Source of the DNA: Myxococcales bacterium
GTDB lineage: Bacteria > Myxococcota > Myxococcia > Myxococcales > JAKAPL01
Direction: 5' to 3'
Length of the DNA stretch: 33,107 nt
Assembly: GCA_021783235.1 (NCBI GenBank)
Contig: JAJXUD010000053.1
Coordinates: forward strand, 1-33,107
Each line of letters opens with the position of its first letter. Position 1 is the first letter of the stretch. Positions 1 to 33,107 of the stretch are shown in pieces. The notes beneath the pieces are model-generated. The model was not told the origin of the DNA and ran no database searches. It saw only the letters and a program-made list of their open reading frames with translations. The position numbers were made by a program, and so were the translations under genes.

Positions 1-180
1 CCTCGGGTGGCTCGACCTCGGGTGGCTCGACCTCGGGTGGCTCGACCTCGGGTGGCTCGACCTCGGGTGGCTCGACCTCGGGTGGCTCGACCTCGGGTGG
101 CTCGACCTCGGGTGGCTCGACCTCGGGTGGCTCGACCTCGGGCGGCTCGACCTCGGGCGGCTCGACCTCGGGCGGGGGAA
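1..180 (+). repeat. 15-bp tandem repeat encoding SGGST
   Basis: Eleven full copies of the 15-bp unit cctcgggtggctcga, plus a degenerate twelfth, run from the window edge. The first nine are identical and the last ones differ by a silent T-to-C (ggt to ggc). The unit length is a multiple of three, so copy-number change keeps the frame. The array probably continues to the left of the window. Confidence 0.95.
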
Positions 181-785
181 CCTCCGGGGGGAGCAGCGGC
201 GGCCTCGACGGCGGCTGCAGCTGCCCGGGAGTCTGCGGCGCGAAGGTCCCTTCGATGTGCGGGGCCATGTGCCCGAGGCCGCCAACCTGCGACGGCTGTT
301 GCGAGCCCGACGGCGGTTGCCTCGCGACCTCCAGCCAATCGGCGCAGGGCTGCGGGGACGCCGGCCAGGCGTGCGGCTCGTGCGCCTCGACCGAGAGCTG
401 CGCGAACGGAGGCTGCATCCCGACGAGCTGCCTGAGCTCCTCAGCCTGTACGCCGGGCCAGACAATGAACGCGCCCTGCGGCAACTGTGGCAGCATGACG
501 AAGAGCTGCGGGTCCGACTGCAGCTGGATCGACGGCACTTGCCAGGGCCAAGGGGTCTGCACGCCAGGCCTCCAGCAGAGCTGCGGAAGCCGCAACTGCG
601 GGGTCCAAAGCTGCAGCACGGCCTGCCAATGGAGCAGCTGCGACTACCAGCTCGACGGTGGCTCGATCTGTTTCTGCAGCAGCGGCGCAAACCAACCCGT
701 CTGGGAAAGCTGCGCCTGCTGCCCCAGCGGCTACAACACCTCGGTCTGTCTGGCTCCGACCGGGTACACCGCGATTTGCAACTGA
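3..785 (+). CDS. Cys-rich secreted protein with (SGGST)n repeats, 5'-partial
   Basis: The reading frame is open at the left edge, so the N-terminus (presumably a signal peptide) is missing. The first ~58 residues are a flexible Ser/Gly/Thr linker made of SGGST units. About 190 residues with a very high Cys content follow, with spacings such as CGNCG, CSTAC and CCEPDGGC. The segment near 455-640 repeats a pattern (C-x-PG, then CG-x-CG, then C-x3-C-W) that recurs in secreted proteins of myxobacteria. The protein ends just after a Cys (ICN). I infer an extracellular, disulfide-stabilised surface protein held away from the cell by the linker. No catalytic motif is visible. The neighbouring kinase gene starts ~150 bp downstream on the same strand, but nothing shows a functional link. 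Confidence 0.8.
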   Translation, partial: SGGSTSGGSTSGGSTSGGSTSGGSTSGGSTSGGSTSGGSTSGGSTSGGSTSGGSTSGGGTSGGSSGGLDGGCSCPGVCGAKVPSMCGAMCPRPPTCDGCCEPDGGCLATSSQSAQGCGDAGQACGSCASTESCANGGCIPTSCLSSSACTPGQTMNAPCGNCGSMTKSCGSDCSWIDGTCQGQGVCTPGLQQSCGSRNCGVQSCSTACQWSSCDYQLDGGSICFCSSGANQPVWESCACCPSGYNTSVCLAPTGYTAICN

Positions 786-815
786 ACGCCTCGAATCCTC
801 AGACCTTGCACCGGA

Positions 816-831
816 AGCCCGCCTTCGGGCT
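816..831 (+). terminator. Hairpin after the Cys-rich gene
   Basis: AGCCCG (816-821), loop CCTT, CGGGCT (826-831): a perfect 6-bp stem 31 nt after the stop codon. There is no T tract, so terminator function is only possible. Confidence 0.3.
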
Positions 832-937
832 CGGCTCCTCGAACTCGTGGTCGCCCACCCGTTCGTCACGGATGGGGCCGCCCGAGCGCGTTTGACCGGA
901 GCGACCCTGGCTGCTAAGCAGCCACAACCGCCCGGCA

Positions 938-2230
938 TTGCACGTGTTTTCAAACGAACAGCCACAGTTGCGCCGCTTCAGCGCCCAGATCGCCGCCGCG
1001 GCATCCGCCGTCGCGGCCCTCTACCTCGTCTTGGGGGCACGGCTCGGCCAGCTCCGGCTCGAGGGGATCGGTGGAGCGCTCGGCGCCATGGCCGCAGTGG
1101 CCCTGATCTCGCGCGGGCTCGCCGGACCGGGAGCCTCGCCGCGAAGGCTCCTCTCGGCCGCGGCGCTCCTCGCCACCGCGATTCTCCTCCTCCTCCTCGC
1201 GGTGGCCTGGGTCGTGCCGTTTGGCTACCCCGCGGCGCTCGCGGCCTCGCTGCTTCCCCTCGCCGTCGTCCTACCCTACGCCCCGCCCCGCGCCCTCGCG
1301 GCCTGCGCGGCGGTCGACGGCGTCGCGGTCCTCGCCATCCCCTGGTTGGCCTTCCGCTCGGCTTGGCGCTCGCCCTTCCCGCGCTGGCTCGAGGCGCTGA
1401 TCGTCGGCGTCAGCGCCGCGGGCGCGCTCGGGATCACCGCGGCGCTCCTCTGGCGGCTCGGAGAGCGGCGCCGGGCCCTGCTCGCGGAGGCGAACGAGGC
1501 GACCCGGCGCGAGCGGCAGGCGGTCGCGCAGCGCGACGAGCTGCTCGCGGTCGCGGCCCATGAGCTGCGCACCCCGCTCTCGGCGCTCCAGCTCTACATG
1601 GGCGGCATCGGCCGGCTACTGGAGCGCGATCCCACTCAGGCTCCCGACTGGCTCTCGGATCGGATCGGGCGGGCGCAGTCCTCTGCCCGGCGGCTCTCGC
1701 AGCTCGTCGAGCAGCTCCTCGACCTCTCGCGGCTGGACGAAGACCCCGTGGAGCTTCAGCTCGCGCCGACCGAGCTCGTCCCGGTCGTCCGCCGCGTCAG
1801 TGAGAGGCTCGCCCCGCTCGCCGCGGGCGAGGGACAGATTCGGCTCGACCTCGGAGAGGGCGACCCCGCCTCGGGCCACTGGGATCCGCTCCGGCTCGAG
1901 CAGATCGTCGAGAACCTGCTCGGCAACGCGGTGAAGTACGGCGAAGGACGGCCCATCGACGTGCGGCTCGAGGCCACTGCGGAGCGGGTCCGCCTCTCGG
2001 TGCGCGATCGCGGCATCGGGATCCCTCCCGAAACCCAAGCGAGAATCTTCGAGCGGTTCGAGCGGGGCGTCCCGACGAGCCACTACGGCGGCTTCGGCCT
2101 CGGGCTCTGGATCTCGAGGACCCTCGCGGAGGCCATGGGCGGCTCCATCCGGCTCGACAGCGCCCTCGGCGAAGGCTCGACGTTCGTCGTCGAACTCCCC
2201 CGCGATGCCCAAAGGCGGATTGACAAGTGA
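938..2230 (+). CDS. Membrane-bound sensor histidine kinase
   Basis: Two-component sensor kinase of about 430 residues. Residues ~15-185 hold about six hydrophobic segments with little periplasmic loop between them, so the signal may be sensed within the membrane. A short basic linker follows, then the dimerisation/phosphoacceptor domain with His208 in HELRTPLS. The HATPase domain has an N box (ENLLGNAVKYG), G1 (DRGIGIPPE), F box (FERFERG) and G2 (GFGLGLWIS). All catalytic boxes are intact, so it should be active. The frame opens after a stop at 893-895. I took TTG at 938 as start; GTG at 944 is equally possible and neither has a clear ribosome site. No response regulator is adjacent, so it is an orphan kinase here. 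The stop codon lies inside the promoter of the next operon. Confidence 0.88.
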   Translation: MHVFSNEQPQLRRFSAQIAAAASAVAALYLVLGARLGQLRLEGIGGALGAMAAVALISRGLAGPGASPRRLLSAAALLATAILLLLLAVAWVVPFGYPAALAASLLPLAVVLPYAPPRALAACAAVDGVAVLAIPWLAFRSAWRSPFPRWLEALIVGVSAAGALGITAALLWRLGERRRALLAEANEATRRERQAVAQRDELLAVAAHELRTPLSALQLYMGGIGRLLERDPTQAPDWLSDRIGRAQSSARRLSQLVEQLLDLSRLDEDPVELQLAPTELVPVVRRVSERLAPLAAGEGQIRLDLGEGDPASGHWDPLRLEQIVENLLGNAVKYGEGRPIDVRLEATAERVRLSVRDRGIGIPPETQARIFERFERGVPTSHYGGFGLGLWISRTLAEAMGGSIRLDSALGEGSTFVVELPRDAQRRIDK

Positions 2231-2247
2231 ACGAGGCGATCTATAGT
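2220..2247 (+). promoter_or_regulatory. sigma70-like promoter of the ABC/gliding-type operon
   Basis: TTGACA (2220-2225), 16-bp spacer, TATAGT (2242-2247): perfect -35 and a 5/6 -10 box. It overlaps the kinase stop codon at 2228-2230. The expected transcript start is near 2254, leaving a leader of about 160 nt before the ATP-binding gene. Confidence 0.7.
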
Positions 2248-2370
2248 CCGCCCGCCCCGGGCGGAGCCGGCGCCGCGCTCGCTGCAAGGCCTCGTTTCGA
2301 TTGAGGAAAGCCCGGGGAATGCACGACCGAACGCCGCTGTTTCAGTGCGGCGTTTTCAAAATGCGGCGTT
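2248..2370 (+). promoter_or_regulatory. Structured 5' leader with alternative hairpins
   Basis: The untranslated leader holds a perfect 7-bp hairpin, CCGCCCG/CGGGCGG (2248-2254 and 2258-2264), at the expected transcript start. A second hairpin pairs AACGCCGC (2330-2337) with GCGGCGTT (2347-2354) and runs into TTTTC, like an intrinsic terminator. An identical second 3' arm, GCGGCGTT, lies at 2363-2370, so the 5' arm has two possible partners. This geometry suggests attenuation, but no ligand-binding riboswitch family is recognisable. Confidence 0.4.
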
Positions 2371-2417
2371 CTCGCCTCATCGCCGCGGGCAATGGGAACG
2401 CCTCCGTGGGAGACGAC

Positions 2418-3143
2418 ATGATCGAAGTGCGAAACCTGACGAAGCGCTACCGAGACCTCGTCGCGATCGACCAGGTCTCCTTCGACGTACAAAAGGGCGA
2501 GATCCTGGGCTTCCTCGGCCGCAACGGCGCCGGGAAGACCACCACGATGCGCATCCTGACGGGATTCTTGCCGGCCAGCTCCGGCACGGCGAAGGTCGCC
2601 GGCTTCGACGTCTTCGAACAGCCGCTCGAGGTCAAGCGACGGGTGGGCTACCTGCCCGAGCAGCCGCCGCTCTACCTCGACATGACCGTGTACGCCTACC
2701 TCAAGTTCGTCGCGCAGCTGAAGGGCGTGCCGGGCGCGAAGATGAAGAGCGAGATGGAGCGCGTCGCGAACCTCACCTCCGTCGGCGCCGTGATGGATCG
2801 CGTCATCGCGAACCTCTCGAAGGGCTACCGGCAGCGCGTCGGCCTCGCGCAGGCGCTGCTCGGGGATCCCGAGGTCCTGATCCTGGATGAGCCCACCGTG
2901 GGCCTCGATCCGATCCAGGTCCGCGAGTTCCGCGACCTCATCCGCTCGCTCGCGGGCAAGCACACCGTCATCCTCTCGACCCACATCCTCTCGGAGATCA
3001 CCGCCACCTGCCAGCGGGTCCTCATCATCCGCCAGGGCAAGGTGGTGGCCTGCGACGATCTCGGCGGCTTGGCGAAGAAGTACCAAGAGCCGAACCGCGA
3101 GCTCTCGCTCGAAGAGATCTTCGTCAAGCTGGCCGAGAACTAG
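2418..3143 (+). CDS. ABC transporter ATP-binding protein, GldA-type
   Basis: Cytoplasmic ATPase subunit of an ABC-2 exporter, 241 residues. Walker A GRNGAGKTT (34-42), Q-loop Gln82 in GYLPEQPPLY, signature LSKGYRQR (133-140), Walker B VLILDE (153-158) and switch His189 in STHILSE are all present. The signature is the LSKG form usual for ABC-2 type ATPases. The start at 2418 is chosen because GGGAG lies 6 nt upstream and the family's usual N-terminus (IEVRNLTKRY) begins there; the frame is open further upstream but reads into leader sequence. Its partners are the permease, the GldG-like protein and the DUF4340 protein downstream, spaced 28-32 nt apart. In Bacteroidetes GldA-F-G supports gliding, but the same set is widespread in non-gliders, so the substrate is unknown. 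Confidence 0.93.
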   Translation: MIEVRNLTKRYRDLVAIDQVSFDVQKGEILGFLGRNGAGKTTTMRILTGFLPASSGTAKVAGFDVFEQPLEVKRRVGYLPEQPPLYLDMTVYAYLKFVAQLKGVPGAKMKSEMERVANLTSVGAVMDRVIANLSKGYRQRVGLAQALLGDPEVLILDEPTVGLDPIQVREFRDLIRSLAGKHTVILSTHILSEITATCQRVLIIRQGKVVACDDLGGLAKKYQEPNRELSLEEIFVKLAEN

Positions 3144-3175
3144 ACCCAACACCCACGGACCCCTCGAGGACCCCC

Positions 3176-3985
3176 ATGCGAAACGCCCTCGCCATCGCCC
3201 GCAAGGAGCTGTCGATCTACTTCACGACGCCGACGGCCTACGCGGTCTTCTGCGGCATGACCTTCATCGCCGGCATGATGTTCCTCGCGGCGCTCGGCTA
3301 CTTCCAGAGCATGTCGCTGCAGTTCCTCTCGTACCAGCAGCCGCAGCTGCTCGAGCACCTGAACCTCACCGACATGGTGGTCTACCCGCTCCTGCGGAAC
3401 GTCGGCGTCATCTTCCTCTTCATGACGCCCTTCCTCGCGATGCGGCTCGTCGCCGAGGAGAAGCGGAGCCGCACCTTCGAGCTCCTCATGACGGTGCCGA
3501 TCCGGCCGTTCGAGATCATGCTCGGCAAGTACCTCGCGGCCCTCGCCCTCATGGCGGTCGCGGTGGGGTTGCTCGGCCTCTTCCCAGCCATCGTCTCCTT
3601 CTTCGGCAGCTCGGGCACGATCATGAGCTCGGGCGCCGGCAGCCCCATCGAGTGGAGCACCGTCTTCTCCGGGCTCATCGGCCTCTTCCTCGTCGGCGGC
3701 GCCATGATGGCGGTCGGGCTCTTCGTCTCGAGCCTCACCGAGAGCGTCGTCGTCGCGGCCCTCGTGACCTTCGTCGTCCTGCTCGTGATGTGGATCCTCA
3801 ACTGGCAGGCGGGCCGCATGGAAGGCGTCGCGCGGCAAGTGCTCGACTACCTCTCGATGCCGACCCACCTCGACGCGTTCGCGAAGGGCGCCCCGGCGCT
3901 CAAGGACGTCGTCTACTTCGCCACCTTCATGATCCTCGGACCGTTCCTCACGGAGCGGGCGATCGAGGCCCACCGCTGGGCGTGA
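3176..3985 (+). CDS. ABC-2 type permease, GldF-like
   Basis: Inner-membrane permease of 269 residues with about six membrane segments, partner of the upstream ATPase. The cytoplasmic N-terminus reads ARKELSIYFTTPTAY, a typical ABC-2 lead-in with a first helix starting near residue 20. A conserved cytoplasmic stretch EEKRSRTFELLMTVPI (near 98-113) is characteristic of the ABC-2/GldF group and probably contacts the ATPase. The last helices lie in SVVVAALVTFVVLLVMWIL and the C-terminal YFATFMILGPFL region. The gap from the ATPase stop is 32 nt, consistent with one operon. The transported substrate cannot be read from sequence. Confidence 0.92.
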   Translation: MRNALAIARKELSIYFTTPTAYAVFCGMTFIAGMMFLAALGYFQSMSLQFLSYQQPQLLEHLNLTDMVVYPLLRNVGVIFLFMTPFLAMRLVAEEKRSRTFELLMTVPIRPFEIMLGKYLAALALMAVAVGLLGLFPAIVSFFGSSGTIMSSGAGSPIEWSTVFSGLIGLFLVGGAMMAVGLFVSSLTESVVVAALVTFVVLLVMWILNWQAGRMEGVARQVLDYLSMPTHLDAFAKGAPALKDVVYFATFMILGPFLTERAIEAHRWA

Positions 3986-4016
3986 AACCGCCCCACTCCT
4001 CGGGAGAGAGACAACC

Positions 4017-5564
4017 ATGAACCAGAAGACGCTCGGACAGGTGCTCGGCGCCGTCGGCCTCGCGGTGCTCATCACCTCGCCCATCCTCCTGCTCTTCGGA
4101 GCCGCCGGCACGACCTTCGTCGCCGGGCAGGCGATCTTCGGCCTCGTGCTCCTCGGCCTCTACCTCGCCCTCGATCCGACGCAGGTCGGGCGGCTCCTGT
4201 CGGGCCGCGGCACCTTCTTCGCGGCCACCGCGGGCGGCTTCGGCATCGTCCTCGTCGCGGCGCTCGCGGTGGCGAACTACGTCGCCGCGTCGAAGTTCCC
4301 GAAGCAGTGGGACCTCACGCGCAACCACATCTACACGCTCTCGGACGACACCCAGAAGACCCTCCGCGGGCTCAAGGCCACGGTCCACGCCTACGCGTTC
4401 TACGTCCCGACCGACCGGCAGTACGGCCAAGTGAAGGAGCTACTCGATCGCTACCACGACGTCGGCGGCGACAAGTTCGTCGTCGAATTCCTCGACCCCG
4501 ACAAGAACCCGGGCAAGGTGCGAGAGCTCGGGGTCAAGAAGGACGCGGGGCCGGAGCTGGTGGTCCAGGCGGGCCGGCAGCAGGACAAGGTCCAGCAGGT
4601 GAGCGAGGAAGGGCTCACGAATTCGCTCGTCAAGGTGACCCACGGCGGGGAGAAGAAGATCTACTTCCTGACGGGCCACGGCGAGGCCGACATCAAGGAT
4701 ACCGGCGCCACCGGCTACTCGGAGGTCGTCAAGTCGCTCGCCAACGAGGGCGTCGAAAGCGACACGCTCTCGCTCCTCGAGGCCAAGGACGTTCCGCCCG
4801 ACTGCCGGGCACTCATCATCGCCGGGCCGCAAAAGAAGCTCCTGCCCCCGGAGCTCTCGGTCCTCGAGGACTACCTCATGAAGGGCGGCCACGTGATCGC
4901 CATGCTCGATCCGCAGGTCGACTCGGGGCTCTCGGATCTCCTGAAGAAGTATGGCATCCAGGCGAACGACGACGAGATCATCGATCCCCTTTCAAGGCTC
5001 GCGGGGACGAACCTCGACGTGCCGGTGGTCTCGCAGTACGCGCAGCACGCCATCACGAAGGGCTTCAACCTGGCGACCGTCTTCCCGCAGACCCGCAGCC
5101 TGACCGCGCTCGCGGAGGGCGGCGAGAAGCGGCCGCTCGCGCTCGCCACCACGAACCCGACCGCCTGGGGCGAGACCGACTTCAAGCTCCTCGCCGAGGG
5201 CCGTGCCAGCAAGGAGGGCATGCTCTCGGGCAGCCTCGCGGTGGCGGTGCTCTCCGAGAAGCCCGTCACCCTCCCGGACAAGCGATCGGCCGAGGCGCGG
5301 CTCGTCGTCTTCGGCGACAGCCAGTTCCCCGACAACCGCTGGGGACAGGTCGGCCCGGGCAACGACGACCTCTTCATGAACACCGTGAGCTGGATGACCG
5401 ACTCGAGCGAGCGGATCACCATCCGGCCGAAGGCCCGCGACGCGAGCCACCTGACGATGAACCAGCAGCAGATGCTGGCGGTCCAGTTCTTCAGCATCGA
5501 CGTCCTGCCCGTGGTGCTACTCGCGGTGGGCATCGCGATCTGGCGCGTCCGTCGGTCGAAGTGA
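4017..5564 (+). CDS. GldG-like ABC transporter auxiliary protein
   Basis: Large accessory subunit (515 residues) of the ABC-2 system. There are three hydrophobic N-terminal segments (about 8-30, 38-58, 70-95), then a long periplasmic region and a single C-terminal helix (VLPVVLLAVGIAIW) with a basic end. The extracytoplasmic part begins with DLTRNHIYTLSDDTQKTL, a hallmark of the gliding-motility auxiliary family, and contains the family's FLTGHGEADI and YLMKGGHVIAMLDPQ stretches. The fold resembles a ThuA/IFT52-like domain. The ribosome site GGGAGAGAG precedes ATG 4017. It lies 31 nt after the permease and 28 nt before the DUF4340 gene. It probably couples transport to a periplasmic or surface polymer; the substrate is unknown. 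Confidence 0.9.
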   Translation: MNQKTLGQVLGAVGLAVLITSPILLLFGAAGTTFVAGQAIFGLVLLGLYLALDPTQVGRLLSGRGTFFAATAGGFGIVLVAALAVANYVAASKFPKQWDLTRNHIYTLSDDTQKTLRGLKATVHAYAFYVPTDRQYGQVKELLDRYHDVGGDKFVVEFLDPDKNPGKVRELGVKKDAGPELVVQAGRQQDKVQQVSEEGLTNSLVKVTHGGEKKIYFLTGHGEADIKDTGATGYSEVVKSLANEGVESDTLSLLEAKDVPPDCRALIIAGPQKKLLPPELSVLEDYLMKGGHVIAMLDPQVDSGLSDLLKKYGIQANDDEIIDPLSRLAGTNLDVPVVSQYAQHAITKGFNLATVFPQTRSLTALAEGGEKRPLALATTNPTAWGETDFKLLAEGRASKEGMLSGSLAVAVLSEKPVTLPDKRSAEARLVVFGDSQFPDNRWGQVGPGNDDLFMNTVSWMTDSSERITIRPKARDASHLTMNQQQMLAVQFFSIDVLPVVLLAVGIAIWRVRRSK

Positions 5565-5592
5565 CCCCCGTCCGCGGCCCTGGAGACCGGCG

Positions 5593-7053
5593 ATGGCCAT
5601 GACCCAGAAGCAGAAGATCCTCTCGATGCTCGCCGTGACGGCGTCCCTCGCGGCCGCCCTCGGCAGCTACGCCTGGTTCGGCGTCTACCAGAAGGGCGAG
5701 GCGGAGGCGAAGGCCAAGGATCAGGCCGACACGCTCTTCTCGTTCAAAAAGGACGACGTGAAGCAGTTCGTCGTGACCGCGAAGGGCGAGACCACGACCG
5801 TGGTGAGGGACGGGACGGGCAAAGACGCGGGCTGGAGGATCGCCTCGCCGATCCAGACGGACGCCGAGAAGCTCTCGGTCGACGCGCTCGTGGACAAGGT
5901 GGCGGGCCTCAAGCGGAAGCGGAGCGCCGGGACCCCCAGCGACCTCGCCCAGTTCGGCCTCGGCAAGCCTCGAGTCCAGATCGTGCTGACGCTCGAATCG
6001 GGGAAGACCGAGGAGTTGGACGTCGGTGACGACAACCCATTCGACGGGACGATCTTCGCGAAGCGCGGCGGCGACGGCGAGGTGGAGATCTGCGAGGGCG
6101 GGCTCAAGTACCCGCTCGAGAAGGGGCTCTTCGACCTGCGCGACAAGCGCGTCTTCGACTTCGACGACGCGCAGCTGCAGAAGCTCGACGTGGCGACCCC
6201 CGGCCTCGCCTACGGACTCGAGAAGTCGGGCGAGGAGTGGAAGCTCGACGCGCCCATCCAGGCCAAGGCGGACGCGCAGAAGGTCACCCAGATCTCCTCC
6301 GCGCTCAAGAACCTGCGGGCGACGCGCTTTGCCTCCGAGCAGGCGAGCGAGGCTGACCTCCAGCGCTTTGGCCTCGATCACCCGGGTTACACGGTCCAGC
6401 TCACGCTCGGCAAGGAGATGGCGGAGAAGACCTTGATCCTCTCGGCGCAGAAGGAGGGGGGCCAGGAGCACGTCTACGCGAAGCAGGCCTCGCAGGCGTG
6501 GGTGGCCGAGGTCCCCTCGACGATCCTCAAGGACCTCGACGCCTCCGTGATGGATCTGCGCGACAAGACCATCCTCTCCTTCAAGCAGGCCGACGCCCGA
6601 GGGCTCGCCTTCACCGCTGCCAAGGGAACGTTCACGGTCGAGCGCAAGCAGCACTCGGCCGATGGCGGCGTCTCCCAGGACGACTGGACGATCACGAGCC
6701 CGACCCTCGGGCCGGCGAAGCGCTGGAAGCTCTCATCGCTCCTCTCGACGCTCGAGACGCTGAAGGGCGCCTCCATCGTCTCGGAGAAGGCCACCGCGGC
6801 CGACCTCGCGAACGACGGGCTCGACAAGCCGGTCAAGACGGCGACGGTCTTCGGGGACGGCGGCAAGGAGCTCGCGAAGCTGCTCGTGGGGAAGACCGCG
6901 GGGAGCAAGGTTTACGCGAAGTCCGCCGCGGACGACCGCGTCTTCGAGGTCGACTCCTACCGGTTCTCGCAGCTGCCGAACGACGTCTCGGACCTCGCCG
7001 AGGCGCCGCCCGCGGGGAAGGACGGCGGCGCTACCACCACCGCGAAGCGTTAG
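5593..7053 (+). CDS. DUF4340 domain protein of the Gld-type operon
   Basis: 486 residues: one N-terminal membrane anchor (about 8-28, [20 protein letters not shown]) followed by a periplasmic region with at least two tandem DUF4340-like units. Recurrent phrases show the internal repetition: [36 protein letters not shown] and [18 protein letters not shown], each followed by a beta-rich segment and a YAK or FAK motif. DUF4340 proteins commonly follow GldG-like genes, and this one ends the operon. I infer an extracytoplasmic scaffold or substrate-handling partner of the ABC system. A second ATG at 5599 is an alternative start. Confidence 0.85.
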
Positions 7054-7055
7054 CC

Positions 7056-7083
7056 TTGACTTGCAGGCCGGGGCGCCTCTAGG
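7056..7083 (+). promoter_or_regulatory. Candidate promoter of rpoZ
   Basis: TTGACT (7056-7061), 16-bp spacer, TCTAGG (7078-7083). The -35 is 5/6 and the -10 weak (3/6). It begins immediately after the DUF4340 stop codon and would give a ~20-nt leader. Confidence 0.4.
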
Positions 7084-7111
7084 CTCCCCGGTTCCCTTTC
7101 TCGGAGAAGAC

Positions 7112-7414
7112 ATGGCCCGAATCACCGTCGAAGATTGCCTCCCGCAGGTCGACAACCGCTTCGCGCTGGTCCTGCTCGCGACGAAGCGCACCCGCCAGCT
7201 CATGGCGGGCGCTCGGCCTCTCATCGAGGATGCCAAGGACAAGCCGACGGTGCTCTCGCTCCGCGAGGTCGCGACCGGCAAGGTCCGCTTCGACCGAAGC
7301 GTCCGGGACGTGCTGGCCGGCAAGTACGACAAGAAGGAGATTCCCGGCTCGACCGTCTTGACGCCGGCGCGGACGACCGGGCCTGGGCAGAAGAAGCCAA
7401 CCTCGCTGTTCTAG
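7112..7414 (+). CDS. rpoZ: RNA polymerase omega subunit
   Basis: 100-residue omega subunit, which binds beta' and aids RNA polymerase assembly and, in many bacteria, the ppGpp response. The N-terminus carries the family core: [20 protein letters not shown] followed by ATKRTRQL. The usual acidic/alanine-rich tail is replaced by a short basic end ([11 protein letters not shown]). ATG 7112 is preceded by GGAGAAG at good spacing; an upstream GTG/TTG extension is not supported. In many proteobacteria rpoZ follows gmk; here it stands alone with its own weak promoter and a hairpin behind it, facing the minus-strand deoC gene. Confidence 0.95.
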
Positions 7415-7424
7415 GATGCCGGCC

Positions 7425-7442
7425 GCGGCCCGCGAGGGCCGC
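7425..7442. terminator. Bidirectional hairpin between rpoZ and deoC
   Basis: GCGGCCC (7425-7431), GCGA tetraloop, GGGCCGC (7436-7442): a perfect 7-bp GC stem with a GNRA loop in the short gap between two convergent genes. No T tract follows on either strand. Confidence 0.55.
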
Positions 7443-7476
7443 CCGCAGTCGTAGACCCTTTCGCTCGCTCCGTTCG

Positions 7477-8403
7477 TCAGTATTTTCCAGCGGCCGCCTT
7501 CTGACCGGTGACGATGGCCACCGAGGCCGAGGCGCCGACCCGGTCGGCGCCGGCGGCGAACATCCGCGCCGCGTCCTCGCTCGTCCGGATTCCCCCCGAC
7601 GCCTTGACCCCCATGCCGCTGCCGACGACGCGGCGCATGAGCGCAACGTCCTCGACCGTCGCCCCGCCCGGGCCGAAGCCCGTCGAGGTCTTGACGTAGG
7701 CCGCTCCGGCGGCCTTCGCCAGCACGCAGCCCGCGATCTTCTCATCCTGGGTCAAGGCGGCGGTCTCGAGGATGACCTTCACCGGAACGCCCGGGACGGC
7801 CCGCACCACCGCCGAGACGTCCTCGAGGACGAGCGCGTAGTCCTTCGACTTGAGCGCCCCCTGGTTCACGACCATGTCGATCTCGCAGGCGCCGCAGCGG
7901 ACGGCCTCGCGCGCCTCGAACGCCTTCGCGCGGGGAGCGCTCGCGCCGAGCGGAAAGCCGACGACGGCGATGGGGACGGTCTGCGAGCCGGCGAGGAGCC
8001 GGGCGGCATGCGCCACGTTGACGGAGTTGACGCAGACGGTGGCGAAGCCGTGACGGCGGGCCTCGTCGCAGAGTCTCTCGAGCTCTTCGCGCGTCGCGTC
8101 CGGCTTGAGCATGGTGTGGTCGATGTGGCGCGCCACGTCCGCCGAGGTCCTCGGCGGCCCTAGCGGCGCCACGCGCTCCACGCCGAGCTGGACGAGCTGG
8201 TAGGTCGGGCAGCCGTCCTGCGCGTCGCAGCTGCCGCAGCGATCGGCACAGTCGACCTCAGACTGGGCAGACACCGCCGAAGAGGCCGCGGGGGCGGCGC
8301 CGCAAGGCTCCTCGACGCCGAGGCGTGCGGCCCCGAGCCGGCGTCGCAGCCGCTCGGCCACTCGCTCGGCGATGAGATCGAGATCCTCCGACTGCAGCGC
8401 CAT
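7477..8403 (-). CDS. deoC: Deoxyribose-phosphate aldolase with BMC-type N-terminal extension
   Basis: DERA cleaves 2-deoxyribose-5-phosphate to glyceraldehyde-3-phosphate and acetaldehyde. The catalytic core (about 90-308) keeps Asp176 (EIDMVVN), the Schiff-base Lys238 (YVKTSTGFG), Lys267 (VKASGGIRT) and the C-terminal Tyr308. The protein is 308 residues, about 50-80 longer than usual. The extra N-terminus has an amphipathic helix (about 5-23, SEDLDLIAERVAERLRRRL) like microcompartment encapsulation peptides. A low-complexity linker and a CX3CX2CX5C cluster (Cys52, 56, 59, 65) follow. ATG 8403 has AGGAGA upstream. It is the last gene of the operon, 9 nt after the class II aldolase and downstream of two vertex-protein genes. 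I infer that it is packaged in a microcompartment. The role of the Cys cluster (metal, Fe-S or redox) is unknown. Confidence 0.93.
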   Translation of the reverse strand: MALQSEDLDLIAERVAERLRRRLGAARLGVEEPCGAAPAASSAVSAQSEVDCADRCGSCDAQDGCPTYQLVQLGVERVAPLGPPRTSADVARHIDHTMLKPDATREELERLCDEARRHGFATVCVNSVNVAHAARLLAGSQTVPIAVVGFPLGASAPRAKAFEAREAVRCGACEIDMVVNQGALKSKDYALVLEDVSAVVRAVPGVPVKVILETAALTQDEKIAGCVLAKAAGAAYVKTSTGFGPGGATVEDVALMRRVVGSGMGVKASGGIRTSEDAARMFAAGADRVGASASVAIVTGQKAAAGKY

Positions 8404-8412
8404 GATCGTCTC

Positions 8413-9084
8413 CTATGCGCTCTTCCGTTGGGCATGCCTCGGCCCAAGTCCCGCCTTCGAGCGAGCCTCGAGCAGGGAGGCGACGAGCGAGGCGGGCAGC
8501 TCTCTGGCGCCTCCCAGCGGGCGCGCCGCCGCCAGGATCCGGGCGAGGTGCTCGACCAGCTCCATCCGCAGGAGCGCCTGCTCGACTCCGTCGCCGAGCG
8601 TGAACGCCCCGTTTCCCTCGACGAGGAAGGCGTCGGCCTCGGCGGCGGCCAGCGCCACGCCGCGGACGCCCTCGGGCGAGCGTGGGGGCGTGAGCTGGAC
8701 GGTCGGGACCGAGCCCAGGGAGATCACCGCCTCGGGAAGCGGGAGGGGATCGAGCGGCAGCCCCGCCACGCCGAAGGCCGTAGCGACCGGCGGGTGTGCG
8801 TGGCAGACCACGCCGACCTCCGGCCGCGCCCGGTAGCAGGCGAGGTGGAGGTCGAGCTCGCCGAACGGCTTGCGCCTCCCCTCGACGACCCGGCCGGCTC
8901 CGTCCACGACGACGAGCCAGTCCTCTCGGACGTCCGCCTTGCTGACAGCCGTCGGCGTCACGAGAAAGCGATCCGGCCCGATCCGAGCGGAGAGATTGCC
9001 GTCGTGGTTCGCGACCCAGCCCGCGGCGTGGAGCCGGTGGGATGCGCGGGCGAGCTCGGAGCGAAGGTTCAAGAGCGCCCTCAC
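8413..9084 (-). CDS. Class II aldolase/adducin family protein (fuculose-phosphate aldolase-like)
   Basis: 223 residues. Class II aldolases such as FucA use a Zn ion held by three His to cleave sugar 1-phosphates, giving lactaldehyde and dihydroxyacetone phosphate in the fuculose case. Visible features are the phosphate-binding NLSAR (30-34), the acid/base Glu76 in GELDLH, and Zn ligands His95 and His97 in CHAHPP. The third Zn ligand normally lies in an (N/H)HG motif; here the aligned stretch is EGNGAF with Asn158, so that ligand appears substituted. The GTG start overlaps the TGA of the preceding vertex-protein gene (GTGA), which implies translational coupling. Context points to a microcompartment sugar-phosphate pathway. 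The real substrate is uncertain, and activity may be altered by the Asn. Confidence 0.85.
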
Positions 9085-9362
9085 CCGCCGCTCCCAAGCT
9101 CGATCGCATCGACGATTCCGACGATGACCGACCGGATGGGCGGCGGCGAGGCAGCGCCGAGAATCTGCCGGACGCCATTGCCCTCCGAAAGGACGAGGAC
9201 CCGGTCGCCGGGCCCGGCCTGCACGCGATCGATCGCGAGGAAGGAACGCCCGAACGCCTCGGAGCGCTCGTCGATCGGCTGGACGGAGAGCAAGGTCCGC
9301 CCCGCATAGTCGGGGTGCTTCACGGTCGAGACGACTGGCCCGATGACGCGGCAGAGTCTCAC
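9081..9362 (-). CDS. BMC-P vertex protein, EutN/CcmL family (second copy)
   Basis: 93-residue pentameric vertex protein that caps the corners of bacterial microcompartment shells. The family core is clear: [17 protein letters not shown] at the N-terminus, then TLLSVQPID, the [12 protein letters not shown] strand and loop, and a closing [10 protein letters not shown] strand. Length is normal for the family (~90). The GTG start at 9362 overlaps the TGA of the upstream vertex gene (GTGA), and its own TGA overlaps the GTG of the aldolase gene, so three consecutive genes are coupled. It differs strongly from the first copy, so the two may occupy different vertices or form mixed pentamers. No BMC-H or BMC-T shell gene is present in the window. 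Confidence 0.9.
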
Positions 9363-9619
9363 GGGAGCGCGTCCACGATCCCGATGACCGCCGAATCGAT
9401 CGGCACGAAGCTCGGCTGGAGGGCCAGGGCCGCCTCGCGGCTCCCGACGAGAAAGACGAGCTCGCCCGGCCCTGCCTGCGTCGCGTCCACCGACACCTCT
9501 GGCGCCCCCGAGGGAATCGCGGCGTGGTCGACCGGCTGGACGACTAGAAAACGCCTTCCCTCGAGCCCGGGGATGCGCTGCGTGGCGACCACCGTGCCAA
9601 TCACCTTGCCGAGATACAT
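9359..9619 (-). CDS. BMC-P vertex protein, EutN/CcmL family (first copy)
   Basis: 86-residue EutN/CcmL/PduN-family protein: [44 protein letters not shown] and the terminal [10 protein letters not shown] are all family-typical strands. Five copies form a truncated pyramid at each shell vertex. ATG 9617-9619 is the only good start, though the ribosome site is weak (GGAAGG 13 nt upstream). It is the first gene of the four-gene operon, about 50 nt after the predicted transcript start. The promoter here and a free-standing gene on the upstream side show that the operon begins with this gene rather than being the tail of a larger shell locus. Confidence 0.9.
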
Positions 9620-9678
9620 TCGAGTGCTCTGGCCTTCCGGCGCCGCTCGATCTCCGGCGGCCGCCCTTCGCGTCGGCC

Positions 9679-9706
9679 TTATAACACCCGCTCGCCCACC
9701 CGCCAA
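9679..9706 (-). promoter_or_regulatory. Promoter of the BMC-P/aldolase operon
   Basis: On the minus strand TTGGCG (9706-9701), 16-bp spacer, TTATAA (9684-9679). The -10 stands out as an AT island in very GC-rich sequence. The transcript would start near 9672. Confidence 0.55.
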
Positions 9707-9779
9707 CCGAGCGCGGCTCACCGCGATCCGTCACGCAGGGCGGCGTCCCCCGAGGTTGGGGGCCGGGCAGCGGGTGGCC

Positions 9780-9795
9780 GAGCCGAAACCGGCTC
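9780..9795 (-). terminator. Hairpin just after the GltJ-like gene
   Basis: GAGCCG/CGGCTC perfect 6-bp stem with a 4-nt loop (GTTT on the minus strand), 2 nt after the stop codon. It lacks a T tract; it would separate the GltJ-like gene from the BMC-P operon. Confidence 0.4.
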
Positions 9796-9797
9796 CC

Positions 9798-11387
9798 TCA
9801 CATCGAAGCGGCGCCGATGACGAGCGGAATCTCGGCGTCGAAGGGATCGCCGGAGAAGTTCGGAAAGACCATTCGTTTGGTCTGGTCGACGAGGCAACCA
9901 CCGAGCGAGCTCCCCGCGAGCCGTCGCACGAGCGCCGCGTCGTCACTCTGGATCTCGGCCTGCCGCACGAGGCCAGAGCTCATGATCGTCGTGACGATTC
10001 GAACCCTCCCGCCCTTGAACGCCGGGTTGCGCTTGAGCTCGCGGTCGATGCACATCGCGTAGCCGCTCTGAAAGTGAGAAATCGTCGCCGCGACCTGCTC
10101 GGCGGTGAGCGGAGCGTCGGCCCGGTCGACCGCCGGAGCCTCCTTCTCGTCGCTGGTGGGCAGCTTGATGTCCTCCCCTGGTCGCTTCGCGTAGAGGCTC
10201 GCGAGCTGCCGGCGCGCCGCGGCGTCCAGCTTATCGACGTGCTGCGCTTCCTTGTGCATGGTGGGCCCCTCCGCCCCCTTGATCCGTGGGCCGGTGGCGA
10301 TCGCCGCGACCGCCTGGCGCTGCTGCCGCTCGGCTCGACGCTTCGCCCCCAGGAGCTCGTCCCTGATCTTCGCGTCGCTCTCGGCGCCCGAGAAGATCGT
10401 CTGGTGCTGGCTGCCGCGATGAGAGACGAGGGGCAGGCTGACGCCCAGGCGCGACAGAAGGAACAGAAGCCCCGCCAGGACGCAGAGCCCTCCGGCGGCG
10501 AACAGCGCGATCCGCTTGGGGGAGCGATGCTCGCTGACCTTTGCTTGGGCGATGATGAAACGGGTCATCTCGCCGGGCTCGGACGGCTGCACCAGATCGG
10601 GAGAGTCGGGGACCGACCCGAATGGATCAGCCTCCTTCTTCGCCGCGAGCTCGGCCTTCCCGCCGGCGCTCGCCGCATCGGCCTCCGCGCCCTCCCCGTC
10701 GGACCCGAAGAGGTCGTCGAGACCCCCGGGGCTCTTCTGCGCCGGGGCGGGCTCTCGGGGAGCCGCCACGACGATCGGCTCGTCCCAGGGGGCGGCGGCG
10801 GGCGCGTCCCAGGGCACCGGGGCCCCGCCGGGTATCACCGCCGAGGCGGGCTCCTCGACCACCGGCTGGGGCTCCTCGACGACCGCCGGCGCGGCTGGCT
10901 CATGCTCGGGAGCAGACTCGCGCCGGTCGGTCTCGCCCTCGATCCAGGTGGCGAGCTCGGGGACCTCCTCGAGCCGCTTCCAATCCTCGAGCCCATCCCG
11001 CCAGACGTAGGTCCGGGCCTTGACCTCGCCGCCACGAAAGCGCTCGGCGAGCTCGTGGCGGGAGAGCGGACCGACCTGTTGCCCGCCCACGAGCGCGAAC
11101 CACTCCTCGGCGGGCACCGGCGGGGGCGCGGGGCGGCGCGCCGGGGAGCTCTGCGGCTCGGACGCGGGGGCGCGGAGCGACTCCTGAAGCCGGCGGAGCT
11201 GCTCGGCGTCCACCATCTGCGTGGATTCCTGGGACATCGGCTCCGGATCGGGCTCCGGAGCCGCCGCTTCTGGCTTGAGCGAGATGATGTTGCCGCACTT
11301 CTTGCACCGAACCTTGAGCGCCTTGCCCCGCGCCTTCTCGTCCGGGACCGTGTAGCGTGTCTGACACTTTCCGCAGACGAACCGCAT
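9798..11387 (-). CDS. GltJ/AgmX-like zinc ribbon-GYF-TonB-like membrane protein
   Basis: 529 residues in the order seen in Myxococcus gliding-machinery GltJ/AgmX. A zinc ribbon with Cys5, 8, 28 and 31 comes first. A GYF-type domain follows at about 95-149 (EEWFALVGGQQVGPLSRHEL to GLEDWKRL). A long Pro/Ala/acidic linker leads to one membrane helix (about 292-315). The periplasmic part ends in an AgmX/TonB-like C-terminal domain (about 425-525, with MCIDRELKRNP and GGRVRIVTTI). In M. xanthus the zinc ribbon and GYF domains face the cytoplasm and bind polarity regulators such as MglA. Here the gene stands alone with its own promoter and no other glt gene nearby, so it may be a paralogue used for another trans-envelope task. 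The start ATG 11387 gives the conserved MRFVCGKC beginning. Confidence 0.85.
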   Translation of the reverse strand: MRFVCGKCQTRYTVPDEKARGKALKVRCKKCGNIISLKPEAAAPEPDPEPMSQESTQMVDAEQLRRLQESLRAPASEPQSSPARRPAPPPVPAEEWFALVGGQQVGPLSRHELAERFRGGEVKARTYVWRDGLEDWKRLEEVPELATWIEGETDRRESAPEHEPAAPAVVEEPQPVVEEPASAVIPGGAPVPWDAPAAAPWDEPIVVAAPREPAPAQKSPGGLDDLFGSDGEGAEADAASAGGKAELAAKKEADPFGSVPDSPDLVQPSEPGEMTRFIIAQAKVSEHRSPKRIALFAAGGLCVLAGLLFLLSRLGVSLPLVSHRGSQHQTIFSGAESDAKIRDELLGAKRRAERQQRQAVAAIATGPRIKGAEGPTMHKEAQHVDKLDAAARRQLASLYAKRPGEDIKLPTSDEKEAPAVDRADAPLTAEQVAATISHFQSGYAMCIDRELKRNPAFKGGRVRIVTTIMSSGLVRQAEIQSDDAALVRRLAGSSLGGCLVDQTKRMVFPNFSGDPFDAEIPLVIGAASM

Positions 11388-11514
11388 GTGCCGAACTCGG
11401 AGGTCCTTTCGTCCGCGGAGGTTCAGGCGGTCGCCTCAGCGCCGCGACAATTTCCCGCCATCGGTGGCCTCGCCACCGGCGGCGCGCGTCGCGAGGAGCG
11501 CTGCGACGCTCCGC

Positions 11515-11544
11515 ATCTTAGAGTGTTCGCACGACGGCGGTCAA
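11515..11544 (-). promoter_or_regulatory. Promoter of the GltJ-like gene
   Basis: Minus strand TTGACC (11544-11539), 18-bp spacer, TAAGAT (11520-11515). The leader of about 120 nt contains a perfect 7-bp hairpin (CGGTGGC, 3-nt loop, GCCACCG; 11462-11478). Confidence 0.5.
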
Positions 11545-11570
11545 CGGCCGTCCGCGCTCCCCCGGAGCGC

Positions 11571-11599
11571 TTGACACCCGAGCGGAGCCTGTGGTTATT
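11571..11599 (+). promoter_or_regulatory. Promoter of the FYDLN-type gene
   Basis: TTGACA (11571-11576), 17-bp spacer, GTTATT (11594-11599): perfect -35, weak -10. It is divergent from the GltJ-like promoter, with 26 bp between the two -35 boxes. Confidence 0.5.
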
Positions 11600-11664
11600 C
11601 CCCGCTCCCATCGTACGCTGGCGGAGGCAGGTCCCCCGCCGGCGCTCTTCGTCGGAGCGACTTC

Positions 11665-11940
11665 ATGGCGCGTGACCTCGGCGTCAAGCACACCTGCTTC
11701 AACTGCGAGACCCGGTTCTACGACCTCCACAAGCCGCAGGCAATCTGCCCGAAGTGCGGCGCCGATCAGCGGGACGCCGCCAGCTCGAAGCCCCGTCCCG
11801 CGGCCGAGAAGCGCCGGGCACGCGCCGTCGAGGAGGAGGCGCCCGAGGCCGAGGAGCTCGAGGTCGCCGCCCCCGACGAGGAGAGCGACGAAGAGGCCGA
11901 GGAGGAGGATCTCGAGGAGTCGGCCGACGAGGAGCCCTGA
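11665..11940 (+). CDS. FYDLN-type (TIGR02300-like) zinc-ribbon acidic protein
   Basis: 91 residues. The N-terminal half is a small zinc ribbon with CFNC (11-14) and CPKC (28-31), separated by the signature RFYDLHKP; the family name comes from FYDLN, and here the Asn is His. A basic stretch follows, and the last ~40 residues are almost entirely acidic. Such proteins are widespread in proteobacteria and have no established function; a nucleic-acid or protein-binding role is only a guess. GGAG lies 7 nt before the ATG. The gene is divergent from the GltJ-like gene, whose protein also begins with a zinc ribbon, and converges on the ferredoxin gene. Confidence 0.85.
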
Positions 11941-11960
11941 AGCTCCGCTCCTTCGCCTCT

Positions 11961-11976
11961 GCGGCCGTCAGGCCGC
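11961..11976. terminator. Hairpin between convergent FYDLN-type and ferredoxin genes
   Basis: GCGGCC, loop GTCA, GGCCGC: a perfect 6-bp stem. The ferredoxin stop codon lies in the loop. It could stop transcripts from both sides, but there is no T tract. Confidence 0.4.
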
Positions 11977-12453
11977 TTCGGCCTCTTCGCTCTCCGCCTT
12001 CCGCACCTTGGAGGTCGCGAGCCAGTCGGGGAGCTGATCCTTGCGGAAGACGAAGATCGCGTCGTACGGGCAGGCCTTCTCGCACTCCTTGCAGCCCGTG
12101 CACTTGCTCTCCTCGACCTCCATGACCTCGAAATAGGGGCTGTTCGGGTCATCCACCCGAGCGAGGTGGAGGCAGTCGAACGGGCAGCGCTCCTCGCACT
12201 TGTCGCAGCCGGTGCACGCCAACTCGTCGACGAACGCGTAGGGGCGCTGGTTCTTCTTGAGCAGCTCCTGGGGCGCCCCATAGGTGTCGTAGATGGCCGC
12301 CTCGGGGCAGACGACCCCGCACGCGCCGCAATCGATGCAGAGCACGGGATCGATGACGAAGAGCTCCTTGCGCTCGCCCGAGATGGCCTTCGTCGGGCAG
12401 CGCTTCTCGCAAGCCGTGCAGCCGGTGCAGCTCTCGATGATCCGAAAGGCCAT
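11968..12453 (-). CDS. Polyferredoxin with four [4Fe-4S] motifs
   Basis: 161 residues with four complete CX2CX2CX3CP motifs: Cys9/12/15/19, 39/42/45/49, 80/83/86/90 and 118/121/124/128. They form two bacterial-type 2[4Fe-4S] pairs, joined by a ~30-residue spacer. There is no signal peptide, so the protein is cytoplasmic or sits on the cytoplasmic face of a complex. The Ala/Glu-rich tail has no motif. AGGAG precedes ATG 12453. It is the last gene of the Rieske/cytochrome b operon (60 nt after the cytochrome c gene). That position suggests a low-potential electron partner on the inner side of the complex, though it may simply be co-regulated. Confidence 0.9.
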   Translation of the reverse strand: MAFRIIESCTGCTACEKRCPTKAISGERKELFVIDPVLCIDCGACGVVCPEAAIYDTYGAPQELLKKNQRPYAFVDELACTGCDKCEERCPFDCLHLARVDDPNSPYFEVMEVEESKCTGCKECEKACPYDAIFVFRKDQLPDWLATSKVRKAESEEAEAA

Positions 12454-12513
12454 CTGGTCTCCTAGCGACTCGCGCCCGCCGTGGCCGGGCGACCGGCCAG
12501 AGCGGTACTGCCT

Positions 12514-15444
12514 CTAGCCCTTGCGCCGCTTCTTCTTGACCGGCTTCTCCGCCGCGGCCGAGCTGCCAGCCTCGGGAGGCATGGCCTCCTTCAGGTGCAT
12601 GAGAAGGTCCCGCAGCGTCTGGATCTGCTTCTGCGCGTCGCCGCCGAAGTACTGCGGCAGCGGCGACGTCCCGTCGGGGAAGAACGAGGGCATCCGGGTG
12701 CCGTCCATGAGCTTCTGGGGATCGGTGATCCAGCTCAGGATCCAGTCTGGACGCAGCCGCTGCTCCGCCATGTAGAGGTTCGGAGCCGCGGTCGACAGAT
12801 CCGTGCCCGGAGGAGGCGAGCCCACGGTGTGGCAGTGGAGGCACTGGAGCTCAGCGAACATCTTCTTCGCCTCGTCCATCTCGGCGGCGGGCGGCATCGG
12901 CGTCTCCGCGTACAGGTACGGCCAGCTCTCGCCCGCGTTCGCCGCGAACCAGTGGATGATCGCGGTCGCCCCCTCGTCGCCGAGCGGGAAGGTCGGCATG
13001 CGGACCTGAAGCCAGGGACGCAGCGGCACCGGATGGCGCAGGAACTGGAAACCCCACGCGGGCTGAATCTTGGCCCCTTCCTTGCTCAGGATGGGGGGCG
13101 CGAAGGAGAGGTTGTCGTCGCTGTAGCGGTCGCGGATGACCCCACCCTTCCCGTCGATGACGTGGCAACCGCGGCAATTGAAGTAGTCGACCCGCTTCGT
13201 CCCTTCGATGATCGCCTGCTTCGTCTCGTCCTGCGCCGCGAGGTACTTGTGCGGCACGCTCGGAGCGCCCTTCTGCGACTTGAGGAAGACCATGAGCGCC
13301 TCGACCTCGCCGTCGTCGAGGTCGAACTGCGGCATGCGGGTATCGACTCGCTCGTAGCGGTAAGCCCGCGGATGGCGAAGCTTCAGGCTGAGCCAGTTGT
13401 ACCAGCTCTGCTTCTTTGGATCGGTGATGGCGTCGCCGAAGTCGAGCAGGTCCACCGCCTTGTTGCCGAACTCCGAGAGGTTCGCGCCGATCTTCTGCGC
13501 CGTCTCGAATCCGTTGATGGTGTGGCACCCGAAGCAGCCGTACTTGCCGATGAGCGACCGACCCTTCTCGACGAGGTCCGCAAAGGCGCGCGGGTCGTAG
13601 CCGGGTTGGAACTCGGGCGGGGTCTTCGAGAAGTCCTCGCCGCCGGTCTGCGTCGACAGGAAGGTGGCGACGTCCGCCGCCTCCTGATCCGAGAGCCGCA
13701 GGTTCGGCATCTTGGTCTCCGACCAGATCGCGGTCGGGTTCTTGACCCACCAGTAGATCCAGCGCTTGTTCGCCTTGGCGCCGATGTTCGAGAGGTCGGG
13801 CGCGAAGTCGCGCGCCTCGCTCGAGGCGAGGGGCCGCCTCGGGTCGCCGGCCTGAACCTTGTGGCAGGCGTAGCAGCCGACGCTCTCGACGAGGGCCTTG
13901 CCGCGCGCGGCGTCCCCCGTCGCGAGGGCCGGCGCGTCGGGCAGGTCCTGCTCTTTCTTCGCCGAGCTCTGCCAGAGGTAGGCCCCGATGGCGGTGACCT
14001 CCTCCTGGCGCAGCCGAGCCCAGGGCGAGCCCTCCTTCACCTTCCCCGTCTTCGCGTCGATCGCCTCGGGCCAGAAATTCGGCATCCGCGTGTGGGGCCG
14101 CCAGGCCCGCGGGTACTGGATCCAGTTGATGAGCCAAGCGGGCGTCACCTTCTCTTGCAGCGAAGTGAGCGTCGGACCCGGGTGGCGCATCTTCTCGTAG
14201 CCGTCGATCGGGTGGCAGCCGGCGCACCCGATCTCGGCCATGAACTTGCGGCCCCGATCGAGCACCGGCGCGAACGCAAGGTCGGTGTCGGTCCGGTGGC
14301 ACTGCGCGCACATGGCCTCGACGAAGGCGTGGTCGGGCAGCGTCTTGCCGTTCACCTTGGCGAGGTCGAGCAGCGGCTCGTTCCAGTGGCCCCAGTAATG
14401 ATCGTCGTAGCCGTGCTCGAACTTCTCCCAGCCGATCCCCTTGGTCTGGGGGCCCTCGCCGCCGTGGCACACCGTGCAGCCGAAGCTGCTCGGGGGATGG
14501 TTGTTGCCGAGGATCTCGGTCCGGTACGGGTGGCTCTTGAAGACGAGCGGAAGGTCGTAGCCCGTGAAGCTCGTCCGCTTGGGATCCTTGTCGAGCTCCT
14601 CTTCCCACTTCTGGATGCGGGCCGCGTCGACGCAGTACTTCTTCGTCAGCGCCGCGTCGTCGACGTTCCCCGCCGCCTCCATCGCCTTGCGGTCGGCGAC
14701 GACCTCGTGGGGATCGCTGAAGCCGCAGCTGTTGATGGCGGTGTGGCAGTTCTCGCAACGATCGACCCGGTCGAGCTCCGGCAGCCAGAGCTGCGTCATC
14801 TCGGTGCCCTTGTCCGCCGCCTTCGCGAGCTTCCGCTGGGCGTCGAGGACGGGCGCCTCGAGGTCGTCGAGCTTCTTCTGGAGCTCCGTGATCCGGCCCG
14901 CGAACTGGTCGAAGCGAGCCTGGGCCCGATCGCGCTCGATCGTCACCTGCGCGAGCGTCTGGTTCAGGCCGTCGACGCGCCGCTCGACCTCATGCATCGC
15001 CTTCTCTGCCTCGGGGAGTTCGTCCTTCATCTCCTCGTGGACCGCGTGCTTGTACTGATAGTAGGCGGCGTCGAGGTCGCTCTTCGCGAACTTGACGTTC
15101 TGCTCGGACTCCGAAACCTTGATGTCGAGCCGGTCGAGATCGGCCTGCGCCTTCTCGTAGGGTGCGCGCTTCGCGGGATCGCGAACGGCCGCCTCGGCCT
15201 CGCCGAGCTGCTTCTTCAGCTCCGCGACCTCGTCCGCGTGCGTCTTGTACTCCGCCTGGGCGACCGAGAGGTCGTGCTCGGTCTTCGGCACGAGGTACTT
15301 CGAGACGAAGACGTCCTGGTACTGCTTCCAGGGGCGCCGGCCCACGAACTCCTCGTAGAACGCCCACGCCGTGCTGAGGGCGATGAGCGTCGACAGGACG
15401 AAGAAGGCGAGGCTCAGATTTTGTCGTTCGACCGGCTTACCCAC
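12514..15444 (-). CDS. Octaheme c-type cytochrome with membrane anchor and coiled-coil stalk
   Basis: 976 residues. A single N-terminal helix (about 10-30) anchors the protein. Residues ~50-215 are charged and heptad-rich, forming a long coiled coil. Eight CXXCH motifs follow, at Cys230, 323, 379, 407, 524, 637, 757 and 868. The last five are each followed by an (R/K)MP motif, at Met454, 579, 704, 816 and 918. That is the usual axial Met of class I cytochrome c, so these look like five tandem monoheme domains. The first three hemes have no such Met and probably have bis-His or other ligation. The C-terminus is Lys/Arg-rich. The GTG start gives a proper signal-anchor. The gene lies 63 nt after subunit IV, so the protein is presumably the electron-accepting arm of the bc complex, passing electrons outward along a heme wire. 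Confidence 0.93.
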   Translation of the reverse strand: MGKPVERQNLSLAFFVLSTLIALSTAWAFYEEFVGRRPWKQYQDVFVSKYLVPKTEHDLSVAQAEYKTHADEVAELKKQLGEAEAAVRDPAKRAPYEKAQADLDRLDIKVSESEQNVKFAKSDLDAAYYQYKHAVHEEMKDELPEAEKAMHEVERRVDGLNQTLAQVTIERDRAQARFDQFAGRITELQKKLDDLEAPVLDAQRKLAKAADKGTEMTQLWLPELDRVDRCENCHTAINSCGFSDPHEVVADRKAMEAAGNVDDAALTKKYCVDAARIQKWEEELDKDPKRTSFTGYDLPLVFKSHPYRTEILGNNHPPSSFGCTVCHGGEGPQTKGIGWEKFEHGYDDHYWGHWNEPLLDLAKVNGKTLPDHAFVEAMCAQCHRTDTDLAFAPVLDRGRKFMAEIGCAGCHPIDGYEKMRHPGPTLTSLQEKVTPAWLINWIQYPRAWRPHTRMPNFWPEAIDAKTGKVKEGSPWARLRQEEVTAIGAYLWQSSAKKEQDLPDAPALATGDAARGKALVESVGCYACHKVQAGDPRRPLASSEARDFAPDLSNIGAKANKRWIYWWVKNPTAIWSETKMPNLRLSDQEAADVATFLSTQTGGEDFSKTPPEFQPGYDPRAFADLVEKGRSLIGKYGCFGCHTINGFETAQKIGANLSEFGNKAVDLLDFGDAITDPKKQSWYNWLSLKLRHPRAYRYERVDTRMPQFDLDDGEVEALMVFLKSQKGAPSVPHKYLAAQDETKQAIIEGTKRVDYFNCRGCHVIDGKGGVIRDRYSDDNLSFAPPILSKEGAKIQPAWGFQFLRHPVPLRPWLQVRMPTFPLGDEGATAIIHWFAANAGESWPYLYAETPMPPAAEMDEAKKMFAELQCLHCHTVGSPPPGTDLSTAAPNLYMAEQRLRPDWILSWITDPQKLMDGTRMPSFFPDGTSPLPQYFGGDAQKQIQTLRDLLMHLKEAMPPEAGSSAAAEKPVKKKRRKG

Positions 15445-15507
15445 GGTGGCTACCCTCTCTCGAAGAAGACGCGCGGGCCCGGTGACGGATCGGCCCTCTG
15501 CCGAGCG

Positions 15508-16326
15508 TCAAATGTTGATCACGTTGGGGACGACCATGATGTACTTCACGGCAAGCGTCCAACGCAGGACCATCTTCACCACGATGCCGAGCTCGGTGAA
15601 GAAGAGGAACGACACGATGCCGTAGCGGACTGCCCCGAGCTCCCTCATCCAGGGCCTGTCACGCAGGAGCCACCAGACGGCCGGAATGAGGCTGAAGTAG
15701 GCGCCGACGAGGGCCATGCCGACGAGCATCTGCCCAATCTCGGTCCGCGCTCCGAGGAGGTAAGGCAGGTCGACGTTCGTCATGGCGACGACCTTGTGCG
15801 GATCCCAGTAGGCGCCCGGCAAGAAGAAGTTCCAGCCCGGGCCTCGAAAGAAGACGCCGATGACGATCTGCACGCACCAGAGCGCGAGGAACCCGAAGAG
15901 GAAGGTCCCCATCGCGAACTTGCGCTCCTTCCAGGTGTAGTAGCCGTTTCCCTTCGGGTTGATGTCCACGTAGGGGATGACCATCAGGCCGACGATGATG
16001 AGCGACGGCGCAACGACGCCCGCGAACCAGGGATCGAAGTAGACGAGCATCTCCTGGAGGCCGAGGAAGTACCAGGGCGCCTTCGACGGATTCGGCGTCT
16101 TGGTCGGGTTCGCGGGCTCCTCCATCGGCGCGTCGATGGTGATGGACCAGATGAGCAGGCCGAGGATCAGCACGCAGCCCGCGATGAATTCGGCGCGGAC
16201 CAGGTACGGCCAGGTGTGCACCTTGTCGGGCAGCTCCGAGAGCGCGGCCGCGCGCCTCTTGCCGGCCGTGACCTTGATCTCCTCGGCCTGTAACCCGCTG
16301 TCGATCGGAGCCAAACTCTCAGCCAT
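15508..16326 (-). CDS. Cytochrome b C-terminal subunit (subunit IV-like)
   Basis: 272-residue membrane protein corresponding to the C-terminal half of cytochrome b (PetD-like). It helps form the quinol-oxidation (Qo) site and packs against the heme-bearing subunit. There are about five to six hydrophobic segments (starting near residues 45, 100, 137, 190 and 235). The Qo motif PEWY of mitochondria and plastids is replaced by APWY (83-86) within KAPWYFLGLQEML, a form common in menaquinol-oxidising bc complexes; Glu92 in LQEM could serve as proton acceptor. It has a ~45-residue N-terminal extension. ATG 16326 with GAGGAG upstream is preferred over an upstream in-frame start. It lies 34 nt after the b6-type gene. 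Confidence 0.9.
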   Translation of the reverse strand: MAESLAPIDSGLQAEEIKVTAGKRRAAALSELPDKVHTWPYLVRAEFIAGCVLILGLLIWSITIDAPMEEPANPTKTPNPSKAPWYFLGLQEMLVYFDPWFAGVVAPSLIIVGLMVIPYVDINPKGNGYYTWKERKFAMGTFLFGFLALWCVQIVIGVFFRGPGWNFFLPGAYWDPHKVVAMTNVDLPYLLGARTEIGQMLVGMALVGAYFSLIPAVWWLLRDRPWMRELGAVRYGIVSFLFFTELGIVVKMVLRWTLAVKYIMVVPNVINI

Positions 16327-16360
16327 GGCGACTCCTCGAATGGAGAGTTGCGCGGAGGAT

Positions 16361-17170
16361 CTAGAGCGGCCCGCTGATCCCGCCATCCTTCCGGATGCGC
16401 CAGAAGTGCAGGATCATCAGGATGCTCGCGATGATGGGGATGAAGATGCAGTGGAGGACGTAGAAGCGCAGCAGGGTGGGCGCGCCGACCAGCGTGCCCG
16501 CGGTGAGGAAGGAGCGCGCGTCGTAGCGCGCCGTCATGCCGAGCTGCGGGCCGAAGGGACCCTGGTGGCCGAGGAGCGGCGTCGCGCGGGCCATGTTGGT
16601 GCCGACGGTCACCGCCCAGATGGCGAGCTGATCCCAAGGCAGCAGGTAGCCCGTGAACGAGAGCAGGAGCGTGAGCACGAGCAGGTTGACGCCGACGACC
16701 CAGTTGAACTCGCGAGGCGGCTTGTACGACCCGGTCATGAAGACGCGCAGCATGTGGAGCCAGATGAAGAGCACCATGCCGTGCGCCGCCCAGCGGTGCA
16801 TGTTCCGCATGAGGAAGCCGAAGGGCACGTCGAAGTCGAGGTACTTGACGTCCCAGTAGGCGTATTCCTGCACGGGCCGGTAGTAGAACATCAGCACGAC
16901 GCCCGTGACGACGGTCACGAGGTAGAGCAAGAACGTGAGCCCCCCCGCGCACCAGGTGTGCCGATAGCGGATGCCGTGGCGACGGGTCTTCGAGGGGTGC
17001 AGGTGCAGCCAGACGTTCGCCGAAACCTGCAAGACGCGGTTTCGGGGCGAGTCCTCGTAGCCGTGGCGGAAGATCGACCGCCAGGCAGGGCTCGTGAAGA
17101 GGCGGGCGAGCGAGCTCTCCTTCTTCGAGGGGGCGCTCGGGCTCTCGGGTGGCTTCTTTGCGTCCGGCAT
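16361..17170 (-). CDS. Cytochrome b6-type subunit
   Basis: 269 residues with four core membrane helices and two heme-b sites. The axial His pairs are His125/His139 ([16 protein letters not shown]) and His240/His255. The second pair is separated by 14 residues, the b6f-type spacing. The C-terminus [10 protein letters not shown] matches b6 proteins. Cys74, in WCAGGLTF just before [13 protein letters not shown], falls where b6 has Cys35, the residue that covalently holds the extra heme c(n)/c(i). A ~50-residue soluble N-terminal extension precedes the core. It oxidises quinol together with subunit IV and the Rieske protein. It lies 30 nt after the Rieske gene. Confidence 0.94.
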
Positions 17171-17200
17171 GCGTTCGACTCCAGGGAGAGGCTGTGGGAC

Positions 17201-17728
17201 TCAGCCGTGGAACTTGAGGAAGGAGCCCGGCTTTCCCCACTGGCCGAGCTCTTTTCGGAAGGTGATCGCCTTGTCGCAGAGGAGCTGCCCATCGTCGGCC
17301 AGCGCGATGAAGATGTGCTCCATCGGCCGTGGCGCCGGACCTTCGAAGTTCGTCCCGTCCATGTGGTAGCCGGAGCCGTGGCAGGGGCACTTGAACTTGT
17401 CCTCGCCGGCGAGCCAGCGCGGCGTGCAGCCGAGGTGGGTGCAGACGGCGAGGATCGAGAAGAGGCCGTCGGGCCAGCGGACGATCCAGCAGCGGTAGTC
17501 CTTCATCCAGCGGCTGGAGACGGTGTTGACCGTGTAGTCGGTGGGGAAGCCGGCCTTCCACTTCGTGGGAGGCTCGAACAGCACGCGGGGGAACATGAAG
17601 CGGACGAAGGCGGCTCCCGCGGCCCCGAAGCAGGTCAGGATCGCTCCCCAGCCCGCGAGGGACAGGAGCTCGCGGCGCGACCAGATGTGCTCGCCGCTCC
17701 CCTCGTCACGGATGGCTTCGGCAGGCAT
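17201..17728 (-). CDS. Rieske [2Fe-2S] protein of a bc complex
   Basis: 175 residues. The N-terminus has a Tat-like SRRELL motif (17-22) before a hydrophobic helix (about 23-45), so it is probably Tat-exported and stays anchored. The cluster-binding loops are CTHLGC (96-101) and CPCHGSG (114-120). Cys96, His98, Cys114 and His117 should bind the cluster, and Cys101-Cys116 should form the stabilising disulfide. The GxxYHMDG loop follows. It takes one electron from quinol at the Qo site and passes it to the cytochrome c partner. It is the first gene of the operon, preceded by a strong promoter and a GGAGG ribosome site. Confidence 0.94.
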   Translation of the reverse strand: MPAEAIRDEGSGEHIWSRRELLSLAGWGAILTCFGAAGAAFVRFMFPRVLFEPPTKWKAGFPTDYTVNTVSSRWMKDYRCWIVRWPDGLFSILAVCTHLGCTPRWLAGEDKFKCPCHGSGYHMDGTNFEGPAPRPMEHIFIALADDGQLLCDKAITFRKELGQWGKPGSFLKFHG

Positions 17729-17795
17729 TTGCTCTCACCTCCAAAAGCTGACGGGCACCAAAGAACATGACGGAGATCAATGAGAGTCGCCGCTT

Positions 17796-17823
17796 TTTAG
17801 ACCTTGGCTGCCCGGAGTGTCAA
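17796..17823 (-). promoter_or_regulatory. Promoter of the Rieske/cytochrome b operon
   Basis: Minus strand TTGACA (17823-17818), 16-bp spacer, TCTAAA (17801-17796); shifting by one gives CTAAAA with a 17-bp spacer. The leader is about 60 nt, ending in GGAGG (17742-17738) 9 nt before the Rieske ATG. Confidence 0.6.
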
Positions 17824-17871
17824 GCACTCGGGAGGGTGCCCGTCCTGCCTGCCCCTCTCGCCACCGGGAGG

Positions 17872-17900
17872 TTGACCGCGAGCCGTGCGCGTGGGATACG
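17872..17900 (+). promoter_or_regulatory. Promoter of the 58-residue membrane protein gene
   Basis: TTGACC (17872-17877), 17-bp spacer, GATACG (17895-17900). It is divergent from the Rieske promoter. The short leader carries GGAGG at 17914-17918. Confidence 0.4.
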
Positions 17901-17925
17901 GATCGGCCATTCGGAGGCCGTGCCA

Positions 17926-18102
17926 ATGTACTCCTGGGACAACATCTGGCTCATCGTCTCGAAGCCCGACAACATCCCCATTCTCATGCTGATCGTGGCC
18001 GTCGGCTTCTTCACCCTCTACGGCCTGCGCGACGCGTTCCGGAACGACAAGCTGATCGCCGAAGGCCGCAAGGACGAGATCCTGCGCCGCATGCAGGAGT
18101 GA
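17926..18102 (+). CDS. Small single-span membrane protein next to the bc operon
   Basis: 58 residues: a short N-terminus (MYSWDNIWLIVSKPDN), one membrane helix (about 17-35, IPILMLIVAVGFFTLYGL) and a charged C-terminal tail ending ILRRMQE. The strong GGAGG site 7-8 nt upstream fixes the start at ATG 17926; longer in-frame starts upstream would read through the divergent promoters. I do not recognise the family with certainty. Size, topology and position opposite the Rieske gene are what one expects of a small accessory subunit of a respiratory complex, but this is inference from context only. Confidence 0.7.
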   Translation: MYSWDNIWLIVSKPDNIPILMLIVAVGFFTLYGLRDAFRNDKLIAEGRKDEILRRMQE

Positions 18103-18136
18103 CGGCGCGGCCCGCGCGCGAGCGCGGGAGCCTTCG

Positions 18137-18646
18137 CTAGACGCGCTGTTCGGCCGCGATCTGCGGCAGATGCTTCTTCACGAGAACGAGGAGCGCGGGG
18201 CCGTCCAGTAGATCGACCGGCGCTCCCTTGGCGCTCGCCCGGGCCTCGGCGGTGAAGCTGCCCGGCGTCACGACGATCGCCTTGCCCGCCATCTCGGCGC
18301 GCGCCGCCTCGAGGGCGATGCGCACCTCTTCCTCCCCGACCTGGCCGAGCCGTGGGTGCGCGAGGCCGCGCACGTAGATGCGGGCGCCGGTGATGGGCGT
18401 CGGGTTGACCGCGAAGAGATCGACGTCCCCCCCGCGCAGCGAGCTCTGCTCGACGTCGAACTTCATCTCCGCGAGGAGCAGCGAGAGCAGCTTCTGGAAC
18501 TCCTCGGGCCGCAGCCGGCCGATCCAGGCCTCCGGCCCGCCCGCGCGCGCCAGCGCCTCGCCGGGCGGCGGAGCCGCCCGCGAGATGAACGCGATGAGGA
18601 CGAACCCCACGCAGAGCGCGACGAAGGAGACGATGAGGATGATCAT
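18137..18646 (-). CDS. Membrane-anchored Mrr-fold (restriction endonuclease-like) protein, likely inactive
   Basis: 169 residues. One N-terminal helix (1-21) is followed by a short linker and a Mrr/RecB-like nuclease fold. The pattern is recognisable: EEFQKLLSLLLAEM helix, GGDVDLFAV strand with Asp76, GARIYVRGL strand, an EEVRIALEAARAEM helix, KAIVVTPGSFTAEA, and PVDLLDGPALL. In active Mrr enzymes the strand after the Asp carries Q-x-K; here those positions are Arg93 and Leu95, so the catalytic Lys is absent. It lies 6 nt after the TPR gene, and the two are probably cotranscribed. It may keep nucleic-acid or protein binding without cleavage. Confidence 0.72.
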   Translation of the reverse strand: MIILIVSFVALCVGFVLIAFISRAAPPPGEALARAGGPEAWIGRLRPEEFQKLLSLLLAEMKFDVEQSSLRGGDVDLFAVNPTPITGARIYVRGLAHPRLGQVGEEEVRIALEAARAEMAGKAIVVTPGSFTAEARASAKGAPVDLLDGPALLVLVKKHLPQIAAEQRV

Positions 18647-18652
18647 GTCGCC

Positions 18653-20944
18653 TCAGCGGATGAGGTGGCGCGCTTCGGAAGCCAGCGGGCCGGTGGGCGC
18701 GAGCTTCAGATACTGCGCGACGAGTTTCTTGCCGTCCCGCCGCTTCGCCCGATCGCGCAGGAGCATCCGCCCCGCGAAGAAGTAGGCGGGCGCGAAGCTT
18801 CCATCCGCCTCCATGGCCCGGCCGAAGTACTGCGTCGCGCCCGCCTGATCCCCTGCCCCGAGGGCGAGCTTGCCGAGTTCGGTGTCCGCCTCGGCGAGCC
18901 GCGCCCCCTCGGCTCGCTGCGAAACGGCCGTGAGCTCGACCTTCGCCTTCGCCAAATCGCCCCGGGCCAGGTACTGCTTCGCGAGCGCGAAGTGGGCACC
19001 GATGTTCTCGGGATCGATCGCGAGCGCCTTCTGCCAAGCCTCGCGTGCGTGCGCGCCGTCGCCGGTCTGGGCGAAGGCGTCGCCGAGCATCACGGCGAGC
19101 CCCGCGTCCTGCGGCATCCGCGCCACCGCGTCGCGCAGCTTCGCGATGGCCTTCGCGGCGCCGCCGGGCTGCGAGAGGTAGGCGCGACCGAGCGCGGCCA
19201 GCGCCGTGGGCCGGGTGGGGTCGAGCGCGAGCGCCTTCTGGAAGAAGGCGATCGCCTTGTCGGTCTGCCCAGCGGCGAGCCGCCGCTCGCCCGCGACGAT
19301 CGGCATCTCGACGCTCTTCGGGTCGAGGTCCATCGCGAGCTTCTCCTGCGCTTCAGCCTCGGCGCCCTTGCCCTCGGCCGCGAGGAGCTCCGCCTGCACG
19401 AACTTCACGAACGCCGACTGGCGCGGCGAGATCGCGCCCGCGCCGAGCTGCGAGAGGTGCGAGACGATCTTCTTCGCCCCGTCGACGTCCGGCGGCGTCG
19501 CCTGCAGCTCGAGCAGCGCGAGGCCGAGCAGGGACGGCACGTGGTCGGGGTCGACGTGGAGCGCCTGCTGGTAGAACGCGATGGCCGTCGCCTGGGAGCC
19601 GAGCCGCGCGTCGAGCTTTCCGAGCTCCGAGGTGATGCGTACGTCGGCCGGCGCGAGGTTGTGCGCGTCGATGAGGTTCTTGCGCGCCTCCGCGAGCATG
19701 CCCTCCCCCATCTGCACGATGCCGAGCGCGCCGGAGAGCAGGTCGCTGTTGTAGGAGCGCTGCCCGCCGGCCGCGTCGTGGAGCACCTCCTCGAGGAGCG
19801 CCTCCGCGCCCTTCGGATCGCCCGTGTACTCGTGGATGTAGGCGTCGGCCGCGAAGATGTAGGCGTGCGGCTGCCCCTTCTGCTTCGCGCGGGCGAGGCT
19901 GTCCTGGGCGCGCTTCAGGTAGTCCGAGCCCTCGCCGTTCTCGCCGTAGCGGAGCGCGTCGATGTAGGCGAGGTAGGCGTCGGCCGCGAAGTTCGACGGA
20001 TCGAGGTCGAGGACCTCCCCCGCGAGCTTCTCGGCGGCCTGGTAACCGTCGTAGTCGTCCTTCGCGAGCTGATCCTTCGTCTGCTTGAGCAGCTTCGTGA
20101 TCTCGCGGTCGCGCCGGTTCGCGTAGTTCTTGTAGACGACCCAGCCGCCGAGCCCGAGCGCGCAGAGCACGGCGAGGCCGATGCTGGTCAGGGCGCCGCG
20201 GCCCATTCCGGACGGCCGCTCGTCCTCCTCGTCATCCTCGTAGCGGGAGAGGTCGACCGGCGGGGGGCGCCGCACCGCCGCCGCGGGAGCCGTGGTTCGG
20301 GCGCCCGCGGGCTGCGCCGCCCGCGAGAGGCTCGGGACCTGGCGCTGCGGAGGCGGCAACGCCCCTTCGGGCCGGTTCGCGGGCGGAGGCAGCCGGCCCG
20401 AGGCCGCGACGGGGCCAGCCGACGGCACGAGGATCGGCGGAGCCGCGCCCCCGGCGAGGGCATGGGCCGCGGGCGCTGGGGCCGCGGGCGCTGGAGGCGG
20501 GGGCGGCGGCGCGGGCGGCCGCACGCCGAAGCGGGCCATCAGCTCCTGCACGCCGGGATCGCCGGGCGCGGCCGCGTGCGCCTTGAGGACCGTCTCGGCG
20601 CCCTGGGCCGTCTGCCCGCCCTTGAACTGCAACGCGGCGAGCATCCGCAGCGCCGGCACGTCACCCGGCTGAATCGCGAGCGCCCCCTGAAGCTCCTCGA
20701 GCGCCTTCGCGTCCTTGCCCTGCTCGGCGTAAATCCGGGCGAGCAGCAGCCGCGGCGTCGCCTCGCTCGGGCGGGCCTTGATCCCCTTCTTGCAGACGAC
20801 CATCGCCTCCATGAAGCGGCCGTGCGAGAGGTAGGCCTCCGCCAGCGGGAGGAACGCCTCGGAGGTGGGATCCTGCGCGAACGCCTGTTCGAGCGACGCG
20901 ATTTCGGACGCCGACGGCTTCACGCCGCCCGCGGGATTGGCCAT
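18653..20944 (-). CDS. TPR-repeat membrane protein
   Basis: 763 residues. Residues ~10-140 hold about four TPR units (for example EAFLPLAEAYLSHGRFMEAM and PRLLLARIYAEQGKDAKAL). A Pro/Ala-rich linker (~145-235) leads to one membrane helix (about 248-268, LTSIGLAVLCALGLGGWVVY). A long C-terminal array of about ten more TPR-like units follows, among them TALAALGRAYLSQPGGAAKA and AHFALAKQYLARGDLAKA. Thus TPR arrays flank the membrane on both sides, a scaffold architecture. AGGAG precedes ATG 20944. The Mrr-fold gene follows by 6 nt. TPR proteins of this type serve in motility and pili assembly in myxobacteria, but no specific match is claimed. Confidence 0.85.
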   Translation of the reverse strand: MANPAGGVKPSASEIASLEQAFAQDPTSEAFLPLAEAYLSHGRFMEAMVVCKKGIKARPSEATPRLLLARIYAEQGKDAKALEELQGALAIQPGDVPALRMLAALQFKGGQTAQGAETVLKAHAAAPGDPGVQELMARFGVRPPAPPPPPPAPAAPAPAAHALAGGAAPPILVPSAGPVAASGRLPPPANRPEGALPPPQRQVPSLSRAAQPAGARTTAPAAAVRRPPPVDLSRYEDDEEDERPSGMGRGALTSIGLAVLCALGLGGWVVYKNYANRRDREITKLLKQTKDQLAKDDYDGYQAAEKLAGEVLDLDPSNFAADAYLAYIDALRYGENGEGSDYLKRAQDSLARAKQKGQPHAYIFAADAYIHEYTGDPKGAEALLEEVLHDAAGGQRSYNSDLLSGALGIVQMGEGMLAEARKNLIDAHNLAPADVRITSELGKLDARLGSQATAIAFYQQALHVDPDHVPSLLGLALLELQATPPDVDGAKKIVSHLSQLGAGAISPRQSAFVKFVQAELLAAEGKGAEAEAQEKLAMDLDPKSVEMPIVAGERRLAAGQTDKAIAFFQKALALDPTRPTALAALGRAYLSQPGGAAKAIAKLRDAVARMPQDAGLAVMLGDAFAQTGDGAHAREAWQKALAIDPENIGAHFALAKQYLARGDLAKAKVELTAVSQRAEGARLAEADTELGKLALGAGDQAGATQYFGRAMEADGSFAPAYFFAGRMLLRDRAKRRDGKKLVAQYLKLAPTGPLASEARHLIR

Positions 20945-21111
20945 TGGGGCGCTCCTGAGGCGTTATGGTTCGATAAACCCTGGAAACCCTTACCAATACC
21001 CGAGTCTGGGCAGAGGGGCAAGACGTTCGCCCGGCCCCGCTGCCGTCGATGGGTCGCCGCTGCTTCGCGGACGCGAGGACGCGAGGCCCGAAAGGCCCCA
21101 AAGGGGGGAGG

Positions 21112-22665
21112 CTACTTCTTCGTCGCCTCGAGCTTCGCCCGGAAGAGATCGCCGAGCGTCCCGAGCTTGCCCGGCTTCTGCTTCGGGCCCGGCGGCGGTC
21201 CGCTCCGCTCGCGGCGGGGCCGTTCGCCCCGCGGCCCCCCGGCGGTCGCCTCCCCCTCCGCGGCGGCGCCCGCCTTCGCGGCCGGCGGCCTCGGACGGCG
21301 CGGGCCGCGCGGCTTTCCGTCGGCGCCCGGGCGACCGGGACGAACCCGATCGCTCGCGGCGACGAGCGCCTTCTCGGCGAGGTAGCTCTCGAGCGTGCCG
21401 CCCTCCTCGATCTTTTTCGCGGCGAGCCTCGAGAGCCGGATGCGCGGCGTCGGCTCGGTCTCGATCTGGAGCACCGCCGCCGCGATCTTCGTGCCCTGAG
21501 GGAAGGCCTCCTCGAGCTTCTGGTCCTTCTCGAGCCCGGCCTCGCTCACGTGGATCATGCCGCGGCCGCCGTGCTCGAGCTTCACGAAGAGGCCGTAGGG
21601 CTCGAGCCGGTCCACCGTCGCCTGCACGACCTCGCCGACCTCGTAGCGCTCGTGCGGCTTCTTCTTCGCGAGCTCGCGCCGCTCCTTCGCCTTCTGCCGC
21701 TTCTCGCGGTTCGCCTCGCGCCGCCCGGCGCGCTCGGCCTCGGCCGCCTCTGCCTCTTGCTCGGTGGGCGTCCGCTTGAGCGCGATCCGCTTCTTCTCGC
21801 GGTCGACCGAGAGCACCTCGACCTGAATCTCGTCGCCTTCCTTGACCACCTCGGACGGCCCCGAGATCCGCTTCGGCGAGAGGGCGGAGAGATGGACGAG
21901 GCCGTTGATCCCCGGCGCGATCTCGACGAAGGCGCCGTACGGCTGGAGCTTCACCACCTTGCCCGCGAGCTTCGCCCCCTCGGCGAGCCCCGCCGCAAAC
22001 TGGTCGAAGGCCGACGGCTCGAGCGCCTTGCGTGAGAGCGAGATCCGATCGCCCTTCCCCGGCTCGCGCTTCACCTCGAGGACCACGACCTCGATCTCCT
22101 GCCCGACCGAGACGACGTCCTGCGGGTGCGTGCCCCGCTCGCGCGTCAGCTCCGAGACGTGGACCAGCCCCTCGAGGCCGCCGATGTCCACGAAGGCGCC
22201 GAACTCGCGGATCGAGGTGACCTTCCCCTTGAGCAGCGCCCCCGGGACAGCCCGCTTCCGCGCCTCGGCGACGCGGGCGTTCGATTCGGCCTCGAGGAGG
22301 GCCCGGCGCGAGAGGAGGACCTCGCGCTCCAAGACCTCCTTGACGAGGAACTTGAGCGTCTCGCCGACGAGCTTCCCGGGGTTCTCGGAGTGGCGCACGT
22401 CGATCTCGGCGCGCGGGCAGAGCGCGAGGATGCCCCCGCCGAGGTCGACGTCGAGGCCGAGCGAGCCGCGCTGCGCGACGACCCTGCCCTCGACGGGAAG
22501 CTTCTGCTCCTGCGCCTCGCGGAGGAGGTCGAGCGGCGTCGGGCCGGGCGCGGGCTCGGCCGGCGCTTCGGCGGGCTCGGGGGCGGCGGCGGCCTGCGGC
22601 TTCTCCGCCTCCGCGACGGGGGGCTGCTCGGAACCGGCGACGGGCTCGTTTTCGGGAGTGGACAT
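21112..22665 (-). CDS. Four-S1-domain RNA-binding protein (ribosomal protein S1-like)
   Basis: 517 residues. An acidic Pro/Ala/Glu-rich N-terminus (1-45) precedes S1 OB-folds at about 55-122, 142-213, 232-300 and 342-413. The second to fourth have the typical G-x-V, GAFV(D/E)I or GLFVKLE, and GLVH(V/L)S or GMIHVSE motifs. A highly charged helix (about 300-340) splits domains 3 and 4. The C-terminal ~75 residues are basic, rich in Pro/Gly/Arg, and end LGDLFRAKLEATKK. Canonical S1 has six domains, so this may be a second S1-like protein rather than the main ribosomal S1. It begins 3 nt after the E1 beta stop, in an operon with dehydrogenase subunits. Confidence 0.88.
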   Translation of the reverse strand: MSTPENEPVAGSEQPPVAEAEKPQAAAAPEPAEAPAEPAPGPTPLDLLREAQEQKLPVEGRVVAQRGSLGLDVDLGGGILALCPRAEIDVRHSENPGKLVGETLKFLVKEVLEREVLLSRRALLEAESNARVAEARKRAVPGALLKGKVTSIREFGAFVDIGGLEGLVHVSELTRERGTHPQDVVSVGQEIEVVVLEVKREPGKGDRISLSRKALEPSAFDQFAAGLAEGAKLAGKVVKLQPYGAFVEIAPGINGLVHLSALSPKRISGPSEVVKEGDEIQVEVLSVDREKKRIALKRTPTEQEAEAAEAERAGRREANREKRQKAKERRELAKKKPHERYEVGEVVQATVDRLEPYGLFVKLEHGGRGMIHVSEAGLEKDQKLEEAFPQGTKIAAAVLQIETEPTPRIRLSRLAAKKIEEGGTLESYLAEKALVAASDRVRPGRPGADGKPRGPRRPRPPAAKAGAAAEGEATAGGPRGERPRRERSGPPPGPKQKPGKLGTLGDLFRAKLEATKK

Positions 22666-22668
22666 GGC

Positions 22669-23775
22669 TCAGCGGTAGCGGGCGAGCTGGAGCGGCGTCG
22701 CGAGGAAGCCGCCGGTCTCGCGGGCGGGAGCGGTGGCGAGCTGCCGCATCGCGCGGACGACCCCGGGTTGCTGCGGCACGCTCGCGCTCTCGAGCGTCCA
22801 GGCCATGCCGATCCCCGGCACGTCGGCGCCCGCGAGCAGCACCGGCGCCGCCTCGAGCTCGCCCCAGGCCCGGTCGACGACCTTGCGCAGGAGATGCTCG
22901 CCGTAGTTCGTCACCTCGGTGTCCTCGTTGACGACCAGGATCCGGCGGGTCTTGTGGACCGAGCGGAGGATCGCCTCGAGATCGAAGGGAACGAGCGAGC
23001 GGAGGTCCAGGACGTCGAACGAGAGCCCCTCGGCGCGCAGCTCGTCCGCCGCCTTCTGGCAGACGGGCGCGAGCCGGCCGTAGGTGACGACGGTCGCGTT
23101 CTTGCCCTCGCGCACGAGCTTCGCCTCGCCGATCGGCACGCGGTAGGGCTGCACGTCCGGCCACTGCGGCTTCCACTGGGTCCGGTCGCCGAGCGGCGCG
23201 TCGATGAGGGCGTGCAGCTCGCGCGCGTCCTCGGGCTCGCCCGGGATGAGCTCGTCGCCCTTGGTGCGCAGGAGCACCTTTGGCGGCAGGAAGAGCACCG
23301 GGTTCGGATCCTCGATGGCCGAGATCAGGAGGCCGTAGGCGTCGAGCGGCGTGGACGGCATCAGCACCTTCCAGCCCGGGACGTGCGAGATGATGCTCTC
23401 GATGCTGTGCGAGTGGTAGAGCGAGCCGTGAATGCCGCTGCCCACCGGCGTCATCACCACCATCGGCAGCTGGAAGTCTCCGTGAGAGCCCCAGCAGGCG
23501 TTGCCCGCGAGCTTGAGGAGATCGATGGCGTTGAAGATGTAGTCGCAGAACTGGATCTCCGCCACCGGCCTGCGGCCCGTCATGGCGATGCCCATCGCCA
23601 TGCCGAGGATGCCGCGCTCGTCGAGCGGCGTGTTCCAGGCGGTCCGGAGCCCCTGCGTGCAGGTGAAGACCCCGCCGAGCGGCGGCCCCACGTCCTCGCC
23701 GAAGACGTCGGTGACGCCGAGCCGCTCCTCGCCGTAGTGGAGGGCGAGCCGGATCGCCTGCGCCATGTTCGCCAT
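22669..23775 (-). CDS. 2-oxoacid dehydrogenase E1 component, beta subunit
   Basis: 368 residues; transketolase-like pyrimidine-binding domain plus C-terminal domain. It pairs with E1 alpha to form the thiamine-diphosphate enzyme that decarboxylates pyruvate or branched-chain 2-oxoacids and loads the acyl group onto lipoyl-E2. Family stretches include FGEDVG (25-30), GGVFTCTQGL, the NTPLDERGILGMAMGIAMTG block with the conserved Glu, AEIQFCDYIF, and the C-terminal DLRSLVPFDLEAILRSV and NEDTEVTNYGEHLL. It is about 30-40 residues longer than typical because of a segment near 185-215. It starts 3 nt after the E1 alpha stop. No E2 or E3 gene is in the window, so the exact substrate is open. Confidence 0.9.
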   Translation of the reverse strand: MANMAQAIRLALHYGEERLGVTDVFGEDVGPPLGGVFTCTQGLRTAWNTPLDERGILGMAMGIAMTGRRPVAEIQFCDYIFNAIDLLKLAGNACWGSHGDFQLPMVVMTPVGSGIHGSLYHSHSIESIISHVPGWKVLMPSTPLDAYGLLISAIEDPNPVLFLPPKVLLRTKGDELIPGEPEDARELHALIDAPLGDRTQWKPQWPDVQPYRVPIGEAKLVREGKNATVVTYGRLAPVCQKAADELRAEGLSFDVLDLRSLVPFDLEAILRSVHKTRRILVVNEDTEVTNYGEHLLRKVVDRAWGELEAAPVLLAGADVPGIGMAWTLESASVPQQPGVVRAMRQLATAPARETGGFLATPLQLARYR

Positions 23776-23778
23776 CGA

Positions 23779-24813
23779 TCAGCCCTCCGTCCTCTCGCCC
23801 GTCGTTCGGCCGGCGTGGCCGACGGATCCGTCCGTCTCCGCGTAGACGTGGCTCCAGATGTCCTCGGGCGGCGGGAAGGGCTCCTCGCGCACCTGCGCGA
23901 GCGCCGCCTTCGCCTCCTGCCGGTACTTCTCCCAGACCGCCTTCGCCCGCTCCTCCGAGAGCAGCCCGCGCGCGGCGAGCTTTCCCTCCCACTCGGCGAT
24001 GCAGTCGCGCTCGTCCACCCGCGCCGCGCCCGACGACGAGCTGTGGCCGTACAGCCGGCTCACGTTCGCTTGCAGGCAGAACGGCTTGCGCTCCTTGCGG
24101 ATGTAGGCCATCGCCTCCGAGAGCGCCTGCCAAGACGCCTCGGGGTCGTTGCCGTCCACGAGCGCTCGGCGGATTCCGAAGGGCTCGGCCCGCTTCGAGA
24201 TGTCCTGCAGGTGCCACTGCTCGGTCGACGGCGTCGAGATGCCGTACTTGTTGTGGTCGACCAGGATGAGGACCGGCAGCTCCTGGCCGGGGCGCGAGGA
24301 CCAGTTGAGGCAGGTCGCGAAGTCGCCCTCGGCCGCGCCGGCGTCCCCGCCGTTCACGATGGTGATCCCCGTGCCCCCCTCGCGCTTCTGCACCCGGGCG
24401 GTGCCGGGCGCCATCGCGTACTGCACCTCGATGGTCGGCGAGACGGGGACGACGTTCCAGGCGTGGACCGAGAAGTGGTTCACGAAGTTGCGGCCGCCCG
24501 AGTAGGGATCGGTCGCGACCGATCGCATCTGGCGAATGCTGTCGATCATCTGCGCGCCCATGGCCACGAGGATCGCGCTCGAGCGGTAGTGCAGATGCAG
24601 GTAGTCGTGGGCCGGCCCCTCGCCCTTGTCGACGAGCAGCCCGAGCGGAACGTTGAACGCCTCCTCGCCCGGACCGCCGATCCAGAAGTAGCCGTCGCCC
24701 GACTTGGTCATCGAGATGAGCGTCTCCTCGAGGACGCGCGACTTGACCATCAGGTCGTGAAGGCGGAGCTGCAGCTCCGGCTCGAGCTTCGAGTCCTGCG
24801 TGGAGGGCGGCAT
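23779..24813 (-). CDS. 2-oxoacid dehydrogenase E1 component, alpha subunit
   Basis: 344 residues; the thiamine-diphosphate/Mg-binding half of E1. The early SRVLEETLISM helix and the IGGPGEEAF loop are typical. The Mg/ThDP motif, normally GDG-x(26-27)-NN, reads GDA (156-158) followed by DHN (186-188): the metal Asp157 is kept, but the last Gly is Ala and the first Asn is His. The following KYGISTP and the C-terminal ARVDERDCI fit the family. ATG 24813 is chosen over 24831 because GAGGAG lies 8 nt before it. It is the first gene of a tight E1 alpha-E1 beta-S1 operon. Pyruvate and 2-oxoisovalerate are both possible substrates. Confidence 0.88.
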   Translation of the reverse strand: MPPSTQDSKLEPELQLRLHDLMVKSRVLEETLISMTKSGDGYFWIGGPGEEAFNVPLGLLVDKGEGPAHDYLHLHYRSSAILVAMGAQMIDSIRQMRSVATDPYSGGRNFVNHFSVHAWNVVPVSPTIEVQYAMAPGTARVQKREGGTGITIVNGGDAGAAEGDFATCLNWSSRPGQELPVLILVDHNKYGISTPSTEQWHLQDISKRAEPFGIRRALVDGNDPEASWQALSEAMAYIRKERKPFCLQANVSRLYGHSSSSGAARVDERDCIAEWEGKLAARGLLSEERAKAVWEKYRQEAKAALAQVREEPFPPPEDIWSHVYAETDGSVGHAGRTTGERTEG

Positions 24814-24944
24814 CGGTCGACTCCTCGCCATGGCGGCCGTCCCAATACAACGGGCGCGAGACGGGCGCAACGCTTCCCGACCTCGGGCGCGGGGAGCGAC
24901 CGCCCGCCGGCGCGGCCGGCCCCCGGGAGGGAGAGCCGACGGCG

Positions 24945-25778
24945 CTACTCGGCGTAGATCGCGGCGCTCTGGAGCGGGTTGCCCGGGCCGGTCCCGAAGC
25001 CCCCCGCGACGAGGAGCTCGCCGGAGGGGAGCAGCGCGGCGGCGGCGTCGTACCGCGCGTCGCCGACCGAGCCCGCCCCGTCCCAGCTCCCGCTCGCCGG
25101 ATCGTAGATCTCCGCCGAATCGAGGCTTCCGCAGGCATCGCCGTCACAGTTGTAGCCCCCGAGCACGAGGAGCTTCCCCGAGGGCAAGAGCGCGGCCGAG
25201 TGGTAGCCCCGATCGGTCCCGAGGTCACCCGTGCCCGCCCAGCCGCCGCCCGCCGCGCCGCTCGCGGGATCGAACAGCTCGACCGCCGCGATCCCGTTGC
25301 CCGAGCCGTCGAGCCCCCCCACCGCCGCGACCTTCCCGGTTTGGAGCAGCGTCGCCGTGGCGGCGTAGCGCGCGGTGGCGAGCGGGGCGCTCGCGCTCCA
25401 GCTCCCCTTCGCGGGGTCGTAGAGCTCGCAGCTCGCGAGCGCGCTCGGAACGCCGCCGGTCCCGCCGCAGGCGAGCACGCTCCCCGACGGGAGGAGCGTC
25501 GCGCTGTGGGCCTCCCGCGCCGTCGCGAGGGGGCTCGCCGCGCTCCAGCGCCGCCGCGCCGGGTCGTACCACTCGGCGCTCGCGAGGGCGTTGCCGTTCA
25601 CATCGGTCCCGCCCGCGACGAGGACGCCGCCCGTCGGCAGAGGGCTCGCGGTGTGGGAGGCGCGCGCCGTGGCGAGCGGTCCGGCGGCGGTCCAGCTCCC
25701 CACCGAGGGGCCGCAAGCCGCCGCGGCGAGGCTCGCGAGGGCGGCGAGCCGGCGCGCGCCCAGGCCCTCAAGGCGCAC
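24945..25778 (-). CDS. Small Kelch-repeat lipoprotein
   Basis: 277 residues from GTG 25778 (GGAGGG upstream). The signal peptide ends in the lipobox AAAC, then about five Kelch blades. Each has GxxLVxGG (or a variant), a Tyr/Phe-Asp-Pro-Ala segment (YDPA, FDPA), a Trp, and a (T/D)AR(x)xH/A turn: near 60, 108, 155, 205 and 250. The repeats should form a beta propeller on the cell surface or the outer leaflet. The GTG start overlaps the end of the upstream lipoprotein gene by 11 bp. No catalytic (galactose oxidase) residues can be identified. It is the last gene of the envelope cluster. Confidence 0.85.
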   Translation of the reverse strand: MRLEGLGARRLAALASLAAAACGPSVGSWTAAGPLATARASHTASPLPTGGVLVAGGTDVNGNALASAEWYDPARRRWSAASPLATAREAHSATLLPSGSVLACGGTGGVPSALASCELYDPAKGSWSASAPLATARYAATATLLQTGKVAAVGGLDGSGNGIAAVELFDPASGAAGGGWAGTGDLGTDRGYHSAALLPSGKLLVLGGYNCDGDACGSLDSAEIYDPASGSWDGAGSVGDARYDAAAALLPSGELLVAGGFGTGPGNPLQSAAIYAE

Positions 25779-26552
25779 GAAAGCCCTCCGCGCCCACCCG
25801 CCCGCCGAGCTTCTCAGCGAAGTCCAAGAGGAGCTCCTGCAACTGGTAGGTCGCGCTCGCGTTGCCCGGGGCCGCAAGCTCGCTCGACTCGGAGCGGAAG
25901 AGGTCCCAGAGGAAGCGCCGCCCCGACCGATCGTAGCCCACGATCTCCGCGAAGACCTCCACCCGGGCGACCTCCGGGGCGGAGCCGTCCTCCGAATGGC
26001 TCCACTGCCAGGGCACCAGGATCACGCGCAGGAGCGCGTCCGCGTCGAGCCGCCGGGCCGCGGCGCGCAGGGCGGCCGAGCTCGGCTCGGGCGGTCCGGG
26101 CGCGATGGCGAGCAGGGAGCTCTTGGAGAACGGGGATGAGATCGTCATCTCCGTCGCGTCGGGGCCGAACGAGAAGTCGTCGCAGAGGTTCGGCGGCGCG
26201 CTCGGGCCGAGCGGAAGGCCGGCCGGGCCCGCTTGCGGCGGGAGCTCCCCCCGCGCGACCGGCTGGATCTCCGCGGTCCCCTCGAGCCCGTCGAGGAAGG
26301 CCCGGAAGAGCTCGCCCCGGTCGGCGCCGCCGACGGGGGGCGCCACCGCGTCGGAATCCCCGGCGGAGGCCTCGTGGCAGCAAAAGGTGCCATCGCTCCT
26401 CTGGTCCAGCGAGCGGCCGTCCGCCTCGGCGAGGTAGAACTGCAAGAAGGCCAGCCGGCTCGTGGGCGGGAGCGGCCGCAGGATCGGCCCTCCGCAGGCG
26501 GCCGCGGCCAAGAGGCAGGCCTCAGCGAAGCGGCGTGTAGGGGCTGCTTCAT
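25768..26552 (-). CDS. Putative lipoprotein, frameshifted near its start
   Basis: The body (about 250 residues) has no family I recognise. It ends in a beta-rich segment (LRVILVPWQWSHSEDG, RVEVFAEIVGYDRSGRRFLW) and a helix (YQLQELLLDFAEKLGG). As read, the frame has no convincing start: only GTG 26574, without a ribosome site. The ATG at 26552 lies in another frame. One extra C in the C4 run (26543-26540) would join them into MKQPPTRRFAEACLLAAAAC, a proper lipoprotein signal with Cys at the lipobox. The interval given uses that restored start. The same lesion affects the upstream barrel gene. The stop overlaps the GTG of the next Kelch gene. Confidence 0.65.
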
Positions 26553-27216
26553 CTTGATGGTAGCTCAGGGTCACGAGGGCGCCGCGAAAGAGGCCCGAGG
26601 CGTCGGCTTCGGCGCAGAGCCCCAGGCCGTACCGGCCGAAGTCGAGCCTGCGCTCGAAGCCCACTCGAAAGAGGACGTCGCCCTGGATCCCGAGGGAGAA
26701 CGCGCTCGTCTATCCCGCCGAGTCCCGAAGCCCCGGCCCGTTCAGAATGAGCCACGCCGGCTCGACGTCGCCGTAGACGTCGTAGAAGCGGCTCGCGTCG
26801 AAGCGAAGCTCGAGCGGCGAACCCATCAGCAACGGCATGTCGAATGAGCCCAGCCCCGTCTGCCCCCGGTAGTCGCCGGCGTGGAACGGCCAGTCGTACG
26901 GCCCGAGCGGCGCGGCGCTGCCGACGCCGGTCCGCAGGTCGGCGAGCAGCCCCAGCCAGAGGCTCGGCGCGAGCTGAAAGAGTGCGCCCCAGCGCAGGCC
27001 CAGCTCCCCGAGGAGAGTGCTGCCGCGGACGTTCTGAAGCACGACGCCGTCGAAGGCGTCCCCGCAGGGAGGCGCGAGGCAGTCCGTCTGCTGGAGCTGC
27101 ATCGGGGCCGAGAGCTGCTCGACGCCCGTGTCGATCTCCCCGACGACCCCGACGTGGGAACAGCCCGCGGCGGCGGCGAGGCCGATGAGGGAGGCGACGT
27201 TCAGTGCCGAGCGCAT
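26522..27216 (-). pseudogene. Outer-membrane beta-barrel-like protein broken by a TAG and a 1-nt deletion
   Basis: ATG 27216 (GGAG just upstream; ATG 27225 is the alternative) starts a signal sequence ending LIGLAAAAGC. Alternating hydrophobic/aromatic strands follow, as in a small barrel (LGELGLRWGALFQLAPSLWL, SPLELRFDASRFYDVYG). The frame hits TAG at 26712-26710 after GLRDSAG. The same frame then continues with obvious strand sequence (FSLGIQGDVLFRVGFERRLD, FGRYGLGLCAEADASGLF). It runs on without a stop into the lipoprotein gene unless one C is restored at 26543-26540; it then ends AAPYTPLR and TGA (26524-26522). TAG to CAG would restore Gln. The product would be ~231 residues. Sequencing errors can explain both lesions. 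Confidence 0.65.
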
Positions 27217-27268
27217 CGGCTCCATTCGACGCCGGGCGCGGTCGCGGATTCAAGCTCCACCGTTCGCG

Positions 27269-28771
27269 TCAGGGCGCGGCCGCCGGCGGCTTGAACAGGA
27301 AGACGTTCGTCTCGGTCGTGCTGACCGCGACGAAGACGTTGCGTCTCGGGCTGTAGCGGAATCGGCCGAACGTGCCGTTCGACGCCGGCGGCCCGGGGAG
27401 GTCGCCCTGCCCCTGGACCCTGGTCCACGCCCACGTCGCCGGGTTCAGGAAGTAGAGCTGCTGCCCGCCGTTCCACCAGACGAAGCGGTCGATCGCCGGA
27501 TCGTAGGCCATCCCCGCCTCGGACGGCAGCGGCGCCGCGAGGCCCGTCGCCGCGACCGTCGTCAGCCCGCCGTCGGCGAGCTGGTACGTCTCGAGCTGCT
27601 GCCCGTCGGAGGTCACCACCAGCACGTCGCGCGTCGTGTCGACGTCGGCGGAGGCGTAGTACCCGTAGACGGCGCCGCTGTTGAAGTCCTGCCCTTCGCC
27701 GGGCCAGACGGTCCAGGCGTCGGCGATGGGGTCGTACCGGCTGAGGTCGTGGGCGCCGAGGTACCAGATGCGCCCCTGACCGTCGGTCGCGCTGGTGCCG
27801 TAGAAGTCGTCCACGTTGTCGGCGCTCCGGATCCAGACGCCGGCGTCGAAGTCGAAGCCGTCGACCCGCGCGGTGCCGGTCTGGCCGCTCGGGAAGAGCG
27901 CCCCGCCGCCGAGCAGGTAGAAGCGGCCGGTGGCCGGGCTGAAGGCGACGTTCCCGTAGGTGTGGCGGCTGCGCGGCTGCTGCGGGTCGAGCTGCGGCGT
28001 GATGGCCGGATCGTCGCAGCGCGCGGGATCGAGGTAGCCGGTCGGGGTGAGCCACTCGTTCGGGATGCAGAGCGAGGCGGCCCGCGGGTAGAGCCCGCAG
28101 TCCTCGACGCGCTTGTCCGAGAAGACCGGGGCGGCGCTCTGGCCGTCCATGCCGTTCGGGAGCTCCGTCCAGCGGCGCCAGCTCGCGGTCCCGAGGTCGA
28201 AGCCGAAGAGGTCGTTGTAGTACGAATCGGAGTGGCCGCCGCCGGCGACGATCAGCCGATCGGCCACCGGATCGAAGGCGCCGCCGCTCCAGGCGTCCAT
28301 GACGGCCCCGCACAGGTAGTGATCGTACGGCTGCGGGCAGACCTGGGCCATCTGCGTGCAGGGGAGCTCCTTCCACGATCCCGGCGCCATCGCGGCGATG
28401 ACCGCGTCGACGTCGCTCGTGGCGCCGGCGTCCGGCGGGCAGAGGAACGGCACGCCGGAGTCCACGGGCGGGCCCGCGTCCGGAAGGCCGGCCGGACTGA
28501 CGCCCGGCTGCGGGATGCAGTCGCCCGCGTCCACCGCCCCCGCGTCCCCGAGGCCCGCGTCCCCGAGGCCCGCGTCCGTCGTCCCAGCGTCCCCGAGGCC
28601 CGCGTCCGTCCAGCCCGCGTCCATCGTCCCGGCGTCGGGCGTCCCGGCGTCCCCGGGCCCCGCGTCGAGTCCTCGGGAGGCCGGGCCCGGGCAGCCGGCG
28701 GCCAGCGCGACGACGAGGGCCCACGACCATCGCTCCCTTCGCCTGCTCGAAGCGAGGCTGGCGCGCCTCAA
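27269..28771 (-). CDS. Kelch-type beta-propeller lipoprotein with DAG-repeat linker
   Basis: 500 residues. The signal peptide ends in a perfect lipobox, LAAGC (about 22-26). Then comes a linker of Asp-Ala-Gly units (about 36-83), a spacer arm common in myxobacterial surface proteins. The C-terminal ~380 residues are a propeller with Kelch-like blades: AWSGGAFDPVADRLIVAGGG, HTYGNVAFSPATGRFYLLGG, then blades ending NGTFGRFRYSPRRNVFVAV. A conserved GGGHSDSYYN near the first blade is shared with its paralogue at 30312-31703. The TTG start overlaps the stop of the beta-helix gene by 4 bp (TTGA), implying coupled translation. The ligand or activity is unknown; surface glycan or matrix binding is a guess from context. 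Confidence 0.87.
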   Translation of the reverse strand: MRRASLASSRRRERWSWALVVALAAGCPGPASRGLDAGPGDAGTPDAGTMDAGWTDAGLGDAGTTDAGLGDAGLGDAGAVDAGDCIPQPGVSPAGLPDAGPPVDSGVPFLCPPDAGATSDVDAVIAAMAPGSWKELPCTQMAQVCPQPYDHYLCGAVMDAWSGGAFDPVADRLIVAGGGHSDSYYNDLFGFDLGTASWRRWTELPNGMDGQSAAPVFSDKRVEDCGLYPRAASLCIPNEWLTPTGYLDPARCDDPAITPQLDPQQPRSRHTYGNVAFSPATGRFYLLGGGALFPSGQTGTARVDGFDFDAGVWIRSADNVDDFYGTSATDGQGRIWYLGAHDLSRYDPIADAWTVWPGEGQDFNSGAVYGYYASADVDTTRDVLVVTSDGQQLETYQLADGGLTTVAATGLAAPLPSEAGMAYDPAIDRFVWWNGGQQLYFLNPATWAWTRVQGQGDLPGPPASNGTFGRFRYSPRRNVFVAVSTTETNVFLFKPPAAAP

Positions 28772-30249
28772 GCGCGCCTCCCGCCCGCTCCGGCGCGACG
28801 CGCGCGGAGTGCGAGCAGCGCGGCGACGAGGAGGAGGAGGCCCGCCTCGCCCGCGGCCCCCGAGGAAGCGCCGCCCCCGACCCGGCAGCCGCAGCCGCCC
28901 GAGGCCGCCGGCGGCGCCTTCGCCGCGCCGCCCCCATCTTCGGTGGCACCGGCGTCACCCGCGCCGGCGCCGCCGTCGGGGGCCGCTCCGGCGTCGCTCG
29001 AAGTGCCCGCGTCGCTCGAGCTCCCGGCGTCGGCGGGGGCTGGGCCAGCGTCGGCCGCTGGTCCCGCGTCGGCCGTCAGGCCGTACTCGTAGGCGCCGAT
29101 GTCGATGGCCGCCCCCACCACCGTGCGGGGCATCGAACCGAGCGGCTGGACGTACTCGAACGCCGGGGCGAGCGACTGGCCGCCGTTGCTCCCGGGCGCG
29201 CTGCCCCGGTCGATGCAGGGCGAGCCCGCCTCGAGCTCGACGTCGTAGCTCGCCACGTCGACGAACTTCGGATCGCCCATGGTCGCGCTGTCGAAGTTGG
29301 TCGTGAGCACGGCCGAGGCCTGCCCCGAGATCGTCCCGCCGTTGTAGAAGATGTCGTTCTCGAGGAGCGCCGGGGTCGAGGTGGCGTCCACGACGAAGGT
29401 GCCGCTGCCGAGGTCGTTCAGGATCGTGTTGTTCACCACGAAGAGGTGGGTGTCGTAGCCGCTCGGCGTCCCCTCCTCCCCGAAGGTCACGATGGTCGGG
29501 TTCTGCGTGGTGGCGCTCTGCTCGATGACGTTGCCGATGACGTACGCCGTGCCGCCGTTCGGCAGGTCGACCTCGTAGCTCGCCGTCCCGCCGTCCTCGT
29601 CGGTGATCCGGTTGTAGAGCACGAACGTGCTGTAGGCGCGCGACTTCAAGAGGTGGCCGACGTTGCCGTGGTGCGAGTAGGAGAACTGCATCGTGAAGCT
29701 CGCGAAGTCGCCGATGTAGACGTTGTGCGAGTAGCCGTCGCCGGCGCCGTTGTGGGCGAGCTCGGAGTTCTCGATGAGGATCGTGCCCGTATCGGGGGTC
29801 GCGGGCTGGCCCAGGATGCCGTCCTGGTTGTCGTGGATGTAGCAGTTCCTCACCGTGAGGTTCAGCCCCTGGTGGCGAATGCCCGCGCCGTTGTTTCCGG
29901 AGGAGGCCGAGATGGCCGCGCCCGAGAGCTCGAAGTTCTCGATGGTGGCGCTCGCGCCCCCCTCGATGGTGAAGATGCCCTTCTGCTCTGCCGGCGTGAC
30001 GCCCGTCAGGTCGATCTTCGCCCGGCCGTGGATCCCGCGGACGGTGAGGCCGTCGGTGGTCCAGGCGCAGCTGTCGCCGTCGTAGCTGCCCGCCGCGTCG
30101 ACCTCGATGACGTCGCCCGGCTGCGCGGCCGCGATGGCGTCGCACGGCTTCGCGTAGCTCTGACCGGGGCCGACCTCGAGGGTGCTGGCCCAGGCGGCGG
30201 GCGCGCCGAGGAGCAGCGCGGTGAGCGTGAAAACGATTCGTCGGTGCAT
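28768..30249 (-). CDS. Secreted right-handed parallel beta-helix protein with MYXO-CTERM anchor
   Basis: 493 residues. A Sec signal peptide (1-21, cleaved after AWA) leads to EVGPGQSYAKPCDAIAAAQPGD, the usual opening of pectate-lyase-like beta helices. Rungs such as LTVRNCYIHDNQDGI, ILIENSELAHNGAG, YVIGNVIEQS and LFVVNNTILNDLGSG follow, ending near DIGAYEYG (~408). The next ~50 residues are a DAG-rich linker. The end is GCGC, a hydrophobic helix (LLLLVAALLALRARR) and an Arg cluster, which matches the MYXO-CTERM sorting signal processed in Myxococcota. It is therefore surface-anchored or released, possibly acting on polysaccharide; no lyase catalytic residues can be assigned. It sits between two Kelch lipoprotein genes. 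Confidence 0.9.
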   Translation of the reverse strand: MHRRIVFTLTALLLGAPAAWASTLEVGPGQSYAKPCDAIAAAQPGDVIEVDAAGSYDGDSCAWTTDGLTVRGIHGRAKIDLTGVTPAEQKGIFTIEGGASATIENFELSGAAISASSGNNGAGIRHQGLNLTVRNCYIHDNQDGILGQPATPDTGTILIENSELAHNGAGDGYSHNVYIGDFASFTMQFSYSHHGNVGHLLKSRAYSTFVLYNRITDEDGGTASYEVDLPNGGTAYVIGNVIEQSATTQNPTIVTFGEEGTPSGYDTHLFVVNNTILNDLGSGTFVVDATSTPALLENDIFYNGGTISGQASAVLTTNFDSATMGDPKFVDVASYDVELEAGSPCIDRGSAPGSNGGQSLAPAFEYVQPLGSMPRTVVGAAIDIGAYEYGLTADAGPAADAGPAPADAGSSSDAGTSSDAGAAPDGGAGAGDAGATEDGGGAAKAPPAASGGCGCRVGGGASSGAAGEAGLLLLVAALLALRARRAGAGGRRA

Positions 30250-30311
30250 GGCTCTCTCCGGATCTGGCGCTGCCTTGGGGTGACCTTCGGGGTGACCTTC
30301 CGCCGCGCCGC

Positions 30312-31703
30312 TCACGGCCCGCAGCCGGCCGTGTGCTTGTAGAAGGTCACGTCGTCGTTCGGACCGTTGACGAGGATGAAGACGTTGTACTTCGGAATGT
30401 AGCGAAATCGCCCGTAGACGCCGTTCTGCGAGGGGGCGGCGAGCGCGCCCACCGCGCTCTTCGTCGTCCAGACCTTCTTCGAGAGGTCGAGCACATACGG
30501 CGCCCCCCCCTTCCAGGCGACGAGCGCGTCGGCGCGGGGATCGTAGTCGACTCCGGGCGCGTCCGCGCCGATCACGTCGCCCCCGCCCGTCTGGATGACC
30601 TCGTTCGGATAGAGCTGGCCCAGGGTGGACGAGCCCGCGGCCTGCCCGGAGTTGTCGAACGCGCCGCCGCCCGTGGTGATCCAGTCGTCGGTGACGATGC
30701 GGTTCGCGCCGATGTCGAAGACGAAGTAGTCGCCCTGCCCGAAGGTGAAAAAGAGGTGCCGCTGGGTGTCGACGGCGGCCGTCTTGTCCCCGCCCTCCTC
30801 GTAGCGCGGCCACTCCGGCGGAGAGCCGAAGTCCTGGACGATCGCCCAGCTGTTCGCGTCGTAGTCGTACACCGACAGCCCTCCGGAATCCTGCATGAAG
30901 ACCTTCCCGGTCGCCGGATCGTACGCGCTCGCCGCGGAGTACATGAAGCCCGAGGCCCCGGAGTCGAACGAGCCCGCCGGCAGCATGTTCGTCCAGCTCT
31001 GCGTGTCGAGGTCGAGCGTCCAGGTGAGAGTGGGGACCCCGGGGCAGTTGCCGGTGCCCGCGATGCCGCCACCCCAGCTCCAGAATCGGTTCGCGTGGGT
31101 GAGGTAGGCGAGCCCGTCGTAGGTGTGGCGCGACGCAGGCTTGCCGTCGAAGTAGGGGTCCTTGCAGACGTCGCTGCTCGTCGTCACGTCCGACGGCGTC
31201 GTCTCCCGCTTCCAGAGGAAGGTCGCGGGATCGAAGCTGTAGACCTCGTTGCCCCAGTAGTCGGCGTGGCCACCGCCCCAGATCAGCATCTTGTCGTGGA
31301 CCGGATCGTAGGCGCCGCCGGACCAGGCGATGATGACGGCGGCGCAGCCGTCCGTCGCCGACCAGGGCTGCCCCTCGAGGCAGACGCCCGATCCCAGAAA
31401 CGAGCTCCCTTTGACGTCGTACCAGCTGTCCGCGGGGAGGTTGACGAGGAGCTGCTCGTCGGCGGAGAGGACGCCGCTGCCGCACGAGGCGACGCCGCCA
31501 TCGGCGGCCGCGCCCTGCCCCGCGTCGACCTGGCCTCCCGCGTCGAGGGCGCCGCCGGGCGCCCCGCCGTCGATCGGAGCGCCGGCGTCCGCCGCGGGGC
31601 CAGCGCTCTTCCCGCACGCGGCGAGCCCGAGGAGCAGGGCGGCGAGCGCGAGCAGCGGGCGCCGAGGGCTCCACTCATCTTGCCGCCATCCGACACAGCC
31701 CAT
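30312..31703 (-). CDS. Kelch-type beta-propeller lipoprotein, paralogue of the 27269-28771 product
   Basis: 463 residues. The signal peptide ends in lipobox LAAC (residues ~31-34), followed by an Asp/Ala/Gly-rich linker (to ~70). The propeller shows the same blades as its neighbour: AWSGGAYDPVHDKMLIWGGG with GGGHADYWGN, HTYDGLAYLTHANRFWSWGG, and NGVYGRFRYIPKYNVFILVN at the end. ATG 31703 is chosen because AGGAGAGG precedes it and a signal peptide follows; the frame stays open further upstream but reads as non-protein. It is the first gene of the envelope cluster, 62 nt before the beta-helix gene. The two Kelch proteins flanking the beta helix are likely products of duplication. Confidence 0.87.
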   Translation of the reverse strand: MGCVGWRQDEWSPRRPLLALAALLLGLAACGKSAGPAADAGAPIDGGAPGGALDAGGQVDAGQGAAADGGVASCGSGVLSADEQLLVNLPADSWYDVKGSSFLGSGVCLEGQPWSATDGCAAVIIAWSGGAYDPVHDKMLIWGGGHADYWGNEVYSFDPATFLWKRETTPSDVTTSSDVCKDPYFDGKPASRHTYDGLAYLTHANRFWSWGGGIAGTGNCPGVPTLTWTLDLDTQSWTNMLPAGSFDSGASGFMYSAASAYDPATGKVFMQDSGGLSVYDYDANSWAIVQDFGSPPEWPRYEEGGDKTAAVDTQRHLFFTFGQGDYFVFDIGANRIVTDDWITTGGGAFDNSGQAAGSSTLGQLYPNEVIQTGGGDVIGADAPGVDYDPRADALVAWKGGAPYVLDLSKKVWTTKSAVGALAAPSQNGVYGRFRYIPKYNVFILVNGPNDDVTFYKHTAGCGP

Positions 31704-31952
31704 GATCTCGACCCCTCTCCTCTCGGAAGCTCCGTTGACAATTGCAACATCGAAGCCAAACGCTCTGCCGTGGCGGCGCCGTGCCCGCTGCGACCTCCGC
31801 GATGGCCGCCAGCCCGAGTGTGGTCTCGACCCCACGGAAATGTGGGGGCTTCGCCCCCCAGTCGGGCGGCCCCACGCCGGAGAATGCCCCCGACGGCGCC
31901 GGGGCATCCGGTACTCCGCCTCGACGACCTCTTCAAGAGATCGACCAGGGCG
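31704..31952. other. Hairpin-rich intergenic region upstream of the Kelch/beta-helix cluster
   Basis: No gene is supported here. CCCCAC (31830-31835) can pair with GTGGGG (31842-31847), but the same G run also pairs with GCCCCC (31853-31858) around a TTC loop; the two stems exclude each other. A third perfect stem, ATGCCCC/GGGGCAT, spans 31884-31907. An AT-richer patch at 31733-31760 (ttgacaattgcaacatcg) could hold a promoter, but no convincing -10/-35 pair faces the Kelch gene. Confidence 0.5.
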
Positions 31953-31993
31953 AAAAGAGGCCCCGAGGAGCGCTGCTGCTCTCCCCGGGGCCC
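31953..31993 (-). terminator. Intrinsic terminator of the basic hypothetical gene
   Basis: On the minus strand a long hairpin, GGCCCCG...CGGGGCC (31992-31986 with 31965-31959) with an imperfectly paired inner part, runs straight into TCTTTT (to 31953). It starts about 10 nt after the stop at 32004. It is the clearest terminator in the window. Confidence 0.75.
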
Positions 31994-32003
31994 CCGTTCC
32001 CTG

Positions 32004-32567
32004 CTACTGCCCTGCCGGGCCGGACTGACCCGTGGTTCCCACCGGGCTGATCTTCTTCCCGTCGGGCCCCAGAATCAGCGTCGGCGTCGGCGCCGAGCCC
32101 ATGAGCCTCTTCTGCTTCTTGCTCATGGTCCCGTGCTTCTCCCGCGTCAGCTTGGCCTTCGCGGCGCTGAGCGCAAGCTGCTCGGCGCTGCGCGGGGCCC
32201 GCCGCTTCGGCGGGGCGATCCCGAACTTCGACAGCAAGGGATTCCCCTTGCCGAGGAGCTGGATGATCGCGGCCCGGATCGACTTGGACCGATCCCGAAT
32301 CCCTGGGATCGCCCCGTGGAGCGCCGCTCGGGCCTGCTTCTCCTTCGCGACCGCGTCCGACAACGCCGTGAAGAGCGCGAGGTCGTCCGCGAGCTCCTGG
32401 GAGAGCTCCTGCTGGCTCTCCGTCTTGCCGTCGACCGGGAATTGCGTCCCCGCGGGGATCGAGCCGTCGACCCCGCCCTTCAAGAGCGTGATCTCGAGCT
32501 CGAGCCCCTTCGGCGCGATCTGCTGCACCGATGGGCTCGCCGTTCCGTTCGTCTGGTTGCTCGCCAT
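32004..32567 (-). CDS. Hypothetical basic protein
   Basis: 187 residues from ATG 32567, with GGAGG 8 nt upstream; GTG 32576 overlaps that site and is less likely. The first third is mixed (GLELEITLLKGG, then an acidic Gln/Glu/Leu-rich helix). The middle is helical, SKSIRAAIIQLLGKGNPLLSKFGI. The last third is strongly basic: PPKRRAPRSAEQLALSAAKA and TREKHGTMSKKQKRLMG. The Ala/Lys/Arg segment could bind nucleic acid. I recall similar small proteins (FG-x-APKKRRAP-like) annotated as hypothetical in related bacteria but cannot assign a function. It follows the repeat-protein gene by 28 nt and ends at a strong terminator. Confidence 0.75.
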   Translation of the reverse strand: MASNQTNGTASPSVQQIAPKGLELEITLLKGGVDGSIPAGTQFPVDGKTESQQELSQELADDLALFTALSDAVAKEKQARAALHGAIPGIRDRSKSIRAAIIQLLGKGNPLLSKFGIAPPKRRAPRSAEQLALSAAKAKLTREKHGTMSKKQKRLMGSAPTPTLILGPDGKKISPVGTTGQSGPAGQ

Positions 32568-32595
32568 CTCTTTCACCTCCTCTCCGGCCGACGTC

Positions 32596-33107
32596 TCAGG
32601 CCTTCACTGAGAGAGGGGTCCGCTCGCGCCGAAAGCGTGACGAGAACTCGAAAACAATCGTGCAACCGGCCGTCTCGACGGAGGAACCGCCGCTCACGAA
32701 GCCGGTGGCGCTCGATTCCAAGCTCGAATCGATCGGTACGAGCCTCGAAGCGACCGATCGATCGCTGGAAGCGGCCTCCACGAGCCTCGAAGCGATCGAT
32801 TGATCGCTCGAAGCGGCCTTCACGAGCCTCGTACCGACCGGTTGATCGCTGGAAGCGGTCTCCACGAGCCTCGTACCGACCGATTGATCGCTCGAAGCGA
32901 CCTCCACGAGCCTCGTAGCGACCGGTTGATCGCTCGAAGCGGTCTCCACGAGCCTCGTACCGACCGATTGATCGTTGGAATCGGCCTCCACGAGCCTCGT
33001 ACCGACCGGTTGATCGCTCGAAGCGGCCTCCACGAGCCTCGTACCGACCGATTGATCGTTGGAATCGGCCTCCACGAGCCTCGTACCGACCGGTTGATCG
33101 TTGGAAG
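32596..33107 (-). CDS. 14-residue tandem-repeat protein, 5'-partial
   Basis: The frame is open to the right window edge. About nine units of 14 residues are visible, of the type VEAASSDQPVGTRL alternating with VEADSNDQSVGTRL, decaying into SSLESSATGF and then a unique tail (CTIVFEFSSRFRRERTPLSVKA). Ala3, Asp7, Val10 and Leu14 recur with 4-3-4-3 spacing, so each unit may be two heptads with a polar Asp layer in the core, as in some fibrous coiled coils; this is inference. Minus-strand coding is preferred because that frame is uninterrupted, while plus-strand frames through the array meet stops. The next gene is 28 nt downstream with a good ribosome site. No known family is recognised. Confidence 0.65.
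   Translation of the reverse strand, partial: SNDQPVGTRLVEADSNDQSVGTRLVEAASSDQPVGTRLVEADSNDQSVGTRLVETASSDQPVATRLVEVASSDQSVGTRLVETASSDQPVGTRLVKAASSDQSIASRLVEAASSDRSVASRLVPIDSSLESSATGFVSGGSSVETAGCTIVFEFSSRFRRERTPLSVKA
32735..33107 (-). repeat. 42-bp tandem repeat array with 84-bp higher-order period
   Basis: Roughly nine copies of a 42-bp unit (containing gcctcgtaccgaccggttga) continue to the window edge. Two versions alternate (cggttgatcgctcgaagcgg and cgattgatcgttggaatcgg), so near-identical sequence returns every 84 bp. The unit is a multiple of three, so the frame is preserved. Copies toward 32735 are more diverged. Confidence 0.9.

Follow-up and report, generated by a model that had tools for sequence, protein, structure and literature searches.

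A putative octaheme cytochrome c subunit of a b6f-like Rieske/cytochrome b complex encoded by a Myxococcales bacterium

Textbook quinol oxidases of the Rieske/cytochrome b class end in a cytochrome that carries one or two hemes. What role might then be played by a single polypeptide with eight heme-binding motifs, encoded beside Rieske and cytochrome b genes in a 33,107 bp stretch of Myxococcales DNA (the window)? The initial annotation took this protein to be a built-in heme wire, in which a coiled-coil stalk between the membrane anchor and the hemes lifts electrons away from the complex and takes the place of both cytochrome c1 and a diffusible cytochrome c. The genes, the ligands and the relatives of the protein bear on this idea as follows.

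The octaheme gene, its operon and its relatives

The features of the locus are collected in Table 1. The genes for the Rieske protein, cytochrome b6, subunit IV, the octaheme cytochrome c and a four-cluster ferredoxin follow one another on one strand, and a search across the organism's own 4.58-Mb genome found the octaheme gene in single copy. All four core genes are present in 62 of the 80 named loci in our comparison set, and they stand in the order Rieske-b6-subunit IV-octaheme on one strand in every one of these (62/62). This survey of the Myxococcota and beyond, together with the Pfam assignments, confirms the initial placement of the protein in a Rieske/b6/subunit IV operon, and at the gene level the octaheme cytochrome does take the operon position of cytochrome c1/f. 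Downstream of the operon (9798-11387, minus strand) the window encodes a zinc ribbon and GYF_2 domain protein that weakly resembles the gliding protein GltJ.

Table 1. Positions of features in the window
Feature	Coordinates	Strand	Basis and remarks
58-aa one-helix protein, SKPDNIPI motif	17926..18102	+	Divergent, upstream of Rieske gene; hydropathy and locus comparison
Rieske protein, CTHLGC..CPCHGSGY	17201..17728	-	Pfam PF00355 and alignment
Cytochrome b6	16361..17170	-	Pfam PF00033 and alignment
Subunit IV, five predicted membrane helices, Qo motif APWY	15508..16386	-	Pfam PF00032 and hydropathy
Octaheme cytochrome c subunit (putative)	12514..15444	-	976 aa, GTG start; ORF, Pfam and alignment
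N-terminal membrane anchor, residues 11-35	15340..15414	-	AF2 helix, hydropathy
Helical (coiled-coil) region, residues 38-211	14812..15333	-	AF2 and heptad test; lacking in some relatives
Triheme module, hemes 1-3 (C230, C323, C379), candidate distal His 305/316/344	14296..14757	-	Invariant in 70/70; pentaheme relatives show matching His
Class-I heme 4, CAGCH at 407, Met454	14083..14226	-	Motif and alignment
Class-I heme 5, CYACH at 524, Met579	13708..13875	-	Pfam, motif and alignment
Class-I heme 6, CFGCH at 637, Met704	13333..13536	-	Motif and alignment
Class-I heme 7, CRGCH at 757, Met816	12997..13176	-	Motif and alignment
Class-I heme 8, CLHCH at 868, Met918	12691..12843	-	Motif and alignment
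Ferredoxin, four [4Fe-4S] motifs	11968..12453	-	Directly downstream of octaheme gene; Pfam

Pfam recognizes three significant class-I cytochrome c stretches in the octaheme protein and a c7-like match at residues 316-411, and the relatives retain the full length down to ~30% identity. According to the labels of the deposited records, of which those on metagenome bins can be wrong, these relatives are spread over at least 11 phyla: Myxococcota, Planctomycetota, Acidobacteriota, Binatota, Methylomirabilota, Nitrospirota, Ignavibacteriota, Chlorobiota, Omnitrophota, Hydrogenedentota and FCPU426, with Kryptonia and Abditibacteriales in addition. One record labelled Klebsiella pneumoniae (L052, CAMBZJ010000047.1) carries a Binatota-like octaheme operon, is placed among Binatota-like sequences and is probably a mislabelled or contaminated bin. 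The octaheme type is present in 24 of 195 Myxococcota genomes, and a quick tree, which has several long branches, groups the sequences mostly by phylum and puts the window inside the Myxococcota. A search of viral contigs found no relatives.

The ligand columns of the Rieske [2Fe-2S] motif CTHLGC...CPCHG are invariant (63/63), and the window protein has Ser119 and Tyr121. In cytochrome b6 the heme b ligands H125, H139, H240 and H255 are also present in 63/63. Cys74 of b6, which is found in 44 of the 63 sequences and missing from the other 19, aligns with Cys35 of plant b6, the attachment site of heme cn. The b6 motif HLHP (H56/H58) is invariant as well (63/63), and its first His has been proposed, as a model prediction, to bind an extra interface heme b in Kuenenia (PMC12954380). 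The window subunit IV has five hydropathy peaks, and all 72 subunit IV sequences have APWY where b6f has PEWY in the PDB alignment, so the usual Glu of that Qo motif is absent; since the Qo motif varies by lineage (PMC9162462), the missing PEWY does not exclude membership in the b6f/bc group.

The 58-aa protein encoded upstream of the Rieske gene matched no Pfam family. Of the 62 complete loci, 51 contain its PDN(I/V)PI module (54 loci overall), which is a small gene of its own in the Myxococcota and anammox bacteria and is fused to the N-terminus of subunit IV in most other relatives; in Binatota and Methylomirabilota no copy turned up in the vicinity of the operon. Its fusion to subunit IV suggests, from sequence comparison, that this so far unnamed protein is a probable small subunit of the complex.

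Heme ligands and the helical region

The eight CXXCH motifs lie at residues 230, 323, 379, 407, 524, 637, 757 and 868, and the last five are separated by 117, 113, 120 and 111 residues. Each of these five is followed by an RMP or KMP (M454, M579, M704, M816 and M918), while the first three have no such Met and are accompanied by exactly three extra conserved His residues (305, 316 and 344). In a 70-row alignment, to which only sequences with eight CXXCH motifs were admitted, irrespective of their distal His and Met, each of the 16 candidate ligands (eight proximal His, five Met and three His) is present in 70/70, and, the start Met aside, these are the sole His/Met columns that are more than 60% conserved. 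Because the distal residues are invariant although they were not selected for, the alignment points to probable bis-His ligation of hemes 1-3 and His/Met ligation of hemes 4-8. The heme layout that was initially proposed, with eight motifs in one polypeptide, (R/K)MP after the last five at a regular spacing (111-120 residues) and three early hemes without Met, holds in full, and its 3 + 5 split now has candidate ligands assigned to it.

The AF2 model of the whole octaheme protein has a pLDDT of 89.8 and a pTM of 0.82. It places a membrane helix at residues 11-35, followed by the invariant columns of an RPWK..Q..F motif (residues 37-46), and predicts helices at residues 38-68, 70-88, 94-136 and 143-211. 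When hemes 1-4 (residues 213-500) were folded alone the result was poor (pLDDT 70, pTM 0.41), and this drop in confidence relative to the full-length model is a weak hint that the triheme module may pack on the rest of the protein. Structural matches to the poor 213-500 fold were rejected as meaningless.

A coiled coil of ~165 residues had been proposed between the anchor and the hemes. Its helical nature appears real, as AF2 predicts it and its heptad periodicity is greater than in all 500 shuffles, but the model indicates several helices with turns between them and not one 165-residue rod, and these helices may well fold back against each other. The RPWK motif and heme 1 are 150-244 residues apart in 68 of the 70 rows, and 40 and 75 residues apart in L061 and L086. 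Three relatives (L014, L017 and L018) lack the helical region and keep every heme ligand in the alignment of relatives, so the region is usual yet dispensable for the heme set. In the published Kuenenia model (PMC12954380) the long helices of the octaheme protein wind around the complex as well as the Rieske protein. A Foldseek search of the PDB with our full octaheme model matched only unrelated coiled coils, none at E<0.001. Thus, the turns, the coil-less relatives and the Kuenenia model all speak against the proposed heme-lifting stalk, and the helical hairpins probably act as a clamp round the membrane-embedded part and the head of the Rieske protein.

The proposed electron route and its alternatives

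Among the 73 loci that have room downstream, 53 have a blue-copper protein gene next to the octaheme gene (for example L033:6984-7670, L055:5462-6151 and L081:8538-9236), and in L073 and L074 it is located after a ferredoxin gene. The encoded protein is secreted, has the motif D...HN ... C..H.WM and a CarboxypepD-like C-terminal domain, and matches a blue-copper domain in the PDB (E 1.6e-5) and, more weakly, amicyanins. There is no such gene in the window operon or in those of L031 and L032; a homologue of 40% identity is present elsewhere in the organism's own genome (contig C90). This neighbor makes it probable that a mobile carrier is kept alongside the octaheme complex, and the suggestion that the heme protein replaces the diffusible carrier is not borne out. 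Several octaheme loci also contain aa3 oxidase genes, and the CoxB proteins encoded near the operon in seven loci are all (7/7) without a heme or cytochrome c domain. The organism has further quinol and oxidase systems on its contigs C21, C61 and C62 (L134, L135 and L113): C21 carries what appears to be a full alternative complex III, assigned by its sequence features and not by a family search, alongside a caa3 oxidase, and the organism also encodes another aa3 oxidase and a fusion of cytochrome b with two heme domains. The COX1 encoded on C61 is 43-50% identical to the octaheme-linked COX1s, and that of the C21 caa3 oxidase 34-40%.

The gene order in 62/62 loci, the 16 invariant ligands, the published Nitrospina, Kuenenia and M. 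oxyfera operons, the Kuenenia model, the adjoining blue-copper gene, the heme-less CoxB and the closer C61 COX1 argue that the octaheme protein serves as cytochrome c subunit in a b6f-like Rieske/cytochrome b complex of the octaheme (anammox R/b-2) type with the following route, and we give this reading a probability of roughly 0.78. Quinol would be oxidized at the Qo site of cytochrome b6/subunit IV; one electron would pass by the Rieske cluster to the octaheme subunit, which would stand at the position of cytochrome c1/f, and the other would reach the cytoplasmic side by way of the hemes b. A high-potential outward route would be formed by the five His/Met class-I hemes and a separate cluster by the three bis-His hemes, and electrons would leave the complex most likely to the periplasmic blue-copper protein, or else straight to the CuA of an aa3 oxidase. 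We infer that the likely chain runs from quinol through the Rieske protein, the octaheme cytochrome and the blue-copper protein to an aa3 oxidase. For the window family this acceptor is carried over by analogy from the gene neighborhood of relatives, as its own operon has no copper-protein gene, and acceptors may differ by lineage, since the anammox relatives have an NAD(P) oxidoreductase and no copper gene. The apparent alternative complex III with caa3 and the cytochrome b-diheme fusion in the same genome also weigh against this reading. Furthermore, bis-His hemes are often of low potential, and such hemes would fit badly in a route that starts from a high-potential Rieske cluster. We found neither biochemistry on octaheme subunits of this type nor an account of their purification.

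A built-in wire on a stalk as initially proposed, which might then deliver the electrons directly to an oxidase or some other enzyme of the periplasm, could draw on the eight hemes in one chain, on the three operons without a copper-protein gene (the window, L031 and L032) and on the heme-less CoxB of the neighboring oxidases; the blue-copper gene at 53/73 relatives with its homologue in the organism's own genome, and the helical evidence given above, make it quite improbable. Many hemes might also suggest a conduit for extracellular electron transfer, from the octaheme protein to outer-membrane multiheme cytochromes, and the b subunits do resemble the Geobacter selenite/tellurite ExtP/ExtQ models, but they miss the curated cut-offs of these; the recurrent neighbors are blue-copper and aa3 oxidase genes, no multiheme porin system stood out among them, and we regard such a conduit as very unlikely indeed. 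The selenite/tellurite ExtNOPQRS type itself was rejected on scores of 263.7, 60.9 and 42.7 bits for ExtP, ExtQ and ExtS against curated cut-offs of 290, 150 and 100 bits, respectively.

A different alternative concerns the cytoplasmic side. In the window family a four-cluster ferredoxin gene occupies the place that the blue-copper gene has in most relatives, directly downstream of the octaheme gene in the window, L031 and L032. Ferredoxins are also encoded near the operon in Planctomycetota, Abditibacteriales and Ignavibacteria/Kryptonia/Chlorobiota; genes similar to that of the window were found in two groups other than the window family, and shorter ones in Ignavibacteria-like loci. In the anammox relatives the operon includes a gene for an FAD/FeS NAD(P) oxidoreductase, and there is no blue-copper gene. 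This oxidoreductase gene is absent from the window operon and was found in-operon only in the anammox-type loci among those surveyed, so it marks the anammox branch and not the octaheme type. Bifurcation has already been proposed for Kuenenia (PMC12954380), and in the window a low-potential electron could analogously leave for the cytoplasmic ferredoxin through heme cn, and possibly through an interface heme b bound by the HLHP His, while the high-potential electron enters the octaheme arm. The ferredoxin neighbors of several groups, the anammox oxidoreductase, the alignment of Cys74 with Cys35 of b6f and the HLHP His in 63/63 are in its favor. However, the ferredoxin may be a functionally unrelated neighbor, and the majority of octaheme loci lack one. 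Cys74 is absent from 19/63 and does not track the ferredoxin (L066 has the ferredoxin and lacks the Cys), and with menaquinol as donor the reaction would be energetically steep unless something else drove it; we consider such bifurcation unlikely. The broader idea that octaheme complexes are two-ended machines well beyond the anammox bacteria, with an extra cytoplasmic port (heme cn, the HLHP interface heme b, and a ferredoxin or NAD(P) oxidoreductase) besides the periplasmic octaheme arm, is a long shot; if true, quinol oxidation would be divided beyond the anammox bacteria between blue copper/oxidase and the reduction of ferredoxin.

Comparison with known systems

The b6f-like complex favored here is of a kind that has been reported before. 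Luecker 2013 (PMC3578206) described in Nitrospina gracilis a bc-like operon with an adjacent atypical octaheme cytochrome c, and noted that Kuenenia and Methylomirabilis oxyfera share it; the N. gracilis and M. oxyfera loci lie outside our 80-locus set and are likened to the window by this published description of a b6f-like operon with an adjacent octaheme c. Hauser 2025 (PMC12954380) determined Rieske protein structures for two Kuenenia complexes and built a model of Kustd1480-1485, the one with the larger, octaheme c subunit (the text has "hexa- or octaheme" for both complexes jointly). A homologue of the same architecture has therefore already been described at the level of genes and of a model, the window protein is a further example of this biochemically little studied kind, and still earlier descriptions may exist. 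What the present comparison adds is the survey of the eight-heme version and its fixed ligand set over at least 11 phyla, the PDN(I/V)PI protein, the APWY Qo motif without the Glu of PEWY, the extension to the whole type of the HLHP His discussed for Kuenenia, and the ferredoxin in the place of the copper gene. It also supplies testable partners in the blue-copper protein, the heme-less aa3 oxidases and the one-helix PDN(I/V)PI protein.

The closest of the known systems is Kuenenia stuttgartiensis R/b-2 (Kustd1480-1485, with octaheme Kustd1485), which is alike in its Rieske protein, its b6-like cytochrome b, its octaheme protein with long helices and its five-helix subunit IV (PMC12954380), the latter as predicted for the window protein. 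Its counterpart in our set by residue numbering is the Kuenenia hertensis locus L070, which has the same core gene order and a small PDNIPI gene (L070:5159-5314). The L070 Rieske protein, with its start at M12, has the redox-tuning pair S114/F116 and its b6 has H62, R266 and K267, all as in PMC12954380, and the L070 match spans residues 11-951 of the octaheme protein with the same 16 ligands. The window differs in having Tyr121 where Kuenenia has Phe, and a terminal four-cluster ferredoxin instead of the in-operon NAD(P) oxidoreductase of the anammox loci. Cytochrome b6f of plants and cyanobacteria has in common with the window the split b6/subunit IV, the heme cn Cys position and the Rieske type, but here the octaheme c replaces cytochrome f, subunit IV has five helices and APWY in place of PEWY, and the HLHP motif is outside the b6f-aligned part. 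The pentaheme bc cytochromes of L020-L022, L028 and L030, which are Anaeromyxobacter-like (the genus is a guess), have a similar anchor and triheme module, the three matching His and an adjoining cytochrome b gene; they differ in having only two class-I hemes (3+2) and an unsplit cytochrome b. Alternative complex III (ActABCDEF), of which C21 apparently encodes a copy, likewise oxidizes quinol with multiheme cytochromes, but its membrane subunits are unrelated and it has neither a Rieske protein nor a cytochrome b.
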